Source: Rossellomorea aquimaris TF-12
GTDB taxonomy: Bacteria; Bacillota; Bacilli; Bacillales; Bacillaceae_B
DNA length: 64,000 nucleotides
Assembly (NCBI RefSeq): GCF_001648555.1
Contig: NZ_LQXM01000029.1
Span: 310,001-374,000, forward strand
Reading direction: 5' to 3'
Each line of letters begins with the position of its first letter. Within the stretch, counting starts at the first letter, position 1. Of the stretch, positions 1 through 64,000 are shown one piece after another. A program made the position numbers and the translations under genes. The notes under the pieces were generated by a model that ran no database searches, was not told the origin of the DNA, and was given only the letters and a program-made list of their open reading frames with translations.

Positions 1-474
1 GAAAAGATATTATTAGAGTTACAGAGATACATAGAAAACAACATTTCCTTACACATTTATGAAATTCAAGAACAAGAAAAATTTCATTCAGAGGATATTT
101 ATTCGAGTGAATTGGAGGAGTTTATCAATAGCCGTCGTCAGTTAACCTTTTCTGAAATCTTACTAAAGATGATTGATGAAAAAGGGCATAGTGATACTGA
201 TATATACAAGAAAGCCAGAATTGACCGTCGCCATTTCTCTAAGATACGTTCTAATGCAAACTACCAAATTGGAAAACAAAAAGCGATTGCTCTGGCTCTA
301 GCCCTTGAACTAAGCAAAAAAGAAGCCGACTATCTTTTAGGATCTGCCGGCTTCTCTTTATCAGATAGTGAAACATTTGATTTAGTCATTCAATTTTGTA
401 TCGAAAAAAATATCTATGACTTAGATGATGTTAATCAAGCATTGGATTATTTTAGTTTAAAGACAATGTTTTAA
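1..474 (+). CDS. C-terminal HTH-like domain of a probable macro-domain protein (5' end outside window)
   Basis: The frame is open from base 1, so this is the 3' part of a longer gene; a TTG at 112 has no convincing ribosome-binding site and is probably internal. The last ~105 residues (FSEILLKMIDEKGHSD, then IDRRHFSKIRSN, IALALALELSKKEADYLL, FDLVIQFCIEKN) match the helical HTH-like tail that I know from macro-domain (ADP-ribose-binding) proteins of Firmicutes, where it follows the macro fold. The macro domain itself would lie outside the window, so that part is inference. It could instead be a stand-alone protein with only this tail. No neighbour helps assign a role. Confidence 0.6.
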   Translation, partial: EKILLELQRYIENNISLHIYEIQEQEKFHSEDIYSSELEEFINSRRQLTFSEILLKMIDEKGHSDTDIYKKARIDRRHFSKIRSNANYQIGKQKAIALALALELSKKEADYLLGSAGFSLSDSETFDLVIQFCIEKNIYDLDDVNQALDYFSLKTMF

Positions 475-561
475 CGTTAGATTTATATATTCAAAGCTAA
501 AAGTGTCTTTATATTTGCCTTAGAGCAGCCCCTTCTTTTGTTGATAAAAAGCGCTTTCTTA

Positions 562-1155
562 CTATGTATTTATTATAATATCAGCTTTACTTAATGGATT
601 AACATGGTCTAAGTAATAATTTTCTGCTTTCCAGTATCTATTTTTAAATTTTTCAATATTTTGTTTTGTTGTTTCAGCTTCTCGACTAAACCTCCTTTCT
701 CTAGAACAGTTCAGATAAACTACTGTATCGTAAATCTCTCTCCATTTTTCTCTTTGAAGAAAAACACCCTCAACAATAATCAAACCCTTCTTAGGTAAAG
801 TTACCTGACGAAATTCTTGTGATTCGGTTTTCTCATCATAAAAAGGAAGCTTTAATTGATTTTCTTTCCTTAGTTTTTTTAGCAGATTCATTTTTAGCCA
901 TTCAATGTCCCATTGTAATTGATAGTATTCGTACCACTCTTCGTGTCCAGTATGATATCTTTTTTCCCTTCCCACAATGTGATCATCTATATGAAAAATA
1001 TGAAATGGAATATTTTGTTTTTTGAGTATGTTACTAAATTGATTAACAAATGTGGTTTTTCCAGAACGGCTTAACCAGTCTATTCCTAATATATGCCTTT
1101 GTTCGCTTTTTTCAACCGCATTAATTAATTCTTTTAAATCTATACTGATTTCCAT
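562..1155 (-). CDS. Uridine-kinase-like P-loop nucleoside kinase
   Basis: 197 aa. A P-loop NTPase of the uridine kinase/AAA_18 type: the phosphate-binding loop is residues 24-35 (GIDWLSRSGKTT), followed by a substrate-side HIDDHIVGR segment at about 55-63 and a VEGVFL strand that resembles the Walker B-like strand of these kinases. The arginine-rich C-terminal lid (SRERRFSREAETT) fits. Such proteins phosphorylate nucleosides or similar hydroxyl substrates, but the substrate cannot be read from sequence. The usual GxSGSGKT is altered to LSRSGKT, keeping the GKT needed for ATP. The start is supported by GGGGAG upstream. Monocistronic, convergent with the upstream plus-strand gene. Confidence 0.72.
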   Translation of the reverse strand: MEISIDLKELINAVEKSEQRHILGIDWLSRSGKTTFVNQFSNILKKQNIPFHIFHIDDHIVGREKRYHTGHEEWYEYYQLQWDIEWLKMNLLKKLRKENQLKLPFYDEKTESQEFRQVTLPKKGLIIVEGVFLQREKWREIYDTVVYLNCSRERRFSREAETTKQNIEKFKNRYWKAENYYLDHVNPLSKADIIINT

Positions 1156-1344
1156 TCTACTCTCCCCTAATTTAAAGTGTTTTTATTGCTCCACACTCCA
1201 TAAGTTAATGGACCTCAACTGTCTTCATTGTATCAAATCCAAAATATCCCAAATAGAAAATTATTGTTTTAAGAGTAAATAAAGCAGATTACTCCCACAA
1301 TAAGGAGGCTTCACGTATTCACTACATAAAAAGGAGATGATCTA

Positions 1345-1992
1345 TTGAAATTATCTTTAATTAAATTAACAATAATGCTTCTATCCCTTTCATTGATATT
1401 CTCAACAACTGAAGTTGCGGCAAAAGAACATGAAAGCAATCCAGATCTTTGTAAAAGCAAGTCTATGGTACAACTAAAAGGTGATTTAAGAAAATTGTGG
1501 ATTGACCATACAATTTGGACTAGAAATTACATCGTAAGTGCAATAGCCGAGTTAGAAGACACTGATGAAGTACTAGCAAGATTATTGAAAAACCAGGAGG
1601 ATATAGGGAATGCTATAAAACCGTTTTATGGAGAAGATGCTGGAAACAAGTTGGCGGATTTGTTAACAGACCACATACTTATTGCAGGGAAAATAGTTGA
1701 AGCAGCTAAAAGCGATAATCAGGCTGAATTAAAAAATTATAATTCTGATTGGTATCGCAACGCAGATGACATTGCCCATTTTCTTAGCAATGCAAATCCA
1801 AACTGGTCAAATAAACAATTAACAGATTTATTATATATGCATTTAAAGTTGGTTACTGAGGATGTTGTAGCAAGATTGAAAAAGGATTGGGAAGCAGATA
1901 TTATTGCCTTTGATAAAGGTGAAGCTCATATTATTGAGATTGCTGACGTACTTACAGATGGAATTATCAAACAATTCCCAAATCAATTTTAA
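1345..1992 (+). CDS. Secreted helical protein of unknown function with internal duplication
   Basis: 215 aa from a TTG start; AAGGAGATGA lies 5-14 bp upstream and decides that start. Residues 1-26 are a signal peptide (basic MKLSLIK, hydrophobic core, cleavage near VAAKE), so the protein is exported. The mature part looks all-helical and internally repeated: LRKLWIDHTIWTRNYIVSAI with a following LLKNQEDIGNAIKPFYG is echoed by a second half containing LLYMHLKLVTEDVVARLKKD and AHIIEIADVLTDGI. The repeated DH/MH plus hydrophobic helices suggests a four-helix bundle. I recognise it as a conserved Bacillus exported protein but know no function; database names such as glycosyltransferase for relatives are not supported by any motif. 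Confidence 0.7.
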   Translation: MKLSLIKLTIMLLSLSLIFSTTEVAAKEHESNPDLCKSKSMVQLKGDLRKLWIDHTIWTRNYIVSAIAELEDTDEVLARLLKNQEDIGNAIKPFYGEDAGNKLADLLTDHILIAGKIVEAAKSDNQAELKNYNSDWYRNADDIAHFLSNANPNWSNKQLTDLLYMHLKLVTEDVVARLKKDWEADIIAFDKGEAHIIEIADVLTDGIIKQFPNQF

Positions 1993-2055
1993 GAAGGTAT
2001 AAATATAATTATATACTTTGACTAAACAATAATTCTCCTCATGGAAATCAAATAA

Positions 2056-2085
2056 AAAGCTCAGAGATTCTAATCTCTGAGCTTT
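2056..2085. terminator. Bidirectional intrinsic terminator
   Basis: A 12-bp perfect stem AAAGCTCAGAGA / TCTCTGAGCTTT lies between the convergent secreted-protein gene (ends 1992) and the OYE gene (ends 2090), with A/T-rich flanks on both sides. Confidence 0.85.
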
Positions 2086-2089
2086 AAAA

Positions 2090-3193
2090 CTAATATAATT
2101 TTTGAAGGGATTCTTTATCAAAAGGTAATAAATCATTCGCTTTACCTTCTCGCACTTTTTTGACCCACTCAGGATCCATTAGTAAAGAACGACCGATGGC
2201 AACCAAGTCGAACTCTTCATTATCGACCTTTTCAATTAATCCATCCAAACTAGTTGTGTTGGCGCCAGAGAAACTTGTGAACTCTCCATCTAGTCCAACA
2301 GATCCAACAGATATGACAGGCTTACCTGTTAACCTCTTTGTCCAGCCTGCGAGATTTAAATCAGAACCTTTAAATTCAGGCTCCCAAAACCGACGTGTAG
2401 AACAATGGAAAATATCTACTCCAGCATTTACTAGAGGCTTTAATAAAAGCTCCAATTCTTCAGGTGTATTAGCAAGTTTAGCCTGGAAATCATTCATTTT
2501 CCACTGAGAAAATCGGAAAATAATAGGGAAATCGGGCCCAACTTCCCTTCTGCAAGCTTTCACCACTTCAACAGCAAATTGTGTTCTGCCTACGATATCC
2601 CCACCGTACTTATCTGTACGTTTATTCGTGTTTTCCCAGAAAAATTGATCGATTAAGTAACCATGTGCCCCGTGGATTTCAATTGCATCAAAGCCAATAC
2701 GCTTTGCATCTGCTGCCCCTTGAGCGTATGCTTCTACCATTTTATTTATCTCATTCTGAGACATTGGTTCACTTACTTTATCACCTGACAAATTAAGGCC
2801 TGATGGTCCTACAGGTAATGCATCCTCATTTGGGAGATCTCCTTTTTTACGGGTCGTCCCAACATGCCAAAGCTGAGGTGCTATTTTACCGCCGACTTTA
2901 TGAACTTCATTTACTACATTAGACCAGCCATTTAATGCTTCTTTCCCAAAGAAAACTGGAATGCTAGCACCTGAAACGGATGCCGGATGATTAATTCCTG
3001 TACCTTCTGTAATAATTAAGCCTACACCATTTTCAGCTCTTCGACGGTAATACGCTGCTACATCTTCTCCAGGTACTCCCTCTGGTGAAAATCCTCGTGT
3101 CATTGGCGCCATTACTGTACGATTAGACAAGCTTATCTTTTGTGTGGTGAATGGTTGAAATAATGGTTTTGTAGATAGATTTGTATTATTCAT
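2090..3193 (-). CDS. NADH:flavin oxidoreductase, old yellow enzyme family
   Basis: 367 aa, a full-length FMN-dependent ene-reductase of the OYE family, cytosolic. Visible hallmarks: N-terminal NRTVMAPMTR (about 24-33), APQLWHVG (105-112), and the active-site segment EIHGAHGYLIDQFF (172-185), where H174 and H177 would bind the enone oxygen; TDKYGG follows. The C-terminal FMN phosphate region VAIGRSLLMDP is present. It would reduce activated alkenes with NAD(P)H through FMN. The physiological substrate is not identifiable; these enzymes often respond to electrophile or oxidative stress. Single gene with its own terminator; the start has a GGAGG-type site (GAGGAGG) just upstream. Confidence 0.92.
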   Translation of the reverse strand: MNNTNLSTKPLFQPFTTQKISLSNRTVMAPMTRGFSPEGVPGEDVAAYYRRRAENGVGLIITEGTGINHPASVSGASIPVFFGKEALNGWSNVVNEVHKVGGKIAPQLWHVGTTRKKGDLPNEDALPVGPSGLNLSGDKVSEPMSQNEINKMVEAYAQGAADAKRIGFDAIEIHGAHGYLIDQFFWENTNKRTDKYGGDIVGRTQFAVEVVKACRREVGPDFPIIFRFSQWKMNDFQAKLANTPEELELLLKPLVNAGVDIFHCSTRRFWEPEFKGSDLNLAGWTKRLTGKPVISVGSVGLDGEFTSFSGANTTSLDGLIEKVDNEEFDLVAIGRSLLMDPEWVKKVREGKANDLLPFDKESLQKLY

Positions 3194-3298
3194 TTTTAAA
3201 CCTCCTCTTTTCTAAATGCTAGCGTTATTATTTCAAACTGCATCAAAAAAGAAAAGAAATCTGTTTGAGCGTTGTTGATAGTTCATATGATTCAATAG

Positions 3299-3658
3299 TT
3301 AGATGAAGTCTAACTCAGTAACTGTTTTCGAGTCCACTTTATCCCCTGTATTTATGGTGGTCTTTGGTTCAAATAAAAGCACATGAACCTCCTCCTTGGC
3401 AACTGGTTTATGCTCTATCCCCTTTGGAATGATAGTGAATTCCCCTTCCTCTAAGAAAAGGTCTCTGTCTCTGAATTTAATAAGTAAGCTGCCTTTGACG
3501 ACAAGAAACATCTCATCTTCCTGTTCATGTTGATGCCAGACAAACTCCCCTTTTAATTTCACTAGTTTGACATGTGACTCATTCACTTCACCCACAACTT
3601 TTGGACTCCAGTACTCGTTAAACTGGGAGAACTTTTCATTAATATTCACTTTTCCCAT
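3299..3658 (-). CDS. Small cupin-domain protein
   Basis: 119 aa if the ATG at 3658 is used (AGAGGT spaced about 9 bp), rather than an upstream ATG at 3676 with no site. A single conserved cupin barrel: VWHQHEQEDEMFLVVKG gives the metal ligands H, H, E, and IPKGIEHKP gives the last His. It should bind a divalent metal in the cytosol. The substrate is unknown; many close relatives are annotated only as cupin. It is followed 30 bp upstream by the MazG-like gene, with which it may be co-transcribed. Confidence 0.8.
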   Translation of the reverse strand: MGKVNINEKFSQFNEYWSPKVVGEVNESHVKLVKLKGEFVWHQHEQEDEMFLVVKGSLLIKFRDRDLFLEEGEFTIIPKGIEHKPVAKEEVHVLLFEPKTTINTGDKVDSKTVTELDFI

Positions 3659-3688
3659 ATTAATTCTACCTCTCATACCAAATATTCT

Positions 3689-4012
3689 TCAATCTTCAAC
3701 CTCTATAAGAAAGATTTTTTTCTGAAACCCTCCTCTATTTTCAGCCTTTTTTTTTCGTACTCTTTCTACTTCCTCTATTGAACTACCGTGTGTGGCAGCA
3801 AGTGCATTCATGACTTCTAATAAATCAGCTAATTCTTCTATTGCATCTTGCTTCTTACCTGCTTTACAGTATTCCTTTAACTCTTCAAATCCTTTTTCTT
3901 TTAGAAATTGTATGTATTCCTTCTCACTTAGTATCCTAGTCGTAAATCTCATACCCGTTTTATCAATAATAGACGGGATATTGTCACGAACTAATTTATT
4001 GTAGGCAGTCAT
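3689..4012 (-). CDS. MazG-like / phosphoribosyl-ATP pyrophosphohydrolase-like protein
   Basis: 107 aa. The opening KLVRDNIPSII and the acidic helices GFEELKEY (42-48) and AIEELADLLEVMNAL (57-71) match the EExxE / ExxD magnesium-binding pattern of the all-alpha NTP pyrophosphatase superfamily (the COG4997 group). Such enzymes hydrolyse nucleoside triphosphates, often non-canonical ones, to monophosphate plus pyrophosphate. Full length for this small group. AAAGGAGG sits correctly before the ATG. Probably co-transcribed with the cupin gene 30 bp downstream. Confidence 0.82.
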   Translation of the reverse strand: MTAYNKLVRDNIPSIIDKTGMRFTTRILSEKEYIQFLKEKGFEELKEYCKAGKKQDAIEELADLLEVMNALAATHGSSIEEVERVRKKKAENRGGFQKKIFLIEVED

Positions 4013-4082
4013 GTATGAATCCTCCTTTTTGTAGGATGTATATCATTTAGTTTAGCACCTATTTTCATTTTCACAAAAAAAT

Positions 4083-4103
4083 AGAGTGCACAACATGCAC
4101 TCT
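4083..4103 (-). terminator. Intrinsic terminator after the DUF4145 gene
   Basis: 8-bp stem AGAGTGCA/TGCACTCT with a 5-nt loop and a T-run when read on the minus strand, 21 bp beyond the stop at 4125. Confidence 0.8.
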
Positions 4104-4124
4104 TGACCAAGCCTAGTAATCTAT

Positions 4125-4814
4125 TTAATATTTCTTCTCAATTCTTTCATGTAACGAATCAATTCTTTCTGGTAGCACAAATAAGTATTCAATAAGACCT
4201 TCTAACAACTCCATGATCAATCCGGCTGTTTCATCATCAATTTCACGTTCGAGTTCAAGCATTTTGTAAAATTGACTGTCAGGATGTACAAGGTGGCTAA
4301 GAACCTGAATGGGTTTCGATAGATCAACATTTTTTGGAAGATGTTCAAATTGCTCCGCTAAAGTCTGCCCATTCATTTTGTCCCCATTGAAATTTTTCAA
4401 GACACTTTCTAGTACTCTTTTTGCCATAACAGCTGTGGCAGAATGGTCTTTTGATTGACTCACATTTAAGGCAGATCGATAGGATCGAACGAGGTCTTGA
4501 GGTATACGTTTCTTTCCCTGAATTTCATCTAATGGCCCGTTTGTTGCTAATGGATCATAAATGTATACCCTTGGTTCATCCCCGTTATTGATAGAATCAT
4601 CATTAAGCATAATGACAAAAACGGATGGTTTCTTACATAAAGAACATGAACCTTCTGCAAATAGTCCTGTTTTATTCACTTGATAAAAATTGGCCTTCAA
4701 CAAAAATTCTCCTGATTTGGAGCAACTTGGACACTGACTTTTAATTTTTTTTGGCACTTTTAAATAACCATACTGAATATGTGATAGTACAGATCCTGGC
4801 ACGATTTCTCTCAT
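4125..4814 (-). CDS. DUF4145 domain protein with N-terminal zinc ribbon
   Basis: 229 aa. Two Cys pairs, CPSC (28-31) and CSLC (57-60), form a probable zinc ribbon; the C-terminal half (about 115-205: LVRSYRSALNV, AVMAKRVLESVLKNF, LSHLVHPDSQ) has the helical DUF4145 pattern, a domain frequently attached to restriction and defence proteins but also found alone. Here it stands alone with no nuclease neighbours, so a defence role is not supported by context. Start decided by TTAGGAGG. Flanked by its own terminator. Confidence 0.7.
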   Translation of the reverse strand: MREIVPGSVLSHIQYGYLKVPKKIKSQCPSCSKSGEFLLKANFYQVNKTGLFAEGSCSLCKKPSVFVIMLNDDSINNGDEPRVYIYDPLATNGPLDEIQGKKRIPQDLVRSYRSALNVSQSKDHSATAVMAKRVLESVLKNFNGDKMNGQTLAEQFEHLPKNVDLSKPIQVLSHLVHPDSQFYKMLELEREIDDETAGLIMELLEGLIEYLFVLPERIDSLHERIEKKY

Positions 4815-5074
4815 TTGAACCTCCTAAAATCGTCTACTTTCATACCAAAATTATACCTTTACTAGAAACCATTACAAGGTAAAATTTATGGAAATAATTA
4901 AAAGTAATAGGGGTATTTCGAATGATTTCGAGGAAAATTGATTGTATCAAAGTGTTCGAATAACAATGAAGATAGGAGTATATCTTTTTCATCACTTGTA
5001 AATAATCTATTTTTGTTGGAGGATTATAAGTACTATTTTGAACAATTAAAAACAAGTATAAGGAGCTTCATCAT

Positions 5075-5581
5075 ATGAATATAATAGAAACAAATCGATT
5101 AATTCTTCGCTGGGTAGAGGTAAGCGACGCTGCATATATTCTCAAACTTTTAAATGAACCCGGTTGGATCCAATTCATAGGTGACAAAGGTATTAGAACT
5201 TTGGATGATGCAAGGAGCTACATTACTTCAGGGCCACGAACTATGTATAAAAAAATAGGATTTGGTCTTTTTTTAACTGAGCTGAAAGAAGACCATACGC
5301 CAATCGGATTGTGTGGATTAATAAAACGAGAAGGTCTTGAGGACGTGGATATTGGCTTTGCTTTTTCTGAAGATTATCATGGGCAGGGATATGCTTTGGA
5401 AGCAGCACAAGGTACGATGAAATTCGCTAAAGAATTAGGTCTAAAAAAAGTTGTAGCGATAACCTCGCATAATAATCATTCTTCCTCTAAATTGCTTGAG
5501 AAGATTGGAATGAAGTTTGAAGGTTTCATATCCTTGCCTGGAGATTCTGAAGAATTGAAGTATTATAAGTTACACTTTTAA
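5075..5581 (+). CDS. GNAT family N-acetyltransferase (RimJ/RimL-like)
   Basis: 168 aa. Typical RimJ/RimL-type GNAT: N-terminal TNRLILRWVEVSDAAYI, beta-4 DIGFAFSEDYHGQGYALEA (about 92-110) containing the acetyl-CoA pyrophosphate loop (Q/R-x-x-G-x-G/A) as HGQGYA, and C-terminal NNHSSSKLLEKIGMKFEG. It would transfer acetyl from acetyl-CoA to an amine; the acceptor (protein N-terminus or small molecule) is unknown. AAGGAG upstream of ATG. Single gene, opposite in direction to its neighbours. Confidence 0.85.
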   Translation: MNIIETNRLILRWVEVSDAAYILKLLNEPGWIQFIGDKGIRTLDDARSYITSGPRTMYKKIGFGLFLTELKEDHTPIGLCGLIKREGLEDVDIGFAFSEDYHGQGYALEAAQGTMKFAKELGLKKVVAITSHNNHSSSKLLEKIGMKFEGFISLPGDSEELKYYKLHF

Positions 5582-5768
5582 AAGGTGTGTATTTAATGTA
5601 TGTGAAAACTTTATTAAGTTCCCTACATATAGCTCTAACTCGTAAATACTTTTATGAATTCACTTCTTCTTTAATATCGGATTAGCGTTTGATCCGGTTC
5701 TACTAAGGTACCTCTTCTAATAAGTATAACTATAAACTTTTGTTGGTCTATACTTAGGAGGTACTCTA

Positions 5769-6185
5769 GTGAACACAATCATCAATACTATTAAGCTAAA
5801 TGAAGTCATAGAATATGAAGATCTGTTTCAAAAGAATGATACTTCGCTAAAAGCAGGACAAGTTACAAAGATTATTTATTGGATTAATTTAGACAAGAAA
5901 TTCATTACCTACGATATTCAATGTGGTGACAAAAAGTATGTAAATATTGATGATGAACCTACTCCAGCAGCAATTAAAAGAGTTGATACTCCAGTTGTAA
6001 GGTTATTTGAATTATATGAGAAAGTTGAAATTGAAGTTGCCGGTATCAAGAGACCCGGGATTATAGAAGGTATAGTTTATGAATGGGAGGGTAAACAGCA
6101 CAAGGTAACATATGGTGTAACAGATCAGACCAATACTACACATTACGGGATTCTTGAGAAGCAATTATTGAAATGGAATCAATAA
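5769..6185 (+). CDS. Conserved-looking hypothetical protein, 138 aa
   Basis: 138 aa from a GTG start with AGGAGGT directly upstream, which supports real translation. No recognised motif, signal or membrane segment. The middle (GQVTKIIYWINLDKKFITYD) and the end (VEIEVAGIKRPGIIEGIVYEW) have alternating hydrophobic residues that suggest two small beta-rich (SH3- or KOW-like) barrels. Acidic, probably cytosolic. Ends at a strong shared terminator with the GIY-YIG gene. I do not know its function. Confidence 0.6.
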   Translation: MNTIINTIKLNEVIEYEDLFQKNDTSLKAGQVTKIIYWINLDKKFITYDIQCGDKKYVNIDDEPTPAAIKRVDTPVVRLFELYEKVEIEVAGIKRPGIIEGIVYEWEGKQHKVTYGVTDQTNTTHYGILEKQLLKWNQ

Positions 6186-6227
6186 AAAAGGTGGCAGCTT
6201 CTATTTCATGAAGCACCACCCTTTTTC
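6185..6227. terminator. Bidirectional intrinsic terminator
   Basis: AAAAAGGTGGCA ... and its complement ending in a CCACCCTTTTT form a long hairpin with an inner GCTTC/GAAGC stem, between convergent genes ending at 6185 and 6229. Confidence 0.85.
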
Positions 6228-6228
6228 A

Positions 6229-6603
6229 TTATTTATAAAACACTTTATCCACATTATATTTCGCTTGAAGCTCATTGATCATATATGTTTCGTATATTTC
6301 ACGTTCCATAGCATCATCAACAATGCTAACGTCGATACGATAAACTTCATCACGATGATTCTTGATCGGTGAAACTGTATCTTCAAGATGCTTTTTCACT
6401 CGTTGTCTTAACTTTCTTGCTTTACCCACGAAAAGAAGCTCATCATTGATATTATAGAACAAGATCATGCCACCCTTGTCTCTAGGAATCTTGTGAAGAT
6501 CGATGAATCCTTCGATGGATTTGATTTTTGGTTCTTCTGAATCATGTGCTTGTTTTCTCTCTGTAATGGAGATATCCGCATTAGGGATTGTAATTTTTAT
6601 CAT
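6229..6603 (-). CDS. GIY-YIG nuclease family protein (UvrC-N-terminal / YurQ-like)
   Basis: 124 aa. After a ~40-residue N-terminal extension, residues 45-124 form a GIY-YIG-like domain closest to the UvrC N-terminus: GGMILFYNINDELLFVGKAR (GIY strand degenerate, YIG as FVG), RKLRQRVKKHL supplying the Arg, and EREIYETYMINELQAKYN supplying the metal-binding Glu and Asn. Stand-alone versions such as B. subtilis YurQ have unclear roles; a nuclease activity is inferred from the family. Leading residues of the GIY motif are substituted, so activity may be altered. Single gene. Confidence 0.75.
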   Translation of the reverse strand: MIKITIPNADISITERKQAHDSEEPKIKSIEGFIDLHKIPRDKGGMILFYNINDELLFVGKARKLRQRVKKHLEDTVSPIKNHRDEVYRIDVSIVDDAMEREIYETYMINELQAKYNVDKVFYK

Positions 6604-6741
6604 GAATAGTCACGTCCTTTTTATGCTATAAAAAATAATGGTATCATATGTTAGGTACAATTACTATCATTCTTATTATTTGTAAAGAGTATTCTCCATT
6701 ATTCTCAATTTGATTTCTTATTTCACCTAACATTTATTTCA

Positions 6742-8016
6742 TTATGAAATAGACCTTTCATGGTATAACTCCAATACCCTCTCAACAATCGTTTCAGCCA
6801 TGTTCTCTTCCGGAGGCATCCATAGACTTGTAATGGGACCATAAACCACCGGGTTCAACTCTACCTCATATCCACCTAAGGGATAAGCCTCTTTCGTAGG
6901 CAAATAGCCTAGATATCCATTTGTGAAGCCTCCAAAAAAAGCAAGTTGGCTATGTAGTCTGCCTTGAATTTCTAATGCTGTTTCGGAAAAAGGCTCCATT
7001 GGAATTCCTGAGAATACACCTTCATTTAATTGAAGTAATTGAATTTCTAAATCAATATTACAATTCTTTTCGTTTCTTCTATGTTTATCCATAAGAGTAG
7101 CTGCCCACTTATCAGTGTTCACTCCCCATTGTTCTTGTGCAAGTCGTGCCATCGCTTTAATATCTTTAGGATTTGGAATTTGTTTTAACTCCAAAGGAAT
7201 TGTAGTAGATTTCATTTTTAATGTAAAAATGGATTCATATGTTAAATACGGTATCATGGTGATAACACTATTACTTAGCAAAGTGGCCATTTTTTGCAGT
7301 GCTTTCTCCGAGCCGCGATACCTTGCATTTACGTTTCCAGAAGCCCCTTGAATGATGGCGACGGGACAGTTAAACTTATGTTCAAGAATCTCCCTGGCTC
7401 GTCCAGGATAGTCTGCTGATAAACGATCACTATCTCCTTTTAAAACATTTGGATGGGCTGTGCAAAACACAATGATCCCTTGCATATTCCCCTTTGAAGG
7501 ATGTTTCATTCCTAACACACCAATCCGGTTATCCACTACTCCATTTTCGTTTGTGCCCATAATAACTTTTCCACTAGAAGATATTTCTCGTCTATTAACC
7601 CCAATTTGACCATGTGTAACATCCCACCCAATCCCAGATGAGTCCATGTTTTCACTGGCTTTAACAGCCGCTTTGACAGTATTTTTAATTAGACTCTCTT
7701 TATAGGATACAACGACTTGACTGTTATTTGCGGTGGCAGGACCAGAATGGGTATGTGTGTAAGTAACCATTATATGTTCTAGTGGAAGCTTTAATTTCTC
7801 TCGAATTTGATTGCGAATGTTCAGCGTATCTTCTATTAATAATCCAATATTATCTATACTTACTAGCACAGTCTTTGTTTCATTGCTTTCGAATACAAAC
7901 ACTGTTGTATATATCTTCTCTTCAATGTTCTGTATGCCCGAAGGTCTATGGTATCCAATAAAGTCGATACCAAGGGGTGGTGTGATATCGAGTTTACACA
8001 CTCCTACTTTACTCAT
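6742..8016 (-). CDS. Neutral/alkaline ceramidase N-terminal-domain protein
   Basis: 424 aa with the ATG at 8016 (TTGGAG upstream); an in-frame ATG at 8031 is less likely. The opening VGVCKLDITPPLGIDFIGY, the histidine cluster YTHTHSGPAT at about 87-96, and a later FCTAHPNVL give the zinc ligands of the neutral/alkaline non-lysosomal ceramidase fold. GxSGN-like GASGNVNARYRG supplies the expected nucleophile region. No signal peptide, so unlike secreted bacterial ceramidases it looks cytosolic, and it lacks the C-terminal Ig-like domain; the natural substrate may be a different amide. 60 bp from the downstream end of the serine hydrolase gene, same strand. Confidence 0.78.
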   Translation of the reverse strand: MSKVGVCKLDITPPLGIDFIGYHRPSGIQNIEEKIYTTVFVFESNETKTVLVSIDNIGLLIEDTLNIRNQIREKLKLPLEHIMVTYTHTHSGPATANNSQVVVSYKESLIKNTVKAAVKASENMDSSGIGWDVTHGQIGVNRREISSSGKVIMGTNENGVVDNRIGVLGMKHPSKGNMQGIIVFCTAHPNVLKGDSDRLSADYPGRAREILEHKFNCPVAIIQGASGNVNARYRGSEKALQKMATLLSNSVITMIPYLTYESIFTLKMKSTTIPLELKQIPNPKDIKAMARLAQEQWGVNTDKWAATLMDKHRRNEKNCNIDLEIQLLQLNEGVFSGIPMEPFSETALEIQGRLHSQLAFFGGFTNGYLGYLPTKEAYPLGGYEVELNPVVYGPITSLWMPPEENMAETIVERVLELYHERSIS

Positions 8017-8076
8017 AATGAACAACTCCAATTATTAATGTCTTTCTGGATATTTTTAACCTCCTAATCAAAGCAT

Positions 8077-9096
8077 TTAAGGATTTAAAATGGATACCAC
8101 TAAATTTCCAAATGTTTGAATGTCATCAAGATAATTATATTCTTCTATCGGAGGAGTATATAAGCTGTTATTCATTCTCACTGCAACAGCATTGTATTTT
8201 GGTATAACGGTACAAGAACAATTGGAAGCTCCAAGAATTTGAAAAGATCCTTCAGGTAATCGGGAGGCTAACTCATTGTAATCACAAGCAGTTTCATGAT
8301 CCTTTATCCACCAAAGAAAACCAAATTTAGGGCATTCCTTAGGAAGGCTACTCGGACTCTGAGTGGTAGTAGTCAGTTCAAATACTTCTTTAGGTAAAAT
8401 CTGCTTATCATTGAACATGCCCTTGTTTAAGTGTAATTTCCCCCAATATGCTAATTCTCTAGCACTTATGTATAAATTTCTTTCATCCCCTGCGTTTGAT
8501 CCCAACCTTAATGTTGGGTAATCTAGTGGGGAATGAATGTCACTAACCAATGTGCTTTTTCCTTCAGTCATCCAATCTGTGTGTTTCCATTGAAGGGGTT
8601 TAAACACCTTTTCTGTTAAATGTTCTGAAACGGTTTTCCCTGTTGCCTTTACTAAAATTTTTGCCAATAAATCTGGTCGTTTCCCTTCTATATTCGTACC
8701 CGAGTCAAAAATTCGCCAAGCCTGATCTTCTTCAATTCTTAAACCAGTACATCGTGTTAAGAGGTGACGTATCGTCGTTTCTCCAAGGGCTTCTTTATCC
8801 AGTTCATTAAAATAATCACTTAATCGATCTTCTAAATTCAAATAACCTTCATAGATGGCAAGGGCAACAGCTAATCCAATATACGTTACCCTCGTGGAAT
8901 ATACATTAAATTGAGAAGAACGATCAATTTTTCTGGCACCTTCGCCAAAGTGATGAGTACCCGAATACCACTCGTGGATTATTTTATTATCCTTCATAAG
9001 AACGAATGCAGCACCTGATGATGAGTTTAGATGTTTCATACGTTCATTGTAATTATCAATAGCATTAAATCGAATATTTTTACTTTTTGTCGTCAC
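8077..9096 (-). CDS. Serine beta-lactamase-fold protein with degenerate catalytic motif
   Basis: 339 aa from a GTG at 9096 with AAGGTG at good spacing (a TTG at 9102 is too close to the site). The family (class C beta-lactamase/esterase-like) is clear from FNVYS..YIGLAVALAIYEGYL, LSDYFNE, TIRHLLTRCTGL, YISARELAYWGKLHLNKG and the C-terminal VIPKYNAVAVRMNN. In family members the motif after NVYS is a Ser-x-x-Lys; here it reads S-T-R-V, so the general-base Lys is Val (codon GTA at 8887-8889, checked on the sequence). It may be a pseudo-enzyme binding cell-wall or peptide ligands, or use another residue. No signal peptide. Followed by the ceramidase-like gene. Confidence 0.82.
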   Translation of the reverse strand: MTTKSKNIRFNAIDNYNERMKHLNSSSGAAFVLMKDNKIIHEWYSGTHHFGEGARKIDRSSQFNVYSTRVTYIGLAVALAIYEGYLNLEDRLSDYFNELDKEALGETTIRHLLTRCTGLRIEEDQAWRIFDSGTNIEGKRPDLLAKILVKATGKTVSEHLTEKVFKPLQWKHTDWMTEGKSTLVSDIHSPLDYPTLRLGSNAGDERNLYISARELAYWGKLHLNKGMFNDKQILPKEVFELTTTTQSPSSLPKECPKFGFLWWIKDHETACDYNELASRLPEGSFQILGASNCSCTVIPKYNAVAVRMNNSLYTPPIEEYNYLDDIQTFGNLVVSILNP

Positions 9097-9143
9097 CTTC
9101 AAACACCTTCTTGTTTAGAATCCATTTATGCATTTTAGGTTCT

Positions 9144-9677
9144 CTATTTATTTTTCCTTATCATTTTATTTGAAAATTCCTGGGATTTCCCTTTAGGTAT
9201 ACTAAGACATTCCCAGTTTTCACCCATTAATTGCTTACCAATAAAAACGATTTGACCGATATGTGCAGCATAATGAGCCAATTGCCTTTCTATTGCTTCA
9301 AGGACCGAATGCCTTTCACCACGAATATAAATATCTTTTAATAAATCCTGTTCATGGATTACATGTAATGTTTCAAGAAGTGTCTGCCAGCCCTTTTCCC
9401 AAACGTTCATTAAATCCTGTTTAGATGAAATAGTGTTCTCAAATTCTTTATCACGATTTCTATCAGGTTTTTCACCATCAGTGGTAAGTGGCTCTGTCCA
9501 TCTTGAAACCATATTTCCACTAACATGTTTAACTATGACAGCGACACTGTTTGAAGATTCATTAAATACCCAATGGATATTTTCTTCAGACAGCTGACTG
9601 ATCGCTCTCTCTCCCTGTCTTTTAATTGCAAGAAACCTTTCCCTAATTACTTTTAAGTACTCATTTTCAACATTCAT
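9144..9677 (-). CDS. DinB-fold DUF1572 family protein
   Basis: 177 aa. The opening LKVIRERFLAIKRQGERAISQL, IVKHVSGNMVSRWTEPLTTDGEKPDRNRD and the end QLAHYAAHIGQIVFIGKQL are characteristic of DUF1572, a DinB/YfiT-like four-helix bundle. His residues at KHVSG and AHYAAH fit the three-His metal site. Some DinB-fold proteins are thiol transferases using bacillithiol, but no specific reaction can be named for this branch. AAGGAGG before the ATG. Likely single gene. Confidence 0.85.
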   Translation of the reverse strand: MNVENEYLKVIRERFLAIKRQGERAISQLSEENIHWVFNESSNSVAVIVKHVSGNMVSRWTEPLTTDGEKPDRNRDKEFENTISSKQDLMNVWEKGWQTLLETLHVIHEQDLLKDIYIRGERHSVLEAIERQLAHYAAHIGQIVFIGKQLMGENWECLSIPKGKSQEFSNKMIRKNK

Positions 9678-9911
9678 AATATTCCTCCTTAGTTATTAGG
9701 GATAAATCTTTTTTAACAACGAAAATTTAAATAAAAATGATTTTTCATATACACTATTTCTGTCTAAAATTATGTCAATACCAATTATTCCAAAATTTAG
9801 TATTTTACACAATCATTAAGTCACATTGTTTCTCTATCCCAGCTAAAACCTATATATAAATAAAGTTATATCAGGCCCTAGTAATATGTGCAGTCTAGAA
9901 TCGATAAAAAT

Positions 9912-9944
9912 AAAGAGCCATTACTTATAAAGTAATGGCCCTTT
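9912..9944 (-). terminator. Intrinsic terminator downstream of the DnaB_2-like gene
   Basis: Stem AAAGAGCCATTACTT / AAGTAATGGCCCTTT (13 of 15 paired), with a U-rich tail when read leftward; it follows the stop at 9973. Confidence 0.8.
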
Positions 9945-9972
9945 AGGATTGAATATTTTAAATACTTATCTA

Positions 9973-10296
9973 TTATACGTTGTCTAGAACTTGTTTGATA
10001 TCTAGCTCAGTCATTCTTTTGGCATCTTTAAATGTGTAGATGTTATTTGTTAACCACAAATTATATAGTTTCGTTAAATACATTCGATTATAAACTTTAC
10101 CTGCAAATGTTTTATAAAAATAAATTAAAAGGACATTTACTACTTCCGCAGGTAACTCATTTCGTTTCTCTATTCCTCTTAATGAAAGAGTTTCGAGTCC
10201 TCTTAATTCACCATTCACTAATACTTTAGTCATTTCTAATGGACTCGCTGTATAGCATAATTCAATTAACTCAGGTTCTATATCATCAAATTTCAA
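9973..10296 (-). CDS. Small protein resembling the DnaB/DnaD (DnaB_2) replication domain
   Basis: 107 aa from a TTG start with GAGGAG 8 bp upstream. The segment NELPAEVVNVLLIYFYKTFAGKVYNRMYLTKLYNLWLTNNIYTFKDAKRM (residues about 46-95, described here in parts) follows the order of the DnaB_2 helix bundle: a Leu-Pro-x-x-V-hNVLL helix, a short K/N loop, a Tyr-containing helix with hW near its end, then a T-x-x-DA helix. In B. subtilis DnaB/DnaD such domains load the replicative helicase. Alone, without the N-terminal winged helix, its role is unknown; conclusion rests on pattern, not on a search. Confidence 0.5.
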   Translation of the reverse strand: MKFDDIEPELIELCYTASPLEMTKVLVNGELRGLETLSLRGIEKRNELPAEVVNVLLIYFYKTFAGKVYNRMYLTKLYNLWLTNNIYTFKDAKRMTELDIKQVLDNV

Positions 10297-10519
10297 AGAA
10301 CATTTCTCCTCATTCTAGTCCATCTATGTTTCATTTATTCAATTATACAACAATCTCTAATCATTGAACATTTATTTCAAATAAATTAGTAAAATGTTAT
10401 ACAAATCCACTAGAATGTCTATAAATTTTCCTAAATCATAGCATATATTTACCTTAACTTCCTTCCAACAAAATCCTATTTTCCTTGTTCGCTTAATCGT
10501 AAATTTAAATTACTTTCAA

Positions 10520-11083
10520 TTATTTACCACTAATTGCATTACGATAATAAATCAGATGATCAGTCCATTCACCAAGCTCATATAAAAAGCCCTTTCTCTT
10601 ACATTCAAACTCCATTCCCACACTCTCTGCCAACTTTATAGATGGTGTATTGTCTAAATTGATATGAGCTTCAATTCGATGAAAATCAAGGTAATTGAAA
10701 GCCAGATTTAATGCTTCCTTTACAGCTTCTTTTCCATATCCCTGATTCCAATATTGATTATGTATCGTGTAGCCTAACCTTCCCCATTGAAAATTTTCTC
10801 GTTGTAATGTTGAGAAATCTACTATACCTACATGTTTTGTATCTGATTTTCTAAACACTCCGAATATATGAGAAGTGTCATTGATGGCTAATTCTTGATG
10901 TTTGTCTACTAAATTAGAAAACCATTCCTTTGTACATTCACTCATATCCATTTTCCCTATATCATATTTATGCTGAGATGGCAGTCTCTTTTCAAACTCA
11001 TTTAGCCAATTGTGATAGTCAGATTTTTTAAATGGTCTAATTAATAATCTTTCTGTTTCTGAATGCGTTTCAAAGTTCTTCAA
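10520..11083 (-). CDS. GNAT family N-acetyltransferase (RimJ/RimL-like)
   Basis: 187 aa from TTG with TGAGGTG upstream. ETERLLIRPFKKSDYHNWLNEF opens the fold; LGYTIHNQYWNQGYGKEAVKEAL (about 122-144) carries the acetyl-CoA loop NQGYGKEA; HRIEAHINLDNTPSIKLAESVGMEFEC closes it. Acceptor unknown. Single gene; the 400 bp upstream (11084-11489) contains a weak 21-bp-period array and the terminator of the lipid-kinase gene. Confidence 0.87.
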   Translation of the reverse strand: MKNFETHSETERLLIRPFKKSDYHNWLNEFEKRLPSQHKYDIGKMDMSECTKEWFSNLVDKHQELAINDTSHIFGVFRKSDTKHVGIVDFSTLQRENFQWGRLGYTIHNQYWNQGYGKEAVKEALNLAFNYLDFHRIEAHINLDNTPSIKLAESVGMEFECKRKGFLYELGEWTDHLIYYRNAISGK

Positions 11084-11209
11084 ATAAACACCTCATTAAT
11101 CTCCCAATAGTAGCTAAAATTTCATTTTAACACATTCTACCAATTTAACATGTTGATATTTTCAATAATATTACTTAAAGGATGTAAATTGAGGATATTT
11201 TGGAAAATA

Positions 11210-11293
11210 GATTGATTACTTCAGATATCGAACCGTATTGCAAGAAAATTGGATTGATTTTTCGTTAAAATGCATCGAATTGATAAAGAGTGA
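11210..11293. repeat. Degenerate 21-bp-period array (GATTGATT core), weak copy
   Basis: Cores at 11210 (GATTGATTA), 11231 (AACCGTATT, degenerate), 11252 (GATTGATTT) and 11273 (CATCGAATT) are exactly 21 bp apart. Same core class as the stronger arrays at 27952 and 47852. Unlike the others it is not directly behind a stop codon: the nearest leftward gene ends at 11490 and has its own terminator between. Confidence 0.5.
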
Positions 11294-11370
11294 TAATGGT
11301 TTGATTATTCTACTGGTTGGAATTTACATAAACATTCCTATAAATAAGCTGTAGATACCCATAAAAAAAA

Positions 11371-11399
11371 AGCTTGGATTTCATATAGAAATCCAAGCT
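11371..11399 (-). terminator. Intrinsic terminator of the diacylglycerol kinase-like gene
   Basis: 11-bp perfect stem AGCTTGGATTT/AAATCCAAGCT with a long T-run on the minus strand. Confidence 0.9.
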
Positions 11400-11489
11400 C
11401 CCTACTTATTAAGACATTTATTTTGGCTACTAAAAAAATCATTGTAATATGTTTCCAACACCTAACTACAACACAATTGATTCGTCACT

Positions 11490-12377
11490 CTACTCTTTTG
11501 GAACAAAAATCTCAAGGTGTTTTTCAAGGTTCTCCACTGTGATAGGTAGTGGATCTCCTTCATCACCATCGACATTGGCAATCATGTTTTCTTTTGAGAA
11601 CGCTTCAATTTTTGTCGTTTTCTTGTAGTAGACATGTTCACTTTCAGTCAACTTACCTGATAATACTTTAGGCAGCAGTAGAAGAAATTCTGAAAGGGCT
11701 ATGTCTTCAATAATCATTACATGAAGCTTTCCATCGTTTACTTCTGCTTCAGGTGTAATGGTTTCGAACCCTCCCACAGAATTCGTTAGAGCAACAAGCA
11801 TGAGCAATGCATCTCCTTCCCAAGCACCAGATTCTGATTCTACTCTTAGGTGGAAGGGCTGCTTTTCCTTCATTTTTTTCATGCTTTCTACTATATAAGC
11901 AAGGGGTCCCAGCTTAGTTTTTTGCTCAACCGGTGTGGAAAATGAAGCTTCTGCTAACGCACCAACAGCAATAATATTCATAAAATATGAATCATTCATT
12001 TTTCCGATATCCGTCTTAACCGTGTGAAGATCCTCAAAGATTGTGATAGCTTCCTTCGGGTCCATTGGGATATTCAATGCTCTTGCAAAGTCATTGACTG
12101 TTCCAAGAGGAATTAATCCAAAAACAGGGCGATGCTCTTGTTCGGCTAAACCATTGATGACCTCATTCATCGTACCGTCTCCACCCATTGCAGCTACAAA
12201 ATCAAGGTGCTGCTCACAGGCTTCCCGAGCAAAATCTGTGGCATCTCCTTCCCCTTTTGTTTCTCTTAAATCTATATCATAATTTAATTTTTTCATCATA
12301 TTTATTGCATATTCCACATATTCAGAAGCTTTCTCCTTCCCAGATGAAGGATTGACGATTAACATTGCTTTCTTCAC
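11490..12377 (-). CDS. Diacylglycerol kinase-family lipid kinase (DagK/YegS/BmrU type)
   Basis: 295 aa using the GTG at 12377, which has GGAGGT 7 bp upstream and matches the usual family start before AMLIVNPSSGKE; an in-frame upstream start at 12410 is less likely. AAMGGDGTMNEVINGL (about 79-94) is the GGDGT nucleotide-binding motif and PLGTVNDFARAL the following conserved loop. C-terminal NVDGDEGDPLPI is the usual second conserved part. Such enzymes phosphorylate diacylglycerol or related lipids at the membrane inner face; DgkB versus other lipid kinases cannot be separated here. Confidence 0.88.
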   Translation of the reverse strand: MKKAMLIVNPSSGKEKASEYVEYAINMMKKLNYDIDLRETKGEGDATDFAREACEQHLDFVAAMGGDGTMNEVINGLAEQEHRPVFGLIPLGTVNDFARALNIPMDPKEAITIFEDLHTVKTDIGKMNDSYFMNIIAVGALAEASFSTPVEQKTKLGPLAYIVESMKKMKEKQPFHLRVESESGAWEGDALLMLVALTNSVGGFETITPEAEVNDGKLHVMIIEDIALSEFLLLLPKVLSGKLTESEHVYYKKTTKIEAFSKENMIANVDGDEGDPLPITVENLEKHLEIFVPKE

Positions 12378-12634
12378 ATTAAAACCTCCATATTCTTCCT
12401 TAACTAACAATTTACTTTACCCATTTAGTTGTAGTCCTAATCACAAGTTAAATCTTTTGGTTTTTAATTTTTTAAATTTTACAAATATATTGTTAAAGAT
12501 TATAATTATAGGAATATCATATTATTTCCAGTTTTTATTTTAAAGAATTTATATTTGAAATTGGGAAAGAGTATAGTAATTTGCCAGACAAGGCAACGCT
12601 ATTCTCAAGATACATAAATATGGAGGTTATTTTG

Positions 12635-13654
12635 TTGGCCAAATACGATATTAATGTGAACGGATCTTTATTCGATTGGGATTTAGAAAAGGGTGATATT
12701 CTCTTTGAAAATGATGAAGTCGTTTTATTTTGGGTAAATACGGCTTTCAAAACACTCTTTGATTCCATAGAAGAAATTGCTGGTGAGCAAGAAACGAAAT
12801 TAGTCTTGGAAACAGCCGGTTATCGAACAGGAAAAATAGTAAGTAACTTTTATTTGGAGTCTATCGGCGATTTAAAGGAGATCCTGTCAAAATTACCGAA
12901 CACTTATGTTACAGCGGGTTGGGGAATCACTGAAATCAATTATTTCTCGTTAGAACAAAAAAAAGCTGTCATTACGGTAAAAAACGGATGGGAGTATAAA
13001 GTGAATTTAGCTCAACAGAAGAACGACGAAGGTACTTTCTTACCTGGTCACTGGGCAGGCGTACTGACAGGGTTGTTTGGTTCTCAAGTATGGTATAGAG
13101 TGGTAAAAAGTCAAATAATGGGTGATGAATATAGCCAATATGAATTTTTCCCTTCATCTATTACGCCCTCTTTAAATGTAACTGCACATTTAGAGGAACA
13201 GTCACTAGCTGCTCAAGAGGAAATGGCAAGAGTCACTGAGAAACGAACTCAATTTTTATCAGAAATCATCAAAGAAATTTCTTCACCTATTATACCCGTA
13301 TTGGATTCTGTATTAGTCGTGCCATTAATTGGTCGCTATAATGAGTTAAGGGCAGAAGAGCTCCTCAATCGAACTTTACTCAACCTTCCACATTATAAGG
13401 CAAACTTCCTCATCATTGATTTTACTGGTTTAAGTGGAGTAGATGAGTACACAATTGATTTTATACAGAAATTTGTAAGTTCTGCTAGATTACTAGGAAC
13501 AAACTGTTTATTAGTAGGAATTTCGACAGAACTCAGTATTCAAATCACACAAACTGGAATCAAAATAAATCATATTCCTTGTTTTACTTTACTTCAACAA
13601 GGCGTGAGCTATGCATTGGAGCAACAAGGCTTGGAGATTACTAAAAAACAATAG
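12635..13654 (+). CDS. RsbR-like sensor: V4R-like N-terminal domain plus C-terminal STAS domain
   Basis: 339 aa from a TTG at 12635 (TGGAGG 8 bp upstream); an upstream TTG at 12581 lacks such a site. Residues 1-185 include a V4R-like small-ligand domain (FLPGHWAGVLTGLFG, then EYSQYEFFPS), then a helical linker, and from about 215 a STAS domain: PIIPVLDSVLVVPLIGRYNE, FLIIDFTGLSGVDEYTIDFI, LLVGISTELSIQI. This is the RsbR co-antagonist layout of stressosomes. The two Thr phosphorylated by RsbT in RsbRA are not kept (GTIDT is GRYNE; VDT is VDE). No rsbS/rsbT neighbour. Confidence 0.72.
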   Translation: MAKYDINVNGSLFDWDLEKGDILFENDEVVLFWVNTAFKTLFDSIEEIAGEQETKLVLETAGYRTGKIVSNFYLESIGDLKEILSKLPNTYVTAGWGITEINYFSLEQKKAVITVKNGWEYKVNLAQQKNDEGTFLPGHWAGVLTGLFGSQVWYRVVKSQIMGDEYSQYEFFPSSITPSLNVTAHLEEQSLAAQEEMARVTEKRTQFLSEIIKEISSPIIPVLDSVLVVPLIGRYNELRAEELLNRTLLNLPHYKANFLIIDFTGLSGVDEYTIDFIQKFVSSARLLGTNCLLVGISTELSIQITQTGIKINHIPCFTLLQQGVSYALEQQGLEITKKQ

Positions 13655-13661
13655 TTAGACA

Positions 13662-13692
13662 GGTGTAGAACTATGTTCTATGCCTTTTTTGT
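13662..13692 (+). terminator. Intrinsic terminator of the STAS gene
   Basis: GGTGTAGAA/TTCTATGCC stem with 5-nt loop followed by TTTTTT. Confidence 0.8.
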
Positions 13693-13754
13693 CAATCGAA
13701 GAATTTTAGTGCTTTTGAAAAGAGATTCATTCCACTTATCTCACCCACCTAAAA

Positions 13755-13787
13755 AAAGCCTGATTCTCATATAAAGAATCAGGCTTT
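13755..13787. terminator. Terminator of hemY (A- and T-runs both sides)
   Basis: 13-bp stem AAAGCCTGATTCT/AGAATCAGGCTTT with a T-run on each strand; 8 bp after the stop of the HemY gene at 13795. Confidence 0.9.
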
Positions 13788-13794
13788 TTTATTA

Positions 13795-15186
13795 TTACTT
13801 ATCCAACCTTTCGCTAATGAACTCTGCTGTTTTCTTACCATTCTGAATACAGGCACCTATACCGACTCCATAATAAGAAGCACCAGCAAGAAAAACATTT
13901 GGAAATTGTGAGGTTAAGCTTTCCTCTAATGCTTCAACAGATTGACTATGCCCTAAGTGATAGTTTGGCATTAAATCCTTCCAATTCGTCACTTCTACAG
14001 AAACGGGAACGCCTTTAATTCCCAGGCTTTGTTTCACATCCTCAAGGGCTACCCTTGTTAACTCTTCTTCGTTCATTTGCTTTAGTTCATAGTATCTAGG
14101 ATTGGTGCTTTTATAAAAAAGTCTTACTAAAAGGTTTTGGTTCTTAGATGTGTGCTTCCACTTTCTGCTTGTCCAAGTACAGGCTTCACATGTAACGTCA
14201 CTTCCTTTTGAAACAATAAATCCCGTCCCATCAGCTGGAAGTTCTGAATCTGGAATTGTAAAACCCATATAAATGCTGATCAAAGAGGAGTTCTTTAATT
14301 GATTAAACTCTCGGTTAAGCCCTTCATGATTCAGGATTTTCTGCGTAACATCATGTGGTGTAGCAAACACAACGTAATCAGCTTTGATACTCTCATGATT
14401 CGAAAAAGTAAGCTTATAATTTTCATCGTTTTTCACTAAACCTATTGTTTCCATTCCTTTTAAAATCATTACATTTGTTAACTTTTCTTCTAAACGATCT
14501 ATGATTTGACTCAAACCTTGTTGGAATGAAATGAATTTTTTATCAGATGCGCCTTTAAATTTTTGCTTGTTTTCAGAAAGGCCTTTCATAATACTTCCGT
14601 ATTTGTTCTTATAGTCCAGTAGGTATGGAAGTGTCGTTGCCATTGTTAGTTCATTCAGATTTCCTGAGTACACTCCTGATAAAACTGGTGCTATTTGATT
14701 TTCAACAAGTTCTTTTCCCAAAAATTCTTCTAAAAACTCACCTATGGAGCTTTCTTTTGTATACTTGGTGTTTTCTGATTCTAAGTCTCTTAATGCAGCA
14801 GCTTTTCCTTCCTCTGAAACAAGAGTACTATCAAAAAGAGCTTCTACACTCATTGGAATTCCAAAAATAGTATCCGCTGGAATCTTATGTAGTACTCTGT
14901 TTGTGTACAGATAAGAAGTTCCCGTTTCGTTGTAAACAAGGTTTTCCATAAGATTCAAGTCTTCTACCAGGGATAATACACCTTCATGACGAGCCACAAT
15001 AGAGTCTGCTCCCGATTCAATAATGAAATCATCTTTGGTTACGGTTTTGATTTTACCACCGAGTTTATCATCCCTTTCGACAATCCGAAGGTCTAAATCT
15101 AAGTTTTGTTCTCTATTTATTTTTTGAAGATAGTACATGGTGGTTAAGCCTGTAATTCCCCCACCTACAACCACTACTGTTTTCAT
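13795..15186 (-). CDS. hemY: HemY-type protoporphyrinogen/coproporphyrinogen oxidase
   Basis: 463 aa, the usual length. FAD Rossmann motif VVVGGGITGLTTMYYL at 4-19, ERDDKLGGKIKTV at 37-49, ESGADSIVARHEG, and the C-terminal FLAGASYYGVGIGACIQNGKK FAD-binding tail (split here at GVG). Gram-positive HemY (CgoX) oxidises coproporphyrinogen III to coproporphyrin III using oxygen, membrane-associated, in the coproporphyrin-dependent haem route. In many Bacilli it sits in hemEHY; here it is alone with neither hemE nor hemH visible, so it may be a second copy or a relocated gene. Confidence 0.93.
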   Translation of the reverse strand: MKTVVVVGGGITGLTTMYYLQKINREQNLDLDLRIVERDDKLGGKIKTVTKDDFIIESGADSIVARHEGVLSLVEDLNLMENLVYNETGTSYLYTNRVLHKIPADTIFGIPMSVEALFDSTLVSEEGKAAALRDLESENTKYTKESSIGEFLEEFLGKELVENQIAPVLSGVYSGNLNELTMATTLPYLLDYKNKYGSIMKGLSENKQKFKGASDKKFISFQQGLSQIIDRLEEKLTNVMILKGMETIGLVKNDENYKLTFSNHESIKADYVVFATPHDVTQKILNHEGLNREFNQLKNSSLISIYMGFTIPDSELPADGTGFIVSKGSDVTCEACTWTSRKWKHTSKNQNLLVRLFYKSTNPRYYELKQMNEEELTRVALEDVKQSLGIKGVPVSVEVTNWKDLMPNYHLGHSQSVEALEESLTSQFPNVFLAGASYYGVGIGACIQNGKKTAEFISERLDK

Positions 15187-15304
15187 CCGAATTCACTCCA
15201 ATCCGTCCGCTTATGTATACAGGTTATCACTTTTTTAAGATAATAGAAAAAAAAATTAGGACAGATTTGTGACTGTTTCGTAAATTGATGAGATTTAAAC
15301 CAAG

Positions 15305-15334
15305 TTGACAACTTGGGATACTACACTTTATACT
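15305..15334 (+). promoter_or_regulatory. Probable sigma-A promoter for the SAM riboswitch
   Basis: TTGACA at 15305-15310 and TATACT at 15329-15334, 18 bp apart, about 20 bp before the riboswitch P1 helix. Confidence 0.65.
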
Positions 15335-15353
15335 TATAATAATTAAATCATTA

Positions 15354-15456
15354 CTTATCAAGAGAGGTAGAGGGAATGGCCCAATGAAACCTCAGCAGCA
15401 GATTCTATTCATGGAACACTGTGCTAATTCCACAAGCCGAGTGCTTGAGAGATAAG
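15354..15456 (+). promoter_or_regulatory. SAM-I (S-box) riboswitch aptamer
   Basis: P1 is closed by CTTATC (15354-15359) with GATAAG (15451-15456). Between them lie the conserved S-box elements in order: AAGAGAGGTAGAGGGA, TGGCCCAATGAAACC, CAGCAGCAGA, then GGTGCTAATTCC-like GTGCTAATTCCACAA, and GCTTGAGAGATAAG. This is the SAM-I consensus. SAM binding would stabilise P1 and release the downstream terminator (15474-15511). The controlled gene is only a small FbpA-like ORF, an unusual S-box target. Confidence 0.93.
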
Positions 15457-15473
15457 ATGAAGTTTTGAACGTT

Positions 15474-15511
15474 AAAGCTTTCTTCTTATTTTCAAAGAAG
15501 AAAGCTTTTTA
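15474..15511 (+). terminator. Regulatory intrinsic terminator of the SAM riboswitch
   Basis: AAAGCTTTCTTCTT pairs with AAGAAGAAAGCTTT, followed by a T-run; it begins 18 nt after the aptamer and ends 10 nt before the RBS of the 71-aa ORF, the usual off-switch position. Confidence 0.88.
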
Positions 15512-15533
15512 ATTTTGAATGGAGGGAATAAAG

Positions 15534-15749
15534 ATGGGACAAATTTCACAAGAAGCAGTTGAGAAACGTCGTCAAGAGTTAATCAATAAACTTCTTATAT
15601 ACAATGTATATAAAAAAGAAGATAGGCAGTTGTTTGAGTTAACTCTTCTGGAATTAGAAACTGAATACAAGTTGAGACAAAAGCAACAGCATCCTCATAG
15701 CGATTATGGATCCATACAATGGAGAACCTGCAAGAAGGAAACGAGTTAA
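15534..15749 (+). CDS. FbpA-like small protein under SAM riboswitch control
   Basis: 71 aa; ATG at 15534 with GGAGGG 8 bp upstream (an in-frame ATG at 15519 is part of that site). EAVEKRRQELINKLLIYNVYKKEDRQLFELTLLELETEYKLR, given here only in outline (residues about 5-46: two amphipathic helices linked by VYKKEDRQL), fits the Fur-regulated basic protein FbpA family of Bacillus small proteins. The tail HPHSDYGSIQW is an additional conserved-looking segment. FbpA relatives are thought to assist iron-sparing; here the control signal is SAM, implying a link with sulphur/methionine status. Ends at a strong terminator; monocistronic. Confidence 0.65.
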   Translation: MGQISQEAVEKRRQELINKLLIYNVYKKEDRQLFELTLLELETEYKLRQKQQHPHSDYGSIQWRTCKKETS

Positions 15750-15753
15750 CATA

Positions 15754-15784
15754 AAACACCAATCAAAAGAATGATTGGTGTTTT
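15754..15784. terminator. Bidirectional terminator
   Basis: AAACACCAATCA/TGATTGGTGTTT, 12-bp stem, shared by the small FbpA-like gene and the convergent SpoIIP gene. Confidence 0.88.
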
Positions 15785-15793
15785 AACTGTCAT

Positions 15794-16954
15794 TTAATCC
15801 CCGTTTACTTTCTCGGCATCCTTACGGTAATAATCTTCAAATGTGTCTGCAAATGCCTCTATGGAATTGTAAAGTTCCACTAAATTGTTCTCAACCCCAC
15901 CAAATTCAAGAAGAATAGCTCGTTCTGTTAAGTCCTGATTGTAAACTCCATTCCCTTCTGCTTTCGTTTTAACAAATACTCCACGACTAATGCCTGGATA
16001 ATTTTTTTCAAGCTCTGCATTCAGTTCTTTGGCAATAGCGAGATTATTATCATAATTTACGTTTTCTCTTCCCACGATAAAAAACAAACGAGCATAGTCT
16101 TTTCCCTTTATGTTTTTTGTCGTAATCGCTTTTGGTTGGGAATCTCTATGAATATCAATTAAATAGTTTAAGTTTTGATTTTGTGAAATAGCGGTTTGAA
16201 CCTGCTCACGAGATAGCTTATAGGATTCATTGTACGACCAATTCTTTTCTTTTAATGCTTGAGTGGTGTCCGTTTTATCTTGCAGTGCCCCTATCCCTCT
16301 CTTCTCTAATTCTTGTTTAAGTTTTGCCCCTACCGCAATGACATTGACTTTTTCATTCGTACTGGCAGGGTTATCAGAATCATTGTTTTTTATTAATGGA
16401 CTAAAGGCTTCCCAGCTATGAGAATGGTAAATATATACTGATTTCTTTTCAATTTCATCAATTCCCTCTCCTGTATCTCCATTAGCTTGGTCAATTTGAT
16501 TATGGTCAAATTCTTGATCTTTTAATTGTTCATCTGTAGGAGCTGGAGACTCCATCGGGAGGTTGGTAATATCTGTTCCACTTCCTGCTACAGCGATTTG
16601 AGTATGATAACTTTCAATCCCGGGTATTTCTCTTCCAAACAAACTCCTCGTATCAAACAAAGATACATTTGTGACACTTTCGAGCCAATCGATCTCAAAG
16701 TTTGAAATTTCTTCATTAGTAACTCTTAATGGAGTCATTTCCTCTGAAAGAAGTATTAGTAGAGATTCCTTTGGTACAAGATCTGAAATAGTTGTGTAAA
16801 ACAGGCTGTCAACTCGAAGCTGAATAGTGGTTGATGTAATGAACCAAATGGACAAATAGATAACCACTATGCCGATCATTAATGCTCTAATACATACTTT
16901 TAAGGTTGCTAATACGAGAGCCATTAGCGTTTTGTTTCTTTTATTAAAGGACAT
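15794..16954 (-). CDS. spoIIP: Stage II sporulation protein P (SpoIIP) family
   Basis: 386 aa. One N-terminal membrane anchor (about 22-42), a low-complexity acidic linker (about 140-170) and the C-terminal amidase/transglycosylase domain: VYIYHSHSWEAF (173-184, zinc His177 and active-site region His179), LIDIHRD (264-271) and AILLEFGGVENN (346-357) with the catalytic Glu. SpoIIP cleaves septal peptidoglycan with SpoIID/SpoIIM during engulfment. In B. subtilis spoIIP follows gpr; here it is alone, so it may be a second paralogue. TTAGGAGT precedes the ATG. Confidence 0.92.
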   Translation of the reverse strand: MSFNKRNKTLMALVLATLKVCIRALMIGIVVIYLSIWFITSTTIQLRVDSLFYTTISDLVPKESLLILLSEEMTPLRVTNEEISNFEIDWLESVTNVSLFDTRSLFGREIPGIESYHTQIAVAGSGTDITNLPMESPAPTDEQLKDQEFDHNQIDQANGDTGEGIDEIEKKSVYIYHSHSWEAFSPLIKNNDSDNPASTNEKVNVIAVGAKLKQELEKRGIGALQDKTDTTQALKEKNWSYNESYKLSREQVQTAISQNQNLNYLIDIHRDSQPKAITTKNIKGKDYARLFFIVGRENVNYDNNLAIAKELNAELEKNYPGISRGVFVKTKAEGNGVYNQDLTERAILLEFGGVENNLVELYNSIEAFADTFEDYYRKDAEKVNGD

Positions 16955-17184
16955 TTACGGACTCCTAAGGTTTTATTTTGGTACTTAACCTTATGCTTCA
17001 GGAGTTAGATATAGAATGACGAATTTCTTTTACAGAAATGTCGAACGATTCTAAACAATAATTGGAATTAAAGGAGAACAGGTGTATCTATAATTAGTTA
17101 AGCATGTTATAATATAAAATGTAATTGGGTCTACGAGACTGTATTTAGTCAATCCCTCTGCTTCATAGAAGGGAGACATGTTAT

Positions 17185-17421
17185 ATGTCATTTAAAAATA
17201 TCGTAACCATGTTAGAAACGCTTATGGAATTTAAAGAAAGTGAAATTGTTCACTCCTTCAACAGTGCCGATCAAACGCAATTGTTCACTGTCACTTATAT
17301 AGAAGACACTAGTTCATTTGAGCTTATAAACACTGAAACCAATCAAAAAGAGCAATATTCAAATATCCACGACTTAGCTGTTTATATTGACAATATCATA
17401 CATTTAACTCCTGTTAATTAA
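17185..17421 (+). CDS. Small protein, possibly YkuJ/DUF1797-like
   Basis: 78 aa with AAGGGAGA upstream of ATG. Pattern: an N-terminal helix, then LFTVTYIEDTSSFELIN and a C-terminal helix HDLAVYIDNIIHL. Length and the V-x-Y-x(6)-FEL strand resemble B. subtilis YkuJ (79 aa), but the match is weak and made by eye. No signal or membrane segment. TATAAT-like sequence near 17107 could be its promoter. Own terminator downstream. Confidence 0.5.
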   Translation: MSFKNIVTMLETLMEFKESEIVHSFNSADQTQLFTVTYIEDTSSFELINTETNQKEQYSNIHDLAVYIDNIIHLTPVN

Positions 17422-17432
17422 TCTTTAAATAC

Positions 17433-17463
17433 AAGCCATTACGTTAATCGTAATGGCTTTTTT
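17433..17463 (+). terminator. Intrinsic terminator
   Basis: AAGCCATTACG/CGTAATGGCTT, 11-bp stem followed by T-run. Confidence 0.88.
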
Positions 17464-17539
17464 ATGGTATTAAAATTCTTTTCGTAGATTTTTGTTTTTT
17501 TTCAGAGAAGAAGGTAATAGTTGATTCCTTCATCATGAT

Positions 17540-17580
17540 ACTCGCTTTCCGCTCGGCGGGAGGTGAGCCTAACCTTCTAG
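17540..17580. repeat. Fragment of the GC-rich palindromic repeat family
   Basis: ACTCGCTTTCCGCTCGGCGG followed by GAGGTGAGCC resembles the arm of the fuller elements at 19095 and 33893. Only one arm is visible. The remaining 17464-17705 interval holds no gene. Confidence 0.4.
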
Positions 17581-17705
17581 CACACACTGTTTGACATAGT
17601 TCTTACAGATTAACAATCTTAAGGAGAAGAGTCTTAAATTAACATATTAAATGGATAAATCTAAGACAAAAACAGATTAGCACTCTTCCTCTTAAATCGT
17701 CCATC

Positions 17706-18068
17706 TTATGGATTATTACTCTTTAAAAACTCTATTAATTTTTCTTCATTTTCCGTTTGAAAGACAGCTTCTTTCGTATTAAAAACGATAAAAATAGGTG
17801 AATTGTCTATTTCTAAAAATTTATATTCTTCTCGGGTTTGTTCTAATGAAGTACGGCCATGAACCGATTTGACGTTACCAATTTCATTTTGTTCCTGCCA
17901 TTCATTGCCCATTTCGTATGTTCCAGTTTCATCAATAACTAGAAGGGAGTAGTTATTTTTATCATTTGAAAGCATGGGATGTAATGGCACTTTTTCAGCA
18001 TCAGACAGATTAGAACACCCCATTATAAGTACAACTGAAAAACAGATCAGACAAATCATTTTATTCAT
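17706..18068 (-). CDS. Small lipoprotein, unknown function
   Basis: 120 aa. Residues 1-17 are a lipoprotein signal with lipobox LIMGC, so Cys18 would be lipidated and the protein anchored outside the membrane. The mature part has LLVIDETGTYEMGNEW and SPIFIVFNTKEAVFQTENEEKLIEFL, reminiscent of small Bacillus lipoproteins with a thioredoxin-like or YhfM-like fold, but no decisive motif. Single gene; a GGGG-type site (AAGGGGAT) precedes the ATG. Confidence 0.7.
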   Translation of the reverse strand: MNKMICLICFSVVLIMGCSNLSDAEKVPLHPMLSNDKNNYSLLVIDETGTYEMGNEWQEQNEIGNVKSVHGRTSLEQTREEYKFLEIDNSPIFIVFNTKEAVFQTENEEKLIEFLKSNNP

Positions 18069-18261
18069 TTCATTTATCCCCTTTGTAAAAATTAGTGAAA
18101 TCTTTAACCATACATAAATGATGTAGATTTATTGGAAGTGAATTTTGTGTAGCCTATTCTACTTTCCATCCTTATGTATTTTAAAAGGAATAGACCATGC
18201 AATCGAACTAAAAATGTCTCCAATCAGAGAAAACAGGGCGCACAAATGATGTACAATCTCT

Positions 18262-19041
18262 CTATAATTTAATAGCTTTTGTAGTAATAAAAGATTTAAA
18301 ATATTGATCTACCAATCTAGATCCAGCAAAGTCGCTTTCGTAAAATCCTCCAATAACGAATCCAGCTTCTATTTGCCCTTGAATTTGGTCTTCAAGTGTA
18401 TGACCAAACTCAAAGGTTTGATTATTGTAAACACACTTTTGAATTTCTTCTTCTGTTAAACTTTTATAGGGAGAGTATGGTATAGAGTGTTTCACCTCTA
18501 ATATTCCTTTGTCTTCTTGTTCATCATCGAAAAGATAAAGAATTGGGTTAGTAAATCCAGCAATAAGAATTCCTCCTTGCTTCAATACTCTATATGCTTC
18601 TTTCCAGACAGGTAGAACGTTTTCCACAAACACATTTGATACGGGGTTTATTATCAAATCAAATGAAGCATCTTCAAAAAAGTGGAGGTCCGTCATAGAT
18701 CCTTGAATGGTTTTTAAACACAAGTTATCTCGTTTTGCTACCATTTGATCTTGAATTAATTGTTGCTCTGATATATCTACTACTGTCACATCTGCTCCTG
18801 CTGCTGCCAATATAGGGCCCTGTTGACCTCCACCAGATGCTAGACAAAGAATTTTTAATCCCTCGATGGAAACCGGAAACCAATTTCTTGGAACTGCTTT
18901 ATCTGTTGTAACACTAATATTCCATTTACCGTTTTTCGCTCTTTCTGTCATTTCCTTGTTAACTGGCTTTGTATATATGGCTCCATCTTCTACTTTTTTA
19001 TCCCATGCTTGACTGTTATGTTTTGTAGTATCCATTTTCAA
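18262..19041 (-). CDS. Class I SAM-dependent methyltransferase
   Basis: 259 aa from a TTG at 19041 (AAGGA 6 bp upstream); an ATG at 19035 is an alternative. A Rossmann methyltransferase: motif I ILCLASGGGQQGPILAAAGA, VTVVDISEQQL as the acidic beta-2 end, then DASFDLIINPVSNVFVENV and an ALYRVLKQGG-like YRVLKQGGILIAG. Resembles the ubiE/methyltransf_11 group; acceptor unknown. The codons upstream of 19041 overlap a palindromic repeat, so the longer reading is unlikely. Confidence 0.85.
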   Translation of the reverse strand: MKMDTTKHNSQAWDKKVEDGAIYTKPVNKEMTERAKNGKWNISVTTDKAVPRNWFPVSIEGLKILCLASGGGQQGPILAAAGADVTVVDISEQQLIQDQMVAKRDNLCLKTIQGSMTDLHFFEDASFDLIINPVSNVFVENVLPVWKEAYRVLKQGGILIAGFTNPILYLFDDEQEDKGILEVKHSIPYSPYKSLTEEEIQKCVYNNQTFEFGHTLEDQIQGQIEAGFVIGGFYESDFAGSRLVDQYFKSFITTKAIKL

Positions 19042-19094
19042 CCACATCCTTTTTAAAATTGGCTCTTTTGCAAAGATTGTTGTTCTATAACATG

Positions 19095-19277
19095 AGTCTC
19101 TTAAAGACTCTGTCAACCATTATTGTGTTAGATGGTGAGGGGAACCACTTCGCTTTCCGCGGATGTTCGACCGAGCCTCCTCAGCTTCGCTTCCGGGGTC
19201 TCGGCACGCCCATACTTCCGCAGGAGTTTACGAAGTTCCCCTCACCACCTGTAAAGAAAATACCTGACAGAGCTTAA
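19095..19277. repeat. GC-rich palindromic intergenic element, copy 1
   Basis: Left arm GGTGAGGGGAACCACTTCG with CTTTCCGCGG and right arm CCGCAGG..CGAAGTTCCCCTCACC form an inverted repeat; the pairing extends outward to CTCTGTCA on both sides (near 19097 and 19268). The ~70-bp loop is GC-rich against an AT-rich background. No ORF with a ribosome site; MITE-like or RNA-structural element. Confidence 0.75.
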
Positions 19278-19346
19278 TAGTGACAATAAACAATCTACAT
19301 AAGTATTTTTACATACAAGCAAAAATCGACTACTGTACATATTATT

Positions 19347-19704
19347 TAAGACTGTTTTGAAACGTATATATTAGTCTTTAATAAGAAACTTATACTTAGA
19401 AAATTGATTCTCGTTGCAGGTGCTCGACTCCTGCGGGAATTGCGGGAAAGTACGAAAAGCGCAAGGGCTTTGTTCAAGGGCGACAAGCATAAGGCGATTC
19501 TGCCGGAAATGCGCTTTTTGCCTTTTTGGCAGAATTGACTTATGACCTCGATCCCCTAAGCCCCGGAGCTAGACTGTGAGACCCCGGAAGGCTAAGCCTG
19601 AGTAGGCTCAACTCCCGCCCCGTGGAAAACGAGCACCGTTCGCTGCAATCAACCACTACTCGCCATTTCAAAAGCAACGAACTTTACGAAAACAGCCTTA
19701 AAAT
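19347..19704. repeat. GC-rich palindromic intergenic element, copy 2 with internal hairpin block
   Basis: Outer ends TTTAAGACTGTTTT (about 19347) and its complement AAAACAGCCTTAAA (about 19690) face each other; inner arms TTGCAGGTGCTCGACTCC and the complement of GAGCACCGTTCGCTGCAA pair. Between them is a second GC-rich block (AAAGCGCAAGGGC ... GACAAGCATAAGGCG ... CTTATGACCTCGATCCCC) that I recognise as a block commonly dispersed through Bacillaceae genomes, with its own inverted halves around 19490-19545. Explains the gene-free 19117-19786 stretch. Confidence 0.72.
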
Positions 19705-19786
19705 TAAGTAATTCCTAATCTGAATTTCTTTATTAACTTTTGCTGGACTTCATCCTCCTACCATATTGGCAGGGACATCGTAAATA

Positions 19787-20029
19787 CTACTCTCTTTTGT
19801 ATCTAATAAACTTCATCAACAGCCACCAAAAAAAGACGGTTATTAAAGCGCTTTCACAAGCGCTACTAACTAGAACAAATAAAAGTGTTCCGTAATGTTC
19901 CAGTTCAGTAAACCGATATTTTTGGAGTTCCCAGCCATAAAAAATGTTTTGAATACTAATTAACGTCATGCTCAAAGGAAAAATGGTCCAGAAAAATCGA
20001 TCAATTTCTTTTGGCAATCTTAGCTCCAT
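19787..20029 (-). CDS. Small two-helix membrane protein, unknown
   Basis: 80 aa. Two hydrophobic spans (FFWTIFPLSMTLISIQNIFYGW, in outline residues 12-33, and LLFVLVSSACESALITVFFWWLL in outline 49-71), short basic end KFIRYKRE, so probably an integral membrane protein. AGAGAA sequence upstream is only a moderate site. No recognised family. Function unknown. Confidence 0.55.
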   Translation of the reverse strand: MELRLPKEIDRFFWTIFPLSMTLISIQNIFYGWELQKYRFTELEHYGTLLFVLVSSACESALITVFFWWLLMKFIRYKRE

Positions 20030-20109
20030 GTATATTTTCTCTCCTTCTACTTCAGAGTCCTTTCGTGGTTACATCTGAAGAGATTCAATGTAAATTTAGT
20101 CATTAACTG

Positions 20110-20486
20110 TTTCTTCTTTTCCCATCTTCCATTTTTCACAATTTCAAGAACGAAGACATACCCTTTTGATCCTACTGTTTGTATTGTTATGAATCGATAC
20201 GCGATTCTTTTGAAAGAACATCAACAAATTGCCGAACTCCTTTTATATTGTCCCGATTACTTGCACTGTTGATGACCCTGTACCACGTTATCCGTAATGT
20301 TTACAGCACCTGGTCTAGATAATCGCAAGGCCTATTTTTAGTAGTAAGGTTTATTAATTTTATCTGCATGAATAAAAACAAAGTCAACTGGAGAGTACCT
20401 TTTTTCTTCAAAAGTTGGGAGTGGAGTGTGTCCAGCGCAGCACCGAAAAGTATATCTATTTTATGATTTACACCAGCTTGTTTCAT
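20110..20486 (-). pseudogene. Decayed O-methyltransferase family 3 gene (N-terminus missing, frameshifted)
   Basis: Read leftward in shifting frames it gives KQAGVNHKIDILFGAALDTL, then after a frame change SPVDFVFIHADKINKPYY, then RPGAVNITDNVVQG, then SNRDNIKGVRQFVDVLSKES and finally IQTVGSKGYVFVLEIV. These match, in order, the C-terminal two thirds of caffeoyl-CoA-type O-methyltransferases (FxDADK, TDNVxxxG and IQTVGSKGYDG motifs). At least three frame changes are needed and the N-terminal third is absent: the fragment begins 3 bp after the stop of the neighbouring decayed gene. Clearly non-functional. Confidence 0.85.
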
Positions 20487-20488
20487 AC

Positions 20489-20961
20489 CTAAATCGTATC
20501 CAATAGTTCAACATCAATATTTTCAACATCTTCCCAGGAATGAAAAATTTCAAGGTGCCATGAATCTAGTGACCTCTTTAAATTTTGGATCTCCATCCAT
20601 TTATGTAATTCCTTATATGCATTTTGAATATGTTCATTAGAGCCTTGAAAATTAGCCGTTGCATATGTTTGAGCAGGGATGGTAAGGCATACCATATCAC
20701 TTGGTATATCATTAAAACTTTCTACTTCCATCGTAATCCATTATCCATCCTCATCTTGAGATGATTCCTCTACAAAAAGGCACCCACTTGCCGATTCGAA
20801 TTTTATATACTTTTAATTTCAGAAGCGCGTCTTTTTAAAAGTAGGGATGCTTTTTGTATTTCACTCGCGTACTGACCCCCTGAACATAGAACACGAATTC
20901 CGACTAGCTTTAGTTCTCCTAGTGCTATAATCTTTTTTTCTTGTAAAAATTTATATGACAT
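20489..20961 (-). pseudogene. Decayed GyrI-like / AraC effector-binding domain gene
   Basis: An ATG at 20961 overlaps the stop of the GNAT gene and starts SYKFLQEKKIIALGELKLVG, which ends at a TAA near 20806; in another frame LFVEESSQDEDG continues to an in-frame TAA and then WITMEVESFNDIPSDMVCLT, IPAQTYATANFQGSNEHIQN and AYKELHKWMEIQNL. The pattern (IPAQ-Y-hxxxG then YxxLHxW) is the GyrI-like small-molecule-binding domain. One frameshift plus one stop; only the last 80 codons are open. Was probably co-transcribed with the GNAT gene. Confidence 0.85.
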
Positions 20962-21527
20962 TATTTCTGACCCCCTTTATGTGAAATCTCATTCCATTCC
21001 TTTTTAAGAATGCTGTAAATACATGAATCTCGCCAACCATCTTTAAGCATTATTACTTCTCGAAGTGTACCTTCTTTTATCAATCCAATTTTTTCTAACA
21101 CCTTGGCAGAACCAAGATTTTGTGGGTCACATGTTGCGTATAAACGATGAAGTTGTAAAGTAGTGAAACCGAATTGAATGACTTTTTTTGCAGCTTCTGT
21201 CCCGTACCCTTTGCCCCAATAATCAGGATGAATAATGTACCCGATTTCACCACTTTGATTTTCAATATCTCGCACGTTGATTTCGCAAGCTCCAATGAGC
21301 CTATTACTTTCTTTTTCTATTAGAGCAAACATGTATCTACTTCTTGGGTTAAGTTTACTATCTTCAATTACCTGCTTAACAAAGTTAATTGTTTCTTCTT
21401 CTGTGTTTGGTCCCCATGGTTGATATTGACAAACAATGGATTGGGATGCGTATAGGTGAATCTCTTTCCAATCATTATTCTTAATTTCCCTTAATAGTAA
21501 TCTTTCAGATTCCATTTGTGTATTCAT
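20961..21527 (-). CDS. GNAT family N-acetyltransferase
   Basis: 188 aa; AAAGGAGA upstream of ATG. ESERLLLREIKNNDWKEIHLY, GEIGYIIHPDYWGKGYGTEA (about 111-130, acetyl-CoA loop GKGYGTEA) and HRLYATCDPQNLGSAKVLEKIG are RimJ/RimL-type GNAT landmarks. Ends where the decayed effector-binding gene begins (overlapping stop/start), suggesting a former two-gene operon in which acetyltransferase and ligand-binding protein worked together. Confidence 0.88.
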   Translation of the reverse strand: MNTQMESERLLLREIKNNDWKEIHLYASQSIVCQYQPWGPNTEEETINFVKQVIEDSKLNPRSRYMFALIEKESNRLIGACEINVRDIENQSGEIGYIIHPDYWGKGYGTEAAKKVIQFGFTTLQLHRLYATCDPQNLGSAKVLEKIGLIKEGTLREVIMLKDGWRDSCIYSILKKEWNEISHKGGQK

Positions 21528-21551
21528 TGAATGAACAGGTCTCCTTTCTCT

Positions 21552-22277
21552 TTACCTACCATACAGTTTATACACTCGTAAACGATCTTTCTCTATACAA
21601 CCATTTGACTTAAATGTTTTAAGCATTGGAATATTGTTAGTGCTTGTGGAACCTATATAATAAGACGCCTCAAAGAAGTTCTTTAACAATGACATTGTAT
21701 CTCGATGAACCCATTTACTCTTCCCCATTCCACGCTCACTAGGGATCAGACCAAAATAATACATTCTTCCTTCTTCCACTTTACCAGGCTCAATATGAGG
21801 CATGGTCACTCCAATAGGACAACCTTTTTCATAAACAAGCATGCAAGAGTTTTTAAAGTGTTCACCTAATTCAAGTTGTACACTTCTCATAAGCTCCTCC
21901 ATTGATAGTGAAGATGGTGCATTTAAAGAATATTCCATGGATTTTGACCATATACTAATGAATTCTTCATTTGATATGTTATGTAATGATTTATAGGTAA
22001 AAGCATAATTTGATTGATCTATGTTCTTTAAATCGTGATAGAATATTATTCTTTCATCAATCAATTCAAACATTTTCTTACTTAAATAATCATGAACATC
22101 TTCAGAAAGCTTTAAGTTTAAAAGTATGGAGATATTAGGTATGTTTTGAAATGATGGGTCCTTGATAATTTTATTGACAAGGTCCAACGTTTGAATTGAA
22201 GTCAAACAATTTGTATCTTCAATTGTGATATAGTTATCACCTTTATTCATCGTTACTTTCTCGTATAAATGGGACAT
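21552..22277 (-). CDS. GNAT-like acetyltransferase, C-terminal domain
   Basis: 241 aa; GGGGGAG upstream of ATG. The first ~110 residues are an unassigned alpha/beta region; the C-terminal 130 residues are GNAT-like: FISIWSKSMEYSLN, CMLVYEKGCPIGVTMPHIEP, YFGLIPSERGMGKSKWVHRD (acetyl-CoA loop GMGKSK) and STSTNNIPMLKTFKSNGC. The tandem weak-plus-strong GNAT layout is known for several Bacillus acetyltransferases. 24 bp upstream of the next GNAT gene, so co-transcribed. Acceptor unknown. Confidence 0.78.
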   Translation of the reverse strand: MSHLYEKVTMNKGDNYITIEDTNCLTSIQTLDLVNKIIKDPSFQNIPNISILLNLKLSEDVHDYLSKKMFELIDERIIFYHDLKNIDQSNYAFTYKSLHNISNEEFISIWSKSMEYSLNAPSSLSMEELMRSVQLELGEHFKNSCMLVYEKGCPIGVTMPHIEPGKVEEGRMYYFGLIPSERGMGKSKWVHRDTMSLLKNFFEASYYIGSTSTNNIPMLKTFKSNGCIEKDRLRVYKLYGR

Positions 22278-22402
22278 TATTAACGCTCCCCCTTAATTTT
22301 AGTAACCTTAAAAGTATAAATGTATAGACTACATCTAAAAAATTATCAAGTAATAATATATTACCATAAAAAACCAAATGTTTTAAAGAATATTCAAAAT
22401 AC

Positions 22403-22438
22403 AAAAAAGCTTGAGACTCTATGTTCTCAAGCTTTTTT
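22403..22438. terminator. Bidirectional terminator overlapping the DoxX gene end
   Basis: 14-bp stem AAAAAAGCTTGAGA/TCTCAAGCTTTTTT; its right arm overlaps the DoxX stop codon region (22427). Confidence 0.9.
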
Positions 22439-22855
22439 GTATTTTATTTGTGTGTTAGAAGCATCGCTTTCCTTCGTCTGTTCATTCATAAGAGCCCTTA
22501 ACGACCACTTTCTACTGCCTGTTAAGGACAACATGACGGAAAGACCTAACAGAGCTAGAGGAAATTCATATCCTCCAATCAAACCCATCTTAAACTTAAC
22601 TAAAACGATTGCAGCTGCCATGGTTAGTGCTAATAATATGGAGGATGGTACAACATAGAATCCAATTAATACAGTTAAACCTGCAACAGCCTCAATAATT
22701 GAAGCAGCATACGCAAATACAGGAGGCAACCCAATTTGGTCAAACATGGCAATGGTTTGTTCCATTCCAATAATCTTTTGAAAACCATGTGCCATCATAA
22801 TGACGCCTAATATTACTCGGCCAATCAAGAATGCCCATTCCATTCTTTTATTCAT
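22427..22855 (-). CDS. DoxX family membrane protein
   Basis: 142 aa with ATG at 22855 (AGGAGTG upstream). Four hydrophobic spans; RVILGVIMMAHGFQKIIGM near the N-terminus and YAASIIEAVAGLTVLIGFY in the middle are DoxX hallmarks. DoxX-like proteins sit in the membrane and are linked to quinone or thiol redox stress (for example MhqP, CatD), but no partner regulator lies beside this copy. Single gene. Confidence 0.88.
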   Translation of the reverse strand: MNKRMEWAFLIGRVILGVIMMAHGFQKIIGMEQTIAMFDQIGLPPVFAYAASIIEAVAGLTVLIGFYVVPSSILLALTMAAAIVLVKFKMGLIGGYEFPLALLGLSVMLSLTGSRKWSLRALMNEQTKESDASNTQIKYKKA

Positions 22856-23045
22856 CTTTATCACTCCTCTCACAAAGACTAACGATTCTTTTTTGGAAAC
22901 GGATCACATTTTGTGAAGATTACTGGTGATGAATAGGATTGCTTCTTTCAATTGATTGTCTCAATTTTAACCAGAAACTAGTTTGAACCAGTGTGAAAAG
23001 GGAAAACTATTCCATATCTATTCATAGAAAGGAAATATTCCCAAC

Positions 23046-24431
23046 ATGTTCAAAAAAATGCTTCCCTCATCCATAAGAAAATACATGCTTATGTCAAAAC
23101 GGCAACGGAAGCATGAAATTCAGTTAACTATTTGGTATATGCCACTTATGTACATATGCCTAGCCATTCTTCTTGTTGCATTAACTTTGTTTTTAGATTT
23201 ATATGTGGAAGTGTCCCAGTACACTTTTGAGTTTCTGAGTATGGATGCTGAAATAACCCGATTGCTCGTTAGTACCCTTATCGGTGGAATTCTTACTCTT
23301 AGTGCTTTCACTCTCAACTCATTACTCGTTGTCCTGACAACATTTAGCGGGCAATTTTCACCTAGAATGCTGTTGAATTTCATTTCAGATAAACAAACTC
23401 AACACGCTCTAGGAATTTTTAATGGGAGTTTTATTTATGTTCTACTCGTCTTTTTGTTTATTGGAAATTCTAAAAAAGAAATGTTTGCTGCAACACCTAC
23501 GATTACAATTGGCCTTGCATTTCTATCTGCTATCACATTTATCTTCTTTATTAATCATGCCACCACTTGGATGCAAGTTCACAATATAACATATAGTATG
23601 AAAGAGATATCAGAAACGATGATCTATCAAACATTAAGAAAAGATTTAGAAACTCATCGCTCCGAAGAACAAGGGGACACAATGGAGGAAGAAAAGAAAA
23701 ACATTAAACATGTAGCGTGTAATGCATCAGGTTACGTTCAATTAATAGAATATCAAACCATGATAGAAGAAGCGAAGCGAGATAATGTCATCATTAAGCT
23801 TCATTATAAGGTAGGAGATTTTGTCCTGGTAGGCAATAGACTTTTCAGCTTTTGGGGGCCGGACACAGGTCAAATTCACACAGAAAAATATCATAAAATG
23901 ATAGAAATTGGTCACAAGGAAACAGAAATCCAGGATCTTCAAATGGGGATGCACAAGCTTTCAGAGTTAGCAATCAAAGCCGTTGGAAATGATGATCCGA
24001 AAACGGCTGCGAATACGATACACCAAATGGCTGATCTTATGTTAACAGTCGCTACTTATATTACCTTTACTCCATATTTAATAGATCATGATAAACAAGT
24101 ACGGGTCATTCTTCAATCTGAAGAATTTGATTATTATATTTACCGTGGATTCGGCTACATTCGTCATTATGCTAAAGGAAACCATTTAATTATTACGGAA
24201 ATTGTACGAGCTTTAGCTCTAGTAGCAGAATCCATTCATGAATCAAAACATAAATCATTATGGGAGTTCGCCTGTAATACCATTGACCACATAGAACGAG
24301 AAGTGATTTACGAATTAGATAAAACATTTCTTCTATATGAAGTCCAAAAACTAGCTAAATTAACTAACCATCTACATGATTATGAAAAAATCGAAATGAA
24401 ATTTTATCCCAATGCAAATGAAAATACTTGA
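23046..24431 (+). CDS. DUF2254 family integral membrane protein
   Basis: 461 aa. Four N-terminal membrane helices within residues 30-180, with the conserved LIGGILTLSAFTLNSLLVVL and TTFSGQFSPRMLLNFISD segments that define DUF2254, and a large C-terminal cytosolic part containing SGYVQLIEYQTM and IGHKETEIQDLQMGM. Full length for the family. Function unproven; a role in ion/osmotic homeostasis has been guessed from the fold. Good AAAGGAAA site is somewhat distant from the ATG. Convergent with a GNAT gene through a strong terminator. Confidence 0.85.
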   Translation: MFKKMLPSSIRKYMLMSKRQRKHEIQLTIWYMPLMYICLAILLVALTLFLDLYVEVSQYTFEFLSMDAEITRLLVSTLIGGILTLSAFTLNSLLVVLTTFSGQFSPRMLLNFISDKQTQHALGIFNGSFIYVLLVFLFIGNSKKEMFAATPTITIGLAFLSAITFIFFINHATTWMQVHNITYSMKEISETMIYQTLRKDLETHRSEEQGDTMEEEKKNIKHVACNASGYVQLIEYQTMIEEAKRDNVIIKLHYKVGDFVLVGNRLFSFWGPDTGQIHTEKYHKMIEIGHKETEIQDLQMGMHKLSELAIKAVGNDDPKTAANTIHQMADLMLTVATYITFTPYLIDHDKQVRVILQSEEFDYYIYRGFGYIRHYAKGNHLIITEIVRALALVAESIHESKHKSLWEFACNTIDHIEREVIYELDKTFLLYEVQKLAKLTNHLHDYEKIEMKFYPNANENT

Positions 24432-24433
24432 TG

Positions 24434-24466
24434 AAAAATGACGTGTGGAATCCACACGTCATTTTT
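24434..24466. terminator. Bidirectional terminator
   Basis: AAAAATGACGTGTGGA/TCCACACGTCATTTTT, 16-bp perfect stem with a 1-nt centre, between convergent genes. Confidence 0.9.
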
Positions 24467-24884
24467 ATTTTGACTTAAAATAAACAATTTCCGGATCTCC
24501 TTCATCTAAGTTCTCAACGACTCCACTTTTAACGAATCCGTTTACGTTAAATACTTCTTTCATCGGTTCATTAGATTGATTAGTTGAAGAAAAAATTTTC
24601 TTTGTAGGTGAAATGCTGACAAAATGATTTAATAGTGTGCTGGCGTAACCTTTTCTCCTTTTTGTGGGTGATACGATGATTAACGAAATAAATGCACAAT
24701 CAAAAAAGTAAGTATGGTAAAGAAGAAATCCGACAATCAAATTTCCTTCTTTTACCACTAAGCACAGTTCATCCTTTATAGCATTGGTTATGTATTCTTT
24801 TCTTCTATTATCGCAAACTATGTCATGATCAATATCCATAATTTGATCTAAATCATTTATTTGAGCTTGAATGACATTGTTCAT
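24465..24884 (-). CDS. GNAT family N-acetyltransferase
   Basis: 139 aa with ATG at 24884 (GGAGGATT upstream), preferred over an upstream start at 24917. IIVSPTKRRKGYASTLLNHF carries the acetyl-CoA loop (R-R-K-G-Y-A) and SSTNQSNEPMKEVFNVNGF the C-terminal conserved segment. Short single-domain GNAT; acceptor unknown. Flanked by terminators on both sides, so a separate unit. Confidence 0.85.
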   Translation of the reverse strand: MNNVIQAQINDLDQIMDIDHDIVCDNRRKEYITNAIKDELCLVVKEGNLIVGFLLYHTYFFDCAFISLIIVSPTKRRKGYASTLLNHFVSISPTKKIFSSTNQSNEPMKEVFNVNGFVKSGVVENLDEGDPEIVYFKSK

Positions 24885-25002
24885 GGCTAATCCTCCGCTT
24901 CGTTTTAAAATACACAAACTTTTTAAAAAACTCTACTATACTATTCATTATTTAAAGAAAAAAATATTTATCTTTTTTGACTTATACAGTGCTTATAAAA
25001 AA

Positions 25003-25032
25003 AGAGTACTAAACCGCATGATTTAATACTCT
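25003..25032 (-). terminator. Intrinsic terminator of the 63-aa gene
   Basis: AGAGTACTAAA/TTTAATACTCT with one mismatch and a T-run on the minus strand. Confidence 0.75.
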
Positions 25033-25053
25033 ACATCCAACTTTTCAATTAGC

Positions 25054-25245
25054 CTAATCCTTAGGCTTATCAAGTGCCTGATAAGCTTGTTGATACTTTC
25101 CGCCCTCAGCAACCTCTGCGTGGTACAAAGCCTTGAGGGCATAGTTTCTTTCAAGCCCAAGTTCGTCCATTATTTCTTTTAATCGTATTTGTAATTCTCT
25201 GTTGTCTTTCATTAGTTCCTTCATTTGTGATTTGATGTATCTCAT
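25054..25245 (-). CDS. Small coiled-coil-like hypothetical protein
   Basis: 63 aa with ATG at 25245 (AAAGGAG upstream); the longer in-frame reading to 25374 overlaps the next gene and lacks a site. Sequence is mostly helical and charged (MKELMKDNRELQIRLKEIMD), probably a short coiled coil, ending in AEGGKYQQAYQALDKPKD. Unknown function; the type is common in Bacillus as conserved small ORFs. Confidence 0.55.
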   Translation of the reverse strand: MRYIKSQMKELMKDNRELQIRLKEIMDELGLERNYALKALYHAEVAEGGKYQQAYQALDKPKD

Positions 25246-25340
25246 AGGGTTGCTCCTTTCAATGCTCACGAATCTATCAAGTATATCATGTATCAGAGAA
25301 GATGAATGCATGCTTGAACAATTTAAAACATTGAAATTTA

Positions 25341-25799
25341 TCACCAAATATTTTCTTTCTTTAACCAAATCCATTTTCCATCAAAAATATCTCGAAGGCT
25401 ACTATCTTCATTAAAACCAGCGTTACGATAACTCCTTTGAGCTATTTCATTTTCAGGAGTCACTCGTATGTATATCCAAGGATAATGAATCCTCTGAGCC
25501 TCACCTTCAAGCAGTGTAACAAGCTTTTTTCCAAACCCTTGTAGACGATGTGTCGGACTGATAACTAAATGAGCAAACTCTATATCTCTCTCTTCATCAT
25601 CAACCCATATTTCTCCATATCCAATGGCTTTCCCTTCACTCTCAAGTATGTAACACCATTGGTCATCTGCATTCAACCATCCCGCAAAATCTTCAAATTC
25701 AAAAGTGGGTTTATTTGTAGTATTCATACAATCTTCATGATTTTGAAGCCATTTGTGAAGGTAACGATGATCATCGATTCCTGCTTTTCGTAGCAGCAT
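25341..25799 (-). CDS. GNAT family N-acetyltransferase
   Basis: 152 aa with ATG at 25799 (GAAGGGGTG upstream) instead of an upstream start at 25892. AHLVISPTHRLQGFGKKLVT is the acetyl-CoA motif (Q-G-F-G-K) and RVTPENEIAQRSYRNAGF the C-terminal motif. A stand-alone GNAT; acceptor unknown. Its stop overlaps nothing essential: the 63-aa gene starts ~95 bp downstream. Confidence 0.86.
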   Translation of the reverse strand: MLLRKAGIDDHRYLHKWLQNHEDCMNTTNKPTFEFEDFAGWLNADDQWCYILESEGKAIGYGEIWVDDEERDIEFAHLVISPTHRLQGFGKKLVTLLEGEAQRIHYPWIYIRVTPENEIAQRSYRNAGFNEDSSLRDIFDGKWIWLKKENIW

Positions 25800-25949
25800 A
25801 ACATTCACCCCTTCTTTATTTACAAAAGTTCTTATAGACTTATTCTTGGTGTGAGGTGGAAAATCCTTTGAAGTTGGGAAATATGTGATCACCGCAACAA
25901 ATAAAGGACTTGATAATATCGGAGTATGTCATATATGCAACCAATTCCC

Positions 25950-26723
25950 TTAAACTTTAGTAGTATTATAGATGTTTGAAAGCTTTCTAATTTTTGTTAC
26001 GAGTTTACCTTCATAATCTCCTTCAAGACTTATGCTATCAGTTGCCAAAATTGAAAGTTTATCATGGCGACCTACCATAACCGAGTATTTTGCTTTTTCA
26101 AACATTGGTATATCATTTGAATCATTCCCAAATACAATAAATTCTTGCTCTTTCACCCCTAAACTCGATAGGGCACTCCACTTGTTAATATTCTTAGGAC
26201 TAATGTCCAAAACATTTTCTTTTTTATGTTCATTAACAACCACATCAAGTGACTTTAATTCCCTAGACAATTCTTTAAAATCAAATGATGTTAGTATTAA
26301 AACTTTAACAATCGTCTGAAGTTCGGTAATGGACTTTGATTGCGCAAGTTGCCCCGGGTCAAGATTGTTTTTAATTGGATGATTTTGAGGTCCTGTATAA
26401 GAATAGTCCCAATCACTATCAATTAAATAAGTCCCATTATATTTACCTATGAGAGATAATATCTCATCTAATTCATTATTATTAAATGGAGTTGAACAAA
26501 TCAACTTTCCTCTACAATAAATTAGGGAACCATTTCCCCCTATTAACGTACATTCATGAAAACGTTTATCTAACACAGGTAGCATGTCACGTATAGGTCT
26601 CGCTGAGGCAAAAATGACTTCGTTTCCACTTTTAATCAGTTCCAAAAGACAATCTACCATTTTTGTAGATAAGGGTTTTCCTTTGAAACAAATCGTACCA
26701 TCTAGATCAAACACAAAATGCAT
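25950..26723 (-). CDS. HAD superfamily Cof-type phosphatase
   Basis: 257 aa. HAD motif I FVFDLDGTICF (4-14; nucleophile D6, acid D8), motif II as FASARPIRDM, a C2-type cap (about 85-165), and motif IV VFGNDSNDIPMFEKA. Cof-type enzymes dephosphorylate sugar phosphates or cofactors such as FMN and PLP intermediates; the substrate is not deducible. AGAGGAGA before ATG. Followed on the same strand by another HAD gene, but not translationally coupled. Confidence 0.9.
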   Translation of the reverse strand: MHFVFDLDGTICFKGKPLSTKMVDCLLELIKSGNEVIFASARPIRDMLPVLDKRFHECTLIGGNGSLIYCRGKLICSTPFNNNELDEILSLIGKYNGTYLIDSDWDYSYTGPQNHPIKNNLDPGQLAQSKSITELQTIVKVLILTSFDFKELSRELKSLDVVVNEHKKENVLDISPKNINKWSALSSLGVKEQEFIVFGNDSNDIPMFEKAKYSVMVGRHDKLSILATDSISLEGDYEGKLVTKIRKLSNIYNTTKV

Positions 26724-26755
26724 AACGATTCTCCTCTGAACTCTTTATTCTTTAA

Positions 26756-27433
26756 TTATGAAGGAATCAATGGGGAATTGCGTAAAATCAAAGGAATTTC
26801 CAATAAATCATCCACCACATAATCTGCTGCGTTATCCTCGTTCCAATAGAGATCACGCTTCCAAATGCCCTTCATTCCAACGTTTTGAGCAGCTTTCACA
26901 TCATTTTCCGGGTGATCACCTACAAATATACAATCTTTTGGAGATACATTAAGCTTCTCTACTGCTCTATAAAAAATTCTAGGATCCGGTTTTTTCATCC
27001 CCTCCCATTCAGATATCAAGATTTCATCAAAATAGGTTGCGATTTCTAAAGCCCTGATATTATCCATTTGAAATTGCCCAAACCCATTTGTGATCATTCC
27101 AAGTAGAAGTCCGTCCCTCTTTAATTCTTCTAACATTTTTATCAGATTAGAAAATGCCACACAACTTTGTTTGAATTCTGAGATATAGTCCTGAAGTAGT
27201 TCTTCCCAAGTAATCAATTCCAAATGAAACTCAGAAACTAATTGTTGATATACTTTATCTTTCCACACATACCCACGACTATCCAATTCTATAAATCTTG
27301 TTGTGAATTTTTCTTTTCTAATATGCCCAAGGTGACAATGAAATCGATCATATTGTCCATCAATAAATAACTTTACAGATTCATTTCTATTTAATAACGT
27401 ACCGTCTAAATCAAATATTACGGCCTTCACCAT
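26756..27433 (-). CDS. HAD family hydrolase (YjjG/phosphoglycolate phosphatase-like)
   Basis: 225 aa. VIFDLDGTLLNR (5-16) motif I, LGMITNGF motif II, EGMKKPDPRIF motif III Lys, and FVGDHPENDVKAAQNVGM motif IV, with a helical C1 cap (about 18-90). Phosphomonoesterase on small metabolites, cytosolic. AGGTAGGTG upstream of ATG. 33 bp upstream of the Cof-type gene, so the two are likely one operon. Confidence 0.9.
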   Translation of the reverse strand: MVKAVIFDLDGTLLNRNESVKLFIDGQYDRFHCHLGHIRKEKFTTRFIELDSRGYVWKDKVYQQLVSEFHLELITWEELLQDYISEFKQSCVAFSNLIKMLEELKRDGLLLGMITNGFGQFQMDNIRALEIATYFDEILISEWEGMKKPDPRIFYRAVEKLNVSPKDCIFVGDHPENDVKAAQNVGMKGIWKRDLYWNEDNAADYVVDDLLEIPLILRNSPLIPS

Positions 27434-27450
27434 AAGTATTTTTCACCTAC

Positions 27451-27895
27451 CTAGTATGTAGTTTTGAGTTTAAAAGTCTTTTTAAAATAGGTAGTGGATT
27501 CTTCATATCCTATTGCTTTATAAAAGTCATGAGCTCTTCTCGTTGCTAAAGCAACCAGATTAGCCCCACGTTCTTGTGATTAACTTTCTATTATTGCCAT
27601 CAATCCTTTACCGATTCCTTGCCCTCTATACCCATCCAATACAAATAATTCTTCTACCCAAGTAACATCTCCATTGGCTTAGAATGCAGGATGGTGAAAG
27701 GCTAAAATGTATCCTACAAGTTTTTGCCCTTTTTCAGCAATAAAAATATCAACAATTGAATCAAGGAGTACTTTGTTCATTGCTCGCTGAAAATCTTCCT
27801 TATTAGGCATAAAACTAGTAGTTAGCTAAACATGCAACTAGAGTGAATAAATCATTCATTTTACGAAATTCAGTCATTCTATAATGAATATTCAT
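27451..27895 (-). pseudogene. Decayed GNAT acetyltransferase
   Basis: ATG at 27895 starts MNIHYRMTEFRKMNDLFTLV; after a frame change it reads MPNKEDFQRAMNKVLLDSIV, VDIFIAEKGQKLVGYILAFH, then an in-frame TAA (27679-27681), VTWVEELFVLDGYRGQGIGK (a perfect acetyl-CoA loop), a second TAA (27580-27582), and RRAHDFYKAIGYEEST to a TAG at 27451. One frameshift plus two stops that are 33 codons apart in the same frame, so sequencing error is unlikely to explain all. Non-functional. Confidence 0.92.
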
Positions 27896-27951
27896 GTTAC
27901 CTTCTTCTTCAGGATTAGTCACTTTTGAACTAACGAGCTAAAATAAGGAGT

Positions 27952-28056
27952 AATCGATCCGACTTACTACAAAATCAAGCCAGATTCTTCATAAATCGAG
28001 CCGAATTCATTAAAAATTGATCCAAAAGAAGAATAAATCAATCCGTTTTACAATAT
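27952..28056. repeat. 21-bp-period array, AATCRAKCC core, five units
   Basis: Cores begin at 27952, 27973, 27994, 28015 and 28036, exactly 21 bp apart: AATCGATCC, AATCAAGCC, AATCGAGCC, AATTGATCC, AATCAATCC. The 12-bp filler between cores is unrelated from unit to unit. The array ends 13-25 bp beyond the stop of the leftward HAD gene (28069). Read leftward in that gene's frame the units give heptads YSSFGSI, FNEFGSI, YEESGLI. Confidence 0.88.
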
Positions 28057-28068
28057 TAACCAAATTAA

Positions 28069-28773
28069 TTATCTTAGCAAAATCTCTCGTATCTCCCCTA
28101 TTTCAGACACAACGCCTAACGGAATATGAGAAGTTGGTTGAGAAACACCTTTCCGGTTCACCCATATGGCCTCCATTCCAACATCTATCGGTCCTACTAC
28201 ATCATGAATCCAAGAATCACCTATAAAGATTGTCTCACATGGTTTTTTATTAAAATGTTCTAAGGCAACGTGATAGATTTCCGGGTCTGGTTTTCTGTAA
28301 CCTAATTCTTCTGCTTGAAAAATAATTTCACTGGGAAAAATGTTCGATAATCCCATACGTGAAATTTTTAGTCTTGCATCATACAAAGCATTGGTGATGA
28401 TGCCTACTTGATAGTGATTACTAACATCATGTAATAATCGTGTAATAGCTGGATTTTCTCTTATAAAAGACATACCTGTTTTTAAAAATAGGTCATCTAT
28501 CTCATCAATAACATCTACACCTGGAAACAATTGAAAATTAGCAAAAGCATGCTTCCATCTCTCTCTTCTGAAATTTTTTGGAGTAATATCCCTCCTTTTA
28601 AACTGTTCTATTAAACAAGTAGGAACGTGTAATTTCTTCTCGAGAAATAATGGTGCATCCAGGATTTTCGTAAGAGGATGAGATTTCAAAGTATGTTTGA
28701 GCCCTTCTTCAAACCAAGGTGAGCAAAGTAAAGTATCGTCTAAATCAAATAATAATAAGCTGTGATTACTCAT
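28069..28773 (-). CDS. HAD family hydrolase (FMN/5'-nucleotidase-like)
   Basis: 234 aa. LLLFDLDDTLLCSPWFEEGL (7-26) is motif I; VGIITNALYD motif II; ELGYRKPDPEIY supplies the Lys; IFIGDSWIHDVVG motif IV. C1 cap helical. Phosphatase of small phosphorylated metabolites. Its ATG lies inside the last codons of the upstream Nudix gene (8-bp overlap), so the two are translationally coupled. No hairpin terminator follows; instead the 21-bp-period array at 27952-28056 begins 13 bp after the stop. Confidence 0.88.
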   Translation of the reverse strand: MSNHSLLLFDLDDTLLCSPWFEEGLKHTLKSHPLTKILDAPLFLEKKLHVPTCLIEQFKRRDITPKNFRRERWKHAFANFQLFPGVDVIDEIDDLFLKTGMSFIRENPAITRLLHDVSNHYQVGIITNALYDARLKISRMGLSNIFPSEIIFQAEELGYRKPDPEIYHVALEHFNKKPCETIFIGDSWIHDVVGPIDVGMEAIWVNRKGVSQPTSHIPLGVVSEIGEIREILLR

Positions 28774-29233
28774 TTATCTCACCCATTAGTAAATCATTTA
28801 AATAAGGTTCTATGTAACTCCGGTATTCTTCCGTCAATCCATCAGGTAAGTTCTCAAGCTGTAAGTATGCAAGATTAAAAGACTCCTTAGTATCTATTTC
28901 AACTGTTCCCTTCGCTTCTCTTGTTAAATAGACTGCGGTTACAGAATATATTTCATCTCCATTGGCTATTTTAAAATAATATTTCTCTCCAGAATGTATA
29001 CCTAGTAATTTCAGTTGACCAATCTCAAGACCTGTCTCTTCTTTCACTTCTCGTCTAGCAGTATCCTCTAAACTTTCACCCAGTTCCATTAAGCCACCAG
29101 GCAGGCCCCACCCTCCATCTTTTCTATGTTGTAAAAGTAATTCATTTTTTTCATTTACTATTAAAACAACTGAACCAGCTAATATTAATGGTCTGGAACC
29201 GACTAGTGCTCTTAACTCCTTTACATAATCCAT
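28766..29233 (-). CDS. Nudix hydrolase
   Basis: 155 aa with ATG at 29233 (AAGGAGC upstream); the reading to 29305 has no site. The Nudix box is complete: GGLMELGESLEDTARREVKE followed by ETG, giving the G-x5-E-x7-REUxEExGU pattern at about 68-90. ADP-ribose/NTP-type pyrophosphohydrolase; substrate unknown. Overlaps the HAD phosphatase gene, which could remove the phosphate from its product. The VOC gene lies 72 bp upstream on the same strand. Confidence 0.9.
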   Translation of the reverse strand: MDYVKELRALVGSRPLILAGSVVLIVNEKNELLLQHRKDGGWGLPGGLMELGESLEDTARREVKEETGLEIGQLKLLGIHSGEKYYFKIANGDEIYSVTAVYLTREAKGTVEIDTKESFNLAYLQLENLPDGLTEEYRSYIEPYLNDLLMGEINE

Positions 29234-29304
29234 ATGATTGCTCCTTCTAATCAGAGAACTTCCTTCCTTTAAAACAATCCAAAATTCTTCCTCTTTGCTT
29301 CTCA

Positions 29305-29721
29305 CTAGGAGATATTATATTTCTCTTTAAATTCAGGACTTAATTCACTCCATACATCAAATTTATTCCCATCCAAATCGCAAAAAACAAAGTTCCTACC
29401 AGCATGACCCCTGTCTTCAATTTCACCAACTTTCATTTTCTTCTCTCTGAATTCTTGATGAATCGCTTCCAAAGCACTTGATCCATTCACTTCAAAGGTT
29501 AATGTAAAACGTTCTTCACCGTAAGCATCATAGAAGTTAGCGCTTTGATTTTCTTTCGATTTAACTAGAAATATACTTTGATTGGCAATGTTAAGTATGG
29601 CTTTATCATCATCCTTATAATTTAACTCTGCCCCAAGTTTGCTTACATACCATTCGGATGAAAGTTCTACATTTGTTACTGGTAAATAGGTAGTCCCAAC
29701 TCTTAATAATGTTTCACTCAT
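29305..29721 (-). CDS. VOC family (glyoxalase/bleomycin-resistance-like) protein
   Basis: 138 aa, ATG at 29721 (GGAGTTGAG upstream). Two beta-alpha-beta-beta-beta modules: LPVTNVELSSEWYVSKLGAE (N-terminal) and GRNFVFCDLDGNKFDVWSEL (C-terminal) are VOC landmarks. Members bind metal or drug and catalyse varied reactions; the metal ligands here are uncertain, so it may be a binding protein. First gene of a probable VOC-Nudix-HAD unit, divergent from the ArsR-SRPBCC operon. Confidence 0.82.
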   Translation of the reverse strand: MSETLLRVGTTYLPVTNVELSSEWYVSKLGAELNYKDDDKAILNIANQSIFLVKSKENQSANFYDAYGEERFTLTFEVNGSSALEAIHQEFREKKMKVGEIEDRGHAGRNFVFCDLDGNKFDVWSELSPEFKEKYNIS

Positions 29722-29864
29722 TGAACTCAACTCCATTTATTCGGTTTATTAACTTATTCTTCAGTAAGTATTGAATTTCCTTTTTAATTCCAAATCCATA
29801 CTTTCTCCATAAATATAATTGCTTCAATTATCCACACGATAAATGCATGAAATCGTTAATTAAG

Positions 29865-29893
29865 TTGACACTTAATTAAGTGTATGCTAAATT
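29865..29893 (+). promoter_or_regulatory. Promoter with overlapping palindromic operator for the ArsR-SRPBCC operon
   Basis: TTGACA (29865-29870), 17-bp spacer, TAAATT (29888-29893). The perfect palindrome CACTTAATTAAGTG (29869-29882) fills the spacer, the expected site for an autoregulating ArsR dimer. Position +1 would fall near 29900, the first base of the ATG. Confidence 0.72.
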
Positions 29894-29899
29894 AATGTC

Positions 29900-30226
29900 A
29901 TGATGATTCAACAAGCTATTCATTCCATATCTGTACCTACTCGTAGACGCATATTAGAAATTTTACGTGATAAGGAGCTTACTTCTACTGAAATAGCATC
30001 TCAGTTTGAACTCTCAGCCCCTGCAATATCCCAGCATTTAAAGGTTTTAGAACAATCAGGCCTTGTTGTTGTCCGAAAGGAAGGAACAAAACGCTATTAT
30101 CGAATTAGAAGGGAAGGTTTTTCTGACTTAAGACAATTCATTGATCAATTCTGGGAAGACAGCTTGCTTCGTTTAAAAGAAGCTGCTGAAAAGGAAGAAA
30201 GGAGAAAACATGAGTCAAATGACTGA
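29900..30226 (+). CDS. ArsR family winged-helix repressor
   Basis: 108 aa. TRRRILEILRDKELTSTEIA, FELSAPAISQHLKVLEQSGL and VVVRKEGTKRYYRIRREGF are the winged-helix elements. No Cys metal site, so probably a non-metal ArsR of the kind that controls SRPBCC genes. No Shine-Dalgarno sequence precedes ATGATG and the predicted transcription start coincides with the ATG, so the mRNA may be leaderless. Overlaps the first SRPBCC gene by 17 bp. Confidence 0.88.
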   Translation: MMIQQAIHSISVPTRRRILEILRDKELTSTEIASQFELSAPAISQHLKVLEQSGLVVVRKEGTKRYYRIRREGFSDLRQFIDQFWEDSLLRLKEAAEKEERRKHESND

Positions 30227-30656
30227 AACTCTTAGAAAAGAAATATTTATTGAATGCAGCCCTGAAACACTTTTTTCTTACTTTATTGATCCCGATAAAA
30301 TGATTCGATGGATGGGGAAGCAGATTTTACTAGAACCTAAGATCGGGGGCAAATATCGAATAAACATTAATGATGAAAACATTGCCCTAGGTCAATATAA
30401 AGAAATCATACAAAATAAAAAGGTTGTAATGACTTGGGGGTGGGAAGGATCAGAAATTATGCCTCCTGGTTCGAGCTCAGTGGAGTTTATTCTTACTCCT
30501 ATGGAAAATGGAACCCTTTTACAGTTAAACCACTATGACATTCCAATTGATAAAGTCCCTTCAAATAATAATGGCTGGACTCATTATATGGAACGCATCA
30601 AGCTTTTAGGAGAAGGAATCAAAATTGGAATTGACCCTTGGTCTATTAAAAAATAA
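30210..30656 (+). CDS. SRPBCC (AHSA1-type) ligand-binding protein
   Basis: 148 aa, start within the end of arsR (AAAGGAGA upstream). LRKEIFIECSPETLFSYFID, MIRWMGKQILLEPKIGGKYR and WGWEGSEIMPPGSSSVEFIL follow the activator-of-HSP90 ATPase-1-like (AHSA1) fold: a beta sheet around a long C-terminal helix forming a hydrophobic cavity. Ligand unknown. The ArsR-SRPBCC pairing is common in Bacilli. Confidence 0.85.
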   Translation: MSQMTETLRKEIFIECSPETLFSYFIDPDKMIRWMGKQILLEPKIGGKYRININDENIALGQYKEIIQNKKVVMTWGWEGSEIMPPGSSSVEFILTPMENGTLLQLNHYDIPIDKVPSNNNGWTHYMERIKLLGEGIKIGIDPWSIKK

Positions 30657-30677
30657 TGAATTTGGAGGATATAAAAA

Positions 30678-31070
30678 ATGACTATTGCCATTCATGAAGA
30701 AATTACATTTAATGCAAGCCCCGAACAACTATACGGAGTACTAACGAATTCTAATCAATTTAGTGATATGACCGGTGGAGCTCCCACTGATATTTCAAAA
30801 GAAGAAGGCGGTACATTTTCTTGCTTCGGTGGAATGATTGAAGGACGGATGATTGAGTTAGTTTCAAATGAAAGAATCGTTCAGGCATGGCGTGCAGGTA
30901 ATTGGGAAGCAGGTGTTTACTCCCTTGTGAAATTTGAGTTTAAAAAAGAAGGAGATGAAACTCTCCTAGTGTTTGATCATGTAGGATTTCCTGATGGACA
31001 AGCAGAGCATTTAAAAAACGGTTGGACTGAAAACTATTTTGAACCTTTAAAGAAATATATAAGTGAGTAA
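30678..31070 (+). CDS. Second SRPBCC (AHSA1-type) protein
   Basis: 130 aa; GGAGG upstream of ATG. IAIHEEITFNASPEQLYGVL, DMTGGAPTDISKEEGGTFSC, MIELVSNERIVQAWRAGNWE and HVGFPDGQAEHLKNGWTENY are typical of AHSA1-like SRPBCC proteins. A paralogue of the preceding gene, 21 bp downstream in the same operon; the pair may form a heterodimer or act on successive ligands (inference). Confidence 0.87.
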   Translation: MTIAIHEEITFNASPEQLYGVLTNSNQFSDMTGGAPTDISKEEGGTFSCFGGMIEGRMIELVSNERIVQAWRAGNWEAGVYSLVKFEFKKEGDETLLVFDHVGFPDGQAEHLKNGWTENYFEPLKKYISE

Positions 31071-31073
31071 TGT

Positions 31074-31104
31074 AAAGGGCTGGCGAAATTGTCAGCCCTT
31101 TTTA
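31074..31104 (+). terminator. Intrinsic terminator of the ArsR-SRPBCC operon
   Basis: AAAGGGCTGGC / GTCAGCCCTTT stem followed by T-run, 3 bp after the stop. Confidence 0.85.
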
Positions 31105-31127
31105 GTATCTGAGTAGGAATATACTAT

Positions 31128-31190
31128 AATCGATCCAACAATAGAAAGAATCAATTCATCTTCCAAAAAGACCAATTCTACCTCACTTCT
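31128..31190. repeat. 21-bp-period array, AATCGATCC core, three units
   Basis: AATCGATCC at 31128, AATCAATTC at 31149 and GACCAATTC at 31170, exactly 21 bp apart, between a plus-strand terminator and the stop of the leftward microprotein gene (31183). Same core as the array at 27952. Confidence 0.65.
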
Positions 31191-31269
31191 CTTCCTTCAT
31201 TTCAACGATTTTCACAGCACAGCAATCCTTTTCTTTTTTCTCACCAAACAATTTTTTCAGCCAATTCAT
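31183..31269 (-). CDS. 28-residue Cys-Cys microprotein linked to YraQ-type permease
   Basis: 28 aa (MNWLKKLFGEKKEKDC then CAVKIVEMKEEK), with AAGGAGGTGAG perfectly placed before the ATG, 16 bp downstream of the permease gene. An amphipathic basic start, a vicinal Cys pair (C16-C17), and an acidic end. The paired thiols next to a Cys-containing ArsR and a CSCS permease suggest metal or metalloid binding. I know of similar CC-motif small proteins with permeases but no assigned function. Confidence 0.65.
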   Translation of the reverse strand: MNWLKKLFGEKKEKDCCAVKIVEMKEEK

Positions 31270-31285
31270 TCTACTCACCTCCTTT

Positions 31286-32155
31286 TTATATTAAATAAAA
31301 TAAGAAACCAGACAGTGTTGACATCAATAGAACGGATCCTACAAAGGCGAACACTAATTTTTTCTTAAAAATGCTATGGAGCAAGGTGACTTCTGGGAGA
31401 CTCGCTCCAGCTGAAGCAATCATCAATGCCATTACTGGTCCAAGAGCCATGCCTTTTGCGATGAGAATTTGTGAAATGGGAATCATGGTTGATAAGCGAA
31501 TATATAATGGTATTCCAATAATGGCGGCTAATGGCACAAGCCATATATTCTCTCCTCCAAGAAAGGTGGAAATCCATTGGGTTGGTATTGTTCCATGAAT
31601 AATAGCTCCGATTCCTGCTCCCATAATTAGAAATGGATAGACAGTTTTCATGAGGGACATGGTTTCCTTTAAAGTTCTATTAATATTAAAATTTCCCTTT
31701 GACTCTGGGTATGAGAAATTTTCCAGTATGACATTTCTTAGTGATTTTTGAAACCCAAGTGCACTTAACGTGAATCCAATGATGATAGATAAGATTGTGG
31801 TGATAATAATATAGACAAGTGATACTTTCCATCCAAGTACATAAGTCATTAAAGACATAATGGTAATATCCAGTACCGGTGAAGCAAATAAGAAGATCAT
31901 CACAATCGAGAAGCGCACATGATTTCGTAATAGGTTGACCACGATAGGAATGGTGGAACATGAACAAAAAGGTGTTACAAATGCAAATAAAACAGCAATA
32001 ATAGCACTAATTATTGGGTGGCTTTTATTCATAATCGACTCGATTTTTCTATATGGAATAAAACCTTGGATGATATTAATCATAAAAGACACCAAGACAA
32101 ATAATACCGTTAACTCTAATGCAATACTGATGAAGTCATTTAAAATATTGATCAA
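31286..32155 (-). CDS. YraQ/ArsP-type (DUF318) permease
   Basis: 289 aa with about eight membrane spans. TPFCSCSTIPIVVNLLRNHV (61-80) holds the family Cys pair C64/C66, and a second half repeats the pattern with GIPLYIRLSTMIPISQILIA. In Campylobacter ArsP this family exports trivalent organoarsenicals; others are proposed for metal/sulphur export. Regulation by the adjoining Cys-containing ArsR supports a thiophilic toxic substrate. AGGAGGGG precedes the ATG. Operon order: arsR, permease, microprotein. Confidence 0.85.
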   Translation of the reverse strand: MINILNDFISIALELTVLFVLVSFMINIIQGFIPYRKIESIMNKSHPIISAIIAVLFAFVTPFCSCSTIPIVVNLLRNHVRFSIVMIFLFASPVLDITIMSLMTYVLGWKVSLVYIIITTILSIIIGFTLSALGFQKSLRNVILENFSYPESKGNFNINRTLKETMSLMKTVYPFLIMGAGIGAIIHGTIPTQWISTFLGGENIWLVPLAAIIGIPLYIRLSTMIPISQILIAKGMALGPVMALMIASAGASLPEVTLLHSIFKKKLVFAFVGSVLLMSTLSGFLFYLI

Positions 32156-32180
32156 TTTTTTCCCCTCCTAGATTTTATAA

Positions 32181-32232
32181 ATCAACTTTTTTTGATTAAT
32201 CGAACACAAAAAATAAATCAATTTTTTTTGAT
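32181..32232. promoter_or_regulatory. Two ArsR operator-like palindromes before the permease gene
   Basis: ATCAACTTTTTTTGAT (32181-32196) and ATCAATTTTTTTTGAT (32217-32232) are 16-bp sites of the form ATCAA-N6-TTGAT, 36 bp centre to centre, in the arsR-permease gap. They match two further copies around the arsR promoter. Confidence 0.8.
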
Positions 32233-32246
32233 TAATTGCACAAAAA

Positions 32247-32567
32247 TTATTCACGCCTAAATAGACAACAAAGCTCTTCAGATAGTATATAATTCATTTC
32301 AATATGATTCAAGGTGTAATAGCTCCACGTTCCCCTCGTGTCTTTTTTGATCAATTGTGCATTTACTAAAATCTTTAAATGGTATGAAAGTTTAGACTGA
32401 GGAATTTCTAGTTTTTCAGATAGATCACACACGCAAACTTCTCCATGCTCAGTGATTTGGTGGAGGATGTGAAGTCGTTTATGATCAGCTAATGCTTTAA
32501 ATTTTTGTTCATATTTTTTAAAGGCACTATCAAGGGAGATATCAGTTAAGGGGATTTCATTTTTCAT
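32247..32567 (-). CDS. ArsR/SmtB metal(loid)-sensing repressor
   Basis: 106 aa. EVCVCDLSEKLEIPQSKLSY (43-62) carries the ELCVCDL-type alpha-3 metal site with C45 and C47 at the start of the recognition region, and a C-terminal Cys pair C100-C101 could complete a thiolate site. Winged-helix: HLKILVNAQLIKKDTRGTWS. In the ArsR class, As(III)/Sb(III) binding to such cysteines releases DNA. Four matching ATCAA-N6-TTGAT sites surround it. Likely autoregulates and represses the permease and microprotein. Confidence 0.9.
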   Translation of the reverse strand: MKNEIPLTDISLDSAFKKYEQKFKALADHKRLHILHQITEHGEVCVCDLSEKLEIPQSKLSYHLKILVNAQLIKKDTRGTWSYYTLNHIEMNYILSEELCCLFRRE

Positions 32568-32583
32568 GGTCAGAACTCCTTAC

Positions 32584-32658
32584 ATCAATTTTTTTTGATT
32601 TAATATTACTATATTCTGGTTTTTCAGAAATGTCAACATTAAATCAAATAAATTTGAT
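32584..32658 (-). promoter_or_regulatory. arsR promoter flanked by two operators
   Basis: On the minus strand: TTGACA (complement of 32631-32636), 17-bp spacer, TATAGT (complement of 32608-32613). Operators ATCAATTTTTTTTGAT (32584-32599) and ATCAAATAAATTTGAT (32643-32658) lie just downstream of the -10 and upstream of the -35. Confidence 0.82.
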
Positions 32659-32688
32659 ATAATGTATTTTCCCGAGTTGCAGACTCTT

Positions 32689-33240
32689 TTAATCCCTACC
32701 CATATCCACCAGTTTAGAAATGGTCTTCCAATTCCGGATCGTCACGGGATCTTCTATTTTTTGCAGTTGATTTGAGAGTTTAGAATTCCGAATACTTTGG
32801 CTAAATAATAGGTAAACCTCTCTACCAACTATTCCTAATTTCTCTCCTTCCTTCTTTACTCCATGGAGTCCATCAATCTCTAAAGAGGAAAGCTTCTTAT
32901 TCTTTAAAGCGACATATAAACTTTCTCCAGCTGCTGTTTTTCCCGCTTCTTTAATTTCTTTTTCAGAGAAAGGGCACGCTTTCACTAATTGTTCCATTTC
33001 ACTGAGACTTCTAACAACAACTGGTATCCTTAAACCAAATTCACTCTCTATCTCCTTTTCAATCCTCCTACACACTATTTCTTCATTCTCATTTGATTGA
33101 AACAAAGCATTCCCACTCTGTATATATGTTTTAGGGTGTTTAAATCCAATCTTTTCAAGCATCGCTCTCAGCTCAGACATTTTAAGTTTATTATTCCCAC
33201 CAACGTTAATTCCTCTTAAAAATGCAATATAGGCACTCAA
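32689..33240 (-). CDS. DUF1697 family protein
   Basis: 183 aa from TTG at 33240; the start overlaps the stop of the GrpB-family gene, with CGGAGTG upstream, so translation is coupled. YIAFLRGINVGGNNKLKMSE at the N-terminus, YIQSGNALFQSNENEE, and the terminal TIRNWKTISKLVDM are the DUF1697 signature (two ferredoxin-like halves). Biochemical role unknown. Confidence 0.9.
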   Translation of the reverse strand: MSAYIAFLRGINVGGNNKLKMSELRAMLEKIGFKHPKTYIQSGNALFQSNENEEIVCRRIEKEIESEFGLRIPVVVRSLSEMEQLVKACPFSEKEIKEAGKTAAGESLYVALKNKKLSSLEIDGLHGVKKEGEKLGIVGREVYLLFSQSIRNSKLSNQLQKIEDPVTIRNWKTISKLVDMGRD

Positions 33241-33788
33241 TCTTTCACTCCGTTCTTTGCAATTTGTGTGATTTTTAAAACAAAGTCTGTCTTTTTTTCG
33301 GTATACTCTTCTCGATTATTCTTGTACATTTTCGATAAATGTACCTTTAGATGTTCATATTTCTTTGCTATCGATACATGCTCTCTCAAATAATCTCTAA
33401 AATACAAGCGATCCCATAAAAAATCTTGGTTACTTGGTGCCATATGTATATGAAAAGACTCCTCCTCTAAACCTGTGGGAGTGTACCCTTTTACAAACAT
33501 GGAATGCTTTTTCTGTTCCTTCATATGAATATAATTGTGTTTGGTCATCTCTTTTAAGATGAAGTTATCCACTTCTTCTCCCTCTGGAATCTCAACTAAT
33601 AAATCAACTGTAGGCTTTGCAGATAATCCTGGTACTGCTGTACTTCCTATATGTTCAATTCTTAAAGCTATGTCAGATCCAAGAATAGATAGGATTTCTT
33701 GTTTTTCATTTTCAAACAGAAAAGGCCATTTTTCATTGTAAGGATAGATTGTGATAGGATATAATCTTCCAAGTTCTTCTTTTTTCAC
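33237..33788 (-). CDS. GrpB family (UPF0157) protein, nucleotidyltransferase-like
   Basis: 183 aa from GTG with GGAGGAG upstream. YPYNEKWPFLFENEKQEILS, RIEHIGSTAVPGLSAKPTVD and LLVEIP give the GrpB signature, where GSTAVPGLxAKPxxD is the minimal nucleotidyltransferase motif. YLREH and KYEHLKVHLSKMYKNNREEY follow. Relatives are annotated as GrpB or as part of dephospho-CoA kinase fusions; the substrate is unknown. Coupled with the DUF1697 gene. Confidence 0.9.
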   Translation of the reverse strand: MKKEELGRLYPITIYPYNEKWPFLFENEKQEILSILGSDIALRIEHIGSTAVPGLSAKPTVDLLVEIPEGEEVDNFILKEMTKHNYIHMKEQKKHSMFVKGYTPTGLEEESFHIHMAPSNQDFLWDRLYFRDYLREHVSIAKKYEHLKVHLSKMYKNNREEYTEKKTDFVLKITQIAKNGVKD

Positions 33789-33892
33789 TTCATCTCCTCC
33801 GTTTTTCTTCTCTTTATATTTTCACTTTTGGAGCTGCTATTTCCTTCTTCATATAATAAAAACTCCTCAGGAAAACTGAAGAGCTTTTATTA

Positions 33893-34045
33893 AGAATCTT
33901 TTCGTAAACTTTGTTGCATTTGAAAAAGCAAGTAAGTAATGTTGATTTCTGCTCCAGGCGCTCGCTTTCCGCGGGCATGAGTTGAGACTCCTCGGCCTTT
34001 GCCCTGTGGGTCCCGCAGAGGTCGAGCACCTTCCGCTCTAATCAC
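33893..34045. repeat. GC-rich palindromic intergenic element, copy 3
   Basis: TTTTCGTAAACTTTGTTGCA and TTTGAAAAAGCAAGTAAGTA (left arm) closely match the complement of the right arm of copy 2 (19640-19690). GGCGCTCGCTTTCCGCGGGC and the facing CCCGCAGAGGTCGAGCACC form the inner inverted repeat. A 71-codon leftward reading here (33814-34029) is an artefact of the repeat. Explains the gene-free 33789-34132 gap. Confidence 0.75.
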
Positions 34046-34132
34046 CTTTCTAAGTGAGAATTTCCAAAAAAGAATATATAGGTACTTTCACGTTTAAAAA
34101 CCAGTATTTTTTAATTCAGCGATTGATTGTAT

Positions 34133-34768
34133 CTAAGCTTTTAGACATCCATATTTTATCATACTAATGTAATCATCAATTTCAGGCAGGACTTTTTCTT
34201 GCATTTCAGTAAACGTAAGCTGTTGAGTTTGATATAAATGTAAGTACTTTTTTGTTACGTTTTCAAGTGCTATGAGAGTTAAATTCATTACTTTTTCAGG
34301 AGAGGCATAATTTTGCAATAAGCTATCATCGATCATTTTCCCTAGAAAAGGGTCACTATATTGGTCGACGTTTTTTTGGAGTAATGATTTAACGTCATCT
34401 TCCAAACCAATAGGTGGATGAAGTAATGCATTTGTCACTAATTCCGTTTCAGTTTGGTATGTTAACTGAATCTTTTGTTTCTTTAAAACTACTTCTTTAA
34501 TTCGATGAAAAAAATCCTCTTCCTTTACTTTTTGTACTTCTTCCATAATTTTGTCCCCAAGCAGCCTTCGACAATAATCAATCATATATAGAAAAAGATT
34601 CTTCTTATTCTTAAAATAATGAAACAGTATTCCCTTTGAAATTCCAGCAGCATTGGCTATGGTATCCGTAGACGTTTTTTCATATCCTGTTTTACTAAAT
34701 TCTTCAATACATACTGTAATAATGTGCTGCTTCTTTTCTTCAGGTAATCTTTCAAAAGCAGAGTACAA
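34133..34768 (-). CDS. TetR family repressor of the ABC operon
   Basis: 211 aa from a TTG with GGAGGT upstream. N-terminal HTH: IITVCIEEFSKTGYEKTSTD, ANAAGISKGILFHYFKNKKN; the C-terminal ligand domain is helical with an unassigned effector. Last gene of the ABC ATPase-permease-TetR operon; two 16-bp TTGACT-N4-AGTCAA palindromes at the operon promoter are its probable sites. The effector may be the exported compound. Confidence 0.88.
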   Translation of the reverse strand: MYSAFERLPEEKKQHIITVCIEEFSKTGYEKTSTDTIANAAGISKGILFHYFKNKKNLFLYMIDYCRRLLGDKIMEEVQKVKEEDFFHRIKEVVLKKQKIQLTYQTETELVTNALLHPPIGLEDDVKSLLQKNVDQYSDPFLGKMIDDSLLQNYASPEKVMNLTLIALENVTKKYLHLYQTQQLTFTEMQEKVLPEIDDYISMIKYGCLKA

Positions 34769-34791
34769 TGTGCTTACCTCCGTTTTCTATT

Positions 34792-35583
34792 TTACGCAAT
34801 ATCTTTTCTTCTATATAACCAGAAGGTGAGGCAAATACTTAAAGCAGTTATCCCTAGCATAATAACCAAATACACCGGTTGAATAGCATTCTCCGATATG
34901 AGATCTGCAGCATCGACATACTTAAAAAAACTAATATATTTTACTCCTTCAAGTCCTTCTGAAATTCCAGCTACCACACTAAAGAAATAAGATATTAGAA
35001 CAAGTCCTAATGAAATAGATGTAATCGTTCTTGTTTTCTTCATAACTGATGATAATAGAAAAGCTATCGAAGCAAAAGTAATATGCAAAAGGGTTGTTGC
35101 AAAAATTAAAACACTAAAGGTTTTCATTGAAACATCTTCATCTGCAAATTGAAACCCAATAAGGCAAATGATTACAATGAAGAGATTCAATAGGCAGATG
35201 TTTGTCATTACTGCAAATAACTTTTCCATTACAATACGCGATCTACTCAGCGGCTTTGATAAAAGAAATTCTATCGTCTTTTCATTTTCCTCTTTTGCCA
35301 TCATATTTGAAGCCAACATCACAGCATAAATACTACCTATTAATGTAGTCATAAAATGAATTTCCATTCCATAAAACCCTAATAGTGTACCAATATCCAA
35401 TCGATCCATTCCAAACGCTTCTTTAAAAGAATCAGGATAAGCACTTAATAAATTGTTCAGGGTTTCTTGATCCTGTGTAAATTGAGGATATATGCTAAGA
35501 GTCATTAATATTATTCCACCTAATATGATACTCCATATGATTAAGGACTTGGCATTTTTAGTGAATTCTCGTTTAAATATCAT
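34792..35583 (-). CDS. ABC transporter permease (ABC-2 type)
   Basis: 263 aa, six membrane spans. NIL-type start FKREFTKNAKSLIIWSIILG, and EENEKTIEFLLSKPLSRSRI (about 96-115) is the conserved ABC-2 coupling region. Pairs with the upstream ATPase; spacing 17 bp. Exports an unknown substrate, possibly a lipid or drug-like molecule. AAGGAGAG upstream of ATG. Confidence 0.88.
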   Translation of the reverse strand: MIFKREFTKNAKSLIIWSIILGGIILMTLSIYPQFTQDQETLNNLLSAYPDSFKEAFGMDRLDIGTLLGFYGMEIHFMTTLIGSIYAVMLASNMMAKEENEKTIEFLLSKPLSRSRIVMEKLFAVMTNICLLNLFIVIICLIGFQFADEDVSMKTFSVLIFATTLLHITFASIAFLLSSVMKKTRTITSISLGLVLISYFFSVVAGISEGLEGVKYISFFKYVDAADLISENAIQPVYLVIMLGITALSICLTFWLYRRKDIA

Positions 35584-35600
35584 TTATTTTTCTCTCCTTC

Positions 35601-36473
35601 CTATTCGTAATAATGCATAAACACTTCTTCTAAAGACGGTTCTTCAATTAATAAATCCTGGATTTCGATTGTTGATAAATGATTTAAAAGGAGCTTCATA
35701 TCACCGTTATATAAAAATTTCACTCCATGAAGGGTCCTTTCCTGATTGACTATCCCTTCTAAAGATAAAGGAATATCCACACCTGAATGTGCCGAAATAC
35801 TTATTTTCTTTAAATTATTCTTCGTTAACGTCTCGACTCTCTCAACTGTTACAAGTTTTCCTTCTTTAATAATCGCTACTCTGTCACACATTTTTTGAAC
35901 TTCACTTAATATGTGTGAGGAAAAGAAAATGGTAGCTCCTTTTTCTCGTTCCACTTTTATTAATTCAAAAAATACATTTTGCATTAGAGGATCTAGACCA
36001 CCTGTGGGCTCATCTAATATTAATAACTTCGGCTCGTGTAATAAGGCTTGAATAATTCCAACTTTCTTTCGATTACCAAATGATAAATCCTCTATTTTCT
36101 TGTTCATATCTAATTGTAATTTTTCAGCTAGATCAAACATACGTTTCTTGTTTGCGTACTGATGAAATTTGGCTGAATACATTAATAAATCTATTGCCTT
36201 CATATCATCATAATAATTGACTTCAGAAGGAAGGTAGCCAACTAACTGGCGTATTTCTTTTGAGTGAGTCACAATATTTTTCCCAAATATCTCAGCACTT
36301 CCTTCTGTAGGATAAATGAAGTTTAAAAGGGTGCGAATGGTTGTGCTTTTCCCTGCTCCATTTGGACCTATAAAGCCAAAAATTTCTCCTTCATCGATTG
36401 AAAATGAAATATTTTCAATCCCACGATTTTTTTTATAATACTTTGTCAAGTTACTCATCTCTATGGCTTTCAT
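35601..36473 (-). CDS. ABC transporter ATP-binding protein
   Basis: 290 aa with ATG at 36473 (GGAGGAAAGG upstream), not the upstream ATG at 36512, which falls within the operator region. Walker A GPNGAGKSTTIRTL, signature LSFGNRKKVGIIQAL, Walker B LLILDEPTGGLDP and the switch His in FFSSHILSEVQ. C-terminal ~80 residues match DUF4162-type tails of drug/lipid exporters. First gene of the operon under TetR control. Confidence 0.93.
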   Translation of the reverse strand: MKAIEMSNLTKYYKKNRGIENISFSIDEGEIFGFIGPNGAGKSTTIRTLLNFIYPTEGSAEIFGKNIVTHSKEIRQLVGYLPSEVNYYDDMKAIDLLMYSAKFHQYANKKRMFDLAEKLQLDMNKKIEDLSFGNRKKVGIIQALLHEPKLLILDEPTGGLDPLMQNVFFELIKVEREKGATIFFSSHILSEVQKMCDRVAIIKEGKLVTVERVETLTKNNLKKISISAHSGVDIPLSLEGIVNQERTLHGVKFLYNGDMKLLLNHLSTIEIQDLLIEEPSLEEVFMHYYE

Positions 36474-36503
36474 ACCTTTCCTCCTCCAAAATGAAAAATA
36501 AAA

Positions 36504-36552
36504 TTGACTCACTAGTCAATTTTATTTTATTCTTTGTTGACTCATTAGTCAA
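36504..36552 (-). promoter_or_regulatory. Promoter with two TetR operator-like palindromes
   Basis: TTGACTCACTAGTCAA (36504-36519) and TTGACTCATTAGTCAA (36537-36552), perfect 6-bp arms, 33 bp apart. On the minus strand TTGACT of the distal site serves as -35, followed 17 bp later by TAAAAT. Either site bound would block transcription of the ABC operon. Confidence 0.85.
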
Positions 36553-36787
36553 TTTGTTTTTTGTTTATCATATGACTTCTTTTATGAATTAGAACACATC
36601 GAGTATGGACATTTTTAATTTCCAATTATAATGTGAGACTTCCTATACGTATAATGGTATATTCATATAAAAGGAATACTTTTTAGAAGTAAGGGTATAG
36701 AATAGTAATCTACTATCGTCTAGTACCTCTTGCTAAGATTTCTATTTCTGAATTTCCATAAAGGAAATTTTGGTGGGAGGTGATTAG

Positions 36788-36976
36788 ATGAGAAAAATCA
36801 ATGGAATAAAAAGTTTAATGGTTTACCTTCGATCCGTAGATTATCCATTACAGGAAGAGGAAATTATTCTTTTACTAGAAAAAAAACAAATCCCTCATCT
36901 GAGACCAATGAAGAACTTAATTGTCTTTAACTTAGATCATATCGATTGGTGGATAAGTGAGCGAAGAGGAAATTAA
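36788..36976 (+). CDS. Small DNA-binding/excisionase-like hypothetical protein
   Basis: 62 aa; GGGAGGTG upstream of ATG. KSLMVYLRSVDYPLQEEEII, LLEKKQIPHLRPMKNLIVFN and LDHIDWWISERRG follow the helix, wing and terminal-helix order of small excisionase/MerR-like HTH proteins (IPHxRP then F-D-x-IDxW), widespread as orphan ORFs in Bacillus. No integrase nearby. Role unknown. Confidence 0.6.
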   Translation: MRKINGIKSLMVYLRSVDYPLQEEEIILLLEKKQIPHLRPMKNLIVFNLDHIDWWISERRGN

Positions 36977-36990
36977 TTAGACCTCTGATT

Positions 36991-37016
36991 AAAGCCCTAC
37001 AATATTGTAGGGCTTT
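36991..37016. terminator. Bidirectional terminator
   Basis: AAAGCCCTACAAT/ATTGTAGGGCTTT, 13-bp perfect stem; right arm reaches the stop of the class-A-like hydrolase gene. Confidence 0.9.
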
Positions 37017-37695
37017 ATTTATGAGTTTCCTGATGGTTTAGTGTATACCGATCGTTGATTATTTCACCAATTTTCCTTAACCCTGCTTCTAAATGGCTCC
37101 AACTTACTTGCACATGAGTTGTTTTGATAAATCCAGCGATTATTATTGGTCTATCTTCTATTATTAAATACCCTACATCATTACACACTCCTTCAAGACC
37201 ACCTGTCATATGCAACCACTGACCTTGAAATCGAAAGCCATCCGGGTCCTTTTGTGTACGCAATGCTTCTAAAATATTTTTAGTATTTTCGTGATTTAAA
37301 AGTTCTTCATCTATTAAGTATTTAAGAAACGTAGCAACCCCTTCAGGAGTTCCTATATTGTGAATTTTATCTTGATTTTCTTTATGTACCATTACATCTA
37401 AATTTAATTCATGTAATCTATCATTTATTTCTTTATCAGAAATAATAGTATTTAATTTCTGATAAGATTCCGAATCGTGATGACTAATCGATTTTTGAAC
37501 ACTCTCTAATGGGGCGTTTCTATTTAGTGAAAATACAGATGTGATGAACTTAGCTATGCTAGCCAAAGGGAAATATTCATTTTCATTTATTTTTATTGCA
37601 TCACATGTTTTAGTATCAAAAATGAAAAGTCCTAATTCAATATTTTCAGGGATGGTGGATCTGATTCTAGTTGAAAACTCAACAGTATCTGTCAT
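37015..37695 (-). CDS. Class A beta-lactamase-like serine hydrolase
   Basis: 226 aa. FPLASIAKFITSVFSL (about 42-57) supplies the S-x-x-K catalytic pair (SIAK), ELNLDVMVH and GTPEGVATFLKYLID fit the middle domain, and HMTGGLEGVCNDVGYLI is the KTG-like beta-3 (H-M-T-G). No signal peptide, so cytosolic; short compared with true beta-lactamases (~260-290), and the SDN motif is not obvious. Probably an esterase or peptidase rather than resistance enzyme. Overlaps the decayed GNAT gene by 17 bp. Confidence 0.78.
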   Translation of the reverse strand: MTDTVEFSTRIRSTIPENIELGLFIFDTKTCDAIKINENEYFPLASIAKFITSVFSLNRNAPLESVQKSISHHDSESYQKLNTIISDKEINDRLHELNLDVMVHKENQDKIHNIGTPEGVATFLKYLIDEELLNHENTKNILEALRTQKDPDGFRFQGQWLHMTGGLEGVCNDVGYLIIEDRPIIIAGFIKTTHVQVSWSHLEAGLRKIGEIINDRYTLNHQETHK

Positions 37696-38277
37696 TTATT
37701 TGACTCCATTCTTTCTTTGATAGGATATAGTGATTGTAGATTTGTTTATCTAATTCAATTTTACAATCGAAAGAAAACCCACATTTTCCAATGACTTTGT
37801 TTGATGCGAAATTATGAGGAAGAGCAAGAGCGATAATATGATCCATATTCGTTTTCTCAAACAAATATGTAATCAACCCCTTTGTAGCTTTTGTAGCTAT
37901 TGCCATATCGTTCGGAAAAAGCATACATAACTTCACGATTCGGAGGAGTCAGTTCTTCCTTTATTTCTGAACAGCACCAACCAATACATTTATTTGATTC
38001 TTTTAAAATGATTGCCAATTTTAAGGTTTGTTCCTGTATCTTTCCTGGTACCGTATTTAAAAATTCATTGTTTGCTGGTATTTCATAGTTTCTCACCCAA
38101 TCTAATCGTTGCTCCTTCGTTGACTTCCAATCTGGAAGAAATCTAGAAACCATGTGTTGGTGGCTTATTGTATATATCCTCTACGTCATCTATTCTAAAT
38201 TCTCGTAAATAAATTTCCCCACAATCAATCATGATACTTCCATTACTTTGATTAATTAAACCGGTTTGTGAATTCAT
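37679..38277 (-). pseudogene. Decayed GNAT acetyltransferase
   Basis: ATG at 38277 with AAGGAG upstream begins MNSQTGLINQSNGSIMIDCG, IYLREFRIDDVEDIYNKP, then a frame change to VSRFLPDWKSTKEQRLDWV, LKLAIILKESNKCIGWCCSE, NREVMYAFSERYGN, then a second frame change to AIATKATKGLITYLFEKTNM and LALPHNFASNKVIGKCGF. The pieces follow GNAT order without gaps, so two indels broke one gene; total span is not a multiple of three. Confidence 0.9.
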
Positions 38278-38440
38278 TCCGATAACTCCTTAGTTTATTT
38301 TATTGTTATTTTAACATACATATTTTTCCTTTCAGTTTAGTTTTTTGATTTTCCCCCTTGTATGTCTTTTATTCCTTGAAAACTATTGTAGAGTTGGGTA
38401 TCCTTAAATCTACAACTATTGTCGTAAGGGTGTGTTTTAC

Positions 38441-39148
38441 ATGCGTATTAATAAATATATTAGTGAAGCGGGAAAAACCTCAAGGCGAGGTGCAGATAAA
38501 CTCATAACTGAAGGTCGTGTAACAGTAAACGGAAAAGTTGCAAAGATTGGTATCCAAGTAGAGCCTGGAGATGACGTCCGGGTCAGTGGAAATCCTGTCC
38601 GCCTTGCACGAAATAATGTTTATATTGCCTTGAATAAACCAGTCGGAATCACGTGCACAACGGAAAAAAAGGTGAAAGGAAATATTATTGATTTAGTTAA
38701 TCATCCATTAAGAATTTTTAATATTGGACGACTTGATAAAGATTCAGATGGATTGATCCTTTTAACAAATGACGGAGATATCGTAAATGAAATACTCCGT
38801 TCAGAAAATAAACATGAAAAAGAATACATTGTTTCCGTTGATAAACCAATCACACCAGAATTCGTCCAAAAAATGTCAGAAGGCGTTCAGATTTTAGATA
38901 CAAAAACCCTTCCTTGTGAAGTAAAGCAGCTTTCTAAATATGATTTTCAAATCACCTTAACACAAGGGTTAAATCGTCAAATCAGACGAATGTGTATTGA
39001 GCTGGGGTATGATGTTTTCAGACTTCAACGAACTCGTATCATGAACATTCAATTAGGAAACCTACCTGTTGGCCAATGGAGAGACCTTTCCAAGAAAGAA
39101 CGTAATCAATTATTCAATGAGTTGGATTATGAGCCTAGGGAATGGTAG
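38441..39148 (+). CDS. rluF: 23S rRNA pseudouridine(2604) synthase RluF
   Basis: 235 aa; ATG at 38441 with AAGGGTG upstream (a GTG at 38432 lies inside that site). S4 RNA-binding domain at 1-60 (MRINKYISEAGKTSRRGADK), then the RsuA/RluB/RluF catalytic domain with IGRLDKDSDGLILLTNDGD, holding the catalytic Asp in RLD, and TLTQGLNRQIRRMCIELGYD. Length and the ALNKPVGITCTT strand favour RluF, which modifies U2604 in 23S rRNA. Single gene with a following terminator. Confidence 0.9.
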   Translation: MRINKYISEAGKTSRRGADKLITEGRVTVNGKVAKIGIQVEPGDDVRVSGNPVRLARNNVYIALNKPVGITCTTEKKVKGNIIDLVNHPLRIFNIGRLDKDSDGLILLTNDGDIVNEILRSENKHEKEYIVSVDKPITPEFVQKMSEGVQILDTKTLPCEVKQLSKYDFQITLTQGLNRQIRRMCIELGYDVFRLQRTRIMNIQLGNLPVGQWRDLSKKERNQLFNELDYEPREW

Positions 39149-39167
39149 GAATTTGTTTGAATTTGAA

Positions 39168-39200
39168 AAAGAGTATCACATTTTTGTGACACTCTTTTTT
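39168..39200 (+). terminator. Intrinsic terminator of rluF
   Basis: AAAGAGTATCACA/TGTGACACTCTTT with one mismatch, followed by T-run. Confidence 0.85.
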
Positions 39201-39244
39201 TGATTTCTTTATTGGGTAAGCTTGATAGAGAAGCCAACTGCATA

Positions 39245-39946
39245 TTATCCTTTTGAACTATATCCTTCAAAAATCAATCCACCAACAGGCTCATACATCT
39301 TATGTACAAAATCCACAAAAACATCTTTATTTCCATTCTTATAAAAATCATTAAGTGAATAAAAAAAATCGCGATACATTTTCTCGTCATAAGAATGGAG
39401 AGCTCTCGTTAACCCTTTCCCTCTTCCTGACCATTGATTATGTAATCTGAGAACAAAATCAGGCACTTGCAATGATAGATTGTTGAGAGTGATTAATGCT
39501 TCTTCGTAATTTTTTGAATCTACGAAGTCATCAAGTAGGTCACCAATAAAATACCTCGAGGCAAGAATATATTCCTTCGTAAGAGGCGTCGGACCCGCTG
39601 AAACGTGTACAATTACATTTTTTCTTATTTGATCATATTGAGGACTGTACTTGATGACTTTTCCTTCAGAAATCATATTTCCTAAAATTGGTCTTCCTTT
39701 TTCTCTTTCTCGTTCAAACTCATCCAGGTATGATTGGTAATTATGAACAAATACCTCAATTCTCCAGTCATACTTAAAAAGACTTTCACGATAACTTTCA
39801 GATTCATTTTGGAACACAACGATGTCCAGATCAGATGAATCGGTTTCTTCTCCTCTGGATGCACTTCCTGCTAATATAGCAAATTCGCATTTTGGAAAGC
39901 TCTCAGTAACAAAACAGGCTGCAGCTTCGTGGGGTGTGTTTTGCAA
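39245..39946 (-). CDS. Nucleotidyltransferase (MNT-type) domain protein
   Basis: 233 aa from a TTG with AAGGAGTGAG upstream. AILAGSASRGEETDSSDLDI VVF (residues about 22-44, motif in two parts) is the GS-x(9)-D-h-D signature of the pol-beta nucleotidyltransferases, with D-L-D as metal ligands; IEVFVHNYQSYLDEF supplies the third acid region. C-terminal helical domain (about 120-225) is HEPN-like. Aminoglycoside-type or protein AMPylating activity both possible; substrate unknown. Confidence 0.8.
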   Translation of the reverse strand: MQNTPHEAAACFVTESFPKCEFAILAGSASRGEETDSSDLDIVVFQNESESYRESLFKYDWRIEVFVHNYQSYLDEFEREREKGRPILGNMISEGKVIKYSPQYDQIRKNVIVHVSAGPTPLTKEYILASRYFIGDLLDDFVDSKNYEEALITLNNLSLQVPDFVLRLHNQWSGRGKGLTRALHSYDEKMYRDFFYSLNDFYKNGNKDVFVDFVHKMYEPVGGLIFEGYSSKG

Positions 39947-40103
39947 GTTTATCTCACTCCTTAATAAAAAGCGGCTATTTTAACCGAGAATTCAACCGAA
40001 AAGCAATATTTTCTTTAAATTAAATTCTCTATCAGTTATTTTTGGCTAAAATGATTAGAAAAGTATACATATGTAAGAATTAAAACTGGTAGAGAATGAT
40101 ATA

Positions 40104-40269
40104 TTATCAACTTTTGAGATTTTATTTTTAACTTTTTAGAATTTATTTTCAACTTTCGTGAGTTTATTATCAACTTTAACAATCCTGACGAATTATTTTT
40201 TAACAAAGGTGAGTTTTTATCATTCAAAAGACTTTATTATCAACTTTTATACTATATTATCAACCCAAA
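40104..40269. repeat. 21-bp-period array, TTATCAACTTT core, eight units
   Basis: Cores (TTATCAACTTT and variants TTTTTAACTTT, TTTTCAACTTT) start at 40104, 40125, 40146 and 40167 (21 bp apart), then after a 30-bp gap at 40197, 40217, 40237 and 40257 (20 bp apart). It ends about 10 bp before the stop of the TauE/SafE gene (40277). Read leftward the first block gives heptads of the form K-L-x-I-x-S-x. Fills the 39947-40276 gap. Confidence 0.87.
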
Positions 40270-40276
40270 ACCACTA

Positions 40277-41020
40277 TTATGTGAAAAATAATTTAATTGC
40301 CATAATCAAAACGGATACGACCAATATACGCTGGATCCATTTTTCTCCACCTTTTACTGCAAACTTACTACCTACCACAGCGCCAATACTCGTGCCGACT
40401 GCTAAAGTCAAACCGTATCCCCAATGAATCTGGTTGTTCACAATAAACACTATTAGAGCTGATCCTGTATAGATAGCCACTACAAAAACTTTAATACTAT
40501 TTATTTTCACAAGTGATAGACCGGAAACGAGAGTTAATGCTGCAATAATAATAAATCCAACTCCTGCCTGAATAAATCCACCATACACGCCAATGAAGAA
40601 GAATATCACTATAAGAACCATTTTTCTCGAAAATGTTTCAGGACTTGAAGAATTCAAAATCATTTTATGAGGATTCCAAATAATAACAGCAAGTACGATG
40701 AGCATGACAATAGACAGAATACGATTAAATAGTTGATCAGGAAGAGAAATAGCAAATCTCGCTCCGATTAATGATCCAAATAAGGCTGGTACTGCTAACA
40801 TTGTGCTAAACTTCCAGTCAAAGTAACCTTCCTTTCTAAAGGAAGCAATGGCAACAACATTTTGAGCCATCAACGCAATTCGGTTTGTTCCATTGGCTAC
40901 CGAGGAAGGTAACCCAAAAAAAATTAACATAGGCATTGTAAGTAATGAGCCTCCACCTGCTAATACATTTATAAATCCTGCTCCAATACCTACAAATAAA
41001 ATTAATATAAAAGATAACAT
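40277..41020 (-). CDS. TauE/SafE (TSUP) family sulphite/organic-anion exporter
   Basis: 247 aa, eight membrane spans. ILFVGIGAGFINVLAGGGSLL (in outline residues 6-26) and the second repeat GVYGGFIQAGVGFIIIAALT (139-158) hold the GxGxGxG-like motifs of the TSUP fold. Exporter of sulphite, sulphoacetate or related anions in its family; substrate here not clear. AAGGAAC before ATG. The stop is followed within about 10 bp by a 21-bp-period array rather than a hairpin. Confidence 0.9.
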   Translation of the reverse strand: MLSFILILFVGIGAGFINVLAGGGSLLTMPMLIFFGLPSSVANGTNRIALMAQNVVAIASFRKEGYFDWKFSTMLAVPALFGSLIGARFAISLPDQLFNRILSIVMLIVLAVIIWNPHKMILNSSSPETFSRKMVLIVIFFFIGVYGGFIQAGVGFIIIAALTLVSGLSLVKINSIKVFVVAIYTGSALIVFIVNNQIHWGYGLTLAVGTSIGAVVGSKFAVKGGEKWIQRILVVSVLIMAIKLFFT

Positions 41021-41044
41021 AATTAATGGGTTCCTTCCTTCTGT

Positions 41045-41773
41045 CTATAGATGCTGATTTCCATGGAAAATACGAAGTAAGGTCTCTCTGGCTGGAACCT
41101 GAAGACGATCGTAATCTAGTAGAAATTTTTTGTTATCATAAGACACTTCTTTAATGGAACATTCAATACATCCATCTTCTTTTATAGTAATTGTTGAATA
41201 TACCGCCGTTGGCTTAGTATGACATCCAAGAGCACCCGGGTTAAGATAGATTCTTTGATTTGAACGGAAGTGATGAAGAATGTGATGGTGACCAAAGCAG
41301 ATCAAATCATACTTCTTTCCTTCATATATTTTATCCAGTTCTGTGGCAGTTGGTTGAGAATTAATTGGGAAAAAACGCCCCTGTTCATTCAAGTGATAAT
41401 GGACAAATAAACATTGCTTATTTCCTATCATGCATTCAATCCGGTTCGGTAAAGTGGATAAAAAGGGCAGAAATTTCACATCCAGGTTGTCTGCAATCCA
41501 CTCGTGATGCAATCGTTCCTCTCCCTCACTTCCAATTTCATTGTCCACTAGAAGTTGGACGATTGCTTCGTCATGATTTCCCATAACACAGGATATGTCT
41601 TCCCGAAGATACAGTTGTTCCAATACTTCATTTGATTCATGCCCAATAGCTATCATATCTCCTAAACAATAGATATGTTGTATGTCAGGGTCATTTTCGA
41701 TTTCGTTCAGGACTGCTTTAAGAGCTGAGCTGTTGCCATGAATATCGGTTATGACGGCTATTTTACTTTTCAT
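41045..41773 (-). CDS. Calcineurin-like metallophosphoesterase
   Basis: 242 aa. ITDIHGNSSALKAVL (8-22: D-x-H), YCLGDMIAIG (GD), CVMGNHDEAIVQLL (GNHD), HYHLNEQ and CFGHHHILHH (GH-x-H) complete the dimetal site. Family YfcE/MJ0936-type phosphodiesterase; in Bacilli these act on nucleotides or other phosphate esters. GGAGGA upstream of ATG. 25 bp upstream of the TSUP gene, likely the same operon. Confidence 0.9.
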   Translation of the reverse strand: MKSKIAVITDIHGNSSALKAVLNEIENDPDIQHIYCLGDMIAIGHESNEVLEQLYLREDISCVMGNHDEAIVQLLVDNEIGSEGEERLHHEWIADNLDVKFLPFLSTLPNRIECMIGNKQCLFVHYHLNEQGRFFPINSQPTATELDKIYEGKKYDLICFGHHHILHHFRSNQRIYLNPGALGCHTKPTAVYSTITIKEDGCIECSIKEVSYDNKKFLLDYDRLQVPARETLLRIFHGNQHL

Positions 41774-41805
41774 GTTGATAAATCCTCCAAATTCCTACTT
41801 GTTCA

Positions 41806-41997
41806 TCATTTCTTCTCTTCTAACACTTTGTCTAGCTTTTCTTCTATATACTTTAATCGCTTGTTTCGTTTATTTAATAATACAACCAAGTATATAATGA
41901 ACGTCGGAACACAGATTAACATAACAAGCATGATAAGTTGAAAGATCATATCTCCCACATTAAGTTGAGCTTGTCCTAATACGAATAAGTTCATCAT
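41806..41997 (-). CDS. Small single-span membrane protein (DUF4083-like)
   Basis: 63 aa; AGGTG upstream of ATGATG. One hydrophobic helix (about 14-42: FQLIMLVMLICVPTFIIYLV) and a charged C-terminal coiled-coil tail KYIEEKLDKVLEEKK. Shape and length fit DUF4083-type small Bacillus membrane proteins. No function known. First gene of the set reading into the metallophosphoesterase. Confidence 0.55.
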   Translation of the reverse strand: MMNLFVLGQAQLNVGDMIFQLIMLVMLICVPTFIIYLVVLLNKRNKRLKYIEEKLDKVLEEKK

Positions 41998-42199
41998 GGA
42001 TTCACCTCTTCCCCTACAGTTAGCCGAAAATATGAGTATGTAATAACAAGCTATCCTCTCCTTTTTTTGTATTGATCATTAATCAGGAAACCCTTAATTT
42101 ACTGAGATTTGGTGAAAAATAACCATTTCACACAATCAGCTTGATATATTTTCGTGTGATTGATTAATAAGTGTCTTTTCATTTTCTATTTCTTTTTGG

Positions 42200-42292
42200 A
42201 TTGGGCCAGAACCTAACTGTATTGGGCCACTATTCACCATAATTGGGCCACCTTCAGAAGCTATTGGGCCAGAAATAGACACTATTAAGCAA
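42200..42292. repeat. 21-bp-period array, ATTGGGCCA core, five units
   Basis: ATTGGGCCA begins at 42200, 42221, 42242 and 42263, identical and exactly 21 bp apart; a decayed fifth unit ATTAAGCAA is at 42284. The 12-bp fillers are unrelated. It lies 30 bp beyond the stop of the 2'-5' RNA ligase-like gene (42322). In that gene's frame, past its TAG, the complement reads VSISGPI, ASEGGPI, MVNSGPI, QLGSGPI and stays open for 61 codons. Explains the 41998-42321 gap. Confidence 0.92.
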
Positions 42293-42321
42293 ATTAGTGA
42301 ACTTTCTTCAAACCAAAAGCC

Positions 42322-42879
42322 CTAGAGAACTTCCATCAATAATTTCTTTGAAAAGACAACTGGCGCACCTACACATTTCCCATGGTCATATTGCAATTCA
42401 ATTAGGGCTATCTCCTTAATGATTCCAGATAGTATTTTAGAATGGCTAGAACAGTAGTTAAATGCCTCTAATAGTTTCAACTGAGTTAATCGATTAGCAA
42501 TGGTACAATGGGGAATCCATTTTCCAGGTGAATATAGTGAATCTTCCTTACCATCTAAATTGAAGAATTGGTGATGCTGAAGATGGAGATTCATTAGTTC
42601 TTCCGTCACTACTGGTGAGAGAAATAAAGTTCCTGAATTGATAAATGTTCCCAGTAATTGGAAGGAAAGTGGAATAGCTGGCTTATTTTCATAGTACGTA
42701 TCCATTAGTTCCATAAACCGTTCTTTATTTAAATCTTCATAGCTTGCAAGCGTTAGATGAGGCTGTCGATTTTCGACTTCATAGGCATAGGAAGTAATCT
42801 TTTCATCATGTAGTCCTTCCCATAAGTTCTTAATGTTTTGTTCTGTCTTCTCATCGAAAATAGCGATTACACCAAACAT
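42322..42879 (-). CDS. 2'-5' RNA ligase / LigT-like phosphoesterase family protein
   Basis: 185 aa. Two H-x-T/S motifs: RQPHLTLASYEDL (about 39-51) and WIPHCTIANRLTQL (about 127-140), the signature of the 2H phosphoesterase superfamily, here H-L-T and H-C-T. Such proteins hydrolyse or ligate 2',3'-cyclic phosphates or 2'-5' bonds; substrate unknown. Directly follows the DinB gene (start adjacent to its stop). No hairpin terminator; a 21-bp-period array begins 30 bp after the stop. Confidence 0.82.
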   Translation of the reverse strand: MFGVIAIFDEKTEQNIKNLWEGLHDEKITSYAYEVENRQPHLTLASYEDLNKERFMELMDTYYENKPAIPLSFQLLGTFINSGTLFLSPVVTEELMNLHLQHHQFFNLDGKEDSLYSPGKWIPHCTIANRLTQLKLLEAFNYCSSHSKILSGIIKEIALIELQYDHGKCVGAPVVFSKKLLMEVL

Positions 42880-43350
42880 CTATTTAAACTCCCTAAAAAT
42901 GAGATCACTTGAAACCGGCTTTTCACCTAGTTCTCTAGCCCAAATAGACAACTGTCCTATATGATGAATTTCATGGGCAATGATATGCTGCAAAATTTTC
43001 TTAAACGTAAAGCTAATCATTTCACCATTTTTTCTCTTTTTCCTTATTTCCTTTTGCTCTATTTCAATATTCCAACCCACTAAAAAGCTATTGGTTAGAA
43101 GCTTTGTATTATTAGAATAGTCAACAACCTCTTGAAGAGCGGTTATCAAATGAATATCCTTTACTTCTACTGGTCGGTCTCTAATCTGATTGATCCATAT
43201 CTGTTCACAATCTATAACATGAAACAAGGTCTTAAGTATGCTGCCCATTCCTCCAATCCTCTCTTTTACAAGTTCATCGTATGGAATGTTTTCACACCAT
43301 TTAATCCAATCTTCTCTTACCTGCCAATTATACTTGAACATTTCTATCAT
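42880..43350 (-). CDS. DinB-fold metal-binding protein
   Basis: 156 aa; AAAGGAG upstream of ATG. MFKYNWQVREDWIKWCENIP, KTLFHVIDCEQIWINQIRD and IIAHEIHHIGQLSIWARELG hold the three His (H44-like, then H124-x3-H128) of the DinB/YfiT four-helix fold. Possible thiol transferase using bacillithiol, but unproven. Operon with the 2'-5' RNA ligase-like gene (no intergenic base). Confidence 0.87.
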   Translation of the reverse strand: MIEMFKYNWQVREDWIKWCENIPYDELVKERIGGMGSILKTLFHVIDCEQIWINQIRDRPVEVKDIHLITALQEVVDYSNNTKLLTNSFLVGWNIEIEQKEIRKKRKNGEMISFTFKKILQHIIAHEIHHIGQLSIWARELGEKPVSSDLIFREFK

Positions 43351-43428
43351 CTTTTTTCTCCTTTAAATAGATATCTAATCTTATATGTTTCTAGATTTTC
43401 CCTATAAATTCCTTTTTTTCATTAAAAA

Positions 43429-43461
43429 AGAACCCAAGACACTCATGATCACTTGGGTTCT
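43429..43461 (-). terminator. Intrinsic terminator of the 55-aa gene
   Basis: AGAACCCAAG/CTTGGGTTCT, 10-bp stem and T-run on the minus strand, 11 bp after the stop at 43473. Confidence 0.88.
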
Positions 43462-43472
43462 ACTATTTAGTA

Positions 43473-43640
43473 CTAAGAATTTGAACAGTTACAAGAAGGC
43501 ATCCCCTGTAGCACTCCACTAGAAGGAGATAACCTCTTTTGACGGCATTGTTCTTCAAGTGCAGAGAATAACAGACCTTTTACGATCATGGATTCGTTTG
43601 AAGCGTTTGTCGAATGAGTGTTTGGTTCCTTTTCCCCCAA
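43473..43640 (-). CDS. 55-residue Cys-tailed small protein
   Basis: 55 aa from TTG at 43640 with GGAGGAGGAGAAGG upstream, followed by a good terminator, so a real unit. Hydrophilic N-terminal 17 residues, a short core SMIVKGLLFSALEEQCRQKR, then SPSSGVLQGMPSCNCSNS ending in a Cys-Asn-Cys motif. No signal peptide. Not recognised; the Cys-rich end might bind metal or be part of a secreted-peptide precursor (leader-like N-terminus plus Cys-rich core), but no modification enzyme is adjacent. Confidence 0.55.
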   Translation of the reverse strand: MGEKEPNTHSTNASNESMIVKGLLFSALEEQCRQKRLSPSSGVLQGMPSCNCSNS

Positions 43641-43689
43641 TATCCTTCTCCTCCTCCAGATGAATGAATTTATAACATTTCTAATTGAT

Positions 43690-43705
43690 TATACGTTTGC
43701 GTATA
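43690..43705. promoter_or_regulatory. Palindromic operator-like site upstream of the 55-aa gene
   Basis: TATACG TTTG CGTATA, perfect 6-bp arms, with wider partial symmetry (TGATTATACG / CGTATATTTAATCA), 50 bp before the TTG start. Confidence 0.5.
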
Positions 43706-43772
43706 TTTAATCATTCATAGTAAAAGAGGAAAGTGCATCGTTCAAGTTGTATAAAAAATGTTGTAAAAGTAA

Positions 43773-43797
43773 AGAGATATCCTTTTATGGATATCTC
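43773..43797 (-). terminator. Hairpin after the broken lipoprotein gene
   Basis: AGAGATATCC/GGATATCTC stem with short loop; T-rich on the minus strand. Confidence 0.6.
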
Positions 43798-43811
43798 GGG
43801 TATATTTCTTA

Positions 43812-44227
43812 CTATTGAGTTTCTTTCGTGTATTGGTAGAACTTATAATTCTTCCCCCTTTTTGCAGCGATGATATTGGTAGATTCTTTCACGCTAAACA
43901 AAAGGGTTCCTTTAGGTAACCTTTAGGTAAAAAAGAAGCATCCCCATCCTGAATAGTTAACCCACGATAAGAACTAAGCTCGGAAATATTTCTCTTTACC
44001 ATTCCTATTCGCTTACTAACCTTTACATTTTTCACTTTGTCTGTATTTAAAACTTCTTCATACAAGTATTCATTTACAATGACAAAGTCAACAAAATCAA
44101 TTTCATTTCCATCAATATTTGGTTGAAAGCCTATAAGATTTGTTTTTTGTTTTTCATGGGCACAGGAAACTGACAAGAATACTGTAAAAAACATTATAAT
44201 CAGCAAAAGCTTAAAACTAGTCCTCAC
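43812..44227 (-). pseudogene. Lipoprotein gene broken by an 11-bp tandem duplication
   Basis: GTG at 44227 (AGGAG upstream) overlaps the FAD oxidoreductase stop. Signal LLLIIMFFTVFLSVSC gives a lipobox. The frame ends at 43889 after GDASFLPKGYLKEPFCLA. CCTTTAGGTAA occurs twice head-to-tail at 43909-43919 and 43920-43930; removing one copy restores FLPKGTLLFSVKESTNIIAA and KRGKNYKFYQYTKETQ up to a stop at 43812. So an 11-bp duplication truncated a ~134-aa protein to 112 aa with a changed tail. The shortened form could still be made. Confidence 0.88.
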
Positions 44228-45582
44228 TCTTCTTTCTCCTTCATTGATAAAGCCAAGTGTTTTCCAAGATAGATGCCGCTTGCTGCCGCTTGAGAAAGTG
44301 AATGTGTCTCTCCAGAGCAATCTCCAACTAAAAACAAGTTTTTTACCTCAGTTTCAAATTCTTCATTTGTTTGAAGTTTTGGTTCATAAAACTTCGCATC
44401 GATTCCATAAAGTAAACTATCTTTATGAATAGGCTCCTGGATTAACCCCTCTAAAGATGTAAGAAAACCTTCTAAGGCTTCTGTATATAATAAAGGCACC
44501 TCATTTTTCACATCACCACAATCAGCATGGAGAGTTGGGATAATTTCATTCTCTTCCAGGCTCGTGGTTTGTCTATTCAATTTAAAATCTTCAAACCTCT
44601 GCACAACAATTCGATCTCTATCCTGATTAATACCTCCAATAACAACCTGGGCATATTTTGCTGCCTTTTCATAACTAGAAAAATACTGTGGCACAAATAA
44701 AGTGAAATTCAAATTAGCACTTGGCGTTTCTTCTTCACGTGCATTTTGACCATCCGGCATTACCAGTCCATGCTGATGCTTTCTGATGATTCTTCCCTTT
44801 GGGTTCATGCAATAGGTGGTAGCACTAAACCCTTCTCCTATAAACTTAAGCTTTGTTTCGAAAGTATTTTGAAGAATGGAATGAAGTTGATCCCCTTTCA
44901 TCTCCACACGAATCCCAAGATCTAATCTCGTTTCTCCTGGAAATAAACCTAAGGATTGTGTTTGTGTTTCAAACCACTTACTTCCACTCATTCCTGTACC
45001 AATGACCAGCTTTTTTGTCGTATATTCGCCATTATTAGTGTTTAGTTGGAACCCTCGTTCAAGTGTATCTATGCTCTCAACACTTGTCTGAAAGCTAAAA
45101 GTTACACCCTCTTTTAATTCTTCATACATTTCTTGAAAAACCTTTTGTGCGAGGCGTGTTCCCAGGTGACGAACCTCCGTGGAGAGAACCTGAAGGTGAT
45201 GTTTTCCTGCTAGTTTCTCAAGTTCTGTATTTTTTGTAGAGTATGATTCTACTAGATGACCACCGTAAGAACATAGAATCGCATCAACTTCTTGCATAAG
45301 CTTTAACGTTTTTTCTCTCCCTATTTTTTTATAAAGGTCACCGCCAAAATCATTCGTATAATTAAATTTCCCTTCTGATTTCCCTAACCCAGCAAAACCC
45401 ACATATTTATTGCAAATACCTTCACAATCACAATCTCCACCCATATCCAGACCACAGGTTCTGTTGCTAAGCTCATTACCGATATCAATCATATGTATGG
45501 TTAATTCTTTATTTTCCTTTAATAACGTATAGGCAAGAAAAACGTTACTAACGCCTGCTCCGATTAACGTGATGTCAAACAT
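44224..45582 (-). CDS. FAD-dependent oxidoreductase, COG2509-like
   Basis: 452 aa. N-terminal FAD Rossmann motif ITLIGAGVSNVFLAYTLL (4-21), an unusual Cys-rich loop CGLDMGGDCDCEGICNKYVG (43-62), and C-terminal LFLVGDCSGETHSLSQAAASG closing the FAD site. Resembles uncharacterised FAD-dependent dehydrogenases (COG2509, alkyl-hydroperoxide-reductase-F/HI0933-like). The CDCEGIC cluster could bind an iron-sulphur or zinc centre. Middle gene of GNAT-DUF2785 / oxidoreductase / lipoprotein operon. Confidence 0.82.
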   Translation of the reverse strand: MFDITLIGAGVSNVFLAYTLLKENKELTIHMIDIGNELSNRTCGLDMGGDCDCEGICNKYVGFAGLGKSEGKFNYTNDFGGDLYKKIGREKTLKLMQEVDAILCSYGGHLVESYSTKNTELEKLAGKHHLQVLSTEVRHLGTRLAQKVFQEMYEELKEGVTFSFQTSVESIDTLERGFQLNTNNGEYTTKKLVIGTGMSGSKWFETQTQSLGLFPGETRLDLGIRVEMKGDQLHSILQNTFETKLKFIGEGFSATTYCMNPKGRIIRKHQHGLVMPDGQNAREEETPSANLNFTLFVPQYFSSYEKAAKYAQVVIGGINQDRDRIVVQRFEDFKLNRQTTSLEENEIIPTLHADCGDVKNEVPLLYTEALEGFLTSLEGLIQEPIHKDSLLYGIDAKFYEPKLQTNEEFETEVKNLFLVGDCSGETHSLSQAAASGIYLGKHLALSMKEKEE

Positions 45583-45602
45583 TCAACCGCCTCTTTCTTT
45601 GG

Positions 45603-46907
45603 CTACAATCCAATTTTATGCCATTTTTCTAATTCTTCTACTATATGTTGCCGTATTTCTTTTCCAACATGAAGAAACTCCAGTCTAAAATAAAGAGTTT
45701 TCATGAAGTTAGTGACATTGGTTTTTTTTCTGTAAAAATATAATGAATATCCTTCTTTATCATATAAATCTTTTAGTGTATTAGATACACCAAAGATCCA
45801 CCTTTCTAATGACTCTTCATCCATCCCTTTATCTAAAAGTGCTTCAATAGCAAAAATGATTCTTCCATCTTCATCATCACAATACAGAGCTTCTTTAAAT
45901 AGACACTCTTTTATAACCGAAAGACAACGTTCAGTGAATTGGAAAGCAGGGTGTTTTATACAAGCAACGAGATAGTCTGCTCCATGAGCTATACTATGAG
46001 CCCACCCTTTACCTTCAACATAACCTCGTGTATCTAATTCCTTCTCTAAATATTGCATACTGCTTTCTATTGTTTTTTGGGCAAGTTCCTCTGTCAAGAA
46101 AGGTTTGACTCTATCCTTATCAATCAGTAGAGCAAGAACAAGTGAGGAAAACGAACGAGTAAAAACGGAATCCTCTTTTATTTGACCAATCTTATAGAAT
46201 AAATAACTCTCCTCTAAACAAGCTTCCAATAGAAAATTCATCTGCCTGGAACTCAAGAAATCTTCACTTATTAATTGATAGAAGGTAGTATAGATAAGTT
46301 TATCACGTAATTCAGGATCAGTTGAGCCTATGTTTTCCAGCATCTGTTTTATAAGCCAGTCGAAATCTACTTTTATGTTTTTTTGTAAATCTAGTTGTTT
46401 TAATTCGGACTTAAGAACATTTTCAGATCCCCGGCCTAGTCTTATCTCCATTTTTCTAGATTGAGCTTGCATTCCCATACTTTCATAGAACCCGATGGCA
46501 TTTTGATTAAATTCCCATACTCCTAGCTCCAAGGTCATTATTCCTAATTCTTTGGTAAATGCCACAACCTCTTCGAAGAGTAATTTGCCTAGACCCATCC
46601 CTCTAAAAGCCTCGTCCACTCCAAAGTCTTCGATAAAAACGGACTCACTCTGTATTACTGTATTTAGACGTGGAGATTGGCTTTTTCGGATAATTGTAAA
46701 GGCCACAACCTTCTGATTTTCTTCAATGATAAAAACTCTGCCATTATCATTTTCTACTGTTTCTTTAAAGTATTCATAATCTAATGTATCATCAGTTGTT
46801 TTATACTTATCCGGCCTCCCTTTTACATGAAGGTCATGAACCTCCTTATGTAGAGGTTTTAATTTATCATAATCTTCCAATCTCGCAATTTTCACAGATT
46901 TGTTCAA
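45603..46907 (-). CDS. GNAT acetyltransferase fused to DUF2785
   Basis: 434 aa from a TTG with ATGAGGT upstream. Residues 1-150 are GNAT (VKIARLEDYDKLKPLHKEVH, DFGVDEAFRGMGLGKLLFEE with G-M-G-L-G-K, and ELGVWEFNQNAIGFYESMGM). Residues ~165-434 are DUF2785: helical repeat-like pairs such as LLEACLEESYLFYKIGQIKE, RSFSSLVLALLIDKDRVKPF, GWAHSIAHGADYLVACIKHP, YFRLEFLHVGKEIRQHIVEE. The fusion links an acetyltransferase with a partner-binding helical domain; target unknown. Starts the operon with the FAD gene (20-bp gap). Confidence 0.85.
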   Translation of the reverse strand: MNKSVKIARLEDYDKLKPLHKEVHDLHVKGRPDKYKTTDDTLDYEYFKETVENDNGRVFIIEENQKVVAFTIIRKSQSPRLNTVIQSESVFIEDFGVDEAFRGMGLGKLLFEEVVAFTKELGIMTLELGVWEFNQNAIGFYESMGMQAQSRKMEIRLGRGSENVLKSELKQLDLQKNIKVDFDWLIKQMLENIGSTDPELRDKLIYTTFYQLISEDFLSSRQMNFLLEACLEESYLFYKIGQIKEDSVFTRSFSSLVLALLIDKDRVKPFLTEELAQKTIESSMQYLEKELDTRGYVEGKGWAHSIAHGADYLVACIKHPAFQFTERCLSVIKECLFKEALYCDDEDGRIIFAIEALLDKGMDEESLERWIFGVSNTLKDLYDKEGYSLYFYRKKTNVTNFMKTLYFRLEFLHVGKEIRQHIVEELEKWHKIGL

Positions 46908-46930
46908 TATACCTCATCCTTTTTGCTCAT

Positions 46931-47230
46931 TTATAAATTTTGATATGCTTGAAAAACCATAAAACTTAAAAAGAAAAAATAAGAAGATAAAAATGCAAAT
47001 ACCAAGGTATGCTTTTTGATAAATACGATATACATGAAATAAGCAACCACACCCATAATCACAATATCCCAACACATCAGAAACAGTGTTGGCTGCTGCT
47101 TTTTTAGAACATCTACGTAGTAGAATGCAACTATATCATGGAATGCAAAAGATAAAAGAAAAAGAAATGCCAGGAACCAGTGAAGGGTTTCTTTTATAGG
47201 AATAAAGTAAGTTGTCTTTGGCAAAAACAT
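46931..47230 (-). CDS. Small membrane protein, three spans
   Basis: 99 aa; GGGGGGAT before ATG. Three hydrophobic spans (about 14-34, 43-65, 72-95) separated by short charged loops (DVLKKQQ, IKKHT). No recognised motif. Lies 23 bp before the GNAT-DUF2785 gene and is probably its operon leader gene. Function unknown. Confidence 0.6.
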   Translation of the reverse strand: MFLPKTTYFIPIKETLHWFLAFLFLLSFAFHDIVAFYYVDVLKKQQPTLFLMCWDIVIMGVVAYFMYIVFIKKHTLVFAFLSSYFFFLSFMVFQAYQNL

Positions 47231-47361
47231 TTGTATCCCCCCTGACTATATTTGAATGCTCTTTATTACTCTAACATAAAATCCCATTTTGCTTTTACAA
47301 TAATTTTCCTTTTCATGCTAATCTAACATTGTGATGAAATATATGAGTTAGGGGATATAAG

Positions 47362-47784
47362 ATGAAAAAAATATCTTACTTTTTTATTACTATATTTATT
47401 GGTTTAGGCATTATCAGTTGGAAAGTTGGACAGGTTGATAAACTCAATAGAATTGATGTGCAAGAGATTCATGAGGAGGGAAGTGTTAATGATGTAGGAA
47501 TGGTGATAGAAGAGGCAGATTTGAGAAGCATAAGTTTTTTACTAGAACAAGTAAACTGGGAAAATGATTCCCTCGCAGTTAATGAAAGCACTCCTCATTT
47601 CTCGGCCACCTTCTTCTATCAAAAAGACAAAAACATGCCTGAAAGATTAATAGAATACAGCATTTGGTTTGACCTTCAAAATGGACAAACAATCCTAAAG
47701 AAAACAGACGGCGTCGAAACATATGGTGTACTTGAAAAAGAACATGCAGTTAAATTACATAACTATTTTAATGTTTGGGATTAA
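47362..47784 (+). CDS. Membrane-anchored hypothetical protein
   Basis: 140 aa; GGGGATAT upstream of ATG. N-terminal hydrophobic segment KISYFFITIFIGLGIISWKV (3-22) without a lipobox, so an anchor or uncleaved signal; the rest is outside. Mature part has STPHFSATFFYQKDKN and IEYSIWFDLQNGQTILKKTD, beta-rich. No family recognised. Followed directly by a long perfect hairpin. Confidence 0.6.
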   Translation: MKKISYFFITIFIGLGIISWKVGQVDKLNRIDVQEIHEEGSVNDVGMVIEEADLRSISFLLEQVNWENDSLAVNESTPHFSATFFYQKDKNMPERLIEYSIWFDLQNGQTILKKTDGVETYGVLEKEHAVKLHNYFNVWD

Positions 47785-47819
47785 GAGGTGCGTCCCTCAG
47801 TGGGGGGACGCACCTCTTA
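47782..47819. terminator. Perfect 15-bp hairpin overlapping the stop codon, without U-tract
   Basis: TAAGAGGTGCGTCCC/GGGACGCACCTCTTA with an 8-nt loop; the left arm contains the TAA stop of the upstream gene. GC-rich and strong but followed by TATGGTG, not by Ts, so it may act as an RNA-stability element rather than a terminator. Confidence 0.75.
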
Positions 47820-47851
47820 TGGTGTTCATTTATGTAATTAAATGGAAAACA

Positions 47852-47986
47852 GATCGATTCCTTTGTGAATTGGATTGATTTCGACATTTTCCGGATTGTT
47901 TCTGCTAGAAAGCGGATCGATTTTATACTATTTCCGATCGATTCCACTCTAAAATGGATTTATTCTCCTAAAAAAAGTCGAATTCC
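47852..47986. repeat. 21-bp-period array, GATCGATT core, six to seven units
   Basis: Cores at 47852, 47873, 47894, 47915, 47936 and 47957, exactly 21 bp apart: GATCGATT, GATTGATT, GATTGTTT, GATCGATT, GATCGATT, GATTTATT; a degraded seventh near 47977. Fillers unrelated. Lies 34 bp beyond the stop of the leftward MFS gene (48020). In the frame of that gene the complement reads HFRVESI, GNSIKSI, RFLAETI, RKMSKSI, QFTKESI. Confidence 0.92.
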
Positions 47987-48019
47987 TAACTCCCCCTATT
48001 CCAAAATCCATTAAAATTT

Positions 48020-49249
48020 TCACTTATCCTTCAAAGAAGGATGCAAATATAGAAAAGAGGATACTGTTGAAACCACTCCTCCTATGATAATCGTGTTATT
48101 TGATCCAATTACTCCAGCCAAGATTCCTGCTAATAAAGCAGCAAGGGGCATCAGCATCCATGTCATAAATCGACTTGTTGCCTGCACACGACCCATTAAA
48201 GCATCCGGAGTTAATGTCTGGCGGATGGTAATAATGCACGGGCTCTTCATGGAGGCACAAAGGGTACCAAGTCCATTACAGAAAATCAACAAAAGGTATG
48301 AATCAAATAGTCCAAACAACACAATGGAACTTCCACCTATTAAGGATGCTGAAAACAGGATCCTTCGATAAGAAAATTTTTTTTTTAAATGGCTCGTCAC
48401 CAATGCCCCAACAATTGCCGCCCCCCCTCCAAAAGATAATAACCATCCTATTTGAGAAGCATCCAATCCAATCGTATCCTTTAAATGAAAAACCATCAAA
48501 GTAAGAAAAAGAGTTGTTCCAAACACCGATGAAATCATGGCTAGATTGGTATAGAGAATTGGTTTTGTTTTAATCACGAAAGAAAATCCTTCTTTCATAT
48601 CTTTCCAAAAACTTTTGTGACTGCCCTTCCCCTGGGTTTGTCCCTTCATATGGATGCTCCGAATAGCAAGAAAAGAAACAAAAAAGCTAAAGCTATTCAC
48701 AAGCAACGCGTATCCAGGGTTATAAAAAGAGATGATCAAACCGCCTATACCAGGAGCAATAAATACTGCACTATTAAATGTTCCTGAGTTTAATGAATTT
48801 ACAGCCTGTAAATCCTCTTTACGAACCAAATTAGGAACTGTAGCAAATTGTGATGTGTTATAAACTTGGCTAAGGAACCCGACGATTAAGGCACATACAT
48901 ACAGTGCCCACATATTCAATAGTTCAAAAATAAACAACAGACCAATTATCCCTACTATGACTCCTCTTCCTAAGTCACAAATTAGGAGTAATTTCTTTCG
49001 ATTAAATCTGTCTGCTAGTATGCCTGTTATCGGTTGTAGTAGAATTGGTACTCTTTCTAAAGCAGCCACAATCCCCATGCTAACAGGGGACCCAGTAAGA
49101 GCTAAAACCATCAGCGGAATGGCAATTAAGTAGATTTGATCTCCGAAGAAGGAAATAAGGTTTCCTCCCATAAACCGAAAAGCTGAATAATTTCTTCTTA
49201 AAGGTGGAAAGTCATGGTGATTTTTGTGTAACTCTATGGGTTCTCCCAT
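48020..49249 (-). CDS. MFS transporter (enterobactin exporter/tetracycline-type, 12 TM)
   Basis: 409 aa, twelve membrane spans. RFMGGNLISFFGDQIYLIAI at the start, GILADRFNRKKLLLICDLGR (motif A, between spans 2 and 3) and ALMGRVQATSRFMTWMLMPL near the end are features of the MdfA/YfiS-type MFS drug exporters. Drug or siderophore efflux, substrate unknown. Co-transcribed with the ArsR-type regulator upstream (15-bp gap; AAGGGG before ATG). No hairpin terminator: a 21-bp-period array starts 34 bp after the stop. Confidence 0.9.
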   Translation of the reverse strand: MGEPIELHKNHHDFPPLRRNYSAFRFMGGNLISFFGDQIYLIAIPLMVLALTGSPVSMGIVAALERVPILLQPITGILADRFNRKKLLLICDLGRGVIVGIIGLLFIFELLNMWALYVCALIVGFLSQVYNTSQFATVPNLVRKEDLQAVNSLNSGTFNSAVFIAPGIGGLIISFYNPGYALLVNSFSFFVSFLAIRSIHMKGQTQGKGSHKSFWKDMKEGFSFVIKTKPILYTNLAMISSVFGTTLFLTLMVFHLKDTIGLDASQIGWLLSFGGGAAIVGALVTSHLKKKFSYRRILFSASLIGGSSIVLFGLFDSYLLLIFCNGLGTLCASMKSPCIITIRQTLTPDALMGRVQATSRFMTWMLMPLAALLAGILAGVIGSNNTIIIGGVVSTVSSFLYLHPSLKDK

Positions 49250-49263
49250 TCAAATGTCCCCTT

Positions 49264-50301
49264 TTACTCTCCAAATAAATATTGATGTAATTCCTTTGAT
49301 AAAGACGTTACTCCATTTTCTTTCAAAATATATTTCCCTTGGTGGACTTCTACTAGCCTAGCGGAACGGAGGATTTTTAAATGATGATGAATGGTTGATT
49401 TTCCGAGTTCTAAAACGTTTGTAATGTCTTGTAAAGTAAGATCAGACCTGGAAAGTAACTTCATAATTCTTAGCCTCACTTCGTCGCCCAGCGCTTTATG
49501 CTTATGAACCAAAAAATAATTCGGTGTATCTTTGTCTTCTGGACTTATGCTTTCATTTGCAATCGGATAATAAAAAATTTTCGTTCCTTCAATATCTCCT
49601 TCAACATTCCATGGTCGATAAATAGATTGTGGAATAAGCAACACATTTAGAACACTTGGTTCAGGTAAATAGGTGATACCCCCTGTCGCCCATTCAACCA
49701 ATTCCTCTGGATTCAATTTTTCTCTCATGTCAATTTTGGATTTGCGATCTCTTTCAAGAATGGCTTTTAGATCCTCTGCTTCTGGTTCAATTACTTCTTG
49801 GTACCACCTATACATAACTTCTTCAAGGTGTTTCTTTAAAGGTTCAATAGGGGTGAAACAAATATATTCAATATATTTTGGATAAAATGGGTTTTCACTT
49901 GTCAACTTCTTTAACTGCTCAATCGAAGAAGAATCTCCTTTTGATGCAAGTAACCTAGTTTCTCCATGTTTATAACTAGTAAAAGGAAGTCCGTGATATC
50001 TTAGTTGTTGTTCATCAAGTTCTTTAAGGTAGGTACTAAACTCTGAAAGATCATTTAACTCTTTTTGATGCAAAAGCATTAATAAAGTCTTCCACGTATT
50101 GTGTTTTCCCACATAATTCAATTCATGAGTTAGTTCCTTTGATAGGGAGTTTTTGATTGGTTTTAAAGGTTTTTCAAGTGTACTTAATAATTTTGAATTC
50201 GTCACTGCTGCAATGCCTAATGCACATTCCCATAATAGACCTGCTTTAATGTGAACTGAATACGTCTCTCTTTTTCTGCTACTTGTGTGTAGTATATCCA
50301 T
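49264..50301 (-). CDS. ArsR-type winged-helix regulator with large N-terminal domain
   Basis: 345 aa; GAGGGG before ATG. The C-terminal third is a winged helix: KALGDEVRLRIMKLLSRSDL, TLQDITNVLELGKSTIHHHL, KILRSARLVEVHQGKYILKE. The N-terminal ~230 residues (VHIKAGLLWECALGIAAVTN and later VLNVLLIPQSIYRPWN) form a DUF5937-like alpha/beta domain that probably binds a ligand. In Bacilli this regulator type precedes a multidrug MFS exporter, as here; it likely represses it. Confidence 0.82.
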   Translation of the reverse strand: MDILHTSSRKRETYSVHIKAGLLWECALGIAAVTNSKLLSTLEKPLKPIKNSLSKELTHELNYVGKHNTWKTLLMLLHQKELNDLSEFSTYLKELDEQQLRYHGLPFTSYKHGETRLLASKGDSSSIEQLKKLTSENPFYPKYIEYICFTPIEPLKKHLEEVMYRWYQEVIEPEAEDLKAILERDRKSKIDMREKLNPEELVEWATGGITYLPEPSVLNVLLIPQSIYRPWNVEGDIEGTKIFYYPIANESISPEDKDTPNYFLVHKHKALGDEVRLRIMKLLSRSDLTLQDITNVLELGKSTIHHHLKILRSARLVEVHQGKYILKENGVTSLSKELHQYLFGE

Positions 50302-50505
50302 GATAAACCCCTCTCTAATTCCTACGACTACATTCTACACTTATAGAATTATTTATTCAATATTTTTAGAATTCTCACTCAAAAAAAGGCAGTATTAGTT
50401 AAATAAGTAGTTCATATAATTTGGAGAAAACTTAAAATCGCAAATCAAATAACATACGGTTTCGTAACGTAAATAACAAGTGAGTTAACAATATAATTAA
50501 CGCAC
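50302..50505. other. AT-rich gap, promoter region of the MFS operon
   Basis: About 200 bp before the ArsR-type regulator gene without an ORF or repeat; TAGAATTCTCAC and TTTATTCAATATT give no clear promoter. I see no further feature. Confidence 0.3.
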
Positions 50506-50506
50506 A

Positions 50507-50534
50507 AAAAATCTTGGGACATCCCAAGATTTTT
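50507..50534. terminator. Intrinsic terminator
   Basis: AAAAATCTTGGGA/TCCCAAGATTTTT, 13-bp stem with runs on both sides; would end leftward transcripts of the nucleotidyltransferase gene or its degenerate neighbour. Confidence 0.88.
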
Positions 50535-50562
50535 GTTATTAAATATGTTGTTCTTGTTCCAT

Positions 50563-50600
50563 TAAAGCCCCCCGTTAACTTGAATAACGCTTTGTGATAA
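50563..50600. repeat. Dispersed short repeat (copy 1)
   Basis: CCATTAAAGCCCCCCGTTAA followed by CTTGAATAAC; a related copy is at 52183-52215 (CAATTAACCTGCCCGTTAA then TTGAATAAC). Function unknown; resembles short intergenic repeats common in Bacillus genomes. Confidence 0.4.
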
Positions 50601-50612
50601 TATAGTTAATAA

Positions 50613-50800
50613 TCAGCACCCCAAAACTTGTCCTTTTTCATATACTTTATCAACGGAATGAAAATTAGTGGATATCAAAATTAATGTTTGTGCCAGTTTT
50701 TTATTCTCTACTATATGTTCATCGTGATAATTGTTATGTTTATTCAAACCCAATAAAAATCCAGCTACAAATGCAACGATAGTTATCTGCGAATCAGCGA
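50613..50800 (-). pseudogene. Remnant of a membrane-anchored small gene
   Basis: A leftward reading without a start codon gives ITIVAFVAGFLLGLNKHNNY, HDEHIVENKKLAQTLILIST, NFHSVDKVYEKGQVLGC and a stop at 50613. The hydrophobic segment followed by a charged helix looks like real coding sequence whose 5' end was lost at the junction with the nucleotidyltransferase gene. Weak evidence. Confidence 0.35.
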
Positions 50801-50817
50801 GTATGCACGAGAAAGAC

Positions 50818-51621
50818 TTATATTTCTGAAGGAGTAGTTCTGGAAGCCGCCAATGCAGTTAAAGCCTTCTCAATATAACTATATACTTCTTCTGCAATCC
50901 CCAGAAATTCTTCAACATCTACATTACTATCCAAGTAACACGCATACAGATAGTCAACTAAAGCTGAATCAATATTGCAATAGTCTGATATGGCACTCTT
51001 CATCTTAGTAATGTCATCTTGCCAAACCCCTGTCTCTTCTAAAACCAAAGAGTATAATGCACGAATTAATCTCTTTGAGTAACCTTTGGTATATCTAGAT
51101 TTCAGTGTGTCATCATTGGCATTAGATAGAAAACCGCGAACGCGATCCACTGCCTCTTGAGTGTCTGAATTCAAGTCTAATATGAACTCAGGTGAAATAA
51201 GAATAGGCGGTACTTCTTCGCCAATATCAGTACCATGTATACAAACACAGATTATCTTGATCCAAAATCCCCATTCATTGGGTTTATTTCTTACATCATC
51301 CAGTGAACAAATAACCGTATCAACCTTAGTTACTAATCGATATTTTTGTAAAATCTGGTCCTTCAGACATGATACTCTATCATAATCTATATCTTCTGGT
51401 CTTTCGCATACTATTGTAAAATCTGCATCAGACTTAAATGGCTTAGCAGTACCTTTAGGAATTGAGCCACACATATAAATACTGTGAATCTTCCCACTGA
51501 ACTCTGAAAGCAAGCTAGCTGTATACTCCTCTACAAAAGTCTTGTACTCACTCTGAATACTGATCTTCTTTATAACCTTCCCCAGAACCATATCTGGTCT
51601 CCTTTTATCTTCTAAAATCAT
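50818..51621 (-). CDS. Nucleotidyltransferase domain protein (aminoglycoside/ANT-like)
   Basis: 267 aa; AGGGGAG before ATG. SIYMCGSIPKGTAKPFKSDA then DFTIV (about 46-70) is the GS-x(10)-D-h-D motif (DAD as metal ligands); TVICSLDDVRNKPNEWGFWI gives the third acid. The C-terminal half (RVRGFLSNANDDTLKSRYTK, LYSLVLEETGVWQDDITKMK) is the helical substrate-side bundle. Related to ANT-like and MNT enzymes; adenylylation of a small molecule is possible but resistance cannot be claimed. Confidence 0.8.
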   Translation of the reverse strand: MILEDKRRPDMVLGKVIKKISIQSEYKTFVEEYTASLLSEFSGKIHSIYMCGSIPKGTAKPFKSDADFTIVCERPEDIDYDRVSCLKDQILQKYRLVTKVDTVICSLDDVRNKPNEWGFWIKIICVCIHGTDIGEEVPPILISPEFILDLNSDTQEAVDRVRGFLSNANDDTLKSRYTKGYSKRLIRALYSLVLEETGVWQDDITKMKSAISDYCNIDSALVDYLYACYLDSNVDVEEFLGIAEEVYSYIEKALTALAASRTTPSEI

Positions 51622-51744
51622 TTTATCTCCCCTTGTTTAAAAGTATATCATTTTATAAATTTTTCTCTTATTGCTTTTTCACTATCCTGAAGAAGGACAA
51701 AGCCGAAGGTCTATTGGCTACTCTTCATTTTTGCTTAACGAAAA

Positions 51745-52137
51745 TCACTTTTTGTTTTCCTTTTGAAAATCTCGCCACTCTTCAGAGTAATCGGGATTAG
51801 TAACTTTAATTTCTTCAGAAACAACTTCCAAATTATTTAAATCATATATAACAATATAATTCCCGAAAGGAGATTCATTTTTTGCCAATCCTCTATCGTA
51901 TTCGACTATACCTTCGGAACTGATTTTAGAAGCACTTGTAGTTTTGTAATTAGTATCAACAAAAGCATCAAGAACAGGATTAAAATGGCTTAAATTATTT
52001 GCTAATGTATCCATAACCTCTTGTCTTTTTTCTTCTAAGGTCCTTGATTGTTTCATTTTTTCTGTTTGATAGAACATCAATATTATTCCTAATAAAACAA
52101 TTAAAACAATACTAAAAGTCGGAAGCATTCTCTTCAA
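51745..52137 (-). CDS. Membrane-anchored hypothetical protein
   Basis: 130 aa from a TTG with GGGGGAG upstream. N-terminal span PTFSIVLIVLLGIILMFYQT (6-25), then a charged extracellular part (EEKRQEVMDTLANNLSHF, SEGIVEYDRGLAKNESPFGN). No lipobox and no known motif. Unknown function. Confidence 0.6.
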   Translation of the reverse strand: MKRMLPTFSIVLIVLLGIILMFYQTEKMKQSRTLEEKRQEVMDTLANNLSHFNPVLDAFVDTNYKTTSASKISSEGIVEYDRGLAKNESPFGNYIVIYDLNNLEVVSEEIKVTNPDYSEEWRDFQKENKK

Positions 52138-52182
52138 GTTAACTCCCCCTTACCAAAAAGATACATAATAAACAAAAAGTCC

Positions 52183-52215
52183 TTCTTCAATTAACCTGCC
52201 CGTTAATTGAATAAC
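52183..52215. repeat. Dispersed short repeat (copy 2)
   Basis: CAATTAACCTGCCCGTTAA then TTGAATAAC, matching the copy at 50563 with about three quarters identity. Confidence 0.4.
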
Positions 52216-52312
52216 TAAATTTTCATAATCTTTAAGTAAATTTTACCACATAATGTTATAAATCCTTGAGTTTTCTTGGAACAGATTAATATTGCATCTC
52301 ATATAACAAGTA

Positions 52313-52376
52313 AAATAGCACCCTAATTCGTATGATGACAATATCCATTGTCATGACGTTACTTGGGGTGCTATTT
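52313..52376. other. Nested hairpin / cruciform in a gene-free gap
   Basis: Outer stem AAATAGCACCC/GGGTGCTATTT, inner stem GATGACAAT/ATTGTCATG. No U-tract of note, so not a standard terminator. With 52138-52526 holding no gene, this and the repeat at 52183 are all I see there. Confidence 0.55.
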
Positions 52377-52526
52377 GCTATGCTACTTTATTGTTAATAT
52401 CTTATAAAACGTTGATAAATCAAAAAACAACTATTCGATTTACTGTGTTATAAGGGATGCTAATTCATATGCCATTTACATTGTTTCTCCACGAAAACTG
52501 AAATACTTATTAGTTAAACTACACTT

Positions 52527-52957
52527 TTATCTTTCTCCATCAATTTCTTCAGCCGTTTTGCCTTCTATTGAATAAAGTGCTCCAACTAAATCATTCTTCT
52601 CACTATAAGGAAATGACGTACCACCAATGATTTTCCCATTGAAAAGAAAGGCAGTTATGATTACTTTAGAGTTTGTTAATGGATGATTTGTTACGATAAA
52701 CGTTTCTTTTTTAATATTCCTGTTTATATATTTATAAGGGTTTTTTTTTTGGACTGCCCAAATATCTTTATTTGGAGTTTCCTGCAAATCTTCTTTAGAG
52801 AATGTGTAGACTCCGTTTCCTTCATATGATTCTATTACATACCCTTTTTCTCAAGATACTTTTTAACTACCTTTCCATTTTCACTAATGGATTCCTCACA
52901 AGCAGATAATAAAATCAGAATGATACATAATACACCAAATTTTTTTATAGAAATCAC
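52527..52957 (-). pseudogene. Lipoprotein gene with one frameshift
   Basis: GTG at 52957 begins VISIKKFGVLCIILILLSAC (lipobox LLSAC) then ENGKVVKKYLEKKGM and a stop; after a one-base shift at AAAAAGGG it continues YVIESYEGNGVYTFSKEDLQ and then the open frame ETPNKDIWAVQKKNPYKYIN to 52527. Adding one G in the GGG run restores a single ~144-aa lipoprotein. Could be a real mutation or a homopolymer sequencing error. Function unknown. Confidence 0.8.
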
Positions 52958-52997
52958 CCACCCTTTTTTTCTATTTTTAACATATCCACTCCAATAA

Positions 52998-53030
52998 AAA
53001 ACACGAATCCAGAAGGAGGATTCGTGTTTT
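52998..53030 (-). terminator. Intrinsic terminator of rlmN
   Basis: AAAACACGAATCC/GGATTCGTGTTTT, 13-bp stem, 7 bp after the stop at 53037. Confidence 0.9.
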
Positions 53031-53036
53031 ATTACT

Positions 53037-54113
53037 CTACGTACGAACTTTATCTTTATCTTTCTTTATCTGCTTACTTCTTAGCTGACCACATGCCGCA
53101 TCAATGTCAGTACCCTGTTCCACACGTACTCCACAATTGATACCGTGTTCGAGTAAAGTACCATAGAATTCTACAATGGCATCTTTTGTACTTCGTTGAT
53201 ACTGATTGTGCTCATCAACAGGATTATAAGGGATTAAGTTAACATATGAAAGATGTCGTTTGTTTTTTAGAAGCTTGGCTAGTTGAATAGCTTCTTCTTT
53301 ATGATCGTTCACATCACTTAGCAAGATATACTCGAATGTGATTCGTCTATTCGTTTTTTCTAAATAATAGTCTATGGCTGGCATTAATTTTTCTAATGGA
53401 TAGGCACGATTGATTTTCATAATCTTTGTACGTAATTCATTATTCGGTGCATGTAAAGAGACAGCAAGGTTAATTTGAATGTTTTCATCGGCAAATTTAT
53501 AAATCTTGTCTGCTAGTCCGCTTGTAGACACTGTGATATGACGGGCACCGATTGAAAGACCTTTTTGATCATTCACAACGCGGAAGAAATCCATCATGTT
53601 ATCATAGTTATCAAATGGCTCTCCAATCCCCATGACAACGATATGACTTACACGCTCTCCATCGCCGGCAGCATCAAGGTGATGTTGAACATTCATAATC
53701 TGTTCTACAATTTCTCCGCTAGATAGATCACGATTCTTCTTCAATAGTCCACTTGCACAGAATGTACAACCGATATTACAGCCTACTTGAGTTGTAACAC
53801 AAACAGATAAGCCATAATTAAAACGCATTAGTACTGTTTCAATCAAGTTCCCATCCTCAAGCTTAAACAAGAACTTAATTGTTCCGTCCTTTGATTCTTG
53901 CTTAATTTCTTGTGTTAAGGTTTGGATATAAAAATGTTCTTCTAGTAATTGAACACATTCCGCATTCACATTTTTCATTTGAGAGAATTCAGTCACTCTC
54001 TTTTTATATAACCAATCCCACACTTGAGCCGCGCGGAACTTTTTTTGACCGTGTTCGACTAACCATGCCGTTAGTTGATCTAATGTTAATCCATATATGG
54101 ATATTTTCTCCAT
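53037..54113 (-). CDS. rlmN: Dual-specificity RNA methyltransferase RlmN
   Basis: 358 aa, usual length. Radical-SAM cluster C-x3-C-x2-C as CNIGCTFC (112-119), preceding Cys105 and the C-terminal Cys341 in [12 protein letters not shown] form the catalytic cysteine pair; [20 protein letters not shown] is also conserved. Methylates C2 of A2503 in 23S rRNA and A37 of some tRNAs. TGAGGGTT upstream of ATG. Alone, whereas in many Bacilli rlmN is next to prpC/prkC; here neither is present, so this could be a second rlmN copy. Confidence 0.93.
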
Positions 54114-54477
54114 TTAAAACCCTCATTTCAAAACTCTACAATTTTCTACTTATCTATACTACTTAAAGTATGCCAATGTTTCAAGCCATTTATCACGATT
54201 GTGAAATGTTGGTATTCCGTAAGTTCGTAAAAAAGAGGTCAAAATTAATATTTTCGCCTTTCCCCTCTACCTTCAGGTTGGTAATAATATTCTGTTCACA
54301 AAGATTAAATTATTTTAAAATAATATTAAAAACATAAATTTCTTTACTTTATTTTAAAAATCAAATTTTTCTGCCATTAATTTTAATAATGAAAATTATG
54401 CTTACATAATATTTTCTATTGCATACTGACGTTTTTTTATGTAAATTAGTCAAGTATGTTTAATAGGAGGTATCATC
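54114..54477. other. AT-rich intergenic region before the acetate transporter
   Basis: 364 bp without gene, repeat array or hairpin that I can support. It should hold the promoter of the downstream gene; no convincing -35/-10 pair was found. A run of TTATTTTAAAATAA-like palindromic AT sequence lies near 54311-54361. Confidence 0.35.
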
Positions 54478-55095
54478 ATGAATCAAACTCAAACAACACA
54501 ACGAGTTCAAATGACAACAGCTGACCCTTCCGCTCTAGGACTATTCGGTTTAGCAATGGTGACGCTAGTGGCTTCTTCTGCAAAACTTGGATGGACGGAC
54601 GGAGTTTCCTTTGTATTACCGTGGGCAATTTTCCTAGGGGGAATAGCTCAATTAATGGCTAGTTTTGGAGATGCGAAGCACAATAACACATTTGGTACAA
54701 CAGCATTCGGTGCATTTGGATTATTTTGGCTGGGTGTAGGAACATCATGGCTTATTCAATATGGCGTTTTTGGAGAGGCAGCTGCAGCGGCCGTTGATCC
54801 CCACCAATTAGGAATTGCTTTTATCGGCTATTTAATCTTCAGTCTATTTATGACGGTTGGTGCTATGGAGACACACAAAGTATTATTCATTATTTTTGTC
54901 TTGATTGACTTTCTTTTTATTGGTCTTTCCCTATCAACATTAGGAATTGCCCCTGAAGCGATGCATATGCTGGCAGCCGTTTCAGAATTTCTCATTGCTC
55001 TTTTCAGCTTTTATGGTTCTGCTGCAAGTGTCTTAAACACTCACTTCGGGAAAGTTACTCTTCCTGTTGGAAAACCATTCGGGATATTCAAATAA
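54478..55095 (+). CDS. GPR1/FUN34/YaaH-type acetate transporter
   Basis: 205 aa, six membrane spans. The N-terminal ADPSALGLFGLAMVTLVASS (15-34) is the family NPAPLGL motif in variant form, and GTTAFGAFGLFWLGVGTSWL (about 75-94) the second signature. AceTr-type channels/transporters move acetate and succinate with protons. AGGAGGTATC upstream of ATG. Monocistronic with its own terminator. Confidence 0.9.
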   Translation: MNQTQTTQRVQMTTADPSALGLFGLAMVTLVASSAKLGWTDGVSFVLPWAIFLGGIAQLMASFGDAKHNNTFGTTAFGAFGLFWLGVGTSWLIQYGVFGEAAAAAVDPHQLGIAFIGYLIFSLFMTVGAMETHKVLFIIFVLIDFLFIGLSLSTLGIAPEAMHMLAAVSEFLIALFSFYGSAASVLNTHFGKVTLPVGKPFGIFK

Positions 55096-55098
55096 GAA

Positions 55099-55145
55099 AA
55101 TCATCCCTTATCCGTTGTTTTTAGTGGATAAGGGATGGTTTTTTA
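55099..55145 (+). terminator. Intrinsic terminator of the acetate transporter gene
   Basis: CATCCCTTATCC/GGATAAGGGATG, 12-bp stem followed by TTTTTT. Confidence 0.9.
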
Positions 55146-55223
55146 TTACTTCAGATTAAACAGATTCTTTTTATTAATTTACCTACTGTTTAATCAGGAT
55201 TTTTTAAGAACACAACCAAGATA

Positions 55224-55316
55224 TTTTCAACTTTAAAGATTTTATTATCAACTTTTGAAATAAAGTGAAACATATCATTAACTAAAGAAGCTTCCTTAGG
55301 GCGGTTATTATCAACT
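55224..55316. repeat. 21-bp-period array, TTATCAACTTT core
   Basis: TTTTCAACTTT at 55224, TTATCAACTTT at 55245, and TTATCAACT at 55308, i.e. offsets 21 and 63 (3 x 21), with two decayed units in phase between. Same core as the array at 40104. It ends 27 bp beyond the stop of the leftward GNAT gene (55344). Confidence 0.78.
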
Positions 55317-55343
55317 CACTACTACTTATGAACCGTTTTCAAT

Positions 55344-55907
55344 TCAAGAACGTACTCTTGCATAAATACATGTATCGGTTAAACGTTCACCATCTACAGA
55401 GAGGTCTTCATTGCGTAAGATCCCTTCTAGTTCATATCCTACTCTTTCTGGAATGGCTCTACTTTTTCTATTTTTAGATTCACATCTTATTTCTACTCTT
55501 TTCCCACCTAATTCTTCTAATGCCAAATGAGTTAATCGATCGATAGCTTCAACCATATACCCCTGACCGCTCATTCTCGTATCAATCCAATAACCTATTT
55601 CAAATTTTGGTACATCCCAGTCAATGTTATGAAAACCAGTACTTCCAACAAATTCATTTGTATCTCTTTTAAAGATGAGATATCTGAGGTTTTCACGACT
55701 TAAAAATTTAACGTGAGCTTGGCGTGTATTGATTTCCGTATCCTCTTCTGTTGGCTCCGTTTGTACAAATCCCAGCCAGGGCTTTAACTCATTTAAAGAA
55801 GCTTTAATGGCCCCGTTCACTACCTTTCCGTCTCCAGGCATAGGCATTCGAAGAGTCAGTCTTTCTGTCTGTATAGTTGTTGGTACTTCTAACAAAATTG
55901 GATTCAT
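55344..55907 (-). CDS. GNAT family N-acetyltransferase (RimJ/RimL-like)
   Basis: 187 aa with ATG at 55907 (AAAGGGTGG upstream). TIQTERLTLRMPMPGDGKVV, FEIGYWIDTRMSGQGYMVEA (acetyl-CoA loop SGQGYM), and ALEELGGKRVEIRCESKNRK / RAIPERVGYELEGILRNEDL are RimJ/RimL-type features. Acceptor unknown. No terminator hairpin follows, only a 21-bp-period array. Confidence 0.88.
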   Translation of the reverse strand: MNPILLEVPTTIQTERLTLRMPMPGDGKVVNGAIKASLNELKPWLGFVQTEPTEEDTEINTRQAHVKFLSRENLRYLIFKRDTNEFVGSTGFHNIDWDVPKFEIGYWIDTRMSGQGYMVEAIDRLTHLALEELGGKRVEIRCESKNRKSRAIPERVGYELEGILRNEDLSVDGERLTDTCIYARVRS

Positions 55908-56066
55908 AGGTCCCACCCTTTATTGGTAAAAATTATCATAATTATAATTTACTAGAGAAACCCCTGTCAATTTTTACTATCAAATAAAGGCAAGCCTCCT
56001 ATTATTCTATACTTCTTAATGAGAATAAACTATAATTGAATAAAATAATTCTATGGGAGTATCACT

Positions 56067-56885
56067 ATGACATTAATAAAAGAGTTCACCGATATTGGAG
56101 AGCAAGTTACAGTAAGAAAAAAAGATATTGCTGAAAGAATTTATACAGAACTCTCTATTGCATATCCTTCAGACTATACTGAAGATAGTAAGGGGCTTCG
56201 CATTCCTTTCTTTGAGCAGCTTGTAGACCTGATTGGAAAAGGTTTGCTTAAAGAAGAAGCATGGGAAGAAAATACTTATAGATGGGGGCTGGAAGTTGGA
56301 TATTTGGCTACTTCAAATGGAACTCCATTAAATACGACTCTACAAAAAACAACCTTATATAAAAAAGTTATCATAGAGGATATCCTTAAACATGTTCAGA
56401 AGAATTTGGTACAAGACCTTTTACTCGAACTCACTTTCGATATCGATCTAGCCATTAATAATATGGTAACTGGTTTTTGCCAGGCATATAAAGATTATGA
56501 CCAACAGCAGTTAAAAGAATCTGAAGAGAAATTTTTGTCCCTCTCTACACCAGTCGTACCTATTTTTGCTGAATTAGCCGTATTGCCTTTGGTTGGTCAA
56601 GTGGACGAAACCCGTGCTGAAGTGATGGCTGAGCATGTATTAATAGAGTGTAAAAGACTCTCTATTAATAAATTAATCGTTGATTTATCCGGGGTTTATG
56701 AAATAAATCCCTTATTCCAACAAGGAATTATGAAACTACTTGATAGTCTTAAGCTTTTGGGAATTAAACCGATTTTATCAGGTATGCGACCTGAAATGAG
56801 TATAGAGTTTGTCCAATTGGGAATCAACCTCTCTGGAATTCATATTTATCAATCCTTGAGCAAAGCAGTAGAAAACCATCAGTAA
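56067..56885 (+). CDS. RsbR-like STAS-domain protein
   Basis: 272 aa; GGGAG before ATG. N-terminal ~150 residues form a globin-like RsbR_N-type sensor (helical: IAERIYTELSIAYPSDYTED and others); the C-terminal STAS domain has PVVPIFAELAVLPLVGQVDE, KLIVDLSGVYEINPLFQQGI and KPILSGMRPEMSIEFVQLGI. In B. subtilis RsbRA the Thr in GTIDT and VDT are phosphorylated; here they are GQVDE and INP, so both sites are missing. Like the gene at 12635 it is an orphan without rsbS/rsbT. Confidence 0.82.
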   Translation: MTLIKEFTDIGEQVTVRKKDIAERIYTELSIAYPSDYTEDSKGLRIPFFEQLVDLIGKGLLKEEAWEENTYRWGLEVGYLATSNGTPLNTTLQKTTLYKKVIIEDILKHVQKNLVQDLLLELTFDIDLAINNMVTGFCQAYKDYDQQQLKESEEKFLSLSTPVVPIFAELAVLPLVGQVDETRAEVMAEHVLIECKRLSINKLIVDLSGVYEINPLFQQGIMKLLDSLKLLGIKPILSGMRPEMSIEFVQLGINLSGIHIYQSLSKAVENHQ

Positions 56886-56904
56886 TTTCATTCAAAAGAA
56901 CATT

Positions 56905-56932
56905 AAAAGACTTCACATTTGTGAAGTCTTTT
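56905..56932 (+). terminator. Intrinsic terminator
   Basis: AAAAGACTTCAC/GTGAAGTCTTTT, 12-bp stem, followed by Ts. Confidence 0.9.
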
Positions 56933-56993
56933 TTCAATTACATTATTACGTTTACTGCCTCCTCACCATCAACATACATACTTTAGTGCAGTA

Positions 56994-57439
56994 TTAATGA
57001 TGTTCACTGTGATGATCTTCTCCTTCAGATTCGTCTGCTTTCATTTCTTCAGCACTCACTTCTCCAACAACAAATTGTTTCTTAGGCATAACATGCATGT
57101 CCCTGGCTGTAACATGTGTTTGAACATAATATATCCCTTCCTCTTTGAAGGTCTTTTTAATTGTGTAAATTCCATTTCCCATATTTATAGCTTCAATCAT
57201 TTCACTTTTTTTTCACTATCATTTTTCCAGATTTCAAAATTCACTTCATCAGCATCTGTAACATCGGTATCTCCTTGAAAAACCTTCACTTTCAAGCTAG
57301 TTTCTTCATTTATAGATATTTCTTCTGGAAGCTGAATATTCACCTCCACTTTTTTGGGCCCTTCCATTTCATTAGATGAACAGGCTGCAACTGTAATCAT
57401 TAATAAAATAATCATTAGAGTAAAACTTATTTTTTTCAT
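56994..57439 (-). pseudogene. YtkA-like lipoprotein gene with a poly-A frameshift
   Basis: ATG at 57439 begins KKISFTLMIILLMITVAACS (lipobox VAAC) and a beta-rich segment KVEVNIQLPEEISINEETSL; the frame ends at 57197. The next frame starts within it as MIEAINMGNGIYTIKKTFKE then VQTHVTARDMHVMPKKQFVV and a His-rich tail. The join lies at GAAAAAAAGTGAAATG: with six instead of seven A the two parts fuse into one YtkA-domain lipoprotein. Mutation, phase-variable tract or sequencing error are all possible. The His-rich end would bind metal, fitting a copper/haem-export-linked family. Confidence 0.82.
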
Positions 57440-57595
57440 CTTTCTTCCCCCAGTGTTTTTAATTTTCGATATCCCCAAGCTAAGTGGCATAAGGTTTACC
57501 ACACCTGACATTAAAACAAAGTACCGTATGGCTTATCTTATCCAAAATTTATCTTACTCAATTTTTGTGAAGAAAAAATGAAATAAATAAAAAAA

Positions 57596-57622
57596 GAGCA
57601 AAGAATCAGAGATCCTTGCCCT
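57596..57622 (-). terminator. Imperfect hairpin at the methyltransferase gene end
   Basis: GCAAAGAATC/GATCCTTGC with a bulge, T-run on the minus strand, overlapping the stop at 57606. Confidence 0.65.
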
Positions 57623-58361
57623 TATTACATTTTTTTGATTTTAGTAGGATAAAAGATGGTCTTCTATGTTCATTTCTTAATTTAGGCATTTCCCTTAATC
57701 CATCTTGTGTTGGCTCGGGTTCAATGATTTTTTGAAGTGTTAACCCATTTTCAACCAAAGTATTGATTAAAGTTGATAATGTTCTATGGTATTTAATCAC
57801 TCCCTCGACGTACCAAAACTGCTCCCTTTTCCCTTCTTCATGGTAGTGATCAACTGCCCAATGTAACTTGGTACCCTCTTCATCCTTAACCCAATTATTC
57901 ATGCCTTTTCTAGCCGTTACCACCGGATGCTCTGTTGAAATTATTAATTCCCCGTTTTGTTTTAGAAGTCGAGCTAATTTTTTTATTAAACTTTCGTAAT
58001 TTTCTATGTAGTGGATGGCAAGAGAGCTGACAATTAAGTCAAAAGAATTATATGGTAAAACCATATCTTCCATAGACATACATTGGTAATCAATACAGGG
58101 ATGATGAGTTTCTGAATTCGCTTTTTCAATCATCTTCATAGATATATCAACACCTAGCACATGTGCTGCCCCGTTTTCTAAACAGAACCTGGAAAATTGT
58201 CCTGTACCACAACCTAGATCTAACACTCTCATACCTTTTAATTTTGGTAATAAAGAAATCATGGCTGGCTGTTCAATAAAATCATTGTATGTCTGTCCAG
58301 TATTTCTCAGTTTCATATATTCATTAAAAAAATTTGGATTATCATAGATATTTTGTTTCAT
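57606..58361 (-). CDS. Class I SAM-dependent methyltransferase
   Basis: 251 aa; AGGAGGTAATG upstream of ATG. MRVLDLGCGTGQFSRFCLEN (about 39-58) is motif I, LGVDISMKMI beta-2, YNSFDLIVSSLAIHYIENYE motif II-like, and LLKQNGELIISTEHPVV the C-terminal strand. UbiE/MenG-like methyltransferase_11 type; substrate unknown. Confidence 0.9.
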   Translation of the reverse strand: MKQNIYDNPNFFNEYMKLRNTGQTYNDFIEQPAMISLLPKLKGMRVLDLGCGTGQFSRFCLENGAAHVLGVDISMKMIEKANSETHHPCIDYQCMSMEDMVLPYNSFDLIVSSLAIHYIENYESLIKKLARLLKQNGELIISTEHPVVTARKGMNNWVKDEEGTKLHWAVDHYHEEGKREQFWYVEGVIKYHRTLSTLINTLVENGLTLQKIIEPEPTQDGLREMPKLRNEHRRPSFILLKSKKCNKGKDL

Positions 58362-58396
58362 TCATTACCTCCTGAATAATTTCTGTTATTAATCAA

Positions 58397-59083
58397 TTAA
58401 CGTGTTGGAATATGCATGACTACTCCTATATCCATTGATCGCTTATCCTCTAAATTAAACTCCCAGGCTGGTTTATCCCCACACACTGTAACTTGTCCAT
58501 CCTGAAGGATTAATCCAGTTTCTTCATACAGAGCGAGTACTGGCTTATTTGTTTTCCTGATGAATTCTTTTATCATAAAACCCTCAGATGCTTCATAATG
58601 ACACCAAATGGCAACCTCATTTATTAATGATAAACCTTCAAAAGATGAAAGGTGTACATCATTTGAGTCCACGTGAGCACAAGTAAGAATGTTACTTCCT
58701 ATGATGATCGCTCCTGCACTTCCTCCATACACTATTCCTCCTTCTGTGACAAATTCATACAACACGGAATCAAATCCGGATACTTGTAACTCTTTTAATA
58801 GTTTGAATGTATTTCCTCCACCAATATAGACTGCTGAAAATGCTCTAAGATCCGCCAGTGTTTTACCCTTTAGGTTAGTCCACATGGTTATTTCCTCGAT
58901 GCCCAGAGGATTGAAAACGTTGTTTATCCATTCAAAACAAGATTCAAAGGAGATTGAATATTTATTCATAGCAATTGGAATATATAGTAAAGGTTTCGTT
59001 TTCGTAATGTTTTGTGCAAAGAGTTTATCAAAGGTTTGAGTTTGTTCTTTATCTCCACCACCTGAAAGGTAAAGGGGTCCCAT
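58397..59083 (-). CDS. Peptidase S51 (dipeptidase E) family protein
   Basis: 228 aa; AATGGAGG upstream of ATG. LYLSGGGDKEQTQTFD at the start, AVYIGGGNTFKLLKELQVSG and IVYGGSAGAIIIGSNILTC (nucleophile Ser in GGSAGA, about 121-126) and a later ALYEETGLILQDG are S51 landmarks. Dipeptidase E cleaves N-terminal Asp-Xaa; cyanophycinase-like members differ. Specificity not deducible. Confidence 0.88.
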   Translation of the reverse strand: MGPLYLSGGGDKEQTQTFDKLFAQNITKTKPLLYIPIAMNKYSISFESCFEWINNVFNPLGIEEITMWTNLKGKTLADLRAFSAVYIGGGNTFKLLKELQVSGFDSVLYEFVTEGGIVYGGSAGAIIIGSNILTCAHVDSNDVHLSSFEGLSLINEVAIWCHYEASEGFMIKEFIRKTNKPVLALYEETGLILQDGQVTVCGDKPAWEFNLEDKRSMDIGVVMHIPTR

Positions 59084-59123
59084 TTAATGTGCCTCCATTT
59101 TGCATTAATTTTTTTAAAAAAGC

Positions 59124-59452
59124 TTATTGAACTTTATCATCCGACACAATATGAAAATGTAGATGCTTGGAGTCTTGATAGTTACCTAGATTTGTAATGA
59201 CGCGACATGCTCCATACTCTTGTTCAATTCGTTTTGGAACTTCTCTTATGGTTTTCATTAATTCATCGAATATCTTTTCTTCATTTTCCTTAATTCTTGT
59301 TAAAGATGGAATGTGTATTTTAGGAATTGCTACTAGTGTATCTGATAAAAAGGCTTCGTATGATAATAGACTAATGTATGTTCAGTCTCATAAATTTTTT
59401 CGACCTGTGTTTTGCCACTTAGCACTTCATCACAATAAAAATCATTTGTCAC
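59124..59452 (-). pseudogene. Frameshifted HIT-family hydrolase gene
   Basis: GTG at 59452 (GGAGGAAAA upstream) begins TNDFYCDEVLSGKTQVEKIY then HTLVYYHTKPFYQIH before a double stop; in the next frame DTLVAIPKIHIPSLTRIKEN, IREVPKRIEQEYGACRVITN, LGNYQDSKHLHFHIVSDD lead to a TAA at 59124. HLHFHI is the histidine triad H-x-H-x-H. One base shift at CAGATACACTAGTAG separates the parts; the span is not a multiple of three. Confidence 0.9.
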
Positions 59453-59612
59453 TTTAGTTTTCCTCCTCAAAAAAACAATTTCACTAGTATATTTTAACAT
59501 AAATTCCCAAATTATGATTTTAAAAATAATTTCTCATAAACTTCCTTTACAATGAAAATTTTCCTCAGAATACAGGTTCCATCTACTTTTATTCTACTAA
59601 AATAGTCCCTAA

Positions 59613-61328
<1,716 letters not shown>

Positions 61329-61339
61329 ATCGTTTTCAA

Positions 61340-61373
61340 ACCAGTAAGGGCTCTTTGGTCTTTACTGGTTTTT
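61340..61373 (+). terminator. Intrinsic terminator of the neutral protease gene
   Basis: ACCAGTAA/TTACTGGT stem followed by TTTTTC. Confidence 0.8.
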
Positions 61374-61482
61374 CATTTGGCTCTAAAAGGAGAATTATAG
61401 GAATAACGCAATAATCAATTGGAATGCGGCCAATTTAATTAGACATCTACTTATTTTGCAGCTTTTTAAACAGAGCTAATAA

Positions 61483-61514
61483 AAAATCCTTGGTCTCTAT
61501 CGACCAAGGATTTT
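61483..61514 (-). terminator. Intrinsic terminator of the SulP gene
   Basis: AAAATCCTTGGTC/GACCAAGGATTTT, 13-bp stem with T-run on the minus strand, next to the stop at 61518. Confidence 0.9.
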
Positions 61515-61517
61515 CAT

Positions 61518-62999
61518 TTAGTGGTTAACGGCTTTATCAAGTCCACCAGGCTTGTTATGAACAGCCAATTTATCAATTAATTTATTACTTTCTGCATTTA
61601 ATCCAATTAAGTTTACTTTCACACCATTTTGATGATACTTAATCACAATTTTATCAATTGCGCCAACGGCAGAATCATCCCATAAATGTGTTTGAGTTAA
61701 ATCTAACGTTACTTCTTTCACATCTTCCGTAAAATCAAAGCTTTCAACAAATTCAGTTACAGATGCAAAGAATAATTGCCCTGATACCTTGTATACTTTT
61801 TTATGTGTTTGTTCAGAACCTAATGTCGTAATACTCACTTTAGAAATTTTAGAAGCAAAGAAAATAGCACTCAAGATAATCCCAACCAGGACACCTTTTG
61901 ATAAGTCATGAGTAAACAGAACTGTTACTACTGTTGCTAACATAACAAGGTTATCTGTAATCGGTGTTTTGTGTGCATTTTTGATGGAAGACCAGTCAAA
62001 GGTACCAATTGATACCATGATCATAACACCCACTAATGCTGCCATTGGGATTTGAACTAAGAAATCATTTAACAATAAGATTAAGATCATAAGGAATGTT
62101 CCCGCAACAAATGCTGACAGACGTCCACGTCCCCCGGATTTCACATTGATAACAGATTGTCCAATCATTGCACACCCTGCCATTCCTCCGAATAATCCTG
62201 AAACGATATTCGCAATCCCTTGTCCTTTAGCTTCTTTATTCTTGTCACTCGTTGTATCAGTCATATCATCCACAATAGAAGCGGTTAGTAAAGACTCTAC
62301 TAATCCAACGATGGCAATGGATAAAGAATAAGGAAAGATAATTTGTAACGTCTCAAAGTTTAATGGAATTTCGGGTAGTAAGAACACAGGTAGTGCTTGA
62401 GTTAACTCTCCCATGTCTCCTACTGTACGAACTCCACTTCCTGTTAACACAGCAAAAATGGTTACTGCAATAATAGCCACTAAAGGTGAAGGGACAGCCT
62501 TTGTAAAGCGTGGTAAAATATAGATAATTGCTAAAGCGCCTGCTACCATTGCGTACATAATCCATTTTTCACCTACAAAGTGTGGCAACTGAGAAGTGAA
62601 AATTAAAATAGCAAGAGCATTCACAAAGCCAACCATAACGGATCGTGGTACAAATTTCATTAGACGGCCTAATTTAAGGACACCCATGACAATTTGAATC
62701 ACTCCCGTTAAGATCGTTGCTGCAAGCAAGTATTGCAAACCATAATCCGCAACTAACGTTACCATGACTAAAGCAGTAGCACCTGTAGCGGCAGAAATCA
62801 TTCCTGGTCTTCCACCTACAAACGCTATTACAACAGCAATACAGAAGGAAGCATATAATCCAACCATTGGATCTACACCGGCAATGATAGAAAACGCAAT
62901 CGCTTCAGGGATTAACGCCATAGCAACAACTAATCCAGCAAGTACATCTCCTCTCACATTTCCAAACCATTCATATTTTATTTTTGAACTTAAATTCAT
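61518..62999 (-). CDS. SulP family anion transporter with STAS domain
   Basis: 493 aa; AGAGGTGC before ATG. About ten membrane helices with the family start [20 protein letters not shown] (in outline 15-34) and [20 protein letters not shown]; the C-terminal ~110 residues are a STAS domain ([20 protein letters not shown]). Exchanger or symporter of sulphate, bicarbonate or similar anions; substrate not deducible. Divergent from the UspA gene. Confidence 0.93.
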
Positions 63000-63266
63000 A
63001 ATGCACCTCTTCCTATATCATTTTGACTTTCAACTCTCATGAAAGTCGGGTCCGTTAAACACAAGGGACATTATATAATGGAATGGTCATTTTGTGAAAC
63101 ACCTATGTAAACACTTACATTAATTACTTTCTTTATAATACTCTTTTTTACTCTTACATCCACCTATCATCATAATTATGTAAAAAAAACATAAAACAAA
63201 AAAGGAAATGTATGCAATAAATAGAATGTTATAATAACAGCGTTTTCAAAGACTGGAGGGAATACG

Positions 63267-63683
63267 ATGTTCAAAAAAATCCTTCTTGCAACAGATGGAT
63301 CAGAGCATTCATTAAGGGCTGGAGAAAGAGCCATAGATCTTGCAAAGTGTAATATACACTCAAAAATACATATTGTTTATGTAATAGATAGCAAACAATC
63401 TAAAGATGATGTTTTGGAACACTGGGGATTGGATGCAACAGATAAACGAAAACAGAAACTGCAGATGATTGAGCAGAAAGCAAAACAAGCCTCTGTTGCT
63501 ATTGAAGTGATTTTTTTACACGGTGAACCTGGTCCAACTATTGTTGAGTATGCAAATAAAAATGAATTCGATACAGTTGTTATTGGGAGCCGAGGCTTAA
63601 ATGTATTTCAAGAAATGGTTCTTGGCAGCGTCAGTCATAAAGTAGCCAAAAGAGCAAAGTGCCCTGTCATGATTGTAAAATAG
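63267..63683 (+). CDS. Universal stress protein UspA-type
   Basis: 138 aa; GGAGGGAA before ATG. KKILLATDGSEHSLRAGERA at the start, VIGSRGLNVFQEMVLGSVSH (about 107-126) carries the G-x2-G-x9-G-S nucleotide-binding motif, and the end CPVMIVK is typical. ATP-binding stress protein. Divergent from the SulP gene, a common neighbour pair (SulP-Usp) in Bacilli. Confidence 0.93.
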   Translation: MFKKILLATDGSEHSLRAGERAIDLAKCNIHSKIHIVYVIDSKQSKDDVLEHWGLDATDKRKQKLQMIEQKAKQASVAIEVIFLHGEPGPTIVEYANKNEFDTVVIGSRGLNVFQEMVLGSVSHKVAKRAKCPVMIVK

Positions 63684-63686
63684 GAA

Positions 63687-63714
63687 AAAGCTTAAGGGAG
63701 TTCCCTTAAGCTTT
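63687..63714 (+). terminator. Intrinsic terminator of the UspA gene
   Basis: AAAGCTTAAGGGA/TCCCTTAAGCTTT, 13-bp stem followed by TCTCTTT. Confidence 0.88.
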
Positions 63715-63782
63715 CTCTTTAGTTTAGATCTTCCTTCTATTAGAATCCCAAAAGGATAAAACAAACTTCACTTGTAAAGAAA

Positions 63783-64000
63783 CTATTTATATAAATAGGA
63801 AAAGATTTGAGGAACTCTTTTACTCCATGCAATTTCATTATGTTCAGCGTCCTTAACAATTTCAAACTTACAATTGTCTATTTTTTCTTTTAATAGATGA
63901 TATACCTTTCGACTGGATTCTATATATTTTTGGCAGTCTATACTGTCTGTTGCTTCATTCGAGCCAATATCCATATAAAATCGCTCAATCTGAGACAAAT
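63783..64000 (-). CDS. C-terminus of an alpha/beta-hydrolase (esterase), N-terminus outside window
   Basis: 72 codons reading from the window end leftward without a start (the internal TTG near 63998 is not a credible start). RFYMDIGSNEATDSIDCQKY, IESSRKVYHLLKEKI and VKDAEHNEIAWSKRVPQIFS match the C-terminal part of enterochelin-esterase/S-formylglutathione-type esterases, where AEHNEIAW holds the catalytic His. Only this end can be described. Confidence 0.7.
   Translation of the reverse strand, partial: LSQIERFYMDIGSNEATDSIDCQKYIESSRKVYHLLKEKIDNCKFEIVKDAEHNEIAWSKRVPQIFSYLYK

Follow-up and report, generated by a model that had tools for sequence, protein, structure and literature searches.

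The window analysed here is a stretch of 64,000 nucleotides from Rossellomorea aquimaris TF-12 (contig NZ_LQXM01000029.1, positions 310,001 to 374,000). On its minus strand, past the end of a HAD-family hydrolase gene, lies an array of five 21-bp units with the core YGG-MTYG-ATT (Table 1). The cores (AATCGATCC, AATCAAGCC, AATCGAGCC, AATTGATCC, and AATCAATCC) start at positions 27952, 27973, 27994, 28015, and 28036, and align with those of other arrays when taken on the minus strand (GGATTGATT and similar words). An earlier note on this DNA had described AATCRAKCC cores set 21 bp apart at 27952-28056; the spacing is exact, and the consensus describes four of the five cores. The 12 bp between the cores, which the same note had called unrelated, are A/T-biased at the bases adjacent to the core, so the filler is not wholly free. 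No terminator-like site was found between 27800 and 28300, and hence none ahead of the array; promoter-like sites at this array and at the one at 47851 show no excess over shuffled sequence. The array has no match in Rfam; the sole Rfam match in the window is a SAM riboswitch elsewhere, at 15352-15458 on the plus strand (RF00162, score above gathering). Behind the array, at 27500-27900 on the minus strand, an acetyltransferase-like reading frame appears by eye to be broken, and no ORF of at least 60 aa is listed there.

Further arrays occur in the window, with cores of the same and of two other classes. That at 47852 is a better example of the class than the array at 27952, and the hairpin seen by eye ahead of it overlaps terminator-like hairpins that are also listed by the terminator scan. 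At 11210, there are two good units with one unit skipped. The second class, TGGCCCAAT, is represented at 42200 by four perfect copies of ATTGGGCCA, about 50 bp past the stop of a minus-strand gene (42322-42879), and this TGG-CCCA-AT class recurs elsewhere in the TF-12 genome. Recurrence had been proposed for six sites besides 27952: it is borne out at 47852, 42200, and 40104, whereas 31128, 11210, and 55224 are weak on their own. At least four repeats within 800 nt of noncoding DNA are found at 27952 (five units) and 47851 (six), with 31128 and 55224 being too short. The six window genes that adjoin arrays comprise HAD, ArsP_1, 2'-5' RNA ligase, TauE, and GNAT family members and one gene without a family. 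The profile behind the E-values was built from 34 arrays, among them those at 27952 and 47851.

Table 1. Repeat arrays of the window and the features next to them.
Feature	Position	Strand	Basis or remark
Degenerate array, class of 27952	11193..11280	+	Profile E 6.7e-6 (match 11193-11278); antisense to both adjoining genes
Degenerate sixth unit	about 27931-27940	-	Beyond the five-unit array 27952..28045
Five 21-bp units	27952..28045	-	Profile E 5.0e-16 (array itself among the profile's 34 arrays)
Boundary (leader) unit AATTTGGTTAATATTGTAAAA	28046..28066	-	Form shared with relatives' arrays
HAD-family hydrolase gene	28069..28773	-	Stop about 24 bp ahead of the first 27952 core
Two-unit remnant or degenerate array, class of 27952	31119..31174	-	Profile E 0.038
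Third-class array AAAGTTGATAA, four units at 21 bp	40102..40177	-	Two further copies near 40234-40265
TGG-CCCA-AT class array	42200..42271	-	Four perfect 9-bp cores at 21 bp; poor fifth to 42292
Hairpin, weak T tail	47783..47818	+	By eye; between the stop of 47362-47784 (+) and the 47850 array
Boundary (leader) unit of the second array	47829..47849	+	Aligned sequence
Six 21-bp units, class of 27952, opposite strand	47850..47964	+	Profile E 5.7e-13 (array itself in the profile)
Two third-class units (weak)	55224..55255	-	Adjacent units only

The arrays are real. Across the TF-12 genome, the pattern GATYGATT-N13-GATYGATT with up to two mismatches has 95 matches against 7 for its reversed control, and an exact variant of the paired-core pattern has 21 against none. 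A profile search of the same genome gave 57 matches at E ≤ 1 and 41 at E ≤ 0.01, several of which are pieces of one array. The assembly has a contamination estimate of 9.56%, and its contig pairs C1/C15 and C2/C14 carry identical pattern matches; part of it may be duplicated or mixed.

Within the window, a strict test for three recurring 9-mers at periods from 9 to 60 returned period 21 alone (two clusters, at 40118 and 42199) and near zero in 20 simulations. The 27952 array fails this test and is detected by a looser four-unit score. By that score, the 264 kb round the window hold nine arrays at period 21, against three over all other periods from 13 to 45, and one order-3 Markov sequence holds none. 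Two of the nine lie within coding sequence. Of the two readings of 21 bp that had been offered, two helical turns and seven codons, the former is the natural one; arrays in coding sequence are a minority kind, and coding heptads are ruled out at 27952 by the lack of any ORF of at least 60 aa spanning 27952-28016.

In a wider sample of 1.458 Mb from 13 genomes (given below by their handles, G000 being TF-12), 43 of 52 noncoding arrays have a period of 20 or 21 and the other nine are scattered over eight periods, though many of the sampled stretches were centred on a prior match (G017, G025, G035, G003, G018, part of G012, and the first stretches of G134, G184, and G173). The coding label comes from a simple ORF caller and not from a gene finder, and coding-labelled arrays are excluded from these counts. 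Stretches picked independently of matches comprise 264 kb surrounding the window plus 100 kb from each of G027, G030, and G041; in that order, they hold 8, 1, 0, and 0 noncoding arrays at 20-21 bp and 2, 0, 0, and 0 at other periods, which indicates that array abundance varies by species; 100 kb of G003 holds none at 20-21 bp either.

The anatomy of the arrays was derived from 62 examples in 60 stretches of eight genomes, out of 14 genomes with matches; the main-class pattern is present in these 14 of 36 genomes of the genus, and its control gave 0 in every genome. An element opens with a flank rich in G and poor in C, continues with a boundary unit (TTTGG-N8-GTAAAA) and the 21-bp units, and closes with a flank rich in C and poor in G. 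A typical unit is CGG-NNNN-ATT followed by 11 looser bases. Over 309 units the main-class consensus is CGGC[TC]GGATT[not G]TY-NNNN-AWWW, with G at position 11 in 0% (rounded), and the step is 21 bp in 303 of the 309, under a chaining rule that prefers 21 and admits 20-22 and 41-43. Arrays contain four (6 arrays), five (14), six (28), seven (9), eight (4), or fourteen (1) units, so that 51 of the 62 have the usual five to seven. In the main class, A/T blocks at unit positions 8-12 and 18-21 stand about one helical turn apart with G/C-richer stretches between them. Classified by filler ends, adjacent filler pairs are A-rich/T-rich in 116 cases, A-rich/A-rich in 40, and T-rich/T-rich in one. Around the core, the only palindrome signal visible by eye is a weak pair of AAAT...ATTT arms.

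The boundary unit is a degenerate unit ahead of the first, in which positions 5-7 read TGG in 43 of the 62 arrays and positions 16-17 read GT in 53; its TAAAA is biased because it formed part of the search pattern, whereas TGG and GT lie outside that pattern. When 34 arrays, including ten of the TF-12 genome, are aligned without gaps, one leader form stands ahead of both core types. The composition of the flanks switches across the element. In the TF-12 genome, C is scarce in the 100 bp ahead of arrays, with a GC skew of about +0.3, as is G in the 40 bp that follow them (-0.35 to -0.46). Over 23 array-bearing intergenic regions of the sampled genomes, the skew difference is +0.57 against -0.08 at random intergenic points, and in the 62-array set the skew is higher ahead than behind at 23 of 24 loci. 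It is strongest (+0.51 and -0.34) where no co-directional gene precedes the array (six loci), and therefore belongs to the element and not to the adjoining gene.

Arrays mostly stand behind genes, usually past an intrinsic terminator. The gene in front is co-directional for 52 of the 62 arrays, or for 18 of 24 loci once orthologues are merged (two arrays of stretch L220 being counted as one locus), and is absent as a co-directional neighbor at the other six. At 17 of the 24 independent loci, at least one copy has a co-directional gene whose stop lies no more than 140 bp ahead. For 47 arrays the distance from stop to array is 97 ± 15 bp and that from array to next gene 255 ± 126 bp. A terminator stands between stop and array in 39 of the 47 and a co-directional terminator within 250 bp past the array in one of the 47, at a setting slightly stricter than that of the locus and control counts and with a finder that overlooks some hairpins visible by eye. 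Among the 18 loci counted as having such a stop in some copy, most copies carry a detected terminator at 14 and one copy or more does at 17; among control genes the figure is 25 of 64 (p 0.0065 against 14 of 18). In tandem contexts, the array is oriented along the gene in front at 15 loci and against it at 5 (p 0.04). With the merged counts down to 18 of 24 and 15 versus 5, orientation carries little weight. Of 47 intergenic regions between divergent genes, one carries an array, compared with 22 of 190 other intergenic regions (p 0.055), which hints that arrays are depleted there. The TF-12 genome itself is mixed: several of its arrays are antisense to both adjoining genes, and that at 27952 lacks a terminator ahead. 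Ten genes in front of arrays encode an FtsH-type protease, lumazine synthase, an EPSP/MurA-type enzyme, a MerR regulator, a HAD hydrolase, an ArsP permease, a TauE/SafE exporter, a 2'-5' RNA ligase, a GNAT protein, and a protein of no family, and these ten have no functional theme in common.

Conservation between species, which had been named as a check on the arrays, is evident from aligned orthologous arrays, in which the core is kept. In 69 orthologue pairs (flank match of at least 300 bases; pairs interdependent and picked via the core pattern), 14% of core positions differ, compared with 24% in the leader, 30% at filler edges, 40% in the filler middle, 37% in the spacer, and 40% in the trailer. 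With front-flank divergence binned at 6.5, 12.1, and 18.2%, core divergence is 9.7, 12.6, and 10.9%, whereas that of unit positions 14-17 is 23, 45, and 55%. The same contrast appears at one site that was retrieved with a 1.1-kb query of array and both flanks instead of the core pattern, where 236 aligned unit pairs differ at 14% of core positions and 51.5% of positions 14-17 (five matches out of ten in the core suffice for the unit finder, and leader units are included in a few rows from G029 and G032). Ten species carry length-variable arrays at this site; G020, G005, G024, G012, G018, and G035 lack one, and a single unit is left in G022. Unit number is unequal in 40 of the 69 pairs, internal gaps of 21 or 42 bp are frequent, and 42-bp duplications are seen in G014. 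Thus word and step are conserved, the filler is free to diverge, and unit number varies; the arrays look as though they are kept by selection. Sixteen of the 24 loci are common to at least two genomes. Given that arrays are missing at one site in several species and rare in some genomes, their function is dispensable.

The note's picture of several different cores over the genome was sound but incomplete, as the cores of many lineages have a common GG-NNNN-ATT frame. Three such words at 21-bp steps occur in 12 of 16 chosen genomes (control matches: one in G000, 15 in G105, two in G194), while the exact triple is found in none of G012, G035, G158, and G130; scans of G012 and G035 gave different words, mostly with a 20-bp step. 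Within the frame, the middle letters differ by lineage. They are ACAG at all three places in G173, mainly CCCG in G184, G208, and G194, CGGG (once CGGA) in G206, CGGG, CGAG, and CATG in G164, mainly TTGA in G105, mainly AAAG in G142, CTGG/CCGG with CTCT and CTGA in G134, mostly CTTA/CTCA in G133, and of several kinds in G140. The TF-12 genome has three kinds of middle: MTYG, CAAG, and CCCA with CTCA/CGCA/CACA. Most of these genomes were chosen with the main-class profile, so the frame is partly a selection effect, the middle letters less so. That profile matches 82 of 199 genomes at E ≤ 0.01, many by one weak match.

Classes outside the frame include TTTCGCYG..., TTGCGTC, TTGTGCC, and TGGACAGTA. 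The step is tied to the class, being 21 bp in the main class and 20 bp for TTTCGCYG (G012, G017, G018) and GGATTRATT (G017, G018, G035). In Sporolactobacillus vineae, three exact CGGCYGGATT units stand at seven of the 31 loci listed; of these seven, four open with a leader of the form CCATAAAATGG (once CCAAAAAATGG) and one with ACAATAATTGTTAAG, and a terminator hairpin is visible by eye ahead of the array at five. An apparent likeness of the word CGGCTGGAT to the 3' end of 16S rRNA is probably due to chance, since the words differ in other lineages.

The earlier note knew of no named element of this form; a published description does exist. Noncoding tandem repeats of 20-21 nt have been reported in Bacillus as families specific to a species, with several in one genome and a short signal retained by every repeat; their function was given as unknown, and nucleoid proteins or small RNAs were suggested as an explanation (Subirana and Messeguer, 2021; PMC8161180). 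The present arrays are members of this kind: repeat length, noncoding place, multiple families, kept signal, and the match to two helical turns all agree. They are species-specific in part, with one class common to 14 of the 36 genus genomes. Their anatomy appears to be new, in that the boundary unit, the site behind terminators, the flank skew, the contrast between core and filler, and the lineage words in a common frame seem to go beyond the earlier account. As far as the available text of PMC8161180 extends, the boundary unit, flank skew, GG-NNNN-ATT frame, and core-versus-filler divergence are not described there, and its main text does not contain the words terminator, orientation, or intergenic. 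Searches of open-access papers showed no description of arrays behind terminators. The same authors reportedly published an earlier paper on Bacillus repeats in J Bacteriol in 2020.

Other repeat systems offer partial likenesses. CRISPR arrays likewise combine a kept repeat, variable filler, and a leader-like start, but the kept part here is a degenerate word of 9-10 bp present at many sites, and filler is inherited and drifting instead of acquired. In place of near-identical repeats longer than 20 nt with acquired spacers, the arrays have a 10-bp core with variants. A CRISPR-like memory is ruled out, as fillers align between species and drift. It was correct, then, that the arrays are neither simple tandem repeats nor CRISPR and that their constant property is the step. 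REP/BIME elements of enterobacteria are also extragenic repeats, which lie at the 3' sides of genes and are species-specific. They appear to differ in their palindromic units, the present arrays being direct repeats with helical spacing. BIME-2 is bound by gyrase (PMC6379681; PMC3733652). The TAACTGA direct repeats of Beggiatoaceae form many intergenic sets of short direct repeats with a different word, according to the text available for them (PMC4679880).

The arrays are plausibly, with a confidence just short of even, DNA-level sites at which a putative oligomeric DNA-binding protein, tuned to each lineage, would act at transcription-unit ends; perhaps they serve as boundaries. Each would be a row of about six helically phased sites for a sequence-specific oligomer that would start at the boundary unit and line up along one face of the DNA. 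Rows of sites for such a protein agree with the helical step, with the conserved word, and with a start unit followed by a limited run of units. The way the word shifts genome-wide from lineage to lineage agrees with co-evolution with a single factor, whose specificity would have shifted in each lineage so that arrays in the same genome share the middle letters of their lineage. Their position past genes points to a role where transcription units end; a bound array might mark that end by blocking read-through or antisense RNA polymerase or by setting a domain boundary. For a genome with several array classes, either more than one binder or a single, loosely specific one would be required. More tentatively, the arrays may form a system over many Bacillales families, with a GG....ATT frame whose middle changes genome-wide by lineage, and with a fast-evolving putative binder that marks transcription-unit ends; a genome may even have several such oligomers, which would each use a particular step of 20 or 21 bp. 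The anatomy turns the published but unexplained Bacillus repeats into a matter for direct tests, of a binder and of read-through, antisense transcription, and topology. If a single evolving factor is involved, a genome-organising system would have been overlooked, since the usual model, B. subtilis, has very few tandem repeats (PMC8161180).

The length of an element also brings to mind wrapping by DNA gyrase or an abundant nucleoid protein, at places where positive supercoils collect behind transcription units. Six units and a boundary unit cover about 126-147 bp with A/T blocks phased at roughly one helical turn, two to each main-class unit, an arrangement that may resemble the 130-bp E. coli gyrase motif with its phased G/C content; gyrase occurs downstream of transcribed units (PMC6379681), and the arrays stand behind gene ends. 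However, wrapping should not require a kept 10-bp word, yet the core changes little within orthologues and varies by lineage, and the attraction of E. coli gyrase behind genes is reported, in the available text of that study, not to be hard-wired (PMC6379681). This explanation is fairly unlikely. Another possibility is that the arrays spread as mobile or selfish elements, or arise as mutational by-products, among safe sites past terminators, with slippage by 21 or 42 bp and no host function. The unequal unit numbers, the 21- or 42-bp gaps, the duplications in G014, and the site at which an array is present, cleanly absent, or reduced to one unit are all consistent with such a history. No transposase or target duplication was noticed in passing beside arrays. 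Slippage alone would preserve the filler too, however, whereas filler divergence approaches saturation with little change in the core, and the sharing of two thirds of the loci (16/24) between genomes argues in the same direction, making a functionless origin rather improbable.

An RNA element, in which the arrays would be protein or small-RNA sites in read-through or 3' transcripts, draws on the lean of array orientation toward the gene in front at tandem loci and on the precedent of transcribed 52-nt repeats in B. coagulans (PMC8625621). It is quite improbable: the Rfam search was negative at the array, arrays mostly lie past a terminator with a further one within 250 bp in only one of 47 cases, 6 of 24 loci are antisense to the gene in front, and flexible RNA is not expected to hold a strict helical spacing. 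Folding of 15 TF-12 arrays with their flanks against 60 shuffles each gave a mean z of about -0.6 (11 of 15 negative), with one fold below -3 and one other below -3 on the reverse strand, and hence no consistent excess. The geometry of the units is identical to that of LytTR sites, which are pairs of 9-bp direct repeats 12 bp apart (PMC6193735), and the reverse complement of ACCACTTAT has AAGTGG in common with some units of G000 and G133. It is nevertheless highly improbable that the arrays are operators for a LytTR-type regulator, as such operators consist of two repeats at promoters, upstream of the -35 element, with another word, while the arrays are rows of about six GG-NNNN-ATT cores mostly behind gene ends. 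LytTR matches number 1-4 per genome in array-rich and array-poor genomes alike, with one in the TF-12 genome; over these 16 genomes, gene counts do not track arrays, which speaks against LytTR as the binder.

Some repeats met in the scans depart from the usual form. In G017, a 25-bp-period array (TTTGCCTGTTRAATT; L083, 17650-17900) lies past a strong terminator hairpin in a similar layout with a different period, and in G018 a 36-bp-period repeat, noncoding by the ORF test, is found at a contig end (L287, 1-364). In G035, head-to-tail cassettes of about 350 bp (L085, 1360-2310) and about 190 bp (L084, 2350-3100) each contain one 20-bp-period array. Finally, a GGTTGAATT array in G105 (C61:131269-131739) extends to more than 20 units at exactly 21 bp.
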